A DNA stretch of 50,971 nt from Deltaproteobacteria bacterium (GTDB taxonomy: Bacteria > Myxococcota > Myxococcia > Myxococcales > SZAS-1), in the NCBI GenBank assembly GCA_018266075.1, contig JAFEBB010000054.1, positions 1-50,971 on the forward strand. The letters run 5' to 3'. The notes beneath the pieces are model-generated. The model did not search any database and was not told where the DNA came from. It was given only the letters and a program-made list of their open reading frames with translations. Numbering within the stretch: position 1 is the first letter of the stretch; each line of letters begins with the position of its first letter. Shown piece after piece: positions 1 through 50,971 of the stretch. The translations under genes and the position numbers were made by a program.

Positions 1-2
1 GC

Positions 3-2444
3 ATCCTCAAGGGCAAGTTCGGCTACATGAGCCCGGAGCAGGTGCGCGGCCTGCCCATCGACCGCCGCTCCGACATCTTCGCCCTCGGCGTGGTGTTCTA
101 CGAGATGGTCACGGGCGAGAAGCTCTTCGTGGGCGAGAGCGACTTCTCCACCCTGGAGAAGGTCCGCAACGCCGAAGTGCCCAGCCCGCGCAGCATCAAC
201 AGCGCCATCCCCGCGGCGCTGGAGAAGGTGGCGTACAAGGCGCTCGCGCGCGAGGTCGAGGATCGCTACCAGTGGGCCGGCGAGATGGCCGAAGACCTGC
301 GCCGCATCCTCGGGCCGCAGGGCTACTCCGAACCGCAGATGAAGCAGTTCATGGGCGAGGCGTTCCGCGAGGATTTGATGCGCGAGCAGCAGCGCATCGA
401 GTCGTTCGCGGATCTCGTGCCGCCCGGACCCAAGCCCACGCCCGCTGCGCCCGCGCCGCAAGGCAGGGTGGGCACCCGCGGGGTTGTGTCGGCTGCGCCG
501 GCGGCACCTGCGCCGCGCCCGGCCCCTGCGCCTCCAGCTCGACCCGCTGCGCCCGCACCGGCCCGACGCGCGGCCGCCGCTGCGCAAGCGCTCGATCCCG
601 TGGCTGCAGCGCTGGCCGAGCTCGACGGCGGTGCACCCGCACCGGCTCCGTCGCGTCCCGCGCCGCGCGTGGTGACGCCGCCCAAGGCCGTGGCCCACGA
701 CCCCGCGGCCGACCTCGACGGCGGCGCGACGATGTTCGATCCCCACGCGGATCCGAACAACCCGTACATCCCGCCGCCGAGCGAAGAAGAGCTGGCGGAG
801 ATGGGCACCGGCGATCGCACGGTGATGGCCGCGCCCGCGTTCGACGAGAACGGGATGCCCATCGCCACCAACGATGCGGGCAAGAAGCCGCTCGCCATGG
901 AGACGGTGGTCGGCAGCGACGATCAGCTCGCCCAGCCGGAAGCCGAGACGCACGGCGAGGGCGCGGAGATCCCACCTGCGGCCGCGGCTGCCGCGCGCCG
1001 CCCGGCCTCGCGCCCGGCGCCCGCGCCCGAATTTGATCCGGGCACCGACGCCGCCGCGCTGCCGCTGCCCGCGCCGCGCAAGAGCCGCATGGACCTGCGC
1101 AGTCCGCCCATGCCGGCGCAGCCGCCGCCGGACGAGGTGCTCACCCGCGCCCGCCCGCCGGAGCCGGAGCCCGTCGAAGAAGAGCCGCGCGACGAGGCCC
1201 CGGAGCCTGCGCCGGAGTTCGGCGACACGGGCGAGGGCCAGGAGCTGCCGGAAGAGGATCTCGACGCGCCCGAGCCCACCGCCGCCAGCCCGCGGCGCCT
1301 GACCAACCAGGCGCAGCCGCGTCGCGCGCCGCCGCCCCAGGTCGAGCCCGCGGATCCCGAGCCCGAGCAGGACGAGGGCTACGACGAGCAGGAACAAGAA
1401 GATCAGTACGCCCGCGACGACGAAGACGAGGCGCCGCCCGAGGTGGCGCCGCAGCGCTCCGGCGGCGGGGCGCGCGTGGGCCTCATCGTGGGCGGGAGCG
1501 CGCTCGGCGTGGTGGTGCTCGCCGGCCTCGGCTTCCTCGCCTACTCGGCCACCCAGGCCACCATCACCGTGAAGGTGGAGCCCGCGTCGGCGTCGGCGTC
1601 GGCCACGGCCGCCATCGACGGCCAGTCCGTGCCGCTCGACAAGGCCATTTCCGTGGCCGCGGGTGAACACGAGGTGAGCCTCACCATCCCCGGCCAGCCG
1701 GTCCAGAAGAAGCAGCTCACCGTTTCTCGCGGGCACCCGCGCGAGCTGCACTTCGAGATCCAGCGCGAGGAGAAGCCGCCCGAGGCCGCCAAGCCCGAGC
1801 CTGCGCCCGCGCCGACACCTGCGCCCACGCCAGCCCCGACGCCGGTGCCGAAGCCCGAGGCCGTGGCCGCCAAGCCGCCCGAGCCTGCGCCGGCGCCCAA
1901 GCCGGAGGCCGTGGCCGCTCCCAAGCCCGCGGCCGAGTCGAACACCTTCTCGGTGCGCGTCGAGACCAACCCGCCGGGCGCGCTGGTGCTCTTCGGCAAG
2001 AAGCGCGGCGACGCGCCGCTCACGGTGGACGGCCTCGACAAGAAGAAGAGCTACAGCGCCGAGGCGCGGCTCAAGGGCTACAAGAGCCCCGTGGTCACCG
2101 TGAAGTACGACGGCACCGACCCGATGGTGGTCACCGTGAACCTCGACAAGGAGCCGGAGCACGAGTCGGTGGCCCACGAGCCCAAGCCGGAGCACACGGA
2201 GCACGCAGCCAAGGCGCCCAAGGGAACGGGCTCGCTCATCTGCTCGTCGAACCCGGTGGGTAAGGTGTTCGTGGACGGCAAGTCGACCAACCGCTTCACG
2301 CCGATTCCCATGGCGAACCCGCTGAAGCTCCCCGCGGGCAAGCACCTCATCAAGATCGACGACGGCAACGGTCACACCGCCACGGCCACGGTCACCATCA
2401 ATCCGGATGAGACCGCGCGGCTGATCTCCATTCCGCTGCAGTAG
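3..2444 (+). CDS. Ser/Thr protein kinase, 3' part (kinase C-lobe, TM, PEGA repeats)
   Basis: The frame is already open at the window edge, so the N-terminal kinase lobe is missing. The visible part starts in the activation segment: GYMSPEQ is the usual APE-region motif of bacterial Hanks-type kinases, followed by DRRSDIFALGVVFYEM typical of subdomain IX. After the C-lobe (to about base 320) comes a long Pro/Ala/Glu-rich cytoplasmic linker of some 370 residues. One hydrophobic segment lies at about 1477-1551, and the rest should be extracytoplasmic. That part has three beta-rich PEGA-like units (about 1561-1770, 1945-2145, 2230-2440) separated by a PAPTP-type repeat. The family phosphorylates Ser/Thr on cytoplasmic partners, and the PEGA part is probably a surface or periplasmic sensor. 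The substrate is unknown. The next gene is convergent, 6 bases away. Confidence 0.9.
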   Translation: MLKGKFGYMSPEQVRGLPIDRRSDIFALGVVFYEMVTGEKLFVGESDFSTLEKVRNAEVPSPRSINSAIPAALEKVAYKALAREVEDRYQWAGEMAEDLRRILGPQGYSEPQMKQFMGEAFREDLMREQQRIESFADLVPPGPKPTPAAPAPQGRVGTRGVVSAAPAAPAPRPAPAPPARPAAPAPARRAAAAAQALDPVAAALAELDGGAPAPAPSRPAPRVVTPPKAVAHDPAADLDGGATMFDPHADPNNPYIPPPSEEELAEMGTGDRTVMAAPAFDENGMPIATNDAGKKPLAMETVVGSDDQLAQPEAETHGEGAEIPPAAAAAARRPASRPAPAPEFDPGTDAAALPLPAPRKSRMDLRSPPMPAQPPPDEVLTRARPPEPEPVEEEPRDEAPEPAPEFGDTGEGQELPEEDLDAPEPTAASPRRLTNQAQPRRAPPPQVEPADPEPEQDEGYDEQEQEDQYARDDEDEAPPEVAPQRSGGGARVGLIVGGSALGVVVLAGLGFLAYSATQATITVKVEPASASASATAAIDGQSVPLDKAISVAAGEHEVSLTIPGQPVQKKQLTVSRGHPRELHFEIQREEKPPEAAKPEPAPAPTPAPTPAPTPVPKPEAVAAKPPEPAPAPKPEAVAAPKPAAESNTFSVRVETNPPGALVLFGKKRGDAPLTVDGLDKKKSYSAEARLKGYKSPVVTVKYDGTDPMVVTVNLDKEPEHESVAHEPKPEHTEHAAKAPKGTGSLICSSNPVGKVFVDGKSTNRFTPIPMANPLKLPAGKHLIKIDDGNGHTATATVTINPDETARLISIPLQ

Positions 2445-2450
2445 CGCGAA

Positions 2451-3530
2451 TCAGCTCGCGCGCGCGGCCCGCGCCAGCGCATCGTACGACTTGTACGGCC
2501 CCTGGATGTGCAGCTTGTCGCCCGCGCGCAGCGCGAACGTCCCCACCGGCGCGTGCAGCTTTTCGGGACCGCGCTCCACCATCGCCACCAGCAGCCGCTG
2601 CTCGCGAAGGGACTCGATCGATCGGCCTTCGAAGCCCTGGGGCGCCTGAAGCTCGGCCATCACGTGCAGCTCGCCGGCGAGCCAGAAGGAGTGGTGCACG
2701 CCCGGATCCAGCGAGGCCGCCGCGAAGGCCGGCGCCGAGAGCGCGGACGTCGAGAACGCGTCCACGCCGAAGTTTTCGACGCGCTCGGCGAGATCCTCGT
2801 CGAACACGCGCATCACCACGCGGATCTCCGGACGGATGCGGCGCGCGTCGAGGGCGATGTTGATGTTGGCGAGGTCGTCGTCGGTGGCGCAGACCAACGC
2901 GCGCGCGCTGGAGAGGTTCACGTGCGCCATCGTCCCGGCGGTGGAAGCATCTTCGATGATCACCGCCGCGCCATCGGTGCGCAGCGCCTGCACGAAGGCG
3001 GCGTTCTCGCTCTTCTCGACCACGAGCACCGGCACCTCCAGCTGCCGCAGCGCCTGGTAGATGCGGTAGCCCACGCGGCCTGCACCGCAGAGCACCACGT
3101 GGTCGGACATGGTCTGGGCGAGCACGAGGTTCCACTCCTTGTCGTGGCGCTGGGCCGCGAAGAACAGGTAGGCAAATCGGATCAGGCCGTCCGCCACGCC
3201 GATCACGCCCACCGGCGGCACCAGGAACCAGAGCAGCTCCAGGTACCAGACCCGCGGGAAGTCGAGCGTGGGGTTGCCGATCATCAGGAAGTAGATCGCC
3301 TGCGCCGAGCGCGCCCAGCCGGGCCGCGAGCCGTCGGGGAAGACGTAGGCCTGGTGCACGAGCAGCGTCCCGCCGATCAAGGTCAGGCTCACCAGCACGA
3401 TGGGCAGCCGAAAGCGATTCAGCAGCGCGCCGAGGTAGCGCAGCTGCGCGGCCAACGGCTGGCGGCGCCGCGGCATGGGCGGGGGGAGGTGCCGGGTTCG
3501 CCGGGCGGGCGGAGGAGCAGGGGCGGGCAT
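2451..3530 (-). CDS. RCK/TrkA-N domain ion-channel-like membrane protein
   Basis: 359 residues. The N-terminal third has a hydrophobic segment (about 42-60), a short amphipathic pore-like stretch (AIYFLMIGNPTLDFP, about 96-110) and a second hydrophobic span (about 115-140). This is the two-TM layout of simple K+ channels. A Rossmann NAD-binding RCK (TrkA-N) domain follows, with GAGRVG as the nucleotide loop (about 169-174) and acidic VVEKSE after beta-2. A TrkA-C-like domain ends the protein (about 290-355). The expected K+ selectivity filter TVGYG is absent; the equivalent position reads IGNPTLDF. It may be a divergent cation channel or a non-conducting regulator. The start at 3530 is supported by GGAGGAG just upstream. 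The gene is convergent with the kinase and divergent from the lipoprotein at 3621. Confidence 0.8.
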   Translation of the reverse strand: MPAPAPPPARRTRHLPPPMPRRRQPLAAQLRYLGALLNRFRLPIVLVSLTLIGGTLLVHQAYVFPDGSRPGWARSAQAIYFLMIGNPTLDFPRVWYLELLWFLVPPVGVIGVADGLIRFAYLFFAAQRHDKEWNLVLAQTMSDHVVLCGAGRVGYRIYQALRQLEVPVLVVEKSENAAFVQALRTDGAAVIIEDASTAGTMAHVNLSSARALVCATDDDLANINIALDARRIRPEIRVVMRVFDEDLAERVENFGVDAFSTSALSAPAFAAASLDPGVHHSFWLAGELHVMAELQAPQGFEGRSIESLREQRLLVAMVERGPEKLHAPVGTFALRAGDKLHIQGPYKSYDALARAARAS

Positions 3531-3620
3531 TGCGCTCCTCCGAGTGGAGCACGGCCGGGCGGGGTGTCCAGTTCACGGATGGGCTCGACACGCGCTCGGC
3601 AGGCTGCGAAAAAGCGGCCC

Positions 3621-4841
3621 ATGCGAAAGTCCATGATCGTTTTGGCCGCGCTTGCGGCGCTCGCCAGCTGCAAGGACGAGAGCGCGCCCAACCCCGGTCG
3701 CGGTGGCGGCGAGGCGACGTCGCACGTGTCCACGTCGGCGCCGGCCAGCGTGCAGCAGCCCATCCACGTGACCTTCCAGGGCGGGGCCATCGAGCTCATC
3801 GGCACCGACCTCTCGCCGGCGCAGCCCAAGGCCGGCCAGACGGTCACCGTGACCAACTACTACAAGGTCAACCGCGCTCCCGAGGGCAGCTGGAAGCTCT
3901 TCGTGCACGTGGCCGCACCGGGGCAGGGCGGGCTGCAGATGATCGCCAACCGCGATCACGAGCCGATGGACGGCCAGCTCCCGCTCTCTCAGTGGAAGCC
4001 TGGCCAGGTCATCGCCGACGCCTGGCAGTTGCCCATTCCGCAGCAGGCGCCGCCGCAGATCGCGGTGCTGCTCGGCTTCTGGAACGACTCGGGCCGCATG
4101 CCGGTGGATCCGCAGCCGCCCGGCGAGCAGCCCAAGACCGACGGCCAGGGCCGCGTGCTCGCCGCGGTGATCCCGGTGACCGTCGCCGGTCCGCCGCTGC
4201 CGACATACGTGGTGCCCAAGCGCCAGGGCGAGATCACCATCGACGGCAAGCTCGACGACGCCGCTTGGCAGAAGGCGCCCAGCACGCCCGCGTTCGTGAA
4301 CACCATGAACGGCGGCCAGGCCAGGAGCGAGACGCACGCCAAGCTGCTCTGGGACGATCAGTTCCTCTACGTGGCCTTCGACGTGCAGACGCCGGACGTG
4401 TGGGGCACCAAGACGCAGAAGGACGAGCCCATCTACGGCGAGCAGGTGGTGGAGATCTTCATCGACGCCGACGGAGACCAGAAGACCTACAACGAGCTCG
4501 AGGTCAGCCCGCACAACATCCAGTTCGACGCCGCTTTCGACTACCGCCGCTCGGATCTGCAGAAGGCCATGGCCTGGGATTCGAAGATGGAGAGCGCGGT
4601 GCAGGTGCAGGGCACCCTCGACAACTCGAGCGACACCGATCGCGGCTTCACGGTGGAGATGAAGATCCCCATCGCGAATCTCTATGCCGTACCGCACGTG
4701 CCGCCCCAGGTGGGCGACACGTGGCGATTCAATCTTTACTATATTGACAATAAAAAGAACGACGCCGAGGGCTTCTCGCCGCCCATGGTTGGCGACTTCC
4801 ACAACCTGGTGCGCTTCGGCTACCTCAAGTTCGCCGAGTGA
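3621..4841 (+). CDS. lipoprotein with CBM9/DOMON-like carbohydrate-binding domain
   Basis: The ATG at 3621 gives MRKSMIVLAALAALASC, a lipoprotein signal with the acylated cysteine at residue 17. The frame stays open far upstream, but that part is antisense to the channel gene and is not coding. Residues about 45-195 form a first domain rich in beta strands. Residues about 205-405 match the family 9 carbohydrate-binding type: ITIDGKLDDAAWQKAP is its hallmark opening, and WDDQFLYVAFDVQTPDVW and VEIFIDADGD follow in the expected order. Such domains bind sugar ends or haem in related proteins; the ligand here is unknown. A short AT-rich codon run lies at 4731-4757. The stop codon overlaps the start of the VOC gene (TGATG), so the two are probably co-translated. 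Confidence 0.8.
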   Translation: MRKSMIVLAALAALASCKDESAPNPGRGGGEATSHVSTSAPASVQQPIHVTFQGGAIELIGTDLSPAQPKAGQTVTVTNYYKVNRAPEGSWKLFVHVAAPGQGGLQMIANRDHEPMDGQLPLSQWKPGQVIADAWQLPIPQQAPPQIAVLLGFWNDSGRMPVDPQPPGEQPKTDGQGRVLAAVIPVTVAGPPLPTYVVPKRQGEITIDGKLDDAAWQKAPSTPAFVNTMNGGQARSETHAKLLWDDQFLYVAFDVQTPDVWGTKTQKDEPIYGEQVVEIFIDADGDQKTYNELEVSPHNIQFDAAFDYRRSDLQKAMAWDSKMESAVQVQGTLDNSSDTDRGFTVEMKIPIANLYAVPHVPPQVGDTWRFNLYYIDNKKNDAEGFSPPMVGDFHNLVRFGYLKFAE

Positions 4842-5218
4842 TGCTCCGGCGCATCGATCACGTGCAGCTGCCGATTCCTGAAGGCGGCGAGCCGGCCGCG
4901 CGGCGCTTCTGGGCCGAGCTCTGCCAGCTGCCCGAGGTGCCGAAGCCGGCGAACCTGCTTCATCAAGGCGGCTGCTGGTTCGAGGGCGGCGGGGTGATCG
5001 TGCACGTCGGCGTGGACCGGCCGTTTCACCCGGTGACGCGCGCGCATCCTGCCTTCTGCGTGGCTGACATCGACGCGCTCGCGGCGCGCTTTGCCGCGGG
5101 CGGCGTGACCGTGCGCTGGAGCGACTCCATGCCCGGTCGCCGACGATTCACCGTCGACGATCCATTTGGCAATCGCGTGGAGTTCCTGGCCGACGGCGAC
5201 GGCCTCTCGCAGCGTTGA
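4841..5218 (+). CDS. VOC (glyoxalase/bleomycin-resistance fold) family protein
   Basis: 125 residues from the ATG at 4841; a GTG three bases earlier is possible, but the TGATG overlap with the upstream stop favours the ATG. The start LRRIDHVQLPIP and the end DPFGNRVEFL are the beginning and end signatures of the vicinal oxygen chelate fold. His and Glu sit where these enzymes usually bind a divalent metal. The family includes glyoxalases, dioxygenases and antibiotic-binding proteins, and the sequence does not tell which applies here. It probably shares a transcript with the CBM9-like lipoprotein and ends 2 bases from the convergent unknown gene. Confidence 0.75.
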   Translation: MLRRIDHVQLPIPEGGEPAARRFWAELCQLPEVPKPANLLHQGGCWFEGGGVIVHVGVDRPFHPVTRAHPAFCVADIDALAARFAAGGVTVRWSDSMPGRRRFTVDDPFGNRVEFLADGDGLSQR

Positions 5219-5220
5219 AG

Positions 5221-5631
5221 CTACGCGGGCGCGGCGAGCTTGAGCAGCCGCATCAGCTCCGTGGCCAGCGCCATGTCGGTAATCCCCGCGAGGACCTCGT
5301 ACGCGGCATTCATCACGTCTGGCGCCAGCGCGGCATCGCGGGTCACCACGCGCGACGAGGGCGTCGCTCCACCGAGCGTGAGCTCATCCGTCGACCCCGT
5401 GGCCGCGCGCGTGCGCTCGACCGCCAGCCACTGACCCTCGAACGTCAGCTCGAAGCGGATGATCTCGCCTTCCTCGAGGTCGACGATGAGGTCGCAGTAC
5501 ATCGGCCCCTGGAACCAGCGCCGCTTCTTGCCCGGCCCGAGATCCTTCAACGACGCGGTGATCTCGTGCATCGACGCGCCCAGCTCCTGGAGCTGTTCCG
5601 GCGTGCGCTGGCTCAGGCTGCGACGCGACAT
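5221..5631 (-). CDS. small unknown protein downstream of comEC
   Basis: 136 residues, soluble, with no signal peptide or membrane span. I do not recognise a family. An N-terminal helical part (SQRTPEQLQELGASMHEITASL) is followed by a charged beta-rich core (WFQGPMYCDLIVDLEEGEIIRFELTF) and a helical C-terminus. It starts 9 bases after the comEC stop on the same strand, so it is likely the second gene of that operon. There is no evidence beyond this position that it takes part in DNA uptake. It could be a real conserved gene or a lineage-specific one. Confidence 0.65.
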   Translation of the reverse strand: MSRRSLSQRTPEQLQELGASMHEITASLKDLGPGKKRRWFQGPMYCDLIVDLEEGEIIRFELTFEGQWLAVERTRAATGSTDELTLGGATPSSRVVTRDAALAPDVMNAAYEVLAGITDMALATELMRLLKLAAPA

Positions 5632-5640
5632 CTCGCGATG

Positions 5641-8070
5641 CTAGCCACCGCCCGCGCCCAGGCTCCAGTTTTCGCCGCTGGAGAACGTCTGCGCGGTGAC
5701 GCCGTGGCCGTCGGTGCGGAAGGTGATGGCGCCGTCGCGATCGGTGCGGAAGAGCCGGCAGCCGGCCTCGGCCCAGCGCTCGCGGACCACCTCGTGCGGG
5801 AAGTGGAAGCGGTTGCCCTCGCCCACGCAGAAGACGACCGCGTGCGCACGCGTCGCGCGCACGAATGCTTCGGTGCTCGAAGTATTCGAGCCGTGGTGCG
5901 GCGCCTTCACCACCGTCGACGCGAGCGCCTCCGGATGCTCGAGCAGCGCCTGCTCCGCGGGCGCCTCGGCGTCGCCCGGAAAGAGGAACGAAACGTCGCC
6001 GTAAGTCACCTTGAGCACCAGGCTCTGGTCATTCACGGCGTCGAAGTGCGCGCGGGGGGCAGGCCCGAGCACGTCGATCCGCGCGCCGCCGAGCCCGGGC
6101 AACGGGTCGCCGCGCGAGAGCGAGCGCAGCGTGGCGCCCGCGTAGGCGTGCTCGAGCTCCTCGAGCAATCCGCCGGCTTCGTGATCCGACGCGATCCAGA
6201 GCTCGTCGGCCGGCACCAGCGGCCCCAGCCCGATGAGCCCGAGCGCGTGATCCGGATGCGGATGCGAGAGCGCCACCGCGCGCAGCCGCGTCACGCCTCG
6301 TTCCCACAGAAACGGCGCGAGGATCTGCGCGCCCGGATCGAAGTGGCTGCCGACCTCGCCGCCGCCGTCGATGACGATCGTGTCGCCGCCGGGAAACCGC
6401 AGCACCGCCGCGTCGCCCTGGCCGACGGCGAGGAAGGTGACCGTGAGCGCGTCGTCGAGCCGCGGCCGCTCCGCGCGCCACGCGCCCAGTAGCCCGAGCG
6501 CCAACGCCGCACCCAGGCCCACGCGAAGCGCACGCCGCTCCAGCCCCACGAGCGCGAAGGCCGCGAGGGCCGCGTAGTACAGCAGCGTCGTGGACAGCGA
6601 CGGCGCCGCCACGCGCACCTGCGCAAAGGGGAGCTGACCGAATCCGTCGGCCACGGCGATGAGCAGCTTCGCGAGCGGCCCGGCGACGTGGAGGAGCAGC
6701 GTCGCCACGGGGCCAATGGGCGCGAGGGCAGCAGCGAGCGCGGCCACGGCCGTGAGCGCCGAGGCGACGGGCAGCGCGACCAGGTTCGCCGCCACGGCCA
6801 CCACGCTCTCGCGATGAAACGCCGCAGCCACGAGGGGCGCCGTGGCGAGCGAGGCCGCGAGCGACGTCGCGGCGCCCGAGAGCACGTGCTCGCGCGCGCG
6901 CGAAGGCCAGCTCCGCCAGCCCTGCGCGCCCCGCATCGGCGGCTGCACCGGGATTCGCTCTCGCAGCGGCTTGGAGAGCGTCATCAACCCGAGCACCGCC
7001 AGGAACGAGAGCTGAAACGAGAGGTCGTGCAGCTGCGACGGATCCACCGCGAGACAGAGCACCGCCGCCCACGCCAGCGAGGTGAACGGCTCCGGCTCGC
7101 GCCGCAGCGAGCGCGCCGCGATGAGCACGCTGGCCATGATCCCCGAGCGCACCGCGGGCACTTCGGAGCCGGTCAGCGCCACATAGCCCCAGATCGCCGG
7201 CAGCGCGAGCAGCCCCGCGAGCCGTCCTGCGTCCGCGCGACGCGCGAGCCTCGGCCATCTCAGCAGCAGCCAGCGCACGATCGCCACCAGCCCGAACGCC
7301 ACCACCGCGATGTGCAGCCCCGACACCGACAGGATGTGCGCCAGCCCGCTCGCGTTGAAGTGCTCGTTCACGTCCGGCGAGAGCCCGCTGCGGTCGCCGA
7401 CGGCCAGGGTCACCACCAGCGCGCGCGCCGCGGGATCCGCGATGGCGTCTGCCGCGAGCTGCTCGAAGCGCCGTCGCAGCCGCTGCGCGATTCGCTGGCC
7501 CAGTCCCGCTGGCTCGAGCCGCAAGAGCTCGCCGGGTCGAAGAACCGCGTGCACGTCGACGCCGCGGTCGCGATCGCGCTCGAGCGCATCGGCCTCGCCC
7601 GGGTTCGCCGGCGGCCGCGAGACGAAGAGCCGCGCCAGGATCCGGATACGCTCGCCCGGCAGCAGGTCATCGGGCCCGCCCGAGAGCGCCGCACGAACAT
7701 GCCGCGGCTCCAGCGGCGCAGAAGGCGAGGGCGCCAAGGCATCGACGTCGAGCGCCACCTGCGCGCCCAGCCGCTCCGACACGCGCCCCTCCAGCACTGC
7801 CTCGCCGCCAGGCTCGATGCCGGTGGCGTCGCCCGGCCGCAACCGCACGCCCGCAAGCGAGGCGCCGGCGAGCGCGAACGCGATCAGCAAGGCCAGGAAT
7901 CCGCCCGGCCAGCCGCGAACATTCAGCGCCCGACTCGCGAGCAGCAGCGCCACCGCGAGGAGCGCGCTGATTGCCGGCCGTTCCGAGCCGATCCCCACGC
8001 CGATGATGAAGAAAATCGCCGGGGCAACCGACGCCCGCACGGCAAGAAAAGCTGCTACTTGCTCCCCCAT
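5641..8070 (-). CDS. comEC: ComEC/Rec2 competence DNA-uptake channel protein
   Basis: 809 residues, a normal length for full ComEC. Hydrophobic helices lie at the N-terminus (about 10-75), followed by the DUF4131/OB-like part. The central Competence domain contains the typical HFNASGLAHILSVSGLHIAVVAFG (about 240-265) and many membrane spans up to about 540. The C-terminal metallo-beta-lactamase-like domain begins at VTFLAVGQGDAAVLRFPGG and carries SHPHPDHALGL, which matches HxHxDH. The protein forms the inner-membrane channel for single-stranded DNA during natural transformation, and the MBL domain is thought to degrade or process one strand. The start codon at 8070-8068 lies inside a run of G tracts with no normal ribosome binding site, so a slightly downstream start is possible. 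No other com genes are in the window. Confidence 0.92.
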   Translation of the reverse strand: MGEQVAAFLAVRASVAPAIFFIIGVGIGSERPAISALLAVALLLASRALNVRGWPGGFLALLIAFALAGASLAGVRLRPGDATGIEPGGEAVLEGRVSERLGAQVALDVDALAPSPSAPLEPRHVRAALSGGPDDLLPGERIRILARLFVSRPPANPGEADALERDRDRGVDVHAVLRPGELLRLEPAGLGQRIAQRLRRRFEQLAADAIADPAARALVVTLAVGDRSGLSPDVNEHFNASGLAHILSVSGLHIAVVAFGLVAIVRWLLLRWPRLARRADAGRLAGLLALPAIWGYVALTGSEVPAVRSGIMASVLIAARSLRREPEPFTSLAWAAVLCLAVDPSQLHDLSFQLSFLAVLGLMTLSKPLRERIPVQPPMRGAQGWRSWPSRAREHVLSGAATSLAASLATAPLVAAAFHRESVVAVAANLVALPVASALTAVAALAAALAPIGPVATLLLHVAGPLAKLLIAVADGFGQLPFAQVRVAAPSLSTTLLYYAALAAFALVGLERRALRVGLGAALALGLLGAWRAERPRLDDALTVTFLAVGQGDAAVLRFPGGDTIVIDGGGEVGSHFDPGAQILAPFLWERGVTRLRAVALSHPHPDHALGLIGLGPLVPADELWIASDHEAGGLLEELEHAYAGATLRSLSRGDPLPGLGGARIDVLGPAPRAHFDAVNDQSLVLKVTYGDVSFLFPGDAEAPAEQALLEHPEALASTVVKAPHHGSNTSSTEAFVRATRAHAVVFCVGEGNRFHFPHEVVRERWAEAGCRLFRTDRDGAITFRTDGHGVTAQTFSSGENWSLGAGGG

Positions 8071-8097
8071 CCCCCCACCCCCCCACGCCCAAACCCC
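8064..8097 (-). other. G-quadruplex-type G-run cluster over the comEC start codon
   Basis: On the minus strand, five G runs of 4, 3, 7, 6 and 5 residues are separated by loops of only 3, 3, 1 and 2 bases. The ATG of comEC lies between the last two runs. This fits the general G3+N1-7 quadruplex pattern. Folding in DNA or mRNA, and any effect on translation, is inference. Confidence 0.6.
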
Positions 8098-8103
8098 AAC
8101 GCT

Positions 8104-8125
8104 ACGAAAACGCGGTCGTTTTCGT
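8104..8125. promoter_or_regulatory. perfect 22-bp inverted repeat between comEC and cdnL
   Basis: ACGAAAACG (8104-8112) is perfectly repeated in inverse as CGTTTTCGT (8117-8125) around a CGGT loop. It ends 11 bases before the -35 of the cdnL promoter and lies about 34 bases upstream of comEC. It could be an operator for either divergent gene or a small hairpin. There is no T-tract long enough to call it a terminator. Confidence 0.5.
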
Positions 8126-8136
8126 CAACTTTGGGC

Positions 8137-8165
8137 TTGACTTTTGCTAAAATACTCCGTAATTT
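8137..8165 (+). promoter_or_regulatory. sigma70-type promoter of cdnL
   Basis: TTGACT (8137-8142), a 17-base spacer, then TAATTT (8160-8165), within a short AT-rich island in a GC-rich background. The predicted start of transcription at about 8172 leaves a leader of about 43 bases before the GTG at 8215. This is the best match to a housekeeping promoter that I see in the window. Confidence 0.7.
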
Positions 8166-8214
8166 TATGCTTCTAGGCGTGTAGTGAACATCCGGGGCAG
8201 TTTGGAGGCGTTTC

Positions 8215-8712
8215 GTGGCGACTTCGTTCAAGGTGGGCGACAAGGCCGTCTACCCGGGTCAGGGCGTGGGCGAGGTGATGGGTATCGAGCACAAGGAGAT
8301 CGCCGGCCAGCGCCAGAGCTTCTACGTGCTCCGCATCCTCGAGAACGGGATGAAGATCCACATCCCGATCAACAAGGTCGGCAGCGTCGGCCTGCGCGAG
8401 ATCATCGGCCCGAACGACGTGAAGAAGGTCTACGCCATCCTCAAGGAGAAGGACATCTCCGTCGACTCCACCACGTGGAACCGGCGGTACCGCGAGTACA
8501 TGGAGAAGATCAAGACGGGCTCCGTCTTCGAGATCGCCCAGGTGCTCCGCGACCTGTACCTCCTGAAGAGCGACAAGGACCTCTCCTTCGGTGAGCGCAA
8601 GATGCTGGATACCGCGCGCTCGCTGCTCATCAAGGAGCTCTCCCTCGCCAAGGACTGCGACGAGCAGACCATCGAGGAAGACCTGAAGAAGATCTTCAAC
8701 ACCAGCCCGTGA
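8215..8712 (+). CDS. cdnL: CdnL/CarD-family RNA polymerase-binding transcription factor
   Basis: 165 residues from a GTG start. The N-terminal CarD/TRCF RNAP-interaction domain (about 1-65) opens with FKVGDKAVYPGQGVGEV. The C-terminal helical DNA-binding part contains VDSTTWNRRYREYMEKIKTG with the tryptophan typical of the CdnL group, and ends near DLKKIFN. Length and sequence match the short CdnL proteins of myxobacteria rather than the long CarD with its AT-hook tail. The family binds the RNAP beta subunit and stabilises open complexes at promoters, including rRNA promoters, and is essential in Myxococcus. It has a strong promoter of its own and is divergent from comEC. Confidence 0.95.
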   Translation: MATSFKVGDKAVYPGQGVGEVMGIEHKEIAGQRQSFYVLRILENGMKIHIPINKVGSVGLREIIGPNDVKKVYAILKEKDISVDSTTWNRRYREYMEKIKTGSVFEIAQVLRDLYLLKSDKDLSFGERKMLDTARSLLIKELSLAKDCDEQTIEEDLKKIFNTSP

Positions 8713-8779
8713 TTTGCAGCACGCGCTGATCTTCTCGCGCCTCCGGGTCCACGCGGCTCGGGGGCGCGCGCATTTTCGA

Positions 8780-9430
8780 ATGAGCGAGCCCGATTCGCCG
8801 CGCCAGGGGGAGCTGCTCGAGGAGCTGGCCCAGCTCGAGGCGGAGCGTCGCGCGCGCAAGCTGGGCACCGCGCGGATGATGCGGGTGGGCGCGCTGGTGG
8901 TGTCGGCGTCGTTCGTGTTCCTGCTGCGCGGCGACATCCGCTACTGGCTGCAGCCCAAGACGCCCGTCGAGCTCGGCGGACCCTTGGAGTTCAACCTCGA
9001 TCGCGAGCAGACCGAGCGCTTCGCGAAGATCACCGGCGTGCCGGCGCAGCGCGCGGCCAACGTGAGCCACGGCGGGCGTGACCTGCGCGTGCTGGGCCTG
9101 CTCGGGTCGAACGTGCTCGTGGTGCAGAACCGCGAAGGCAGCGCGGAGGCGCCGGCGAGCAATGCGGCGATCAGCGTGCAGGGCCGGCTCGAGCGCGACG
9201 ACGACGCGAACGAGCTGCGCAACATCTTCCAGCTCTTCGAGGGCCTGGGCTTCGTGTCGCCGGTGGACGGGCACTTCTACGCGCTCTACGCCGACCAGCT
9301 CCCGCGCCAGGGTTGGACGCTGCCGCTCGAGCTGCTGGGCATCTTGCTGTTCCTCGGCGTGAACCTGCGCAAGGCGCACAGCCTCACGCGAGAGGCCAAC
9401 GAGCCGATGTCCGACGTGAGCTCGGACTAG
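8780..9430 (+). CDS. unknown two-TM membrane protein downstream of cdnL
   Basis: 216 residues from the ATG at 8780; a TTG start at 8714 would add 22 residues without hydrophobic or other meaning. The N-terminal 25 residues are an acidic/basic helix (ELLEELAQLEAERRARK). One TM segment (about 34-50) is followed by about 135 residues probably outside the membrane and a second TM near the C-terminus (about 180-198), then a short tail. No known domain is recognised. It lies 67 bases after cdnL on the same strand. The stop codon overlaps that of the convergent next gene within a shared CTAG. Confidence 0.7.
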   Translation: MSEPDSPRQGELLEELAQLEAERRARKLGTARMMRVGALVVSASFVFLLRGDIRYWLQPKTPVELGGPLEFNLDREQTERFAKITGVPAQRAANVSHGGRDLRVLGLLGSNVLVVQNREGSAEAPASNAAISVQGRLERDDDANELRNIFQLFEGLGFVSPVDGHFYALYADQLPRQGWTLPLELLGILLFLGVNLRKAHSLTREANEPMSDVSSD

Positions 9431-9792
9431 CGACGAACCAGCCGCAGCGCGACCTGCCCCAGCCGACGGCGAATCGCCGGCATCAGCGTCTCCAGCTCTT
9501 CACAGGCCTCGAGGGCGCGGGTGGTGTCGGCGGCGTCGACGAGGTCCGCCGGGCTCGAATCGGCCTCGCCGACGGTGGCCACGGCGTCGTCCAGGAACTC
9601 GTGGATGCGGTGCAGGGCGATGCGCGCCTGGCGCAGGTCGTCCTCGATCAGCTCGGCAAGCACCAGGTCGCTCGCTCCGTTGCCGTAGATGCGCCCGCGC
9701 AGCACCGACATGGCGGACTGGAACTCGCTCCAGAGCGCGTCGTTGTCGCGCTCTGCCGTGCGGACATCGTTCATCTCGAGCTGGGTGTGCAT
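9427..9792 (-). CDS. small helical unknown protein
   Basis: 121 residues from the ATG at 9792, which is preceded by GGGGACGAG; a GTG at 9834 would overlap the promoter proposed here. The protein is acidic and mostly alpha-helical with heptad-like stretches (LVLAELIEDDLRQARIALHRIHEFLDDAV), and has no signal peptide or membrane span. I do not recognise a family. It has its own promoter with a palindrome on the -10 box, so it may be a regulated single gene. It is convergent with the two-TM protein gene. Confidence 0.65.
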   Translation of the reverse strand: MHTQLEMNDVRTAERDNDALWSEFQSAMSVLRGRIYGNGASDLVLAELIEDDLRQARIALHRIHEFLDDAVATVGEADSSPADLVDAADTTRALEACEELETLMPAIRRRLGQVALRLVRR

Positions 9793-9812
9793 GGTCTCGT
9801 CCCCGTTCGTTG

Positions 9813-9826
9813 CTACAGGACTGTAG
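9813..9826. promoter_or_regulatory. palindrome overlapping -10 box (possible operator)
   Basis: CTACAGGACTGTAG has perfect 6-base arms around GA. It covers the proposed -10 (TACAGT, read on the minus strand) of the small helical gene. This position is typical of a repressor site, but no binding protein can be named. Confidence 0.45.
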
Positions 9827-9847
9827 GCCCGCACCGATCGCCGTCAA
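9820..9847 (-). promoter_or_regulatory. sigma70-type promoter of the small helical gene
   Basis: Reading the minus strand, TTGACG (9847-9842), a 16-base spacer, then TACAGT (9825-9820). The start codon lies 28 bases downstream of the -10, which leaves a short leader. The region is the 103-base gap between this gene and divergent metF. Confidence 0.5.
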
Positions 9848-9895
9848 TTTTCCCGCCCTCTTGACACGTCGCGGCACCACGGCGAGCGTGGACCC

Positions 9896-10768
9896 ATGCG
9901 CGTCGCCAGCCTCTACCAGCGCGGGGAGCCCTGCTTCTCGTTCGAGTTCTTCCCGCCCAAGGACGACAAGGGCGTCGCGAACCTGTTCCAGACCATCGAG
10001 GAGCTGGCGTCGTTGCGGCCGGGGTTCGTGTCGGTGACCTATGGCGCGGGCGGCTCCACGCGCGATTTCACGGTGGAGATCGCCACGCGCATCAAGCGCG
10101 AGACCAAGATCGAGCCGGTGGCGCACCTCACCTGCGTGGGCCACGACAAGCACGAGCTGCGCAACATCCTCCGCACCTACGGCGAGGCGCAGGTGGAGAA
10201 CGTGCTCTGCCTGCGCGGCGACCCGCCCAAGGGCCAGACGTCCTTCGTGGCGGTGCCCAACGGGTTTCGCTACGCGGGCGAGCTGGTGGCCTTCGTGAAG
10301 CACGAGGGCTTCGACTTCTGTCTCGGGGGCGCGGCGTATCCCGAGGGCCACATCGAGACGCTCGATCGCGAGGTGGATCTGCGGCACCTGAAGGCAAAGG
10401 TCGCCGAGGGCCTCGAGTTCCTCGTCACGCAGATCTTCTTCGACAACGCCTTCTACTTCGACTTCGTGGAGCGCGCGCGGCACGCCGGCATCCACGTGCC
10501 CATCGTGCCGGGCATCATGCCCATCACCAGCTTCGAGCAGGTGCAGCGGTTCACGCGCATGTGCGGCGCCACCATTCCCATGCGGCTCTTGCTGGAGCTG
10601 GAGCGTCGCAAGGATCAGCCCCAGGCGATCCTGGAGCTGGGCGTGGCCCACGCCACGGTTCAGGCCATGGAGCTCTTGCAGCGTGGCGCGCCAGGCATCC
10701 ACTTCATTACGCTCAACAAGAGCCGGGCGACGCAGATGATCCTCACCGCGCTGCGCGCCCGGTTTTAG
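9896..10768 (+). CDS. metF: methylenetetrahydrofolate reductase
   Basis: 290 residues, the usual length of bacterial MetF, which reduces 5,10-methylene-THF to 5-methyl-THF for methionine synthesis using FAD and NAD(P)H. FSFEFFPPK at 14-22 carries the catalytic glutamate (Glu17, equivalent to Glu28 of the E. coli enzyme). VTYGAGGS, HLTCVG and NVLCLRGDPPKG follow in the order expected for the TIM barrel, and the C-terminus has GIHFITLNKS. It appears complete. Two small secreted-protein genes follow directly, the first after 9 bases, so they may be read through from metF. Confidence 0.96.
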   Translation: MRVASLYQRGEPCFSFEFFPPKDDKGVANLFQTIEELASLRPGFVSVTYGAGGSTRDFTVEIATRIKRETKIEPVAHLTCVGHDKHELRNILRTYGEAQVENVLCLRGDPPKGQTSFVAVPNGFRYAGELVAFVKHEGFDFCLGGAAYPEGHIETLDREVDLRHLKAKVAEGLEFLVTQIFFDNAFYFDFVERARHAGIHVPIVPGIMPITSFEQVQRFTRMCGATIPMRLLLELERRKDQPQAILELGVAHATVQAMELLQRGAPGIHFITLNKSRATQMILTALRARF

Positions 10769-10777
10769 GAGTCGCCC

Positions 10778-11044
10778 ATGCGCGCGCTGCTCGTCGTGGC
10801 TGTGCTCTCGATTGGGGGGCTCGCTCGCGCCGAAGACTTCCCGAGTGACGCGCCCAAGGTGCACGAGAAGTGCAAGAAGCCCGTCTGCGCCTGCCAGGAC
10901 ACCACCCATCCCGAGGGCTGCCTGGACAAGGACGCCTGCGCCAAGGCCTGCGAGGATCACGGCGGCGCGGTGGCCATGCACAAGAAGCATCGCCGCGGTC
11001 ACAAAGGCGGCCAGGCCCCCGACGCGCCCACCGCCAACGAATAA
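10778..11044 (+). CDS. small secreted six-cysteine protein, copy 1
   Basis: 88 residues with a clear Sec signal (MRALLVVAVLSIGGLARA, cleavage near 18). The mature part has six cysteines with spacing C-x4-C-x-C-x8-C-x5-C-x3-C and a basic, His-rich tail (MHKKHRRGHKGG). The next gene encodes a protein with the identical cysteine spacing and the shared LDK-x-ACxKxCE segment, so the pair arose by tandem duplication. Six cysteines in an exported protein suggest three disulfides or metal binding. No known family is recognised. It starts 9 bases after metF. Confidence 0.75.
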   Translation: MRALLVVAVLSIGGLARAEDFPSDAPKVHEKCKKPVCACQDTTHPEGCLDKDACAKACEDHGGAVAMHKKHRRGHKGGQAPDAPTANE

Positions 11045-11053
11045 GGAGCCCGC

Positions 11054-11281
11054 ATGCGCTTCCTCATCGCCAGCCTGCTGCTGCTCGCTGCGACCACCGC
11101 GCGCGCGGATGACCTGGTGCCTCCGGCGTCGAGCCCGGACTGCAAGAGCGCGGTCTGCGTCTGCAAGGACGCCGAGACCTCGAGCGACTGCCTCGACAAG
11201 GCTGCTTGCGAGAAGTTCTGCGAGCGCCACGACGGCGTGGCCGAGAAGATCAAGGGCAAGCGCTCGAAGAAGAATCCCTAG
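11054..11281 (+). CDS. small secreted six-cysteine protein, copy 2
   Basis: 75 residues with a Sec signal (MRFLIASLLLLAATTARA). The mature part has the same C-x4-C-x-C-x8-C-x5-C-x3-C framework as the gene 9 bases upstream. It lacks the His-rich tail but ends in a lysine-rich KIKGKRSKKN stretch. AAGGAG precedes the start at a normal distance. The stop codon overlaps that of the convergent envelope-protein gene within a shared CTAG. Confidence 0.75.
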   Translation: MRFLIASLLLLAATTARADDLVPPASSPDCKSAVCVCKDAETSSDCLDKAACEKFCERHDGVAEKIKGKRSKKNP

Positions 11282-11946
11282 AGGTTCGCCTCGTACGGGA
11301 AGCGGAAGTGCAGCTTCACGAAGGCGTCGCCGATGTGCCAGATGGCGTTGTCCGTGGGCGTGACGCTCCAGAACGTCCCCAGCACCTGCGGCACGTACAC
11401 GCACGACTCCCAGCCGATCGAAATGCCGAACACGTCGCTCGGCATGAGCTCCAGCTCCGCCTGCGCGCCCAGGCCCGGGCGCAGGAAGAACGTGTTGGGC
11501 AGGGTGTCGCTGTAGAGGTACGCGGCGGTGAGCACCACGCCGAGATCCAGCCCGAGCCGGATGCCGCCGCCGCCCATCGCCGCGCCAATCGAGATCGGCT
11601 TGAACGTCGCGCCGTAGATGCCGGTGTGCTCGAGCTTGGGCGAGATGAAGATGTCTTCCGGAATCAGCGTGAGCGGGAAGGGCGTGAGCCGGATCTCCTT
11701 CTGCTTGAGCACCATGTCCCGGTACTGCGGCGGGATGCGGCCCTTCTCCTTCTGCAGGAGCTGCTGGTTGATGATGGCCTGGAGGGAGAGCTTGAGGCCG
11801 TAGTGGATGTGCTGGTCGTCCCAGACCGGGCTGGGCACGAAGAGGAAGGCCGCGGGGCCCACGCCCACGTCCACCGGGACATCGACCGGCGCCGCGTTTG
11901 CGCGCGAGGCGCACACCAGCACCGCAACGACCAGGAGCTTGCGCAT
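11278..11946 (-). CDS. exported envelope protein of unknown function
   Basis: 222 residues from the ATG at 11946, which opens a Sec signal (MRKLLVVAVLVCASRANA); an upstream ATG at 11973 would bury it. The mature chain alternates short hydrophobic and Gly-rich strands (GAAMGGGGIRLGLDLGVVLTAAYLY, GAQAELELMPSDVFGISIGW) and ends with an aromatic FRFPYEANL. This resembles a small outer-membrane beta-barrel. No family is assigned. It is probably a single gene between the six-cysteine pair (convergent) and pmbA. Confidence 0.65.
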   Translation of the reverse strand: MRKLLVVAVLVCASRANAAPVDVPVDVGVGPAAFLFVPSPVWDDQHIHYGLKLSLQAIINQQLLQKEKGRIPPQYRDMVLKQKEIRLTPFPLTLIPEDIFISPKLEHTGIYGATFKPISIGAAMGGGGIRLGLDLGVVLTAAYLYSDTLPNTFFLRPGLGAQAELELMPSDVFGISIGWESCVYVPQVLGTFWSVTPTDNAIWHIGDAFVKLHFRFPYEANL

Positions 11947-12005
11947 GCACACCCTCCGCCATCGAGTGTGCACCAGACGATGTGACGGTCCGAATTATTC
12001 GCCGG

Positions 12006-13349
12006 CTAGCTTCCTGCGACCGTCAGCTCCGAGAAGCGCAGCGTTGGCGCGTTCACGCCGCCGCGGAACACGAGGTCGTCGCCGATGCCGTCGATGGCCT
12101 GGAACATCTGCAGGAGATTGCCGGCCACGGTGCACTCCTGCACCGGGAAGGCGAGCTCGCCGTTCTCGATCCAGATGCCGTTCGCGCCGCGCGAGTAGTC
12201 GCCGGTGATGGTGTTGGCGCCCCGCCCGAGCATGAAGGTCACGTACAGGCCGTTCTTCACCTCGCGGATGAGGTCCTCGGGCTTCCGGTTGCCCTTCTCG
12301 AGGTAGAAGTTGTTCACGCCGATGTGCGGCAGCGAGGAGTAGCCGCGCGAGGCATTGCCGGTGGTGCGCGCCTTCGCCTTGTGCGCGGTGTGCACGTCGT
12401 AGAGGTAGCTCTTCAGCACGCCGCCCTCGACGATCGCCGTCTTCCGCAGCGGCACGCCCTCGCCATCCCAGGGGCCGGTGCCCAGGCCGCGCGGCAACAG
12501 GCCGTCGTCGACCACCGTGAAGCCCGCCGGCGCGATGCGCTCGCCCAGCTTGTTGAGCAGGAACGAGGCCTTCTTGAAGATCATGTCGCCGTTGACGGCG
12601 CCGGCCAGGCTTCCCACGAACGACGCGGCGATCTGCGGATCGAAGATCACCGGCACCTTGGCGGTCTTGGCCTTCTTCGCGCCGAGCATGCGCGTGGCGC
12701 GCAGCGCCGCGGTCTTGCCCACCTGCTCCGGCGATTCGAGATCAGCGAGGAAGCGCTTGCTGTCGCTCCAGCTGCCCACTTGAAGCTGGCCGTCCTGAGA
12801 GGCCACGGGGCTGGCGTAGAGGTACACGTACGTGCCACGGGCGCGATCCTCGAGGCCGGCGCTCGAGGCGATGTAGGCCTCGCTCACCGCGTCGCCGGCG
12901 CCGCACGAGTCGAACTTGGACACGCGCGGATCGGCGGCGCGCGCCGCCTTCTCCATCTCCAGCGAGACTTTGATCTTCCACCCCTCGTCGAGCTCGGCCA
13001 CGCGCGGATCGAAGAGCTGCAGATCGGCGGTCACGCGCGGCTGGAGATCACTGGCGCTGGGCAGCACGTTGTTCTCATCGGGCGCGGCCACCTGCGCGAG
13101 CGCGACCGCGCGCTTCACGAAGTCGTCGGCGTCGCCCTCGAAGTCCGAGGTGCAGGCGAAGCCCAATCGCCCGCCGCAGATGACGCGCAGGCCCAGGCCC
13201 TTGCTCGTGGCCTGGGTGAGGTCCTGGATCTCGCCCTCGTGCACGCGCACCGAGGATTGCCGCGAGGTCTCCAGATAGACCTCGGCCTGGTCGGCGCCGA
13301 GCTTGGTGGCGCGCTCCAGGACCTTCTTCGCAAACGCCTCGGCCTTCAT
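12006..13349 (-). CDS. pmbA: TldE/PmbA-family metalloprotease subunit
   Basis: 447 residues, typical for PmbA/TldE. It has the family N-terminal domain (ADQAEVYLETSRQSSVRVHEGEI) and C-terminal region (GDYSRGANGIWIENGELAFPVQECTVAGNLLQM), but no HExxxH zinc motif. That matches TldE, the partner that lacks the metal site. The TldD-TldE heterodimer is a zinc protease that degrades unfolded or modified peptides and matures some peptide toxins such as microcin B17. The start overlaps the tldD stop by 4 bases, so the two are translated as an operon. Confidence 0.93.
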   Translation of the reverse strand: MKAEAFAKKVLERATKLGADQAEVYLETSRQSSVRVHEGEIQDLTQATSKGLGLRVICGGRLGFACTSDFEGDADDFVKRAVALAQVAAPDENNVLPSASDLQPRVTADLQLFDPRVAELDEGWKIKVSLEMEKAARAADPRVSKFDSCGAGDAVSEAYIASSAGLEDRARGTYVYLYASPVASQDGQLQVGSWSDSKRFLADLESPEQVGKTAALRATRMLGAKKAKTAKVPVIFDPQIAASFVGSLAGAVNGDMIFKKASFLLNKLGERIAPAGFTVVDDGLLPRGLGTGPWDGEGVPLRKTAIVEGGVLKSYLYDVHTAHKAKARTTGNASRGYSSLPHIGVNNFYLEKGNRKPEDLIREVKNGLYVTFMLGRGANTITGDYSRGANGIWIENGELAFPVQECTVAGNLLQMFQAIDGIGDDLVFRGGVNAPTLRFSELTVAGS

Positions 13350-14803
13350 CGGCCACCTCGCAGGGCGGTGCCGCCCACGGTGATGTCGTCGATGCGCAGC
13401 GTGGGCAGGCCCACGCCCACGGGCACGCTCTGGCCGTCCTTGCCGCAGACGCCGGTGCCGGTGTCGTGGCTCGGGTCGCAGCCGACCATGGAGATCTTGG
13501 AGAGCGCGTCGGGGCCCACGCCAATCAGCGTCGCGCCCTTCACCGGCGAGGTGAGGTGGCCGTCTTCGATCAGGTACGCCTCGCTCACTTCGAAGACGAA
13601 GTTGCCGTTGGTGATGTCCACCTGGCCGCCGCCCATGTTGGCGCAGTAGAGGCCGCGCTTCACGCTGCGGACGATCTCTTCCGGCGTCGAGTCGCCCGGG
13701 GCCATGTACGTGTTGGTCATGCGCGGCATGGGCATGTGCCGGAAGCTCTGGCGCCGCCCGGAGCCGGTGCTCTTCTCGCCCATGAGCTTCGCGTTGAGCG
13801 AGTCGAACATGTAGCCGCGCAGGATGCCGTTCTCGATGAGCACCTTGCGCTGGCCCTCGTTGCCCTCGTCGTCGACGTTGATCGAGCCGCGCGCGTTGGC
13901 CACCGTGCCGTCGTCGATGACGGTGACCTTGTCGCTGGCGACCTTCTGGCCCACCTTGCCCGCGAAGAGCGAGGTCTTCTTGCGGATGAAGTCGGCCTCC
14001 AGGCCGTGGCCGATGGCCTCGTGGAGCAGCACGCCGCTCCAGCCCGGCGCGAGCACCACCGTCTGCGGGCCCGCAGGCGCGTCGATGGCGCCCATCGTCG
14101 CGACCGCCCGGCGCGCGGCCTCGGCGCCGACGGACTCGGGCGTGAAGGTGTCGAAGTGCGAGATGGACACGCGTCCGCCGCCGCCGAACGCGCCGCTCTT
14201 GCGCTCGCCGTCCTCTCCGATCGCCACGACGCTGAAGTACATGCGGCAGAGGTCCTGGGTGTCCTCCGCGAGGTGGCCGTTGGTGTTCGCGACCACGATG
14301 CGCTTGGTCTGGTCCACGTAGCTGGCCATGACCTCGCTCACCCGCTTGTCGAACGCGCGCGCGGCCTTCTCCCCGCGGCGGACGAGGTCCACCTTGCGCT
14401 CCAGCTCCACGGACTCGAGCGGCGCGGGGACCTTGTAGAACTGCGGCGCGGGGACGCGGCTCACCTTGAAGCTGCGCTCGGCGCCCTTGCCGGCGGCGAT
14501 GAAGGCCGCGGTCGAGGCGGCCCGGTCCAGCGCCTCGTTGTCGAGGTCGTCGGAGTAGGCGTAGCCGACCTTCGCTCCGGAGACCGCGCGCACGCCCACG
14601 CCCATGACGACGCTCACCTGCGCGCTCTTGATCTTCTGCTCCTCGAGCGAGACGGCGGTGGTGGTCGTCTTCTCGACGTACACCTCGGCGAAGTCGGCCC
14701 CCCGGGCCATGGCCAGGCCGAGCAGGCGCTCGATGGTGCGCAGCTCCAGAAGTGGCGGCGCAGACGTCTTCAGCAGCGAACCAGCAGGCGAGGGAGCAGG
14801 CAT
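13346..14803 (-). CDS. tldD: TldD zinc metalloprotease subunit
   Basis: 485 residues. The zinc site HEAIGH lies at residues 261-266 with Glu269 close after, as in TldD proteins. The N-terminal part carries ADFAEVYVEKTTTTAVSLEEQ, and the C-terminal part has NGNFVFEVSEAYLIEDGHLTSPVKGATLIG. It forms the active subunit with the PmbA/TldE protein encoded by the overlapping downstream gene. The peptide substrate in this organism is unknown, and no peptide-toxin precursor is visible next to it. Confidence 0.95.
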   Translation of the reverse strand: MPAPSPAGSLLKTSAPPLLELRTIERLLGLAMARGADFAEVYVEKTTTTAVSLEEQKIKSAQVSVVMGVGVRAVSGAKVGYAYSDDLDNEALDRAASTAAFIAAGKGAERSFKVSRVPAPQFYKVPAPLESVELERKVDLVRRGEKAARAFDKRVSEVMASYVDQTKRIVVANTNGHLAEDTQDLCRMYFSVVAIGEDGERKSGAFGGGGRVSISHFDTFTPESVGAEAARRAVATMGAIDAPAGPQTVVLAPGWSGVLLHEAIGHGLEADFIRKKTSLFAGKVGQKVASDKVTVIDDGTVANARGSINVDDEGNEGQRKVLIENGILRGYMFDSLNAKLMGEKSTGSGRRQSFRHMPMPRMTNTYMAPGDSTPEEIVRSVKRGLYCANMGGGQVDITNGNFVFEVSEAYLIEDGHLTSPVKGATLIGVGPDALSKISMVGCDPSHDTGTGVCGKDGQSVPVGVGLPTLRIDDITVGGTALRGGR

Positions 14804-14892
14804 CGAGTCTCCAGGGGACAGGCCACTCTTAACGGCGCGCGCGCGTGCTGCAAGCGCAAGCCGCGCGCATCGTCCGCCCGGAGCTTTGGCTG

Positions 14893-15960
14893 CTAGGGCC
14901 GGATGGCGACCTTCATCACCCCGTCGCGCTGGTTGGCGAAGAGGTCATAGGCCTCCTGGAGCTGGTCGAGCTTGAAGCTGTGGGTGACCAGCTCGCGGAA
15001 CGGAAAGCGCTTCGCCCGCACCACGCTCATCAGGCGCCGCATCCGCTCTTTGCCACCAGGACAGAGCGTGGTGACCACCGTCTGGTCCGCGAGTCCCGCA
15101 GCGATCGCATCGAGCGGCATGGTCAGGTGCCCGGAGTAGACGCCCAGGCTCGACACCGTTCCGCCCGGCCGCACCGAGCGCAGCGCGTTCTCGAACGTCT
15201 CCTGCTTGCCCAGCGCTTCGATCGCCACGTCCACGCCGCCGCCGGTGAGCTTGCGGATCTCGGCCACCACGTCCTGCTGCTTGGGGTCGAGCACCACGTC
15301 CGCGCCCATCCGCTTGGCCATCGCCTGGCGCTTGGGCACGCTCTCCACGCCAATCACCAGCGACGCGCCCGAGAGCCGCGCGCCCGCGGAGGCGCAGAGC
15401 CCAATCGGCCCCTGCGCGAACACCGCCACCGAGTCGCCGATGGTCACGTCGCCGCGCTCGGCCGCCGAGAAGCCCGTGGACATGATGTCCGGGCAGAGCA
15501 GCACCTCCTCGTCCTCGAGGCCGTCGGGCACCTTGGCGAGGTTGGCCTGCGCGTTGGGCACGAGCACGTACTCGGCCTGGCAGCCGTTGATGGTGTTGCC
15601 GAAGCGCCAGCCGCCCAGCGCCTCGAAGCCGTCGCCGCCGTGGCCGCACTGCGCGCCGTCTCCGCAGAGGCACGCCCGGCACTGCCCGCACGGCGTGATC
15701 GCCCCGACGATCACCCGGTCGCCCTTCTGGTAGCCGGTCACGCCAGGTCCGAGCGCTTCCACGCGTCCCACCGGCTCGTGGCCCACGGTGAGGCCGGGCT
15801 TTACCGGGTACTCGCCCTTGAGGATGTGCACGTCGGTGCCGCAGATCGTCGTCAGCGTGACGCGGATGAGCGCCTCGCCAGGACCTGGCTCGGGCCGCTC
15901 CACGTCGCGCAGCTCGATCTTGTTCTTCCCCACGAAAACGGCGGCTCGCATCTTGGCCAT
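14893..15960 (-). CDS. zinc-dependent medium-chain alcohol dehydrogenase
   Basis: 355 residues, complete. It has the catalytic zinc ligand region TICGTDVH and VGHEPVGRVEALG. The structural zinc cysteines are in CGQCRACLCGDGAQC (about 93-107). The Rossmann fold begins at VAVFAQGPIGLCASAGARLSGA (about 176-197), followed by an acidic GVES that suggests NAD preference. It resembles the isopropanol/sorbitol dehydrogenase branch, but the substrate cannot be told from sequence. It is divergent from the PRC-barrel-like and flavodoxin-fusion pair across a gap of about 130 bases. Confidence 0.88.
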   Translation of the reverse strand: MAKMRAAVFVGKNKIELRDVERPEPGPGEALIRVTLTTICGTDVHILKGEYPVKPGLTVGHEPVGRVEALGPGVTGYQKGDRVIVGAITPCGQCRACLCGDGAQCGHGGDGFEALGGWRFGNTINGCQAEYVLVPNAQANLAKVPDGLEDEEVLLCPDIMSTGFSAAERGDVTIGDSVAVFAQGPIGLCASAGARLSGASLVIGVESVPKRQAMAKRMGADVVLDPKQQDVVAEIRKLTGGGVDVAIEALGKQETFENALRSVRPGGTVSSLGVYSGHLTMPLDAIAAGLADQTVVTTLCPGGKERMRRLMSVVRAKRFPFRELVTHSFKLDQLQEAYDLFANQRDGVMKVAIRP

Positions 15961-16093
15961 GGCGAACTCCTTCGATGCGAAGAAGCTGTGCAGTGGCCAT
16001 GCCGGCGCAACGAATGTCCGCTGGGCCGCTTGGTGTCCCGGCGAGCGCGCATGAAATTGCCCGAGCCGCGTGTTCCTGCATCAGGGGCGCGAG

Positions 16094-16327
16094 ATGGAGC
16101 TGCTCGGACTGCCGGTCTACGACGACGAAGCCCGCCGCATGGGCCGGGTGGTGGCCGCGCGTGCGCACGAAATCGTGGTGCAGAGCCGCTGGCCGCGCCG
16201 GCGCGTCTTCGAGATCGACGTGAAGCAGATCCAGGCCGCCGTGGCCGACGCCATCTACCTCTCACTGCCGGTGATGGACTACCCGGCGCGACGCGTGGCC
16301 GGGTTGATGCATCGCCGACGATCATGA
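16094..16327 (+). CDS. small PRC-barrel-like protein
   Basis: 77 residues from the ATG at 16094, which is preceded by AGGGGCGCGAG. The segment MELLGLPVYDDEARRMGRVVAARAHEIVV reads like the first strands of a PRC barrel, a small beta domain found in photosynthetic reaction-centre H subunits and in RimM. The second half (RRVFEIDVKQIQAAVADAIYLSLP) fits its last strands. The assignment is tentative because the protein is short. It overlaps the start of the flavodoxin-membrane fusion gene by 4 bases, so they are co-translated and may work together. Confidence 0.6.
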   Translation: MELLGLPVYDDEARRMGRVVAARAHEIVVQSRWPRRRVFEIDVKQIQAAVADAIYLSLPVMDYPARRVAGLMHRRRS

Positions 16328-17268
16328 ACATCCTCATCGCCTACGGCTCGAAGCTCGGCGGCACCGAGGGCCTCGCGGAGATGCTCGGCGAGGCCTTGCG
16401 CCGCGAGGGGTTCCACGTCGACATCGCCGAAGCCCGCCGCGCTCCGGACCCGCGCAAGTTCAGCGCCGTGCTCGTCGGCGGTGCGCTCTATGCGTCGCGC
16501 TGGCACAAGCACGCCGCGCGGTTCGTCATCACGCACGCCAAGGCGCTGCGCGAGCGCGAGGTCTGGTTCTTCTCCAGCGGTCCGCTCGATGACTCCGCGC
16601 GTGAGCGCGAGCTGCCGCCCGTGCGCCAGGTGCACCGGCTCATGGAGCTGGTGGGCGCGAACGGGCACGCGACGTTTGGCGGCCGACTCGAGCCGAACGC
16701 AAAGGGCTTCCTCGCCTCGAACATGGCCAAGACGCGCGCCGGCGACTGGCGCGATCCGGCGCAGATCGAGCGCTGGGCCGCAGAGGTCGCTCACGAGGTG
16801 AACGCGAGCGCCGCCATGCCCCACCCGCCGCGCCAGATCCCGCCCGAGCAGAGGCTGCCCGCGGGGCTCATCGGCTCGTGCCTCTTCGCCGGCGCGACCG
16901 CGCTCCTGGGCGGCCTGGTGCTCGTGGCAAGCCCGAGCGGCGCGCTCGTGCACATGACCGTCTCGGCGCTGCAGCACTCGCCGTTCTCGAGCTTCCTCGT
17001 GCCGGGCCTGCTGCTCGCGGGCGTCGTGGGCGGCTCCAATCTCTGGGCGGCGATCGCGCACCTGCGGCGGAGCGACTTCGCGGGGCTGCTCTCGTTCGTG
17101 AGCGGCTCGGCGCTGACGGTGTGGATCGTGGTGGAGATGCTCATGCTGCGCACGGTGCACCCGTTCCAGCTCGTCTACCTGGCGCTTGGGCTGGCCATCG
17201 CCGCGCGCTCGTGGCGCGATGTCGCCGCGCTCAGGGGCGTGTTCGCGCCGCCGGCGCCGGCCCGCTGA
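16324..17268 (+). CDS. flavodoxin domain fused to a four-helix membrane domain
   Basis: 314 residues. Residues 1-160 are a flavodoxin fold of the HemG-like type: ILIAYGSKLGGTEGLAEMLG is the FMN phosphate loop, LVGGALYASRWHKHAARFV the next strand-helix, and ATFGGRLEP the late motif. Residues about 180-314 contain four hydrophobic spans with short basic connectors. Single-domain flavodoxins and HemG protoporphyrinogen oxidase lack such a tail, so this is a fusion that should tether an FMN electron carrier to the inner membrane. The partner is unknown; a quinone-linked role is only a guess. It is translationally coupled to the PRC-barrel-like gene. Confidence 0.75.
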   Translation: MNILIAYGSKLGGTEGLAEMLGEALRREGFHVDIAEARRAPDPRKFSAVLVGGALYASRWHKHAARFVITHAKALREREVWFFSSGPLDDSARERELPPVRQVHRLMELVGANGHATFGGRLEPNAKGFLASNMAKTRAGDWRDPAQIERWAAEVAHEVNASAAMPHPPRQIPPEQRLPAGLIGSCLFAGATALLGGLVLVASPSGALVHMTVSALQHSPFSSFLVPGLLLAGVVGGSNLWAAIAHLRRSDFAGLLSFVSGSALTVWIVVEMLMLRTVHPFQLVYLALGLAIAARSWRDVAALRGVFAPPAPAR

Positions 17269-17300
17269 AGCGCGTGGCGATCGCGGCTACACTGCGCCCC

Positions 17301-17987
17301 ATGTGCGGACGCTACGTGGTGAAGCACTCCAAGGGCGACATGCAGCGCGTGTTTCCCCAGTTCCAATTTCCTGAAGTCGAAGAGCGCCTCGACGTGCGAC
17401 CGACGACGCAGGTGCTGGTGGCCACCGCCGCGCCCGGCTCGATCGAGCTCATGCGCTGGGGGCTCTTGCCGCCCTGGGCGCCCGACGTGAAGGCCAAGAT
17501 CGCGCCCATCAACGCGATGAGCGAGACCATTCAGCAGAAGCGCATGTTCAAGAAGCTCTTCGAGAAGCGGCGCTGCGTGTTCTTCGCCAGCGGCTTCTAC
17601 GAGTGGCGCGCGGTGGCGGGGCAAAAGAAGAAGCAGCGCAACCTGATCACCGTCGGCGAGGGCGAGCCCATCGCGTTCGCCGGGCTGTGGGACATCTGGC
17701 ATCCCAAAGAAGAGGCGCTCAAGAGCTGCACGATCCTGACGACCGGCGCCAACGAGCTCGTCTCGACCATCCACAACCGCATGCCGGTGATCCTCGACGC
17801 GAAGGGCGTCGAGGCGTGGCTCGATCCCAACGCGTCGCTCGACGCGCTGCAGGCGATGACCGTCGCGCGCTCGCCCGATGGGATGAAGGTGCGGCCGGTC
17901 GAGGAGCCGCCTCCGCCGCCGAAGCGCGAGCAAGAAGCGGAAGAAGCCGAGGACGCGCCCGAGTCGGACGAAGAGGCCGACGCTTAG
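17301..17987 (+). CDS. HMCES/YedK abasic-site DNA-protein crosslink protein
   Basis: 228 residues from the ATG at 17301. MCGRY places the catalytic cysteine at residue 2, exposed after Met removal. Asn71 (PINAMSE), Glu101 (SGFYEW) and His158 (STIHNRMPV) are the other active-site residues of the SRAP family. The protein reacts with abasic sites in single-stranded DNA to form a protective thiazolidine crosslink and is often linked to the SOS response. The C-terminal 30 residues are an acidic, proline-containing tail. It faces the convergent sigma-factor gene. Confidence 0.93.
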   Translation: MCGRYVVKHSKGDMQRVFPQFQFPEVEERLDVRPTTQVLVATAAPGSIELMRWGLLPPWAPDVKAKIAPINAMSETIQQKRMFKKLFEKRRCVFFASGFYEWRAVAGQKKKQRNLITVGEGEPIAFAGLWDIWHPKEEALKSCTILTTGANELVSTIHNRMPVILDAKGVEAWLDPNASLDALQAMTVARSPDGMKVRPVEEPPPPPKREQEAEEAEDAPESDEEADA

Positions 17988-18028
17988 TTCACGCGACCAC
18001 GTCCCGCGACTGGGCTGACTCGTCGAGA

Positions 18029-18574
18029 CTAGGCCGACGGCACCTGTCGATACACCACGCCACGGCAACGCCGCGTGAACTCCTGCAGCCGGTTGATCAC
18101 CGTGCGCCGGGTGACGTCGAGCGTGACCGCGATCTCGGCCTGCTCCAGCCCATCCACGTGGTACAGCAGCGCCGTCGCGTGCAGCTTCTCCGGCGTGCCC
18201 GCGAGCAGCTTCTGCACCAGCTCGCGATCCTCCACGCGCGCGTCGGTGCCGCGCTCGGTCGCCGCGTGCTCCGGATCCAGCTCGGCCGTCTCGCCGTGCA
18301 GGACGCGCTTCCGCAGCGCATCCAGGCACAAGTTGGTCGACACGCGGTACATCCACATCAGCGCCTCGTCGTCGGTGCGGGCCTGGTCGAGGTGCGTGAA
18401 GACGCGCACGAACACCTCCTGGCACACGTCCTCGGCGAGCGCGCGCTCGCGCAGCAGCCGCCGGCAGCGGGCCAGGATCAGCGGACCGAAGCGCCGGTAC
18501 TGGAGCGCGATCCGATCGCCATGGGCCTGAGCGGCAGCGGGCTTTGCGACAGTCTTCAGAGCGGCAGGCGACAT
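18029..18574 (-). CDS. ECF-like sigma70-family RNA polymerase sigma factor
   Basis: 181 residues from the ATG at 18574, which is preceded by GGAGAGACC. An upstream frame extension to 18733 is Ala/Arg/Pro-rich and probably not coding. Region 2 is clear (RRLLRERALAEDVCQEVFVRVFTHLDQ and MWMYRVSTNLCLDALRK), and region 4 has the helix-turn-helix QAEIAVTLDVTRRTVINRLQEFTRRC. There is no region 1 or 3, as in ECF sigma factors. No anti-sigma gene lies beside it. The intergenic region upstream holds repeated TTGGCGCR words that could be control sites. Confidence 0.85.
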   Translation of the reverse strand: MSPAALKTVAKPAAAQAHGDRIALQYRRFGPLILARCRRLLRERALAEDVCQEVFVRVFTHLDQARTDDEALMWMYRVSTNLCLDALRKRVLHGETAELDPEHAATERGTDARVEDRELVQKLLAGTPEKLHATALLYHVDGLEQAEIAVTLDVTRRTVINRLQEFTRRCRGVVYRQVPSA

Positions 18575-18670
18575 GGTCTCTCCATCGAGCTGAGGCCCGG
18601 TGCGGGCCGTGATGGAGGCTTTGTCGCATCCACGCGGCGGGATCTTCGCGGGTGGCGCAGCGCGCGCACT

Positions 18671-18809
18671 CTTTGGCGCACCTTGCGCAATGCATTGCCG
18701 CTTTGGCGCGGTTTGCACATAGACCTGGCGCACTTGGCGAATGGCTCTTCCACCCCGGCTGCGAACGGGCGCCCCCGGTCGAAGCCAGAAGCTCCAGGCT
18801 CTTGGCGCG
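18671..18809. repeat. repeated TTGGCGCR words between sigma-factor gene and ctpA
   Basis: TTGGCGCA begins at 18673, TTGGCGCG at 18703 and 18802, and related CTGGCGCA and TTGGCGAA at about 18725-18741. The 280-base gap between the divergent sigma-factor and ctpA genes holds no other feature that I can name. The words may be binding sites, or chance in GC-rich DNA. Confidence 0.3.
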
Positions 18810-18854
18810 GATAGCCAGCGTGACGGGCCGTGAACCCCCTGCTACGCTCCGATC

Positions 18855-20237
18855 GTGGAATCGCCGAACCCCACCCGCTACTCGCGCGTCTCGACCTGGC
18901 GCCTGGCGCTGCTGCTGGCGCCCTTTGCCTTCCTGGGCGGGATGGTGGCCGACCGGGCCGTGGTGCACGCGGAGAAGGCCCCGCCGCCCACCGCCGGCGC
19001 CTACAAGCAGCTCGATCTCTTCGCGCGGGTGCTCTCGTACGTGGAGAACAACTACGTCGAGCCGGTGGACGACACCCAGCTCATCTACGGCGCCATCAAG
19101 GGGATGATGGACACGCTCGATCCCCACACGCTCTTCATGCCTCCGGACATGTTCAAGGACATGAAGATCGACACCTCGGGCGAGTACGGCGGCCTGGGCA
19201 TCGAGGTGGCGGAGAAGAACGAGGTGCTCACCGTCGTCACGCCGCTCGACGACACCCCGGCCTCGCGCGCGGGCATCAAGCCCGGCGACCAGATCCTCAA
19301 GATCGACGGGGACGGCACCCGCGAGATGGGCCTCGCCGGCTCCATCAAGAAAATGAAGGGCCCGCCCGGCTCACGCTGCTCGCTCCAGGTGATGCGCGAC
19401 GGCTTCAAGGAGCCGCGCGACTTCATCATCCTGCGCGAGCGCATCCGCATCGTGAGCGTGGACTCACGGCTGGTCGACGGCTACGGCTACGTGAAGATCA
19501 AGAACTTCCAGGACCGCACCGACCGCTACCTGAAGAACGCCCTCGATGACCTGCGCGAGAAGAACCACGGCGAGCTCAAGGGCCTGGTGCTCGACCTGCG
19601 CAACAACCCGGGCGGCCTGCTCGACCAGGCGGTACGCGTGGCGGATCGCTTCCTGCCCGGCGGCCAGCTCATCGTCAGCACCCGCGGCCGCGGCGGAAAG
19701 CACATGGAGGAAGAGCGCAGCCACGACCGCGACACCGAGCCGAACTATCCGCTCGTGGTGCTCGTGAACGGCGGCTCGGCGAGCGCCAGCGAGATCGTGG
19801 CCGGCGCGCTCCAGGACAACGGCCGCGGCGTCATCCTGGGCACCCAGACGTTCGGCAAGGGCAGCGTCCAGACCATCATCGAGCTCGAGGACGGAAGCGG
19901 CCTCAAGCTCACCATCGCGCGCTACTACACGCCCAAGGGCCGCAGCATCCAGGAGCTGGGCATCACCCCCGATGTGGTGGTGAAGGAGCCCGCAGGCGAT
20001 GATGCGGGGCCGCGCGAGGTGGATCTCAAGCGGCACTTCAAGCACGAGGCCGACGGCGCCGAGGTCGCGAGCGCAGCGCAGAAGGTTCCCGTCAACGGTT
20101 CGTCGTCGACGGCGCAGGGCAAGCCGGGTAGCACCGACCCCACCAAGGTAGAAGACGTCCAGCTCAAGGCAGCAATCGACTACTTGAAAGCATGGCCACC
20201 CACCACGGCTTCCAGCTCCCGGGCCGCTCCGCACTGA
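18855..20237 (+). CDS. ctpA: carboxyl-terminal processing serine protease (S41)
   Basis: 460 residues from a GTG start. An uncleaved or cleaved signal anchor (about 16-38) is followed by the N-terminal helical part and a PDZ domain (about 108-200; YGGLGIEVA and PGDQILKIDGDG). The S41 protease core has GLVLDLRNNPGGLL at 243-256. The active-site serine lies in NGGSASASE (305-313), and the general-base lysine is Lys335 in FGKGS. It acts in the periplasm on the C-terminal tails of exported proteins, in some bacteria on peptidoglycan hydrolases. The next gene starts 46 bases inside this one. Confidence 0.94.
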   Translation: MESPNPTRYSRVSTWRLALLLAPFAFLGGMVADRAVVHAEKAPPPTAGAYKQLDLFARVLSYVENNYVEPVDDTQLIYGAIKGMMDTLDPHTLFMPPDMFKDMKIDTSGEYGGLGIEVAEKNEVLTVVTPLDDTPASRAGIKPGDQILKIDGDGTREMGLAGSIKKMKGPPGSRCSLQVMRDGFKEPRDFIILRERIRIVSVDSRLVDGYGYVKIKNFQDRTDRYLKNALDDLREKNHGELKGLVLDLRNNPGGLLDQAVRVADRFLPGGQLIVSTRGRGGKHMEEERSHDRDTEPNYPLVVLVNGGSASASEIVAGALQDNGRGVILGTQTFGKGSVQTIIELEDGSGLKLTIARYYTPKGRSIQELGITPDVVVKEPAGDDAGPREVDLKRHFKHEADGAEVASAAQKVPVNGSSSTAQGKPGSTDPTKVEDVQLKAAIDYLKAWPPTTASSSRAAPH

Positions 20238-22141
20238 GCCGCCCGATCGTTGTCCTCCCCGCCTCGCCGTCGCGCCGCCTCCGGGTGGCGCTCGCGGCGG
20301 GGCTCTGCGCGCTCCTGTTCGCCGCGCCCGCCCAGGCGAAGAAGAAGCACAGCGAGCCCGAGCCCGCGCCTGCGCCAGCGACGACGGCCAGCACGCCGCC
20401 GCCGCCGAGCAGCACCTCGTCGTCGAGCTCCAGCTCGTCGTCGAGCGAGGAGTCCGAGTCCAGCGGCCCCGCGCTCACCATCGTGGGCCTGGCGCTCGAC
20501 GCCCAGGGCACGCAGGCCGCGGCGCTCGCGCAGTACCTGGCCGAGCAGGCCGCGCACCGCGCTGGCAAGCAGAGCGTGCTCACCTTGGAGGCCGCGCTGG
20601 ATCCCGACGGCGCCAAGGCCCGCGAGAAGGCCGCGCACGACGGCGACCGCGCGCTCAACGCCGCCAAGAAGGCCTACTTCAACGACCTCGACCTCGACAC
20701 CTCGGGCGCGCTCTGTGACAAGGCCGTTCAGAACTACCTGAAGAGCGATTTGCCCGCGCACTTCAACCGCCTCGTCGAGGCGATGGAGATGAAGATCGCC
20801 TGCTTCGCCGCCGATCCGAAGCAGAGCGACAAGGTCCGCGCGGAGCTGGGACAGCTCCTCCCCATCGACCCGCGCACCGAGCTCTCGCCGAACCTCTTCA
20901 ACCCCGACGTCATCAAGCTCGCCGAGGGGATCCGCTCCACCCTGCGCGATGCCTCCAACCTCACCCTGCAGGTGAAGACCGGCACCGTGTCCGCGCGCGT
21001 GTTCGTGGACGGCTCGTTCCGCGGCATCAGCCCCACCACGGTGAAGAACCTCGCGCCGGGCTCGCACCTGGTGACGGTGGTGGCGCCCGGCTTCGAGCGG
21101 CTGCAGCAGAAGGTGAACCCCAGCTCGGATCCGGTGCTCGACGCCAAGCTCAACCCCGTCGGCGACGCGGCCGCGCTCGGCCCCAAGCTCGACGCGGTGA
21201 AGAAGACCTACCGCTCGGACCAGCTGCAGAAGTCGCTGGCCGCGCTGGGCAGCGCGCTCAAGGCCGAGCAGGTGCTGCTCATGGCCTCCGGCGCCGGCCC
21301 CACGCCGGGCAGCCGCGAGGTCTCGGCGGTGCGCGTGACGGTCACGCCGGCCGCGCTCTCCACCGACCTCGACGCGCCCTTGCCGAGCGACGCCGCCAAG
21401 GCCGCCCAGGCCATCGACGCGCTCGCCACCCAGGCCTGCACCAGCGAGCACCTGCTCAAGGGCCACCGCGCGCCCGTGGACGGCAGCGAGGGCGGCAGCG
21501 GTGGCGGCGGCGGGATGCGCTACGCCGGCTACGGCCTCATCGGCGGCGGCGCCGTGGCCGCAGGCGTGGGCACCTACTTCGGCCTCACCGCCAAGAGCCA
21601 GGAGAGCAACTTCAAGACCCTGCCCCAGACCAGCCCCAGCGCCGGCTCGGTGGCCAACTCCGGCAAGACCGACGCGCTCATCGCCAACGTGGCCTTCGGC
21701 ACCGCCGTGGTCGCTGCCGGCGTGGGCGTGGCGCTCGCGGTGATGGGCGGCGGTCACAGCAGCCCCGACGCCAGCGTCGAGGAGGCGTCGGCGCCTGCGA
21801 AGCCCGCGGAGAAGCCCGTCGCAACGAAGCCCGCGGACAAGCCCGCATCCAAGCCCGCCGACTCCAGGCCGGCCTCCGCCAGCAAGCCCGCGTCGTCGAC
21901 GGCGACGGCTTCGAAGCCCGCAGACACCAAGCCTGCCGAGAGCAAGCCCGCGTCGTCGAGCAGCTCCAAGCCCGCGGATGCCAAGCCGGCCGACACGGCC
22001 AAGCCGGCCTCGTCGTCGAAGCCGGCGGAGACCAAGCCCGCCGAGGCGGAGAAGCCCAAGCCTGAGCCGGCGCCCGACGCTGGCGCGCCCGCCACCACCA
22101 CCAAGCCCCCCGCCAGCCTCGGCGACGACATCAAGGACTGA
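20192..22141 (+). CDS. PEGA-domain membrane protein with Lys-Pro-Ala tail
   Basis: 649 residues. A long N-region and hydrophobic signal (LRVALAAGLCALLFAAPAQA, about 30-49) are followed by a serine-run linker and a helical domain (about 90-260). A PEGA-like domain (about 265-310; VSARVFVDGSFRGISPTTV) comes next. Two Gly/Ala-rich membrane spans lie at about 446-463 and 492-514. The last 120 residues are KPA/KPAD-type repeats probably outside the membrane. The ATG at 20192 overlaps ctpA by 46 bases; a GTG at 20285 would shorten the signal but lacks a ribosome site. It may bind a cell-surface component, but its role is unknown. The downstream lipoprotein follows 2 bases after the stop. Confidence 0.7.
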   Translation: MATHHGFQLPGRSALSRPIVVLPASPSRRLRVALAAGLCALLFAAPAQAKKKHSEPEPAPAPATTASTPPPPSSTSSSSSSSSSSEESESSGPALTIVGLALDAQGTQAAALAQYLAEQAAHRAGKQSVLTLEAALDPDGAKAREKAAHDGDRALNAAKKAYFNDLDLDTSGALCDKAVQNYLKSDLPAHFNRLVEAMEMKIACFAADPKQSDKVRAELGQLLPIDPRTELSPNLFNPDVIKLAEGIRSTLRDASNLTLQVKTGTVSARVFVDGSFRGISPTTVKNLAPGSHLVTVVAPGFERLQQKVNPSSDPVLDAKLNPVGDAAALGPKLDAVKKTYRSDQLQKSLAALGSALKAEQVLLMASGAGPTPGSREVSAVRVTVTPAALSTDLDAPLPSDAAKAAQAIDALATQACTSEHLLKGHRAPVDGSEGGSGGGGGMRYAGYGLIGGGAVAAGVGTYFGLTAKSQESNFKTLPQTSPSAGSVANSGKTDALIANVAFGTAVVAAGVGVALAVMGGGHSSPDASVEEASAPAKPAEKPVATKPADKPASKPADSRPASASKPASSTATASKPADTKPAESKPASSSSSKPADAKPADTAKPASSSKPAETKPAEAEKPKPEPAPDAGAPATTTKPPASLGDDIKD

Positions 22142-22143
22142 TC

Positions 22144-23265
22144 ATGCGCGCGCTCCCGATGGCATTGCGCCTCCTGCTCTCCACCCTGCTCCTCGCGGGG
22201 TGCTCGGTGAGCTTCGACCCCGCGGGCCAGCCCTGTGACGCCCAGGGCCGCTGCCTCGTGGGCTACACCTGCGACGCCACCAAGCACTGCGTCGCCGGCG
22301 ACGGCGGCCACCCGAGCACCACCACCGGGTCGGGCTCCACCAGTGCGGGCAGCGTGACGGGCTCGTCCGGCACGTCGGGCTCGACCACGGGCACCACCGC
22401 CACCCACGGCACGGGCTCGACCTCGGGCACCACCGCGACCACGGCCACCACCTCGGGCACGACGGGCGGCAGCTCCGGCACCACCGGGGCCACGAGCTGC
22501 GCCGAGCAGGTGTGTCCGGCGACCCAGCGGTGCGTGATGACCAATGGCGTGCCGAGCTGCACCAGCCGCACCGATCCGGGCGCCACCTGCACCAGCGGGC
22601 TCGCCTGTGGCAACGGCTTCTGCCTGCGCCCACCGGGCGTGAACGAGGGCATCTGCGCCAACTCCTGCGATGCGGGCTGCGGAGCGGGCTTTGTGTGCAC
22701 GCCGTTGGTGGGCGAGCGCGGCAACACCTTCTCCGCCTGCCTGGACTCGCCGGCGCCGACGACGTGCTCGGGTGGCGCGTCGTGTGGCAACGGCCTTTCC
22801 TGCCTGCCATTCGACGTCAGCCCGGCGACGCACACCGGGTTCGCGACGGAGCTCCCGCTGCTCTTCTGCGACACGCCGATCCCCGCCGGAACACCCTCCA
22901 ACTTCGCCTGCAGCCAGCCGTCCGAGTGCGCCAGCGGCCTGTGTGCGGACAACGGGAGCAATACCAACGGCACCTGCCTCGACACCTGCGTGAGCGACAA
23001 CGACTGCATCAACGGCGACAGCTGCCGGGTCGCTGCCCAGATCGATCACAGCCGCAACCTTCTGGCATGCGTTCCGGGGATCACCGCCTGTCAAACGGGG
23101 TGCACCTCCTGCGGTGCCGACGCCTACACCTGCGAGGCCACGCTCAACTTCTGCGCGCTGCCTTGCCTCACCGGCGACGACGAGGAGTGCGGCCCGGGGC
23201 GCAGCTGCCTGCAGAACAGCTTCGGCAACTACTGCTCCGTCAGCGGGAACAACCCCTGTCCCTGA
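22144..23265 (+). CDS. Cys-rich lipoprotein with Ser/Thr/Gly linker
   Basis: 373 residues. MRALPMALRLLLSTLLLAGC gives a lipobox with Cys20. A short Cys module (about 28-50) is followed by about 65 residues of Gly/Ser/Thr repeats. About 240 residues with more than 20 cysteines in C-x2-8-C patterns follow (CASGLCADNGSNTNGTCLD, GDDEECGPGRSCLQ), similar to EGF-like or disulfide-rich modules of myxobacterial surface proteins. It is probably exported and attached to a membrane. Its partner is the PEGA protein gene 2 bases upstream, which suggests one transcript. Two other genes in the window encode the same kind of linker. Confidence 0.75.
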   Translation: MRALPMALRLLLSTLLLAGCSVSFDPAGQPCDAQGRCLVGYTCDATKHCVAGDGGHPSTTTGSGSTSAGSVTGSSGTSGSTTGTTATHGTGSTSGTTATTATTSGTTGGSSGTTGATSCAEQVCPATQRCVMTNGVPSCTSRTDPGATCTSGLACGNGFCLRPPGVNEGICANSCDAGCGAGFVCTPLVGERGNTFSACLDSPAPTTCSGGASCGNGLSCLPFDVSPATHTGFATELPLLFCDTPIPAGTPSNFACSQPSECASGLCADNGSNTNGTCLDTCVSDNDCINGDSCRVAAQIDHSRNLLACVPGITACQTGCTSCGADAYTCEATLNFCALPCLTGDDEECGPGRSCLQNSFGNYCSVSGNNPCP

Positions 23266-23371
23266 TCCGGCAACGGATCGCGGTTCACGGATCACGGTCG
23301 CGGATCACCAAGCACGTCGCGGCCTCTTGGAAACGCGCGCTCCTCTCGCGGCCGGGCGCTCTGCCGGCCGT

Positions 23372-23401
23372 TTGACACGACTTTCTGCCCTTGGCTAGGG
23401 T
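23372..23401 (+). promoter_or_regulatory. sigma70-type promoter of the cold-shock gene
   Basis: TTGACA (23372-23377), an 18-base spacer, then TAGGGT (23396-23401). Transcription from about 23408 would leave a leader of about 128 bases before the ATG, similar to the long leaders of cspA mRNAs. Confidence 0.55.
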
Positions 23402-23535
23402 CGTGCGGCCTGTTCTGCACCCGTCCGAGTGGTTCGGCGGGGGGGAAGTCAAAAACGAACGGGTTATCCCGCGCGCCCCGCCCGAGCGAGGCGCCAGCGG
23501 TCGGCTCGCGTCGGCCGCGCAGCAAGGAGCAGTGC

Positions 23536-23739
23536 ATGGCAAGCGGACGAGTGAAGTGGTTCAACGACGCCAAGGGCTATGGCTTCATCGAGCAGGAAGG
23601 TGGCGAGGATGTCTTCGTCCACTTCAGCGCGATCAAGCAGGACGGCTTCAAGAGCCTGGCCGAGGGTCAGCAGGTGGAGTTCGACATCGTGCAGGGCCCC
23701 AAGGGTCTGCAGGCGGCGAACGTCACGAAGGTGGGCTAG
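23536..23739 (+). CDS. cold-shock domain protein (CspA family)
   Basis: 67 residues, the normal length. RNP1 is KGYGFIE (about 14-20) and RNP2 is VFVHFS (about 27-32), the aromatic patches that bind single-stranded RNA or DNA. The acidic GGEDV loop and the final ANVTKV strand are also standard. CspA-like proteins act as RNA chaperones, often in cold or stationary phase. It has its own promoter, a long leader that contains a copy of the TTAACS-N4-SGTTAA-type motif (23452-23467), and a downstream hairpin terminator, so it is a single-gene unit. Confidence 0.95.
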
Positions 23740-23772
23740 AGCCCTCGAGCTGGCGTCCGTCTTGCCAGCCTT

Positions 23773-23804
23773 CGCCCCGGTTTCCCAAAGAGGGAGCCGG
23801 GGCG
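23773..23804 (+). terminator. hairpin terminator after the cold-shock gene
   Basis: CGCCCCGG (23773-23780) pairs with CCGGGGCG (23797-23804), with additional CCC/GGG pairs inside. It is followed by a short T-containing stretch (CTGTGTTTCT). It lies 34 bases after the csp stop. The T tract is weak, as is common in GC-rich genomes. Confidence 0.55.
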
Positions 23805-23885
23805 CTGTGTTTCTGGAGCCGCGCGCTGCGTCCGCGCGCCCGCGCCGAGCGACCGGGCGGCGATCGCCAAACCCCGCGCGAAAAC

Positions 23886-23913
23886 TGGACGGGCCTGTAG
23901 CAGCCCGTAGCAT
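23886..23913 (+). promoter_or_regulatory. possible promoter of ddl
   Basis: TGGACG (23886-23891), a 16-base spacer, then TAGCAT (23908-23913), four of six matches in each box. It lies about 75 bases before the ddl ATG and after the csp terminator, in the 249-base gap that otherwise holds nothing I can name. Confidence 0.3.
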
Positions 23914-23988
23914 TCCTCCCTGGCCGGGTCCTTGCTCCTGGCTGCATCAGGCGGACGGCGGACGTCCCCGCGGGAGGCAACGGGCACC

Positions 23989-24960
23989 ATGGGCAACGGC
24001 AAGCGCAGCGACGCAGTGGGCGTGGTGATGGGCGGCTGGGGCGAGGAGCGGGAAATCTCGCTCCGCACGGGCGAGGCGGTGGCGCAGGGGCTCGAGGGCC
24101 GCGGATACGCCGTCCAGCGCGTAGTTGCGGGCGAAGGCGTGGCGCTGGACCAGGCGCTGCGCGCGTCGCGGATCGAGAAGGCGTTCCTGGCGCTGCACGG
24201 CCGTACCGGCGAGGACGGCTCGGTGCAGGGGCTCTGCGAGATCCTGGGGATTCCGTACACCGGCTCGGGCGTGCTGGCGTCGGCGCTGGCCATGGACAAG
24301 CCCATGGCCAAGAAGCTGCTCCGCTACCACAACCTTCCCACGCCCTGGGGCTACGTGACCGAGGCCGCGGATCTCCCGCGCGTGGACGCACTCCACGGCG
24401 ATCTGGGCTTTCCCTGCATCGTGAAGCCGGCGTGCTCGGGCAGCTCCTATGGGCTCACGCTGGTGAAGAGCGCCGCGGACCTCAAGCCGGCGATGGAGAA
24501 GGCGCAGGCGTTCGGCGGCCGGGCGCTGGTGGAGCGCTACGTGCCGGGCAAGGAGATCACCGTGGCCGTCCTCGACGGCGAGGTGCTCGGGACGTGCGAG
24601 ATCGTCCCGCCGGGCGAGCTCTACGGCACCGACGGCAAGTACCAGGGCGGCAGCCAGTACCACACGCCGGCGCGGCTCTCGAAGACGCGGCTGGCGAACG
24701 TGGAGGCGCTGGCGCTCGCGGCGCACCAGGCGCTGGGTTGTCGCGGGCTCTCGCGCATCGACATCATCGCCAGCGAGCTGGAGAACGACTTCATCCTCGA
24801 GGTGAACACGCTCCCGGGCATGACCGCGACGTCGCTGGCGCCGAAGATCGCCGCCTCGCGCGGGATGAGCTTCGCGGATCTGTGCGAGCGCATCCTGGCC
24901 TCGGCCGCGCTGGATCGGACGGTCTCCGTGCCGCCGCCGGCCCTTCGCGTCGCCGGCTAG
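23989..24960 (+). CDS. ddl: D-alanine-D-alanine ligase
   Basis: 323 residues from the ATG at 23989, with GGGAGG upstream at 23972-23977. The N-terminal domain has GVVMGGWGEEREISLRTG and LALHGRTGEDGSVQG. The ATP-grasp domain follows with VKPACSGSSYGL, the omega-loop region around YGTDGKYQGGSQYH, and the metal-binding end IDIIASELENDFILEVNTLPGMT. The enzyme joins two D-Ala for peptidoglycan precursors and is the target of D-cycloserine. It is at a distance from other mur genes; the nearest wall genes are pbpC and dapA about 8-10 kb downstream. Confidence 0.95.
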   Translation: MGNGKRSDAVGVVMGGWGEEREISLRTGEAVAQGLEGRGYAVQRVVAGEGVALDQALRASRIEKAFLALHGRTGEDGSVQGLCEILGIPYTGSGVLASALAMDKPMAKKLLRYHNLPTPWGYVTEAADLPRVDALHGDLGFPCIVKPACSGSSYGLTLVKSAADLKPAMEKAQAFGGRALVERYVPGKEITVAVLDGEVLGTCEIVPPGELYGTDGKYQGGSQYHTPARLSKTRLANVEALALAAHQALGCRGLSRIDIIASELENDFILEVNTLPGMTATSLAPKIAASRGMSFADLCERILASAALDRTVSVPPPALRVAG

Positions 24961-24973
24961 AACCCACTGCGCT

Positions 24974-25000
24974 CCCTTCCCCGCGTAAGACGGGGAAGGG
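24974..25000. terminator. 10-bp stem hairpin after ddl
   Basis: CCCTTCCCCG (24974-24983) and CGGGGAAGGG (24991-25000) are perfect complements around a 7-base loop. There is no T tract, so intrinsic termination is uncertain. It could also stabilise the 3' end of the ddl message. Confidence 0.45.
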
Positions 25001-25072
25001 TCGGGGATGGGGTTTCGGACACTTGCGGGCCCGATTTGAGCCCGTTCGATTCACCTCGCTAAGCTTGAGGGC

Positions 25073-25732
25073 ATGATCACTGCCCTCCTGACCACCACGC
25101 TGCTCGCGGCTGGCGCGCACCCGATCGCGGCCGTCGCCGACGTTCCGAAGAACCTGGAGCTCGACGTGGGCGCCCAGAAGGTGCTCGACGTGCAAGCCAT
25201 CGCGCGCGTGGCCGTGGGCGATCCCAACATCGCCGACGTGAAGCCGCTGGGCAGCCACCAGCTCCTCATCGTGGGCAAGACCGAGGGGCGGACGACGCTG
25301 CTGGTGTGGTCGAGCGCAGGGAAGGGCGCGATGTACAAGCTCGACCTGCGCGTCTCCAAGGAGACCAACGAGGCCCTCGAGAAGGCCCTCCGCGACGCGC
25401 TCCCCGCCGAGGATTTCAAGGTCACCGAGCTCAACGGCCGGCGCGTCGTCGAGGGCCACGTGCTCAGCGTCGAGGACATGGACAAGCTGAAGAAGCTCGT
25501 CGACGGCGAGCCCAACGTGGTGCTCCTGGTGGACCTTGATCGCACCGCACAGTCGCACGTCATCAACCGCATCAATGCCGAGTTCGCGCGCCAGGGCCTC
25601 AAGAACGCCAAGGCCGAGCTGGTGGGCTCGCGCATCTTCCTCACCGGCCACGTCGAGGACGAGGGCGACGCGCAGAAGGCCCAGCTCATCGCCGAGAGCA
25701 TCTACGGCGCGTCCGTGCAGCGGATGCCGTAG
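25073..25732 (+). CDS. secretin/pilus N-terminal domain protein without a secretin pore
   Basis: 219 residues with an N-terminal signal (about 1-22). NLELDVGAQKVLDVQAIARVAVGDPNIADVKPLG and IVGKTEGRTTLLVW match the pilus/secretin N-terminal domain found at the start of CpaC/RcpA-type secretins. Two BON-like alpha/beta repeats follow (ALEKALRDAL...VEGHVLSVEDMDKL, and INAEFARQGL...LTGHVEDEGDAQKA). The C-terminal beta-barrel secretin pore is absent, and the stop is at a domain boundary, so this seems a natural short form and not a frameshift. No Tad or type II secretion genes are nearby. Confidence 0.75.
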   Translation: MITALLTTTLLAAGAHPIAAVADVPKNLELDVGAQKVLDVQAIARVAVGDPNIADVKPLGSHQLLIVGKTEGRTTLLVWSSAGKGAMYKLDLRVSKETNEALEKALRDALPAEDFKVTELNGRRVVEGHVLSVEDMDKLKKLVDGEPNVVLLVDLDRTAQSHVINRINAEFARQGLKNAKAELVGSRIFLTGHVEDEGDAQKAQLIAESIYGASVQRMP

Positions 25733-25807
25733 TCGATCCGCCTCCGGCAGCGCCCAGGAACGAGGTTTGCGAGATACTCCACCGCACGTCCGCGGGGAGC
25801 TTCTCGT

Positions 25808-28800
25808 ATGCGCCTTCACCACGTCGTTTCGCTGCTCTGCGCGGTCCTCGCGCTCGGCGCCGGTTGTACCTGCGGCAAGCCGCCCACGCCGAGCGGTCCC
25901 GTTGACGCAGGCGGCGCCGCGCCCGCCCACCCGCCGGTGACGCTCGCGCCGCTGCCCGAGGCGCCCAAGATCCAGGTCGAGCCCGAGGCCGTGCCCGGCG
26001 CCAACGGCGAGCTGGCGGTGGTGAACGCGCGGCCGACCGGCGACTTCGAGGGCGCGCTGCACCCCACGATCACCTTCTCCAAGCCCATCGTGGCCCTGGG
26101 CAGCGTGGACGACGAGAAGAAGATCGCCGCGCCCGCCAACATCGAGCCGCACCTCGAGGGCACCTGGCGCTGGCTGGGATCGGCGTCGGTGGAGTTCGAG
26201 CCCGCGGGCCAGGTGCCCTACGCGACCGAGTTCAAGGTCACCGTGCCCTCGGGCATCACCGCGCTCGACGGCACCGTGCTCAAGGAGCCGTACACGTACA
26301 CCTTCAACACTCCGCGGCCCGACGTGCAGGACGTGACGCCCTTCGCCGGCGACGCGTGGATCACCCCGGATCAGCAGTTCACGATTCTGCTTAACCAACC
26401 GGTTAACGATCTGCTCGCGCACCTCAAGGTCACCGCGGACGGCACGCCCGCGAAGATGGTGATCACCAAGACCGTGGACATCGCCGAGGAGCGTCGGGCC
26501 GAGGAGAAGGGCCGCCGCTATCCGCGCCAGCCGCTCGGTGAAGAGAGCTTCCGCAATCGCCAGACGCGCTACGAGCTCAAGCCCGCTGCGCCACTGCCCA
26601 CGAACGCCAACGTGGAGCTCAGCCTCGACACTGGGCTGCGCGGCGCCGATGGTCCGCTCACGCTTCCGCAGCCGTACTCGGTGAAGTTCAAGACCTACGG
26701 ACCCATGAAGTTCCTCGCGGCCACGGCCTGCTACGGCACCACCGGCTGCTCGTACGGCCCGGTGATCCTCAAGGTCACCAACCAGGCCGACACAGAGTCG
26801 CTCAAGGCGCACCTCCGCGTGGAGCCCAAGGTGGACATCGACTGGGACCACGTGGACAGCACCTTCAACCGCTGGCGGGAGGGCGGGCAGTACGTGGGCC
26901 TGCCTGGAAATTGGAAGCCCGGACAGACCTACACGCTGGCCATCGCCGCTGGGGCGCTCGACGTCTTCAAGCAGCCCGCGCTCGCGTTCAAGGCGCAGGT
27001 GCGCATGAACGACGTCGACCCGGAGCTCTCCACGGGCGCGGAGCAGGCGCTGCTCGAGGCCAAGGGCGACGGCGCGCTGCCGCTCTACAGCGTGAACATC
27101 GACCACGCCGACACGCGCGTGTGGGCCCTGGGCGCGCCGCTCGCCGCACAGCTCCTCGCCAGCGATGGCTTCTGGAACTTCGACGCCACCGTGGCCAAGG
27201 CCTTCGGCGGCGACCTCGAGGCAGCGCACCACGTGGACCAGAAGCTCGACCTCGCCCACACCAAGAACCAGGCGCTGTGGACGCCGCTCAAGATCCGCGA
27301 GTGGCTCGGCGAAGGTCAGAGCAACCTGTTCCTGGTGCGCGTGGACTCCGACGAGCTTCCGCCGAACCACCGCGCTCACTACGTGATGGGCCAGATCACC
27401 GACCTCGCGGTGCACGCCAAGCTGGGCGCGGCGCAGAGCCTGGTGTGGGTGACCTCGCTGTCGACCGGCAAGCCCGTGGGCGGCGCGACCGTGACCGTGC
27501 TCGATCGCGGGGGCAGGAGCGTGTGGACCGGCCAGTCCGACGCCGATGGCCTCTGCGACGTGCCCGGCCTGGAGCAGATCATTCCGCATGGCAAGGCGCG
27601 CCGCTTCTACGACGAGGCGCCGTTCGCCGTGGTCACCGCGCAGAAGGACGGCGACCTCGGCCTCACCGCCAGCGGCTGGGAGGGCAGCGCCAACCCGTAC
27701 AGCTTCGGGGTCACGCCGGCCTGGGAGACCTCCACGCCGGTGACGCTCGCGCAGGCGTTCACCGACCGCGGCATCTACCGTCCCGGCGAGGCCGTGGAGC
27801 TCAAGGGCTTCTTCCGCGACCGTGTGCCCGGCGCGATCAGGAACGTGGGTATTAACCTTCCTGTTCACATCGTCATCACCAACCCCAAGGGCCAGAAGGT
27901 CTCCGAGCAGGACGTGAAGACCACGGCCTTCGGCGGCTTCTCGGGCCACGCGGAGCTCGGCAAGGACGCGCCGCTTGGCACGTATGAAGTGGTGGCGACG
28001 TCAGCGCGCAAGGACGCGCCGCTGTCGGTGACGACGAGCTTCCGCGTGGAGGAGTACCGCGCGCCGCAGTTCCAGGTGGACGTGAGCTCGCCGAAGCCGG
28101 AGGTCATCGCCGGCGAGCCGCTCGGCGCCACGGTGCTCTCGCGCTACCTCTTCGGCGGCGCCATGGCCGGCGCCCACGTGCGCTGGACCGCCGTGCGCGC
28201 GACGACGGAGTTCGAGCCGCCCAACAACCCGGGCTTCGTGTTCGGGCCGCACGCCTGGTGGTGGAACGACGATCAGCCGCAGCCCTCGAGCGATGTGGCC
28301 GGCGGCGGCGAAGCCGACTCCGACGCGCAGGGAAATCTCGCGATCGACCTCGGCAAGGCGGAGGCGCCGGGCAACAAGACCTACGTGTACACCGTCGAGG
28401 CCGAGACGACCGACGTGAACCGCCAGCGCCTCGCGAATCGCACGACGATCACCGTGCATCCGGCGGCCGTCTATCCCGGCCTGAGCTCGGGCGAGGGCTT
28501 CGGCGAGGTGAACAAGCCCCTGAAGATCGAAGTTGTCGCGGTGGATCCCGCGGGCGCGCGCACCAGCGGACAAAAGATCTCGGTGGAGGTGAAGCGCCGC
28601 GAGTGGAAGTCCATCAAGAAGAAGGGCGTAGGCGGAGAGTGGTTCACGGAGAGTGAACCCGTGGAGACCGACGCCGCCAAGTGCGACGTGAGCACGCAGA
28701 CCACGCCCGTGGACTGCACCTTCACCCCGCAGCAGCCCGGACTCTACCTGCTCGAGGCCACCGCGACCGATTCCGCCGGACGCAGCGCGACGACGCGGAG

Positions 28801-31786
28801 CTCGGTGTACGCCATCGGCTCGGGCTGGGTGAGCTGGCAGCGCGGCGACACCGATCGCATCGACCTCGTGGCCGACAAGGCCAAGTACGACGTCGGCGAC
28901 GTGGCCCACGTGCTGGTGAAGAGCCCGTATCCCGAGGCCGACGCGATCTTGACGACCGAGCGTGAGGGCGTGCTCACCCGCAAGCGCGTGCACCTCAGCG
29001 GCGCAGCCACCGCGCTCGATGTGCCCATCGACGAGAAGATGGTGCCCAACGTGTTCGTGGGCCTGGTGCTCGTCCGCGGCCGCGTGCCCACGGCGGATGG
29101 CGTGGAGACCGGCTCCGATCCCGGCCGGCCTGCTTCACGTTTTGGTTACATCGAACTGCCAGTGGAGAAGAAGACCAAGCGGCTCGCGGTGGAGATCACC
29201 CCTGACAAACCCGAGACCAAGCCGCGCGACACCGTTAACGTTTCCGTTAAGGTCACGGACTCGAAGGGCAAGCCGGTACACGGCGAGGTTGCGCTCTGGG
29301 CCGTCGACGAAGGCGTGCTCCGCCTGACCAACTACCAGGCGCCGGATCCCGTGGAGGCGCTGCACAAGCCGCGCGGACTCTCGGTGCGCATCGCCGAGCC
29401 GTTGATCCACCTGGTCGAGAAGCAGCTCTATGGTGAGAAGGGCGAAGCAGGTGGCGGCGGCGGCGACGATGCCACCGGCTCGGGTTTCCGCTCGCAGTTC
29501 AAGACCACGGTGCTCTTCGCGCCCGCGCTGGAGACCGATGCGAATGGCGTCGCGCACACCAGCTTCCAGCTCCCTGACAACCTCACCACCTATCGCCTGA
29601 TGGCCGTGGCGATCGATGACGGCGATCGCGGCGGGTTCGGCAACAGCAAGGTCGTGGTCTCCAAGAAGCTCATGGCGCTGCCAGCACTGCCGCGGCTCGC
29701 GCGCGCGGGCGATGAGTTCGAGGCGGGCGTGGTCGTTCACGCGCACGGCAGCGACGTCGCCGAAGCGACCGTGACCGCCCAGGCCGAGGGCGTGACGCTG
29801 CAGGAGCCGACGTCGCGGACCGTCGCGCTCGGCGATGGCAAGGGACATGAAGTGCGCTTCAAGTTCAAGGCCGAGAAGCCTGGAACCGCGACGCTGCGCT
29901 TCAAGGTCACGGGCGGCGGCGACAGCGATGGCGTGGAGCAGAAGATTCCCATTCAGCTTCCGACCGAGCTCGAGGCCGTCGCGACGTACGGCGATACGAA
30001 GGATCAGCGCGTGGAAGGCCTCGTGCCGCCGGGTGGCGTGCGCACCGACGTGGGCGGGCTCGACGTCACGCTGAGCTCGACGATCCTCGGCGGCTTCAAC
30101 GAGGGCATGCGCCAACTCGTGGAGTATCCGTACGGCTGCGTGGAGCAGATGTCGTCGCGGCTGATCCCCTTCGTCGCGCTGCGCGAGATCTACGGAAAAT
30201 TTGGCGGCACCTGGCCCGTCACCGACGTGGATCGCAAGGCGCAGAAGGATCACGAACAGTGGCTCGCGCTCTGGCTCGGCGACGATTCGCTGGAGATGTT
30301 CGGTCTCTCGGATCCCGACGAGGTGGTGAAGCTCACGCTCGGCAAGATTGCGCGCATGCAGAACCACGACGGCGGCTTCCGCTACTGGGAGGGTGAGGGC
30401 TGCTCGAGCGACTATGCGAGCTCGTATGCCGTGCTCGCCCTCGCGCGCGCGAAGGACGTGGGCTATCCCGTCGACGCGTCGTCGATTTCGGCGGGACAGA
30501 AGTTCCTGCAGCGGGTGGCGCGGGGCGAGCCGAACCGCTGCTACCCGTTCCCCGCGCCGCCGGATCCGGCCGAGCGCGCGTTCGCGCTGTACACGCTCGC
30601 GCGCACCGGCAATCCGCAGCCGAGCTCGTACGCGGATCTCTACGCGAACCGGAAGGACCTGCCGCTCTTCGCGCAGGCCATGCTCGCCGACGCGATGTTC
30701 ATCGGTAAGGGCGATCGCACGCAGGCCAAGCAGCTCCTGAGCGAGCTCATGAACCGCGCGCAAGAGACGCCGCGCGAGGTGCACTTCGAGGAGATCAACG
30801 CGCGCAGCTACGCGGCCATGTGGTCGAGCGACACGCGCACCACGGCGATCATCCTCCAGACGCTCACCGACCTCGCGCCGGATCACCCGTACGTCGCCAA
30901 GATCGGGAACTATCTCACCAAGGTTCGCCAGGGCACCGGCCAGTTCCGCAACACGCAAGAGGCCGCGTTCTCGCTCATGGCGCTCACCGAGGTGGTGCGC
31001 ACCAAGGAGAAGGACGTGCCCGACTACACCGCGCACGTGAAGCTCGGCGCCAAGGAGTTGCTCACCGCGAGCTTCAAGGGTCGCACCACGACGGTGCAGA
31101 CGCAGAAGGTGCCCATCACCGCGCTCGGTGCTGCGGAGGCGAAGCAGACCTTCACGTTCAGCAAGGACGGCCCGGGCGTCCTCTACTACGGCGCGCTCTT
31201 GCGCTACGCGCCCGCGCAGATGCCGCTCACGCCCATGGATCGCGGCATGGTGGTGCAGCGCTGGTACGAGCCCTACGCCGGGGGCGGCCAGTCGAAGAGC
31301 TTCTTCGCGGGCGATCTGGTGCGCGTGCGCGTGCGCGTGGCCACACCGCAGGAGCGTAACTACGTGGCCGTCGACGTGCCGCTGCCGGCGGGCCTGGAGA
31401 TCGTGGACACCTCGCTCGCGTCGACCGCGAAGCTGCCCGACGACTCGAAGGATGAAGGTCGGAACGCCGGCTACCAGTACGACTCCGACGAGAACCAGGA
31501 CAGCGACGACCCCGAGGTCGACGACACCTCGCCTGCGCGGCTCTGGGAAGGCCAGTTCTGGAGCCCGTTCAACTTCACGGAGAAGCACGACGACAGGCTC
31601 ACGCTCTTCGCGGATCATTTGCCGCCGGGCGTGCACGTCTCGAGCTTCGTCGCGCGCGCCACGACGCCGGGCACCTTCCTCGACAAGCCCGCACACGCCG
31701 AGGAGATGTACACGCCCGAGGTGTTCGGACGCTCCGAGGGCGGCACGTTCCAGGTGATCGACGCGTCGACGGTGGCGCAGAAATAG
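25808..31786 (+). CDS. bacterial alpha-2-macroglobulin lipoprotein
   Basis: 1992 residues, longer than E. coli YfhM (about 1650). Signal with lipobox LGAGC and acylated Cys20. A series of macroglobulin beta domains follows. The thioester domain has YPYGCVEQMSSR with Cys1444, so the reactive CxEQ thioester is kept (many bacterial forms have CLEQ). A C-terminal receptor-binding-like domain ends at about 1990. The protein traps proteases in the periplasm, protecting the envelope. The stop is directly followed by the pbpC start, the same pairing as yfhM-pbpC in E. coli. At least four copies of a TTAACS-N4-SGTTAA-type palindrome lie inside the gene (26391, 27852, 29134, 29235). Confidence 0.92.
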   Translation: MRLHHVVSLLCAVLALGAGCTCGKPPTPSGPVDAGGAAPAHPPVTLAPLPEAPKIQVEPEAVPGANGELAVVNARPTGDFEGALHPTITFSKPIVALGSVDDEKKIAAPANIEPHLEGTWRWLGSASVEFEPAGQVPYATEFKVTVPSGITALDGTVLKEPYTYTFNTPRPDVQDVTPFAGDAWITPDQQFTILLNQPVNDLLAHLKVTADGTPAKMVITKTVDIAEERRAEEKGRRYPRQPLGEESFRNRQTRYELKPAAPLPTNANVELSLDTGLRGADGPLTLPQPYSVKFKTYGPMKFLAATACYGTTGCSYGPVILKVTNQADTESLKAHLRVEPKVDIDWDHVDSTFNRWREGGQYVGLPGNWKPGQTYTLAIAAGALDVFKQPALAFKAQVRMNDVDPELSTGAEQALLEAKGDGALPLYSVNIDHADTRVWALGAPLAAQLLASDGFWNFDATVAKAFGGDLEAAHHVDQKLDLAHTKNQALWTPLKIREWLGEGQSNLFLVRVDSDELPPNHRAHYVMGQITDLAVHAKLGAAQSLVWVTSLSTGKPVGGATVTVLDRGGRSVWTGQSDADGLCDVPGLEQIIPHGKARRFYDEAPFAVVTAQKDGDLGLTASGWEGSANPYSFGVTPAWETSTPVTLAQAFTDRGIYRPGEAVELKGFFRDRVPGAIRNVGINLPVHIVITNPKGQKVSEQDVKTTAFGGFSGHAELGKDAPLGTYEVVATSARKDAPLSVTTSFRVEEYRAPQFQVDVSSPKPEVIAGEPLGATVLSRYLFGGAMAGAHVRWTAVRATTEFEPPNNPGFVFGPHAWWWNDDQPQPSSDVAGGGEADSDAQGNLAIDLGKAEAPGNKTYVYTVEAETTDVNRQRLANRTTITVHPAAVYPGLSSGEGFGEVNKPLKIEVVAVDPAGARTSGQKISVEVKRREWKSIKKKGVGGEWFTESEPVETDAAKCDVSTQTTPVDCTFTPQQPGLYLLEATATDSAGRSATTRSSVYAIGSGWVSWQRGDTDRIDLVADKAKYDVGDVAHVLVKSPYPEADAILTTEREGVLTRKRVHLSGAATALDVPIDEKMVPNVFVGLVLVRGRVPTADGVETGSDPGRPASRFGYIELPVEKKTKRLAVEITPDKPETKPRDTVNVSVKVTDSKGKPVHGEVALWAVDEGVLRLTNYQAPDPVEALHKPRGLSVRIAEPLIHLVEKQLYGEKGEAGGGGGDDATGSGFRSQFKTTVLFAPALETDANGVAHTSFQLPDNLTTYRLMAVAIDDGDRGGFGNSKVVVSKKLMALPALPRLARAGDEFEAGVVVHAHGSDVAEATVTAQAEGVTLQEPTSRTVALGDGKGHEVRFKFKAEKPGTATLRFKVTGGGDSDGVEQKIPIQLPTELEAVATYGDTKDQRVEGLVPPGGVRTDVGGLDVTLSSTILGGFNEGMRQLVEYPYGCVEQMSSRLIPFVALREIYGKFGGTWPVTDVDRKAQKDHEQWLALWLGDDSLEMFGLSDPDEVVKLTLGKIARMQNHDGGFRYWEGEGCSSDYASSYAVLALARAKDVGYPVDASSISAGQKFLQRVARGEPNRCYPFPAPPDPAERAFALYTLARTGNPQPSSYADLYANRKDLPLFAQAMLADAMFIGKGDRTQAKQLLSELMNRAQETPREVHFEEINARSYAAMWSSDTRTTAIILQTLTDLAPDHPYVAKIGNYLTKVRQGTGQFRNTQEAAFSLMALTEVVRTKEKDVPDYTAHVKLGAKELLTASFKGRTTTVQTQKVPITALGAAEAKQTFTFSKDGPGVLYYGALLRYAPAQMPLTPMDRGMVVQRWYEPYAGGGQSKSFFAGDLVRVRVRVATPQERNYVAVDVPLPAGLEIVDTSLASTAKLPDDSKDEGRNAGYQYDSDENQDSDDPEVDDTSPARLWEGQFWSPFNFTEKHDDRLTLFADHLPPGVHVSSFVARATTPGTFLDKPAHAEEMYTPEVFGRSEGGTFQVIDASTVAQK

Positions 31787-34105
31787 ATGCGCGCGCGGAT
31801 CGAAAGAGCGGCCCTCGCGCTGGGCTTCGCGCCGGTCCTCGCGGCCGTGGCGTTCGTGGCCTGGCCGCTGCCGTCGAAGCTGCTCGATCGCGAGCGGCTG
31901 GTGTCGCTCCAGATCGCCGATCGCGAAGGCGGGACGCTGCGCGAGCTGCGCTCGCTCGACGATGGCCGCTCGGTCGCGCTCCCCGACGAGACCGTGCCGC
32001 CGCGGCTCGCGCAGGCCTTCATCGCCGCCGAGGATCATCGCTTCGGGCACCACCCCGGCGTGGACGTCCTCGGCATCGCGCGCGCGGCGGAGCAGGACCT
32101 TCGCGCAGGCCGCATCGTGAGCGGCGCGTCGACGATTCCCCAGCAGCTCGCGCGCATGCTCGTGCCGCGGCCGCGCACGCTCGCGGGCAAGGTGATGGAG
32201 GCGCTCTGGGCCATTCGGCTCACGCTGCACCTGCCGCGTGAGCGCGTGCTGCTCGAGTACGCGAACCGCGTGGCGCTGGGGGAGTCGACGTTCGGCGCCG
32301 AAGCAGCGTCGCAGCTCTACTTCGGCCGCAGCGCGCGCACCCTCTCGGCAGGCCAGGCGGCGCTGCTCGCGGGCCTGGCGTGCAACCCCGAGTCGCACGA
32401 TCCCTATCGGCATCCCGAAGCGGCGAAGTCGCGCATGAAGCGGGTGCTCCAGCAGATGGCCGCGCTGGGCTTCTTGAATGCCGAGCAGCTCCGCGTGGCC
32501 GTGGATGCACCCGTGGACCTCGTGCCGCCCGAGCGCGCCTTCCGCTCGCCGCACTTTGTTAACGGTTTGGTTTCGTCGCTCCCGCGGCTTGGGCTGCACG
32601 AGGCGCGGCGCATCGACACCACGCTCGATCCCGCGCTCCAGGCCGATGTGGAGGATGCCGTGCACGCCACCGTGGCCGAGCTCGGTGGACACCAGGTGAG
32701 CGAGGCGGCGGCGATCGTGGTCGACAATGCCACTGGCGAGGTGCTGGCCTACGTCGGCTCGGCGGACTACCTCGACTGGGATCACGGCGGCGCCAACGAC
32801 GGCGTGCGCGCGCTGCGGCAGCCGGGCAGCGCGCTCAAGCCCTTCGCGTACGGGCTCGCGCTCGCCAATGGCCACACCCCCGCCGAGGTCCTCGGCGACG
32901 TGGAGACGCACCTGGCCACGCCGACCGGCGACTACGTGCCGCGCAACTACGACCGGCGCGTGCACGGCCCGGTGCGCCTGCGCGCGGCATTACAAAACAG
33001 TTACAACGTGCCGGCGGTGCGCATCGCCGAGACGCTCGGCACCGATCGTGTGCTCCGGACGCTGCAGCGGGCGGGCTTCGAGTCGCTGGACCACGATCCC
33101 TCGTACTATGGCGTGGGGCTCGTGCTCGGCGACGGCGACGTGAGCCTCTGGGAGCTCGCGCGCGCCTATCGCGGGCTGGCCAATGGTGGCGTGGTGGGTC
33201 CGCTCGTGCCCGTGCGCCGCGCCGTGGACGCGTTCGGGCAACCGCTGCCCATCACGCCCGAGCTGACACCGCATCGCTTCTTGCCGGCGGATGCAACCAA
33301 TCTGTTAACAGACATCCTCTCCGACGAGGCCGCGCGCGCGCCGGCCTTCGGCCTGGACAACGCGCTCCGGCTGCCGTTCCCCGTGGCCGCCAAGACCGGC
33401 ACCAGCCGAGCCTACGTGGACAACTGGACCGCGGGCTTCACGCGCGAGCGCACCGTGGCCGTGTGGGTGGGCAACTTCGACGGCCGGCCGATGCGCGGCG
33501 TCTCCGGGATCACCGGCGCGGGTCCGCTCTTCAAGCGCGTGATGGTGCGCGCCATGCGCGGCGTCGACCCCAAGCCGCTGGTGAACCGCGAGCGACTCAC
33601 GGAAGCGGAGATCTGCCCGCTCTCGGGAAAGCTCGCCGGCCCCGCGTGCCCTGGCCACTTCAAGGAGCGCTTCCTGCCCGGCACCGCGCCCAAAGAGACG
33701 TGCGGCATGCATCGGCTCTCCGGCGACGGCCAGGCCCAGCTCGACGTGGGCCCCGAGTTCTACGCCTGGGCCGAGGGAGAAGGTTTGAGCACAAACCCAT
33801 CCGTCGGCGGCGCGTCGGGCGTGACGCTGCTCTCGCCGGTCGACGGCGACGAGTACCTCGCCGAGCCCGGGCTGCCCCAGGGCGCGCAGTCCATCCCCGT
33901 GCGCGCGCTGGTGGACGGCGCGGGCGCGCTGGTGCTCCGCGTGGACGGCGTCGAGCGGCCGTTTGCTCGCCCGTTCGTCACCCGGGTGGAGGCGAAGCCC
34001 GGGCCGCACACGCTGGAGCTCGTCCGCGACGGCGCGACCATCGCCACCGCCCACTACCGGGTGCGCGGCGGAGACCGGCTCGCGCTCGGGCCCCCGCAAC
34101 GCTAG
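31787..34105 (+). CDS. pbpC: penicillin-binding protein 1C (bifunctional)
   Basis: 772 residues starting at the base after the alpha-2-macroglobulin stop. An N-terminal membrane anchor (about 12-28) is followed by the glycosyltransferase domain with Glu82 in AAEDHRFGHH and the GASTIPQQLARML motif. The transpeptidase domain has Ser348 and Lys351 in PGSALKPF, SYN at about 405 and KTGTS at about 538. The last 90 residues are the beta-rich BiPBP_C domain typical of PBP1C. It polymerises and crosslinks peptidoglycan and probably works with the macroglobulin as a repair pair. Three copies of the palindromic motif lie inside it (32559, 32989, 33293). Confidence 0.95.
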   Translation: MRARIERAALALGFAPVLAAVAFVAWPLPSKLLDRERLVSLQIADREGGTLRELRSLDDGRSVALPDETVPPRLAQAFIAAEDHRFGHHPGVDVLGIARAAEQDLRAGRIVSGASTIPQQLARMLVPRPRTLAGKVMEALWAIRLTLHLPRERVLLEYANRVALGESTFGAEAASQLYFGRSARTLSAGQAALLAGLACNPESHDPYRHPEAAKSRMKRVLQQMAALGFLNAEQLRVAVDAPVDLVPPERAFRSPHFVNGLVSSLPRLGLHEARRIDTTLDPALQADVEDAVHATVAELGGHQVSEAAAIVVDNATGEVLAYVGSADYLDWDHGGANDGVRALRQPGSALKPFAYGLALANGHTPAEVLGDVETHLATPTGDYVPRNYDRRVHGPVRLRAALQNSYNVPAVRIAETLGTDRVLRTLQRAGFESLDHDPSYYGVGLVLGDGDVSLWELARAYRGLANGGVVGPLVPVRRAVDAFGQPLPITPELTPHRFLPADATNLLTDILSDEAARAPAFGLDNALRLPFPVAAKTGTSRAYVDNWTAGFTRERTVAVWVGNFDGRPMRGVSGITGAGPLFKRVMVRAMRGVDPKPLVNRERLTEAEICPLSGKLAGPACPGHFKERFLPGTAPKETCGMHRLSGDGQAQLDVGPEFYAWAEGEGLSTNPSVGGASGVTLLSPVDGDEYLAEPGLPQGAQSIPVRALVDGAGALVLRVDGVERPFARPFVTRVEAKPGPHTLELVRDGATIATAHYRVRGGDRLALGPPQR

Positions 34106-34135
34106 ATTGCGCTGCTTTCTCTCGACGGAGTTCGC

Positions 34136-35014
34136 ATGCTCGTGCTCAAGGGTTCCATGGTGGCGATGGCCACGCCGTTCAAGAACGGCGCGCTCGACGA
34201 GGCCGCGTTCGCCACGCACGCCAGGTTCCTCGTCGACAACGGCACCAGCGTGCTCGTGCCCATGGGCACCACCGGCGAGTCGGTGACCTGCAGCGACGCC
34301 GAGCAGGCGCGCGCGGTGCGCATCGCCGTGGAGAACAAGGGCCGGGCGATCGTCCTCGGCGGCGCGGGCAGCAACGACACCGCGCACGCCATCCACCTGG
34401 TGAAGGGGGTGCGCGACGCCGGCGCCGACGGCACGCTCGTGGTCACGCCGTACTACAACCGGCCCACGCAGGACGGCCTCGTCGCGCACTACAAGGCCAT
34501 CGCCAAGGCGCACCCGGGCTTCCCCATCGTCGCCTACAACGTGCCCAGCCGCACCGGCGTCGACCTCCTGCCCGAGACCTGCGCGCGGCTCTGCGAGATC
34601 CCCGAGGTCGTCGGCTTGAAGGAAGCGACGGGCAACATGGCCCGCACGGTGGACATCTTCGAGAAGTGCGGCGATCGCCTGCAGCTCATCTCCGGCGACG
34701 ACTTCACCATCGCGCCCTTCATCGCCTGCGGCGGCCTGGGGGTGATCAGCGTCTCCGCGAACATCGCGCCCCGCCAGGTGGCCGACCTCTGCGACGCCGC
34801 CCTGGCCGGCAAGCGCGAGGCCGCTCGCGATCTCCAGACGCGCCTCAACCCGCTGCACCGCGCGCTCTTCTCCGAGGCCAGCCCCACGCCGGTGAAGGCG
34901 GGGCTTTCGCTGATGGGCCGCTTCACCGACGAGATCCGCCTGCCGCTCCTGCCCATGACCGAGGGCCCGAAGGCCAAGCTGCGTGAGGCCATGAAGCAGC
35001 TGGGGATCCTCTAG
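34136..35014 (+). CDS. dapA: 4-hydroxy-tetrahydrodipicolinate synthase
   Basis: 292 residues, normal length. The Schiff-base lysine is Lys162 in GLKEATG. Thr45/Thr46 (GTTGES) and Tyr134 (AYNVPSRTG) complete the catalytic triad, and Arg139 binds pyruvate-derived carboxylate. It makes the first committed intermediate of lysine and diaminopimelate, so it also feeds peptidoglycan. GGAG precedes the ATG at 34136. It follows pbpC by 30 bases and may share its transcript. Confidence 0.95.
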   Translation: MLVLKGSMVAMATPFKNGALDEAAFATHARFLVDNGTSVLVPMGTTGESVTCSDAEQARAVRIAVENKGRAIVLGGAGSNDTAHAIHLVKGVRDAGADGTLVVTPYYNRPTQDGLVAHYKAIAKAHPGFPIVAYNVPSRTGVDLLPETCARLCEIPEVVGLKEATGNMARTVDIFEKCGDRLQLISGDDFTIAPFIACGGLGVISVSANIAPRQVADLCDAALAGKREAARDLQTRLNPLHRALFSEASPTPVKAGLSLMGRFTDEIRLPLLPMTEGPKAKLREAMKQLGIL

Positions 35015-35027
35015 GCGCTGCGCGAGC

Positions 35028-35043
35028 TGAACCGAACGGTTAA
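35028..35043. promoter_or_regulatory. intergenic copy of the 16-bp palindromic motif
   Basis: TGAACCGAACGGTTAA lies between dapA and grxC, ending 10 bases before the grxC ATG. It is one of only two intergenic copies of the motif in the window; the coding copies are listed in the findings. Confidence 0.5.
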
Positions 35044-35053
35044 GGATGCGTCC

Positions 35054-35320
35054 ATGAAGGACGTGACCATCTACACCACGACTTACTGCCCCTACTGCAC
35101 GCGGGCCAAGAAGCTCCTCGCGCGCAAGGGGGTGGCCTTCAACGAGATCGACGTCACCGGCGACGACGCCATGCGCGCCAAGCTGGTGGAGATGAGCGAC
35201 GGCATGAAGACCGTGCCCCAGATCTTCATCGGCGGCGCCCACGTGGGCGGCTTCGGCGACCTGGCCGAGCTCGAGGAAGAGGGCAAGCTCGACGCGATGC
35301 TTGCCGATTCGCAGAGCTGA
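35054..35320 (+). CDS. grxC: glutaredoxin 3
   Basis: 88 residues. The redox pair is Cys12 and Cys15 in YCPYC, with TVPQIFI carrying the cis-proline and GGFGDLAEL the glutathione-binding helix. It reduces disulfides using glutathione. It is downstream of dapA with the palindromic motif just before its start. Its stop directly meets the stop of the convergent gene (TGATCA). Confidence 0.93.
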   Translation: MKDVTIYTTTYCPYCTRAKKLLARKGVAFNEIDVTGDDAMRAKLVEMSDGMKTVPQIFIGGAHVGGFGDLAELEEEGKLDAMLADSQS

Positions 35321-35740
35321 TCAGCCGAACCGCGCGGCCACCGACTCGATCCACGCAAACACCTGTTCCGGCGCCACCGCGAGCGGCACGGCGAAGAGCA
35401 CCGCGACGCAGATGGCGACGGCGTCGTGCGCGCGTACCCATGGCCGCGAGAGCAGCGCGCTCTCCGCCAGCGCCGCCACCAGCGTGAGCTGGGCCGCGGT
35501 GAGCACCGCCGCCGCCACCGGAAAGCCGAGCCCCACCAGCGCCAACGCCTGGGCCAGCGCGGAGAAGCCCAGCAAGACGTCGCGGCCGTTGCTCGCCCAC
35601 CAGGTGGTGGACTCGAGGTCTCGCCAGGCGAGTTGCAGCCGGTCGAGCACCGCGCCCAGCGCCGCCGCGCCCAGGAGCACCAGCCGCGGCGCCAGCCTCC
35701 CGCTGCCGTGAAAGACGCCGAGCGGGTGGAGCCCGGTCAT
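35321..35740 (-). CDS. small integral membrane protein of unknown function
   Basis: 139 residues, with about four hydrophobic spans (about 15-35, 55-75, 78-98, 108-128) and short polar links. No family is recognised. It overlaps the PilZ gene by 4 bases and follows it on the same strand, so the two form an operon; it might anchor or respond to the PilZ protein, but that is inference. Confidence 0.6.
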   Translation of the reverse strand: MTGLHPLGVFHGSGRLAPRLVLLGAAALGAVLDRLQLAWRDLESTTWWASNGRDVLLGFSALAQALALVGLGFPVAAAVLTAAQLTLVAALAESALLSRPWVRAHDAVAICVAVLFAVPLAVAPEQVFAWIESVAARFG

Positions 35741-36081
35741 GGCTCCTCGGTCGGGTCGGGTGCCTTGGGGCTGCGGTCGACGAAGGCCTGGATGATCGCC
35801 AGCGCCGCGGGCTCGAGGCGGATGAACTTTACGCCCATCGACGCAGCGCCCGAGGGGTCGCGCTGCTGAAAGCGCACCTCGCCGGTCGCGCGCAGCTTCT
35901 GGCCGTCGATGGTGAACTCGAAGTCGGCGCTCTGGCCCACGCCGAGCAGGTCCTTGCCGGTGAAGAAGAGCCCGCCGGTGGAGAGGTTCTTCACCGCGCC
36001 GCGGAGCGTGCCCCGCGGCCCGAGCACCTCGGCCTCGAGATCACAGAGGCAGCGCGGTGTCCGGCGGCGGTTCAGGGGCAT
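35737..36081 (-). CDS. PilZ-domain c-di-GMP-binding protein
   Basis: 114 residues from the ATG at 36081; an upstream frame extension is Arg/Pro-rich and improbable. The c-di-GMP motifs are both present: RRRTPR (residues 5-10, RxxxR) and NLSTGG (about 34-39, N/DxSxxG). The rest is a single beta barrel followed by a helix (PAALAIIQAFVDR). It should bind c-di-GMP and pass the signal to a partner, possibly the membrane protein encoded by the overlapping gene. Confidence 0.85.
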   Translation of the reverse strand: MPLNRRRTPRCLCDLEAEVLGPRGTLRGAVKNLSTGGLFFTGKDLLGVGQSADFEFTIDGQKLRATGEVRFQQRDPSGAASMGVKFIRLEPAALAIIQAFVDRSPKAPDPTEEP

Positions 36082-36227
36082 GGACGTCCTTGCGAGCACT
36101 CGGTCGCCGGGCTGCGACGGGCTCGTTGCTTCATGGTGGGGCGCGCGTTGCGGCCGCGGCAAGCGCAAAGCATGCGCGATTCGCGGTCCCAGCAGCGGCC
36201 TGCATGATTCCTGCACCGAGCGGGGCC

Positions 36228-36908
36228 ATGTTCGATCCTCCCGTCCGCGATTGCCGCAGCTGTCCGCTCGGCCAGGCTTCCTCGGGCACCCGCTGCCCGG
36301 GCACGCCCGCCAGCTACCCCGCAGGCGCGCAGCCCTTGCGCGAGGGCGAGCCACCCGCGCAAGTCACGTTCCTCCGCGAGGGGCTCATGGCCCAGGGAGA
36401 CGTCGACGCGGCCTCGGGCCCGCTCGCCGTTCGCGGCCCGCGGGCGCTGCTGGGGCTCGAGGCCTTGCGCGGCAAGCCTGCGACCCAGGGCGCGGTGGCG
36501 CTCACGCCGGTGAAGGTCTGCCACCTGCCGGCGTCGGGGCTCAAGGCGTGGCTGGCGGCGCCGGGCTCCTCGCGCGCCCTGGTGGAGCTCTTGATCGACG
36601 AGCTCCAGCGCCTGGGCGACGAGGGCGCGTGGCGCCGCGGGCCGTGCCTCGGTCGGCTGGCGCGCTTCTGCCTGGCCCAGCGCGACGCTGGCGCAGACGG
36701 CGCCGTTCCGCTCCCGAAAGCGACCGTCGCGCGCGTGCTCGACATGCGCGCGGAGACGCTCTCCCGCTGCCTCTCGGCCCTCGCGGAACGCGGCCTCATC
36801 GACCGCACCTCGCCCCACGCCATCCGCGACGTCGCCGGGCTCGCGAGCCTGGCGCGCGGCGGTCAGGGACAGATGAGCGTGTCGAGCGAGGGATCGGTGA
36901 GCTGCTGA
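36228..36908 (+). CDS. FNR/CRP-family regulator with four FNR-type cysteines
   Basis: 226 residues from the ATG at 36228; an ATG at 36204 is possible. The N-terminus has Cys9, Cys12 and Cys23 (C-x2-C-x10-C), and Cys98 follows in VKVCHLP, the position of Cys122 in E. coli FNR. That suggests a [4Fe-4S] oxygen sensor, although FNR has C-x2-C-x5-C. The C-terminal helix-turn-helix has AETLSR, which keeps the E-x2-SR residues that read FNR sites (TTGAT-N4-ATCAA). I see no such site in the window. The 3' end overlaps a convergent lipoprotein gene by 46 bases. Confidence 0.75.
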   Translation: MFDPPVRDCRSCPLGQASSGTRCPGTPASYPAGAQPLREGEPPAQVTFLREGLMAQGDVDAASGPLAVRGPRALLGLEALRGKPATQGAVALTPVKVCHLPASGLKAWLAAPGSSRALVELLIDELQRLGDEGAWRRGPCLGRLARFCLAQRDAGADGAVPLPKATVARVLDMRAETLSRCLSALAERGLIDRTSPHAIRDVAGLASLARGGQGQMSVSSEGSVSC

Positions 36909-37909
36909 GCCACCACGGGGCCCGCGCCGAAGCCTGCGTCGCCCCAGGGGTCGTAGTGCTCCAGCGAGGTCTCCGTCCAGCCGTTGGGGAAGCTGACGAA
37001 GCCCTGGGTGGTGAGGTCGGTGATGAGCTGGCCGTCGGGCTCACCCACGTTGATGAGCTGGGGCACCGTGGGCGTGCTCGCCATCGCGCACTGGGCGAAA
37101 CAGCCCGAGCTGCAGTCGTTGAGGGTGGCGAACGAGCCGTGGCCGCCGAGGCTGGAGTAGACGACCGCGCGCTGTGTGCCCTGCACCGTCCCCAGATCGC
37201 AGCTGGGCGAGCTCGCGCAGGCGCCGCTCGGCGTGTGGGTGGTGCACGAGCTGGTGTGGTTGCAGCCGCCGGCGTGCGAGATGGCCACCACGTGCACGAT
37301 GCCCAGCGGCGGTGGCTGGCTGGGATCCACGGTGAGGGCGAAGGCCTCCGCGTCGCCCACGTGGGTGGTGCCGCCCAGGGCGCCGCACGAGTGCTGGTAC
37401 AGGTGGTCGTAGACGATGCGCAGGTAGGTTGGATCCGCGGGATGCGGGCTGACGCGATAGACGATGCCGCCCAGCCCGCAGCCCTCGTTCGGATCCAGCG
37501 AGAGGTAGGGCAGGTAGGCGCGGGCGGTCTGGGCTTCGAAGGTGTCGTCGAGGCCGTCGCCGTCGTGATCCACAAAGCCCGCGTCGCGCGGGCCCGCGTC
37601 GACGGTGCCTGTCGTGCCGCTGGTGCCGCTCGATCCGCCGGTGCTGACGCCCGTGGAGCCGCCCGTGGTCAGGCCCGTCGATCCGCCGGTGAGGCCCGTG
37701 GAGCCCGACTCGCCGCTGGTGCCCGTGGAGCCGGAGCCGCCCGCGTCCGGGCCGGCGTCGCGCAGCCCGAAGCTGGGGCCGCCGTCGCCGGTGTCACCGG
37801 TGTCGCCCCCGTCGACGGGGTTGTAGTTGAGCGGGTGGGTGACCTTCTGGTTGTCGCAAGCGGCCAGGGCCGCGAAGAGGACCAGGAGGCTGAGCAGCTT
37901 TCCGCGCAT
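36863..37909 (-). CDS. lipoprotein with Ser/Thr/Gly linker and calcium-type repeat
   Basis: 348 residues. Signal and lipobox LAAC with Cys18. Residues about 30-110 are low-complexity Gly/Ser/Thr/Asp repeats of the GSTG type. DHDGDGLDDTFE at about 114-125 is a short calcium-binding repeat of thrombospondin-3 type. The rest is a globular domain with many paired cysteines (CNHTSSC, CASSPSC, CSSGCFAQC) and no known family that I recognise. It is probably an outer-surface protein. It is convergent with the FNR-like gene, with which it overlaps by 46 bases. Confidence 0.7.
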   Translation of the reverse strand: MRGKLLSLLVLFAALAACDNQKVTHPLNYNPVDGGDTGDTGDGGPSFGLRDAGPDAGGSGSTGTSGESGSTGLTGGSTGLTTGGSTGVSTGGSSGTSGTTGTVDAGPRDAGFVDHDGDGLDDTFEAQTARAYLPYLSLDPNEGCGLGGIVYRVSPHPADPTYLRIVYDHLYQHSCGALGGTTHVGDAEAFALTVDPSQPPPLGIVHVVAISHAGGCNHTSSCTTHTPSGACASSPSCDLGTVQGTQRAVVYSSLGGHGSFATLNDCSSGCFAQCAMASTPTVPQLINVGEPDGQLITDLTTQGFVSFPNGWTETSLEHYDPWGDAGFGAGPVVAQQLTDPSLDTLICP

Positions 37910-37928
37910 GGCGGCGCAATCTAGCAGG

Positions 37929-41513
<3,585 letters not shown>

Positions 41514-41542
41514 TGCGACGTCTTCTCCCCTGTCAGCGATGC

Positions 41543-41727
41543 GGATCCGGATCCGGATCCGAGCCGCGTGATTTACATGCTCGCGGGATCCGGATCAACC
41601 GCAGATCCACCATTAGTTGCGTGAGAACCCAGGGTTGGGTACCAGCGCTGGTGGTTTGGCTGATCCGTCGCGTGCGCGCGCAGGGTAGCAGGTGGGTCTG
41701 ACATCGGATCCGGATCCGAGTGGATCC
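41543..41727. repeat. GGATCC hexamer repeats in spacer upstream of smc
   Basis: GGATCC occurs three times in tandem at 41543-41560, again at 41586-41591 (followed by GGATCA), at 41706-41717 as a tandem pair, and at 41722-41727. Between them lie small perfect inverted repeats: ACCCA/TGGGT at 41627-41640 and the palindrome ACCAGCGCTGGT at 41641-41652. The 219-base spacer lies between the stop of an unknown gene and the start of smc, so it must hold the terminator of one or the promoter of the other. No known repeat family is assigned. Confidence 0.6.
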
Positions 41728-41732
41728 GAGGG

Positions 41733-42827
41733 CTAAAGCGCGTCGTACGGCGGAAATTCCGGCCGGGTGCAGGCCGAGCGGACGCGATCGAGGATCTCGG
41801 GGTCGTCGAGGATGGGCGCGGTGAGCGGGTCGTTGCGGAGCAGTCGCTCGCTGCACCGCCGCATGCAGGTCACCGCGTCCAGCGCCTGCAAGAGTTCCTC
41901 GCGATGGTCCTGCCGCGCGGCGATGACGAATCGAACCTGCTGCAACCCGAGCCTGACCCACGATGGGCAGGCTTGATCGCGAAGGGCCATGTCAGCGGCG
42001 ACGTCGAGTTCGTCGTTCCACAGGGCAGCGCGTGCGCGCGAGAGGGAGAACCGGTCTTGGTCGACGGAAATCTCTTCTTGGGAAAGGAGGTCGATCGGCT
42101 CGCGACGACAGCGCGCGATGCGTGCTTCCACCTCGAAGGACTTGAACGAGGCGGGTTCAGCATCGACGAGGTCGCGGAGGCCATCGCAGGCACCCGCGAT
42201 CCACAACGAACTGAACAGGAATCGGTGTGAATTGATCGTCGCGCGATCGAGTTCGCCCACGGAGAGGTGCGATGCCTGTCGCACCAGCGCCTCAGCTTCC
42301 TCGGGTTGCCTGTTCCACGAATAGATGTACGCAGCGGCAAGAAGCGCGTCCCGTTCTGATCCGAAAATGCGTTTGAAGCGCCTGAGCCAGACGACCGTGT
42401 CGGCGTCCGGCATGGCGGCGATGAGCCAGCCCGGAGGCTCATGTTCCGCGCCATCCATGATGTAGACCGCCATGCCCGTTGGCGCGTTGACCAGGATGGC
42501 CGTGATGAGGCCGTTCATTCGGGCGGGTGTCACGCCAAGCCCGAACAGCAGGTAGAAAATCGCAATCCAAACCGGCATTCGCGACGCAAAGCTTAGCGTC
42601 CGCACGCGCGGATCGGGAATGCCGTCGATCAGCAGGCGATGAACCGGCCAGGGCCAGAACCGCGAGACGAACGTCGCGGTGTGCCCTTCGTGATGCACGA
42701 GCCAGCGCGCGCGCTGCCACATGCGTGCTCGTCGCACGACGCGCTCGCCCACCACGAGCTGCCGCTCTCCGAAGCGCGTGACCACGATCTCCGCGCGCCG
42801 ATTGCCGATGTCGAAGTCGATCCGCAC
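41733..42827 (-). CDS. unknown protein with one or two membrane spans
   Basis: 364 residues. The N-terminal 65 residues are basic and beta-rich (NRRAEIVVTRFGERQLVVGERVVRRARMWQ). Hydrophobic spans lie at about 84-105 and 107-124. The remaining 240 residues are helical with TPR-like spacing (LLAAAYIYSWNRQPEEAEALVRQ, DELDVAADMALRDQ). No family is recognised. Base and codon use seem less GC-biased than in neighbours, which may mean a recent arrival. Its 3' end meets the GGATCC-repeat spacer. Confidence 0.6.
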   Translation of the reverse strand: MRIDFDIGNRRAEIVVTRFGERQLVVGERVVRRARMWQRARWLVHHEGHTATFVSRFWPWPVHRLLIDGIPDPRVRTLSFASRMPVWIAIFYLLFGLGVTPARMNGLITAILVNAPTGMAVYIMDGAEHEPPGWLIAAMPDADTVVWLRRFKRIFGSERDALLAAAYIYSWNRQPEEAEALVRQASHLSVGELDRATINSHRFLFSSLWIAGACDGLRDLVDAEPASFKSFEVEARIARCRREPIDLLSQEEISVDQDRFSLSRARAALWNDELDVAADMALRDQACPSWVRLGLQQVRFVIAARQDHREELLQALDAVTCMRRCSERLLRNDPLTAPILDDPEILDRVRSACTRPEFPPYDAL

Positions 42828-43004
42828 GACGCACGCTCAAGCACGCCGCGTTCCAAGCCTGCGTTCGAGCGGTTGCCGGTCCGCGGGTGACAATTTCGGG
42901 CGCTGCTACTGCCCATGCGCGTCACGTGATTTCACGTTCTGGGGTCTTGTGCCGCGCTGCGTCGGTTTGCTATCTCGCCGCCCTTTTCACAAAAGGGGGT
43001 GCGC

Positions 43005-43529
43005 ATGCGCACGGCAATTCTGGCGGTGGTGGCGGTGGCGATGGCGGGCTGTGGCGCGGGCTCGGTGCGCTCGGCGGCGCAGTACGACGCGGAGTCGGCC
43101 GACGTGACGGCCGCGAAGTTCAAGGAGGTCAGCGACGACCTCTCCACGCGGCATCCGGGCGCGGAGAACAACTGGGTCGACCTGCGCACCACGTTGTTCA
43201 ACGACTTCTACAACGTGTGCGGCGACACCTTCTGCGACGGCGACTACGACCCCGTGCAGCCGCTCCAGCTCACGTGCTCCGTCGACGCCAAGACCGGCGC
43301 CTTCCACGCTTGCCTCTGGACCTTCGCGGGCTCGTACGACACGGTGGCCAAGACCAGCGGCGCCATCACCGCGCACCCGAAGATCTGGAAGTGCAGCATC
43401 CCGCTTACGGGCGACGCGAACACGCTCATCAACACGCTCAACAGCTCGTCGAACGCGCTCCAGAACCCGCTGCCGGGAAGCACCAGCTCCATCTACGACG
43501 CTGTGGGCGCCTGCTTGAGCGGCACCTAG
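43005..43529 (+). CDS. small lipoprotein of unknown function
   Basis: 174 residues from the ATG at 43005, preceded by AAAGGGGG at a good distance; a GTG two codons earlier is possible. MRTAILAVVAVAMAGC gives a lipobox with Cys16. The mature domain has several cysteines (CGDTFCDGDYD, LTCSVDAKTGAFHACLW) and looks globular. No family is recognised. It precedes the TAXI-like gene by 26 bases on the same strand and could be its partner. Confidence 0.65.
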   Translation: MRTAILAVVAVAMAGCGAGSVRSAAQYDAESADVTAAKFKEVSDDLSTRHPGAENNWVDLRTTLFNDFYNVCGDTFCDGDYDPVQPLQLTCSVDAKTGAFHACLWTFAGSYDTVAKTSGAITAHPKIWKCSIPLTGDANTLINTLNSSSNALQNPLPGSTSSIYDAVGACLSGT

Positions 43530-43555
43530 CGAAGAGTCTGGTATGAAACCGGGCC

Positions 43556-44965
43556 ATGTCCGAGGCCCGACAGACTCCGATCGTCCGCGCGCTGCGCTCG
43601 CTGCCCGTGCGAATCGGGCTCGCGGTGGTTGCGCTCGCGGGGATGGGTTCGTTGCTCGCGAAGGTCGAGCTCGGCCGGGATCTGCGCGGGCTCGACGTCG
43701 CCGTGCTCTCCGGAGCGCCCGAGGGCAACTATCATCAGGTGGTGGACCGCTTTGCTGACTCGGCCAAGAAGCGCCGGGGCACGGTGAAGAACCTCGCCAG
43801 CGAAGGCTCGGTCGACAATCTGAACCGTTTGGTTAATAGCCGCTCGAGCTGCGAGGCGTCGTTCGCGCTGATCCAGGACGGCCAGGCGTGGCCGAGCGAC
43901 GTCCCGCTGCAGCTCCTGGGACGGTTGCCGCACGCGGAGACGGTGCTCTTCCTGGGCAAGAACGGCGACGCCATCTCGGAGGTCGCTCAGCTCAAGGGGA
44001 TGAAGATCGGCATCGGGCCCGCGGGCTCGGGTACGGCAAAGGTCGCGAAGCAGATCCTCGAGTCGCGCGATCTGGATCAGCTCGGGCTCACGCTCGAGAA
44101 CCACACGCTGGCCGAGCAGCTGGAGCTCGCGGCACAGGGAAAGCTCGACCTCGCGGTGCTGGTGATGGACGAGGACGCAGCGCTGGTCGAGAAATCGGTT
44201 CGCGAGAAAGGGCTTCAGGTGGCCAGCTTCGCGCACGCGGACGCGCTCTTGAGCCGCGTGCCGCACCTGCACGTGGGCCGGCTGGGCGCCGGTCACTACG
44301 ACCCGGTGAAGCTCTTGCCCGCAGCGGATCGCACGGTGCTGCAGGTGGACACGCTGCTGGTGTCGAACGGCTGCGCGGGCCGGTCGAAGACGCTCGACTT
44401 CCTCGGCGTGGTGGCGAGCGTCTTCCCCGAGTTCGTCCGCGACAACCTCGCGAACCCCAACACCACCGGCCTCGAGTGGGCGCCCGCTGCGCGCAGCTAC
44501 CTCGACAACGGCGGCCCCGAGGCCTTCGACCAGTACGCGCCCTGGCTCGCCGACGTCATGCCCGCGGGGAAGTGGGTGTACCTGGTGACGGGCGTGTCGG
44601 TGCTCTTCAACCTGATGGGCATGGGCCACCGCTTCCAGCTCTGGCGCATCGACGCCAACCGCGTGCGCATGGAGCAGGAGCTCACCGCGCTCTTCGGGCC
44701 GACCACGACGCTCGGCGACATCCGCGAGCTGCAGCCCACCGAGAAGGACCGCTCGCCGGAGATCCTCTCGGCCTGCGAGCAGGTGATCCACGAGCTGGAG
44801 GCGCTGGCGGCGCGCTCGCGGCGGATGTCGCTCTCGCCCATCGTGCCCATGGGGCAGGAGATGGCCTACCGGTATCAAGAGAGCCTGATGCACGACACGA
44901 TGGCCGTGCTGCGCGGCTTTCTGCGACGCGCGTCGGGCTCGGCGAGCGCCAAGCCGGCTGCCTGA
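43556..44965 (+). CDS. membrane-anchored TAXI/NMT1-type solute-binding protein
   Basis: 469 residues. A TM anchor at about 18-35 is followed by a periplasmic solute-binding domain (about 45-335). Motifs of the TAXI group of TRAP receptors include VLSGAPEGNYHQVVDRFA, LASEGSVDNLNRLV and CEASFALIQDG. A second TM (about 341-361) leads to a 105-residue cytoplasmic helical tail. Usual TAXI receptors are secreted and work with a TRAP permease; none is visible here. The layout, with a periplasmic sensor and an internal tail, suggests a receptor and not a transporter, but no known output domain is present. One palindromic motif copy lies at 43821. Confidence 0.75.
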   Translation: MSEARQTPIVRALRSLPVRIGLAVVALAGMGSLLAKVELGRDLRGLDVAVLSGAPEGNYHQVVDRFADSAKKRRGTVKNLASEGSVDNLNRLVNSRSSCEASFALIQDGQAWPSDVPLQLLGRLPHAETVLFLGKNGDAISEVAQLKGMKIGIGPAGSGTAKVAKQILESRDLDQLGLTLENHTLAEQLELAAQGKLDLAVLVMDEDAALVEKSVREKGLQVASFAHADALLSRVPHLHVGRLGAGHYDPVKLLPAADRTVLQVDTLLVSNGCAGRSKTLDFLGVVASVFPEFVRDNLANPNTTGLEWAPAARSYLDNGGPEAFDQYAPWLADVMPAGKWVYLVTGVSVLFNLMGMGHRFQLWRIDANRVRMEQELTALFGPTTTLGDIRELQPTEKDRSPEILSACEQVIHELEALAARSRRMSLSPIVPMGQEMAYRYQESLMHDTMAVLRGFLRRASGSASAKPAA

Positions 44966-44971
44966 ACATCC

Positions 44972-44999
44972 GTGGCTGGTGGCTGGTGGCTCGTGGCTG
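44972..44999. repeat. four tandem GTGGCTG heptamers
   Basis: GTGGCTG at 44972, 44979 and 44993 with GTGGCTC at 44986, four units without gaps. They lie in the 98-base gap between the TAXI-like and MFS genes. No role is evident. Confidence 0.6.
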
Positions 45000-45063
45000 G
45001 CGAGCGATCGCCGGCTGGACTCGGAAGCAGTTGGGCCGAGCCATCGGTTAAAGTACGCGACCC

Positions 45064-46314
45064 ATGACGCGCGCGCCGCACCCGTTTCGATTCTTCGTGA
45101 TGATCCTGCCGTACGCGGCGGCGTTCGGTTACTCGTCCGTCGCGCTGCAGTTCGTCGCCACCAATCGATTCGGCGTCTCGCCCGACGACTTCAACAAGGC
45201 CATCGCATCGGCCTTCGCGGTGCACGGCATCAAGTTCCTCTGGGCGCCGGTCGTGGACACCACGCTCACCAAGCGGATCTGGTACGGGCTCGCGGTCGCG
45301 CTCGCTGCCGCGGGCGTGATGGCGCAGACCTTGATGCCCATCTCCACCGAGAAGATGGGACTGGTCATCACGGTGGTGATGCTCTCGCAGATCCCGCTCA
45401 CCTTCATGGGCATGGCCTGCGAGACGTTCCTCGGCGCGCTGCCCGACGACACCAAGGGACGCGCGGCGGGCTTCTACCAAGCGGGCAACTTCGTGGGGCT
45501 CGGGCTGGGCGGCGGGCTGGCGCTGCGGCTCACGACCACGCTGCCTTCGCCGTGGATGGCGGGCGCGATCCTCTGCGCGCTCATGGTGCCGTGCATCCTC
45601 GCGCTGCGGGGGCTGGCCGAGCCGCCGCGACATGGCACCGGGCTCGTCGACGCGATCAGCGGCTTGTTCCACGATCTCCGCGACCTGGTGGCGCTCAAGG
45701 TCGACGGCCGGTGGGTGGCTTCCATCGCCGGCATCACCGGCCTGTTCATCTGTCTCTCGCCGGTGGGCGCGGGCGGCGCGTCGAACCTATTCCCGTCGAT
45801 TGCGGGCGACTGGCACGCGACGCAGGCCCACGTCGAGGCGGTCAATGGTTGGCTGGGCGGCGTCTTTGGCGGCGCCGGTGCGATCGCTGGAGGCTGGGTC
45901 TCCGACCGCATGAACCGCAAGTACGCCTACGCGCTCGCCGGCGCGCTGACGGCCTTCACCGGCCTGGCGATGGGGCTGTTGCCGCGCGTGCCGGCCACCT
46001 ACGACGTGGGCGTGCTGGTCTACACCGCGTGCAACGGCATGGCCTTCGGGACGTTCAGCGCGTTCGTGCTGGAGACGATTGGCCGAGGTGCGGTCGCGAC
46101 CAAATATAACATTTTTGCTTCATTGGCGAACCTGGCCGTGGCGTACACCGGCCGCGTCGATTCGCGCGCGTACAAGGCCTCGGGCACCACGCACCTGTTC
46201 TACACGGACACCGCGCTCACGCTCGCGGGCATCGCGGGGCTGTTCGCGATCGTGGCGGTGATGAAGTGGCTGGGTGGTCGGCAGCCGGCAGTGGCGACGA
46301 CGACGGGCGGTTAG
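45064..46314 (+). CDS. major facilitator superfamily transporter
   Basis: 416 residues with about 12 membrane spans. The first half has GYSSVALQFVATNRFGVSPDDFN and FLWAPVVDTTLTKRIWYG in the loop positions of MFS proteins. MACETFLGALPDDTKGRAAGFYQAGNFVGLGLGGGLAL resembles the AmpG/PAT branch, which often moves muropeptides or acetyl-CoA. The substrate cannot be named. A short AT-rich codon run is at 46099-46125. It is convergent with the ABC permease gene; the two stops abut (TAGCTA). Confidence 0.8.
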   Translation: MTRAPHPFRFFVMILPYAAAFGYSSVALQFVATNRFGVSPDDFNKAIASAFAVHGIKFLWAPVVDTTLTKRIWYGLAVALAAAGVMAQTLMPISTEKMGLVITVVMLSQIPLTFMGMACETFLGALPDDTKGRAAGFYQAGNFVGLGLGGGLALRLTTTLPSPWMAGAILCALMVPCILALRGLAEPPRHGTGLVDAISGLFHDLRDLVALKVDGRWVASIAGITGLFICLSPVGAGGASNLFPSIAGDWHATQAHVEAVNGWLGGVFGGAGAIAGGWVSDRMNRKYAYALAGALTAFTGLAMGLLPRVPATYDVGVLVYTACNGMAFGTFSAFVLETIGRGAVATKYNIFASLANLAVAYTGRVDSRAYKASGTTHLFYTDTALTLAGIAGLFAIVAVMKWLGGRQPAVATTTGG

Positions 46315-47397
46315 CTACGTCCAGCGGAAGATCCGCAGCGCGATCGCGAAGCTGACCAGCGCCCAAACGCCCATGACCGCGAGCTGAAACCCCAGGTTCG
46401 CCATCGACACGCCGTCGTTCACGATGGCGCGCAAAGCTTCGTTGAGCGCCGTCAGCGGGAGCACGCGGATCACCGGCTGCAAGAACTCTGGAAAGCGCTG
46501 CGCCGAGAAGAACACACCCGAGAGCACGAACATCGGCAGCGTGACCAGGTTCACCAGGCCGTTCGCCGTCTCCGAGTTCTGCGCGCGCGACGCACAGAGC
46601 AACCCCACGCCCGCGAACGACGCCGCGCCCAGCGCGCTCACCAGGCACATGCCCAGGATCGACCCGCGGATCTCCACGCCGAACGCGAAGTACGCGAAGC
46701 CCATCAGCACCGGCACCTCGACGGCCAGCGCCAGAAATCGCGAGAGCATGAACGCCATCAGGTAGTGCGTGCGCTTCATGGGCGTGGCCACCAGCCGCTT
46801 GAGCAGCTTGCGTTGCCGCGTCTGGACGATCGTCCACGCGATGCCCCACAAGCTCCCGCTCATCAGCTGCATGCCGAGCAAGCCGGGAACGAGCCAGTCC
46901 ACGTAGCGCGCGCCGGGCGCGGAGACTTTTTCGTCGGTCGCGGTGCGCGTGTCGGCGCGACCGGCTGCGCGCTGGAGGGCGTCGTCGGCGAGGAGCCGGG
47001 CGCCAAATGCTTCGGGCCGCGAAGGATCGAACCGGTACGTCACCGCGCCGTGCTCGCCGGGCACCACCAGCACCGCGATCTTTCCCGAGCGCAGGAGCTT
47101 GCCGGCTTCGTCCTGCGACACCACGCGCGGTACGAGGCGGCCGGTCTTGGTGAGCGCGTCGGCGTCGGCCTGCGCTTCGGGGCCCGCGAGCACGCCGATG
47201 TCCACCTGCGGCGGCCCCTGGTTCCGGAACGCCACGCCGAGCGCGATGGTGATCAAGATCGGAAAGCCGAACGTCCAGAACACCGCGCCGGGCTCGCGAA
47301 TGAACTCGCGGAGGCGCGCGAGCGTGAGCTCGGTGAGCGGGCTGCGGATCTTGCGCGGGCGCGCGGCCAGGGCGACAGGTGGGCTCTCAGCCGTCAC
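46315..47397 (-). CDS. ABC-2 type exporter permease
   Basis: 360 residues. One N-terminal span (about 42-60) is followed by a large outer loop (about 62-165) and five clustered spans in the C-terminal half, the layout of ABC-2 membrane proteins with an extracellular domain. RQRKLLKRLVATPMKRTHYLMAFMLSR is the conserved cytoplasmic coupling region. It overlaps the 3' end of the ATPase gene by 11 bases, so it is the partner of that ATPase. The exported compound is unknown. Confidence 0.88.
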   Translation of the reverse strand: MTAESPPVALAARPRKIRSPLTELTLARLREFIREPGAVFWTFGFPILITIALGVAFRNQGPPQVDIGVLAGPEAQADADALTKTGRLVPRVVSQDEAGKLLRSGKIAVLVVPGEHGAVTYRFDPSRPEAFGARLLADDALQRAAGRADTRTATDEKVSAPGARYVDWLVPGLLGMQLMSGSLWGIAWTIVQTRQRKLLKRLVATPMKRTHYLMAFMLSRFLALAVEVPVLMGFAYFAFGVEIRGSILGMCLVSALGAASFAGVGLLCASRAQNSETANGLVNLVTLPMFVLSGVFFSAQRFPEFLQPVIRVLPLTALNEALRAIVNDGVSMANLGFQLAVMGVWALVSFAIALRIFRWT

Positions 47398-48307
47398 GCA
47401 GGTGCCTCCCGGTGAGCGCCACGAAGACGTCCTCGAGCGTTGCGTTGCGCGTGGTGAGCTGCGTCAGCTCCGCCTTCTTCGCGCGGACGAGGTCCAGGAT
47501 CGCAGGCAACGTGACGTGCGGCTCATCGACGGCCAGCACGTGCATGCCCGCCTGGCTGCGCGCGGAGTTCACAGAGGGAAGCGCCTTGAGCTCGTCGAGC
47601 GAAAGCTCCGGCGTCGTCGCCAGCTCCACCATGTGCGCGCCGCCCAGCGAGCGGATGAGCTCGCGCGGCGTGCCCAGGGCGATCACCTTGCCGTGGTCGA
47701 TGACCGCCACGCGGTCGCAGAGTCGCTCGGCCTCGTCCATGTAGTGGGTGGTGAGGAGCACCGTCTTCCCGCGGCCCTTGAAGGCCACGATGATGTCCCA
47801 GAGCGACCGCCGTGATTGCGGATCCAGTCCGGTGGTGGGCTCGTCGAGGAAGAGCAGGTCCGGATCGCCCACCAGCGCGCAGGCCACCGCGAGCCGCTGC
47901 CGCTGACCGCCGGAGAGCTTCGACACCCAGGCGTCGCGCTTCTCCTGCAGCTGCATGGCGTTCAGCAGCTCTTCGATGTCGCGGCCCGAGGGATAGAAGC
48001 TGCGAAAGAGCGCGAGCGTCTCTTCCACGCTGAGCTTGTCGGAGAGCTTGGTTTCCTGCAGCGCCACGCCGATGCGGCCGCGGAGCTCGGGCTCGTCCTT
48101 GTCCCAGCGCTTGCCGAGCAGCTCCACCTGGCCCGAGCTGGGCGCGAGCAGGCCCTCGAGGATCTCGCAGGTGGTGGTCTTGCCCGCGCCGTTGGGGCCG
48201 AGCAGGCCGAAGCACTCGCCTGCGCGGACCTGGAGGTCGAGGCCGTCGACGGCGGTGAGGGGGCCGTAGCGCTTCACCAGCCCGGTGATCTGAATCGCGG
48301 TGTCCAC
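47387..48307 (-). CDS. ABC exporter ATP-binding protein
   Basis: 306 residues. Walker A GPNGAGKT (about 37-44), the signature LSGGQRQRLAVACAL (about 130-144), Walker B LLFLDEP and the switch histidine in LLTTHYMDEAERL. The C-terminal 80 residues are the regulatory extension seen in DrrA/CcmA-like drug and antibiotic exporters. It forms the drive unit for the overlapping ABC-2 permease. Confidence 0.93.
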   Translation of the reverse strand: MDTAIQITGLVKRYGPLTAVDGLDLQVRAGECFGLLGPNGAGKTTTCEILEGLLAPSSGQVELLGKRWDKDEPELRGRIGVALQETKLSDKLSVEETLALFRSFYPSGRDIEELLNAMQLQEKRDAWVSKLSGGQRQRLAVACALVGDPDLLFLDEPTTGLDPQSRRSLWDIIVAFKGRGKTVLLTTHYMDEAERLCDRVAVIDHGKVIALGTPRELIRSLGGAHMVELATTPELSLDELKALPSVNSARSQAGMHVLAVDEPHVTLPAILDLVRAKKAELTQLTTRNATLEDVFVALTGRHLRDG

Positions 48308-48350
48308 GCGAAGAAGTCGTATCCGGGGACACCGGGAACCGCAACCGCTC

Positions 48351-50971
48351 TCAGGGGTCCGTCACGCTCACGTCGTCCACGTACACGCCAGGGAAGTTGT
48401 CGCTGCCGTCGCTGTGGAAGTCGAATTCGACGTACACGTGCTGGCCCGCGAAGGCGGAAAGGTCCGCCGTGTATTCCTGCCAGCCAGCGTTGGAGAGGTT
48501 GCCACCCCACGCGGTTTGGTTCGCGATGGTAAGGGGGTATCCGGTCGTAGTCGTGCCATTGGCCGCGGAGACGTACGACACGTTGGTGATCTCGCTGAAG
48601 TTCACCCCGTCCGTACTCACCTTGAGGTTCACGCCGTCGTAAGCACTGCCCTCGGTGTAGATCCACATCCACGCGTGGAACTTGGGCGCCGACGTGCCCG
48701 TCAGATCGATCATCGGCGTGGTGGCGGTGTTGGTGCCCCAGCCCACGTTGTCCGGGTAGTTGCCCGAGAGGTTGGTGGCGAGCACGCCGGTGCCCGCGTG
48801 GGCCGAGCCCGGTCCGCTGCTGGGCGTGCCGCACTGCCAGAGGCTGCCGCCGAGCGCGGAGCCGGTGAGCGTCCATCCCGGGCAGCCGTTTTCGAAGTTC
48901 TCACCCAGAAGCCCGCCATTGATGCAGGCGCCCGCGTTGCAGGTGGCGTTCGTGGGGACGCCGTTGATGAGCGCGCTGCCGCACGCGACACCCGAGCAGA
49001 GATCGGTGCACGTCGGGCAGCCCGAGCCCAGCGACATCGTGAACGGGTGCGTCACGCTCTGGCCGGCGATCACCGTCACCGTGGCCTGCACCGACTGGTA
49101 GCCGCTCTTGTTGGCCACGACCTCGTACGTGCCTGCGGGCACGTTGTTGTTGAAGTCGTAGATGCCGTTGGTGTCCGTGGTCGCGACGTAGAGCCCGCGC
49201 TGCACCACGACCTGCACGCCGGCGATGGGGTTGGTGCCGTCGGTCACCGTGCCCGCGAGCGTGCCCGTGGCCGGCGCCGTGCCGATGTCGACCTCGTAGT
49301 GCGCGGCCCTCTTGGTGGGGTAGCCCATGCTGTCCAGCCCGAGCATGTGGAACCACCAGCGGCCCGCGGCCACGGTGGGCATGAAGATCTGCGGCGCGTG
49401 CGTGGGCGACACGAAGGTGCCGGTGGCCACCGTGGGTCGCGTGTCCGGGAAGTGGTCGAACACGTAGTAGTAGCCCACGCCCGGGTTGCCGCTGCCGGCC
49501 TGCCAGGCCACGGTGACCGCCGGGTTGGAGCTGTACGTGCCCTGGTTGGGGTTGGTGGGTGAGCTCAGCACCGGCGTGGTGCTCTGCACCTGGATCTGGA
49601 AGCGGTGGGGAATGGTGCCCACGTTCCCGTTGGTGTCCGCGCTCACCACGTTCAGGAACGACGTGCCCACTTGCGGCGGCTGGGTGAGCGCCAGCGCCTC
49701 GGTGCCCAGGTACGTCGAGGTCTGGGTGGGCACCTCCGACGCGTTGAAGTCGAAGGAGTAGTAGTACCCCGCGACCGTCGAGTACGGCCGATCCCAGCTG
49801 AAGAGCGGCGGCGGGGCGTCGTCGTTGTAGAGCCCGCCCGCGGGGAAGTTGGCGCTGGTGATCGACGCGGGCGGCATGAGGGACTTCACCGCCCCCGTCG
49901 CGCCCAGGCCCGTGGCCACGCCGCCGGTGCCGTAGAGCAGCAGGGAGCGGCCGTTGGGCGCGCTCACCGTGCCCGAGCCGTTGATGGTGTCCGCGCGGAC
50001 CACGATGCCGTCGAGGTTGCAGCCGCTCCCCGACCAGCTCAGCGTGCCGTTGATGATCACCGTGTCGGCGATGAGGCGGATGCCGTTGGCCACGTCGTCC
50101 GGATCCGCAGCGCAGGAAGCGACGTGCGTGGAGCCGCTGATGCTCGACGAGTTCTCGATGTCGATCTCCGGCGCGTAGATGGTCAGCTGGCCGGTGGCCG
50201 CGCCGCCGTCGGGGCCCGGGCCGGCGACGATCTGGCCGCCGAGCTCCACCTTCACGATGCCCGAGAAGTGGTGCTCGCCCTGCATGTAGATGGTGTTGCC
50301 CTGCACGTCGAGCGAGTCCTCGATGCAGCCGCCGGCGATGCAGCCGTTGGCGCAGGCGCCGCTCGCCGCGGGCACCCAGGCCGTGCCCGGGTTGTTGCAG
50401 GTGTCGACGGTGGCGCCGTCGCAGCGGGTGGCGCCCGGGGTGCAGGGCGCGTCGCAGAGGCCGTTGTTGCAGGTCGACGGGCAGTTCGAGGTGTAGAGCC
50501 AGGCGGTGCCGTTGGCGTTGCAGGTCTCGACCTGGGTGCCGTTGCAGCGCACGGCGTTGGGCGTGCAGGTCGGCTGGGGCAGGCACACGCCCTGGGCGCA
50601 GCCGTAGGCGCAGGCCTGGAGCGCGGGCGCGTAGCTGCAGCTGCCGTTGTTGCAGGTGCCGCTGGCCGCGTAGGTGATGCGCGTGTTGGCGTCCTGGCAC
50701 GACGCGCCGGGCGGGGTGGCGCAGCCGCCGTTGCACGTCGGATCCACGCAGGTGCCGCCCTGGCAGACCTGGCTCCCGGTGCACGGCGTGCTGTCGACGA
50801 AGGCGTAGCAGCTGCCCTGCTGCTGGCAGGTCTGCACCGTGTTGCCGTTGCAGGCCACGCTGCCCGGGGTGCACGGGTTCGCGCAGCCGGTGGTGCCGGT
50901 GGTCGACGTGCCCGTGGTGGTGGTGCCGGTGGTCGTCGTCCCGGTGGTGGTCGTGGCCGTGGTGCCGGTGG
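48351..50971 (-). CDS. giant secreted Cys-rich multidomain protein, 3' part
   Basis: The reading frame is open through the right edge, so the start is outside the window; an internal GTG at 50858 is not the start. Going towards the C-terminus, a Thr/Gly-rich linker is followed by repeats with the pattern CxPGxxxCNGxxVxTC. A beta-helix-like part (NTIYMQGEHHFSGIVKVELG), fibronectin-type and carboxypeptidase regulatory-like domains (GTLAGTVTDGTNPIAGVQVVV) follow. The end is a jelly-roll/MAM-like domain (ENGCPGWTLTG to YVDDVSVTDP). This is typical of large myxobacterial surface or secreted proteins, possibly for adhesion. No catalytic motif is seen. Confidence 0.75.
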   Translation of the reverse strand, partial: TGTTATTTTGTTTTGTTTTGTSTTGTTGCANPCTPGSVACNGNTVQTCQQQGSCYAFVDSTPCTGSQVCQGGTCVDPTCNGGCATPPGASCQDANTRITYAASGTCNNGSCSYAPALQACAYGCAQGVCLPQPTCTPNAVRCNGTQVETCNANGTAWLYTSNCPSTCNNGLCDAPCTPGATRCDGATVDTCNNPGTAWVPAASGACANGCIAGGCIEDSLDVQGNTIYMQGEHHFSGIVKVELGGQIVAGPGPDGGAATGQLTIYAPEIDIENSSSISGSTHVASCAADPDDVANGIRLIADTVIINGTLSWSGSGCNLDGIVVRADTINGSGTVSAPNGRSLLLYGTGGVATGLGATGAVKSLMPPASITSANFPAGGLYNDDAPPPLFSWDRPYSTVAGYYYSFDFNASEVPTQTSTYLGTEALALTQPPQVGTSFLNVVSADTNGNVGTIPHRFQIQVQSTTPVLSSPTNPNQGTYSSNPAVTVAWQAGSGNPGVGYYYVFDHFPDTRPTVATGTFVSPTHAPQIFMPTVAAGRWWFHMLGLDSMGYPTKRAAHYEVDIGTAPATGTLAGTVTDGTNPIAGVQVVVQRGLYVATTDTNGIYDFNNNVPAGTYEVVANKSGYQSVQATVTVIAGQSVTHPFTMSLGSGCPTCTDLCSGVACGSALINGVPTNATCNAGACINGGLLGENFENGCPGWTLTGSALGGSLWQCGTPSSGPGSAHAGTGVLATNLSGNYPDNVGWGTNTATTPMIDLTGTSAPKFHAWMWIYTEGSAYDGVNLKVSTDGVNFSEITNVSYVSAANGTTTTGYPLTIANQTAWGGNLSNAGWQEYTADLSAFAGQHVYVEFDFHSDGSDNFPGVYVDDVSVTDP

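What the first reader, a model, noticed from the sequence alone, without database searches (positions are those of the whole stretch)
26391..35043. Clustered 16-bp palindrome TTAACS-N4-SGTTAA, mostly inside coding sequence
Copies: TTAACCAACCGGTTAA (26391), TTAACCTTCCTGTTCA (27852), TTCACGTTTTGGTTAC (29134), TTAACGTTTCCGTTAA (29235), TTAACGGTTTGGTTTC (32559), ATTACAAAACAGTTAC (32989), GCAACCAATCTGTTAA (33293), TGAACCGAACGGTTAA (35028). Two more lie outside this block: TGAACCGTTTGGTTAA (43821) and a weaker AAAACGAACGGGTTAT (23452). The centre is often GTTT or its complement AAAC. Coding copies start at codon position 1 (33293), 2 (26391, 27852, 29235, 32559, 43821) and 3 (29134, 32989), and they force rare codons such as TTA, GTT, CTT and CGT. 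So the constraint is on DNA and not protein. I found no copy in 1-23 kb or after 44 kb. By rough hand estimate (about 15% each A and T), even one full TTAAC-N6-GTTAA is expected far less than once in 51 kb, and there are two exact and two one-mismatch copies. It is not parS, matS, a LexA box or CtrA by known consensus. Possible roles are a chromosome-organising site, a regulator with many targets, or an uptake or recombination signal.
Basis: partly seen in the sequence, partly recalled or inferred. Interest (0 to 1): 0.78.

Follow-up and report, generated by a model that had tools for sequence, protein, structure and literature searches.

The report
Genome-wide sixteen-base protein binding site
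One myxobacterial lineage carries several hundred copies of a 16-base palindrome, kept inside genes and at their stop codons by selection on the DNA itself; it looks like the docking site of an unstudied chromosome-wide protein, probably of the ArsR family, and relatives have at most one or two copies each.

Summary
The pattern TTAACS-N4-SGTTAA occurs 57 times in this 7.84 Mb myxobacterial genome; the other 194 genomes searched in its phylum have 0-2 copies each. A weight matrix (consensus tTAACCRWWYGGTTAa) estimates about 660-770 strong sites. On 400 kb of held-out DNA it found 29 sites against 0.2 expected. About 60% of sites lie in genes, where they exceed synonymous-codon shuffles about 15-fold, so the constraint is on DNA. 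Per base, sites are depleted in genes, about 9-fold enriched between convergent genes, not enriched at divergent promoters, and overlap 25% of TAA stop codons. Spacing is fixed and the central positions do not pair, indicating a protein dimer on DNA, not an RNA hairpin. In related genomes, single copies usually sit at ArsR-SRPBCC promoters as ordinary operators. In this genome only three exact tandem pairs exist; one is the promoter of a lineage-specific 95-aa ArsR-like gene on contig C4. Best reading: an ArsR-type protein whose operator spread chromosome-wide, acting as an architectural (nucleoid-associated) protein. The site is well established; the reader protein and the function are inferred.

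The parts
23452..23467 (.). weak site AAAACGAACGGGTTAT, 13.7 bits, between divergent genes
   Evidence: weight matrix scan
26391..26406 (.). site TTAACCAACCGGTTAA (exact), 24.0 bits, inside the alpha-2-macroglobulin-like gene, starts at codon position 2
27852..27867 (.). site TTAACCTTCCTGTTCA, 17.8 bits, coding
29134..29149 (.). site TTCACGTTTTGGTTAC, 19.1 bits, coding
29235..29250 (.). site TTAACGTTTCCGTTAA (exact), 21.0 bits, coding
32559..32574 (.). site TTAACGGTTTGGTTTC, 20.7 bits, inside the penicillin-binding-protein gene
32989..33004 (.). site ATTACAAAACAGTTAC, 15.7 bits, coding
33293..33308 (.). site GCAACCAATCTGTTAA, 19.7 bits, coding
35028..35043 (.). site TGAACCGAACGGTTAA, 19.8 bits, between the dihydrodipicolinate-synthase-family gene and the glutaredoxin gene (same direction)
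43821..43836 (.). site TGAACCGTTTGGTTAA, 22.0 bits, coding
25808..31786 (+). gene for a bacterial alpha-2-macroglobulin (1992 aa) that holds four sites
   Evidence: Pfam MG2, A2M_BRD, A2M, bMG10 and others
31787..34105 (+). gene for a class A penicillin-binding protein (772 aa, the usual partner of bacterial alpha-2-macroglobulin) that holds three sites
   Evidence: Pfam Transgly and Transpeptidase

Best explanation
The palindrome is the DNA-binding site of a homodimeric winged-helix protein that occupies several hundred places on this chromosome (estimate about 660-770 strong sites in 7.84 Mb). Each half-site (T/G)TAAC(C) sits one DNA turn from the other across a soft A/T-rich centre. The protein most likely belongs to the ArsR family (HTH_5/HTH_20). 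In the rest of the order this sequence is an ordinary, once-per-genome operator of ArsR-SRPBCC operons; in this lineage the operator has multiplied across the chromosome. The best candidate reader is the 95-aa, strongly basic ArsR-like protein at G000:C4:199598-199882 (minus strand), whose own promoter carries a tandem pair of sites. Most sites are in gene bodies and at convergent gene ends, and divergent promoters are not enriched. The most likely job is therefore architectural, as a sequence-specific nucleoid-associated protein, with repression at a few promoters that carry tandem sites, its own included. Shown: the site, its number, its spacing, the DNA-level constraint, its location bias and its restriction to this lineage among the genomes held. 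Inferred: the ArsR family as reader, the particular gene, and the architectural role.
For: Number and specificity: 57 exact copies against 0 for the reversed pattern. In the 195 genomes of the phylum search no other genome has more than 2. Gap scan: TTAAC-N6-GTTAA 14 times, 0 at every other gap from 0 to 25; TTAA-N8-TTAA 16 times, 0 at N7. Weight matrix on held-out 400 kb: 29 sites at >=15 bits against 0.2 in Markov controls and a mean of 1.5 (maximum 7) for column-permuted palindromic matrices. DNA-level constraint: 104 coding hits against 4-11 in within-gene synonymous shuffles; held out, 20 against a mean of 1.3. Location: convergent junctions hold 35 of 205 sites on 2.0% of the sequence (p 8e-22), divergent regions 9 of 205 on 3.4% (p 0.26); 40 of 158 TAA stop codons overlap a site against 2 of 1451 TAG or TGA stops. 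Even spread over contigs; flanking GC no different from random. Dimer on DNA: the inner positions show no base-pair covariation (columns 6/11: 73 observed, 70 expected; 7/10: 60 and 66.5; 8/9: 26 and 61). ArsR link: of 35 inspected loci with a copy in other genomes, I count 22 next to an ArsR, ArsR-SRPBCC or VOC-ArsR-SRPBCC operon, most of them just upstream of it, several as tandem operators 16-19 bp apart, and 2 at TetR promoters. In G000, only three exact tandem pairs exist in the genome, and one lies directly upstream of the ATG and ribosome-binding site of the 95-aa ArsR-like gene. That protein's recognition-helix stretch TWPAISRHLRIL matches SLPAISKHLKVL of ArsR proteins with known adjacent TTAACC-N4-GGTTAA sites. 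It has no close counterpart (best 33-42% identity) in 142 genomes of the class.
Against: No binding data exist. The two sites in the candidate's promoter are only of middling strength (18.5 and 16.1 bits). The candidate lacks the C-terminal helix that other ArsR proteins of the group have, so its dimerisation is uncertain. Tandem sites also occur in at least two other promoters (C6:99320, C11:85389), so a tandem pair is not unique to a reader gene. Other regulator families (MarR, GntR, LacI, LysR, Xre, ribbon-helix-helix) were not screened. The architectural role rests on location only. The 9-fold enrichment at convergent ends may partly reflect that TAA stop codons supply three bases of the site for free.
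Confidence: 0.45

Rival explanations
1. The sites belong to a global transcription regulator (of ArsR or another family) in the ordinary sense. Intragenic and 3'-end sites block or terminate transcription or are simply tolerated, and the regulon is read from the minority of promoter sites.
For: Promoter-proximal strong sites exist, some in tandem (C6:99320 upstream of an outer-membrane-type protein, C11:85389). Many known regulators bind inside genes (for example PhoB, PMC10294691).
Against: Divergent promoter regions are not enriched (9 of 205, p 0.26) and the distance to gene starts shows no peak. Intragenic sites of ordinary regulators are generally thought to arise by chance, but here they exceed the synonymous-shuffle expectation about 15-fold.
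Confidence: 0.25
2. The same architectural role, but read by a different protein: a TetR-family protein (compare SlmA), a Crp-family protein, or a ribbon-helix-helix protein comparable to CdbA of Myxococcus xanthus.
For: Two TetR genes in relatives carry the palindrome in their promoters (L026, L150). The 5-6-5 geometry equals that of Crp-family sites. CdbA binds 569 places in the 9.28 Mb M. xanthus genome, mostly within genes, with little effect on transcription (PMC7156744).
Against: None of 24 TetR and 6 Crp-type loci in G000 has a strong site in its own promoter, including the Crp-like gene in the window. There is a single ParB, so no Noc-like paralogue. The CdbA motif is a direct repeat with a 4-bp spacer (PMC7156744), whereas this one is an inverted repeat with a fixed 6-bp spacer.
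Confidence: 0.2
3. A highly iterated palindrome of the HIP1 kind, maintained for DNA methylation, mismatch repair or recombination and not for a stably bound protein.
For: High copy number in genes and intergenic DNA with DNA-level constraint; HIP1 of cyanobacteria is associated with DNA methyltransferases (PMC4390886).
Against: Every half-site position tolerates substitutions in a graded way, which fits a binding protein better than a methyltransferase. The copy number is far lower than HIP1's, as I recall it.
Confidence: 0.06
4. Bidirectional RNA terminators or stop-codon cassettes between convergent genes.
For: About 9-fold enrichment at convergent junctions, often supplying both stop codons.
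Against: About 60% of sites are inside genes; no covariation of the inner stem positions; no run of T follows; spacing is fixed at N6 with no loop-length variation.
Confidence: 0.03

Closest known systems
CdbA of Myxococcus xanthus (nucleoid-associated protein, PMC7156744)
   Same: Same bacterial order as far as can be judged; several hundred sites over the chromosome (569 peaks in 9.28 Mb); 35% intergenic with the rest in genes; little effect on transcription; moderate sequence specificity.
   Different: Ribbon-helix-helix protein; motif is a direct repeat with a 4-bp spacer. Here an inverted repeat TTAAC-N6-GTTAA, absent from M. xanthus-like relatives beyond 0-2 copies.
Operators of ArsR (HTH_20)-SRPBCC operons in other Myxococcia
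   Same: Same sequence (for example TTAACCATTTGGTTAA, TTAACCCGTTGGTTAA), often in tandem at 16-19 bp, next to ArsR genes with a similar recognition helix.
   Different: Mostly one copy per genome at one promoter, against several hundred dispersed copies, mostly not at promoters.
SlmA/SBS, Noc/NBS, MatP/matS, ParB/parS
   Same: Chromosomal palindromes dispersed in genes and intergenic DNA that organise or protect the chromosome.
   Different: Different sequences, far fewer copies and, for matS and parS, regional restriction. Here the spread is even.
HIP1 of cyanobacteria (PMC4390886)
   Same: Lineage-specific over-represented palindrome in coding and non-coding DNA.
   Different: HIP1 is a contiguous 8-mer (GCGATCGC) associated with methyltransferases; this is a 16-bp degenerate bipartite site.

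Membership tests
ArsR-family operator | Palindrome matches the operator next to ArsR genes in related genomes | tested here: met
   By my count 22 of 35 inspected loci with a copy in other genomes adjoin ArsR/SRPBCC operons
   For one gene only: the 95-aa HTH_5/HTH_20 protein at C4 with tandem sites upstream of its ATG
ArsR-family operator | Few targets, at promoters | tested here: not met
   About 660-770 sites, about 60% in genes, no promoter bias
ArsR-family operator | Direct binding by the ArsR protein | not testable with these tools
   Needs ChIP-seq, EMSA or DAP-seq
CdbA-type nucleoid-associated site | Direct repeat with 4-bp spacer | tested here: not met
   Site is an inverted repeat with N6; gap scan against PMC7156744
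CdbA-type nucleoid-associated site | Hundreds of sites, genic and intergenic, no promoter bias | tested here: met
CtrA site | TTAA-N7-TTAA | tested here: not met
   TTAA-N7-TTAA 0 copies, TTAA-N8-TTAA 16 copies in 731 kb
parS / Noc site | ParB-family reader with an extra paralogue, contiguous palindrome with a fixed centre | tested here: not met
   One ParB only; centre is degenerate RWWY
matS | GTGACRNYGTCAC, confined to the terminus region | tested here: not met
   Different sequence (consensus recalled); even spread over contigs
DNA uptake sequence | Non-palindromic single unit over-represented on its own | tested here: not met
   TTAACC 43 observed, 40.2 expected; GTTAAC 56 observed, 59 expected
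Intrinsic bidirectional terminator | RNA stem with compensatory pairs and variable loop | tested here: not met
   No covariation of the inner positions; fixed spacing
Crp-family site | Reader of the Crp family, usually autoregulated | tested here: inconclusive
   5-6-5 geometry fits, but none of the 6 HTH_Crp_2 loci has a strong site upstream
LexA box | Sites at SOS gene promoters | not tested
   Number and location of sites make it unlikely

The most novel reading that the evidence does not exclude
A small ArsR-family winged-helix protein, freed of its usual SRPBCC partner gene, has become a chromosome-wide architectural protein in one myxobacterial lineage. Its operator has been seeded into hundreds of genes and gene ends by selection, so that about a quarter of all TAA stop codons exist as part of its sites.
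Probability: 0.3. Interest if true: 0.8.

Novelty: new variant of a known kind. Interest (0 to 1): 0.62.

Why it matters
Binding sites inside genes are usually dismissed as chance. Here a high-GC genome shows, against synonymous-codon shuffles, that several hundred intragenic and stop-codon sites are held by selection on DNA. The site appears to have expanded from a single-copy ArsR operator in one lineage. If confirmed, it would show how an ordinary repressor can be turned into a nucleoid protein, give a clean case for measuring what chromosome-wide sequence-specific binding is for, and add a second sequence-specific chromosome binder beside CdbA in myxobacteria.

Tried and rejected
RNA hairpin or terminator: rejected, because the inner positions do not covary and the gap is fixed. 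CtrA: rejected on spacing. Noc-like ParB paralogue: only one ParB. TetR reader: two relatives have the site at a TetR promoter, but none of 24 TetR loci in this genome does. Crp reader: the window holds a Crp-like gene beside the densest group of sites, but no site lies in its promoter. DNA uptake signal: half-sites alone are not enriched. AT-rich or foreign islands: flanking GC of sites equals random, 0.695. Insertion of a 16-bp mobile element: unlikely, since 16 bp would shift the frame in the roughly 60% of copies inside genes. Another global palindrome in sister families: de novo scan of about 80-100 kb each from four relatives found only tandem repeats, but the power was limited. Close relatives for a synonymous-site comparison: two scans of named genomes gave none or only about 40% SMC matches. 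Literature searches found no description of this motif.

Full report
What was checked. With up to three mismatches there are 23 matches against 6.3 expected, and no shuffle of 100 reaches that number. The window is the whole of contig C54 of a 166-contig, 7.84 Mb draft genome at 96.6% completeness and 0.73% contamination. Its genes and its relatives point to the phylum Myxococcota; the order reads as Myxococcales from genome sizes and gene content (inference). Two SMC relatives found in named genomes are labelled Polyangiaceae and Myxococcales and are only about 40% identical.

The motif is genome-wide and specific. The exact pattern TTAACSN4SGTTAA occurs 57 times in the genome and never in the reversed control. 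Among 30 palindromic controls of the same half-site composition, no other reaches more than 2 copies at 0-1 mismatch in 451 kb, against 12 for the motif. The gap is rigid: TTAAC-N6-GTTAA occurs 14 times in 731 kb and TTAAC-Ng-GTTAA never at any other g from 0 to 25. In the same DNA, 32 of the 83 TTAA tetramers belong to such pairs. A symmetric weight matrix trained on 1.5 Mb gives the consensus tTAACCRWWYGGTTAa. Applied to 400 kb not used for training it finds 29 sites at 15 bits or more, against 0.2 in order-1 Markov sequence and a mean of 1.5 (maximum 7) with column-permuted palindromic matrices. On 1.62 Mb of contigs not picked for having sites there are 137 sites, which extrapolates to about 660 in the genome; all fetched DNA together gives 765. 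Contig-to-contig variation is what Poisson predicts (chi2 13.2, 11 df).

The motif is peculiar to this lineage among the genomes held. In the 195 genomes of its phylum that were searched, no other has more than two exact copies. No second genome of its family is held, so its age and its conservation between close relatives remain open.

The constraint is on DNA. Within predicted genes, 104 sites at 15 bits or more stand against 4-11 in shuffles that permute synonymous codons within each gene. On held-out DNA the figures are 20 against a mean of 1.3. Sites are uniform along gene length. They prefer the frame that avoids in-frame TAA, which follows from the sequence itself.

Where the sites are. 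About 60% lie in genes, which make up 88% of the DNA. Convergent gene junctions (2.0% of the DNA) hold 35 of 205 sites, p = 8e-22; divergent regions hold 9 of 205, p = 0.26. TAA is the rare stop codon here (158 of 1609), and 40 of those 158 TAA stops overlap a site, against 2 of 1451 other stops. The free TAA of a stop codon is a natural place for such a site to evolve, so the stop-codon preference may be a matter of cost and not of function. Gene prediction was a simple GC-by-codon-position method, so the exact fractions are approximate.

DNA, not RNA. Pairs of positions in the inner part of the palindrome do not covary as base pairs: columns 6/11 73 observed and 70 expected, 7/10 60 and 66.5, and the central pair 26 and 61. 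The outermost pair does show an excess (93 observed, 72 expected), which I do not explain. Fixed spacing and independent inner half-sites fit a protein dimer on one face of the double helix.

Which protein reads it. In other genomes of the order the sequence occurs mostly once. I inspected 35 loci that carry a copy of the palindrome or its core in other genomes. By my count 22 adjoin an ArsR-type regulator gene with its SRPBCC (or VOC and SRPBCC) partners, most just upstream of it and several as tandem operators 16-19 bp apart; 2 lie at TetR promoters and 11 at neither. This identifies the sequence as an ArsR-type operator in the order (inference from position, not binding data). In G000 the ordinary ArsR-SRPBCC operons keep only degenerate versions (L119, L121). 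Only three exact tandem pairs exist in the whole genome. One is at a convergent junction and one is in a coding sequence; the third lies 19-51 bp upstream of the ATG of a 95-aa HTH_5/HTH_20 protein on contig C4. That protein is strongly basic, lacks the C-terminal helix of its relatives, has no adjacent SRPBCC gene, shares the recognition-helix pattern PAIS(R/K)HL with the ArsR proteins next to TTAACC operators, and has no close counterpart in 142 genomes of the class. None of the 24 TetR or 6 Crp-type loci has a strong site in its promoter, and there is one ParB. Other families were not screened, so this remains a candidate.

What it does. Several hundred sites that are even along the chromosome, mostly in genes and at gene ends and not enriched at divergent promoters, resemble the distribution reported for the nucleoid-associated protein CdbA of M. 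xanthus (569 peaks, 35% intergenic, little transcriptional effect; PMC7156744). CdbA's motif is a direct repeat with a 4-bp spacer, so this is not a CdbA site by sequence. I therefore favour an architectural role with limited promoter regulation, and rank a conventional global regulator second. Nothing here measures binding or function.

The window itself. The densest group of sites found in 1.7 Mb is in the alpha-2-macroglobulin and penicillin-binding-protein gene pair at 25808-34105 (8 sites in 9 kb including 35028; 2.7% of uniform simulations reach this). It may be a chance extreme or a locally important site group; I do not build on it.

Noticed in passing
G000:C1:70890-71045, C5:49610-49698, C11:10993-11060 (coordinates approximate at the ends): 21-bp tandem minisatellites of the unit GTTACTGGCGGGTCAACCCCC and its reverse complement, with the orientation switching inside at least one array.
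   Followed up: no
L025, L029, L030, L087-L092, L094, L151-L154, L157, L159, L161-L166: A recurrent regulon in Myxococcia: ArsR-SRPBCC or VOC-ArsR-SRPBCC operons with TTAACC-N4-GGTTAA operators, often in tandem 16-19 bp apart.
   Followed up: partly
L026:6122 and L150:2027: Two TetR-family genes in different families of the order carry the same palindrome just upstream of their start.
   Followed up: partly
window 36250-36905 (+): A Crp/FNR-like gene with an N-terminal cysteine motif (RDCRSCPLGQ), with a paralogue on C2:174291; no palindrome in its promoter.
   Followed up: partly
L123:2290-2610: A stretch whose minus-strand reading repeats the unit VIYGSKFNP about every 20 residues; possibly a DNA repeat and not a protein.
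   Followed up: no
L130:6169-6351 (G001) and L135:8180-12535 (G006): Relatives carry their own repeats: a 42-bp tandem repeat with TTACGCG-N-CGCGTAA cores, and dispersed copies of GGGAACGTAACGGGAACGTAATCG.
   Followed up: no
window 26391-35043: Densest site group in 1.7 Mb falls on the alpha-2-macroglobulin and penicillin-binding-protein pair, a known envelope-defence gene pair.
   Followed up: partly
G000:C6:99320 and C11:85389: Tandem palindromes 16 bp apart in the promoters of an outer-membrane-type protein gene and of a slipin-like (SPFH-like) gene, judged by eye.
   Followed up: no
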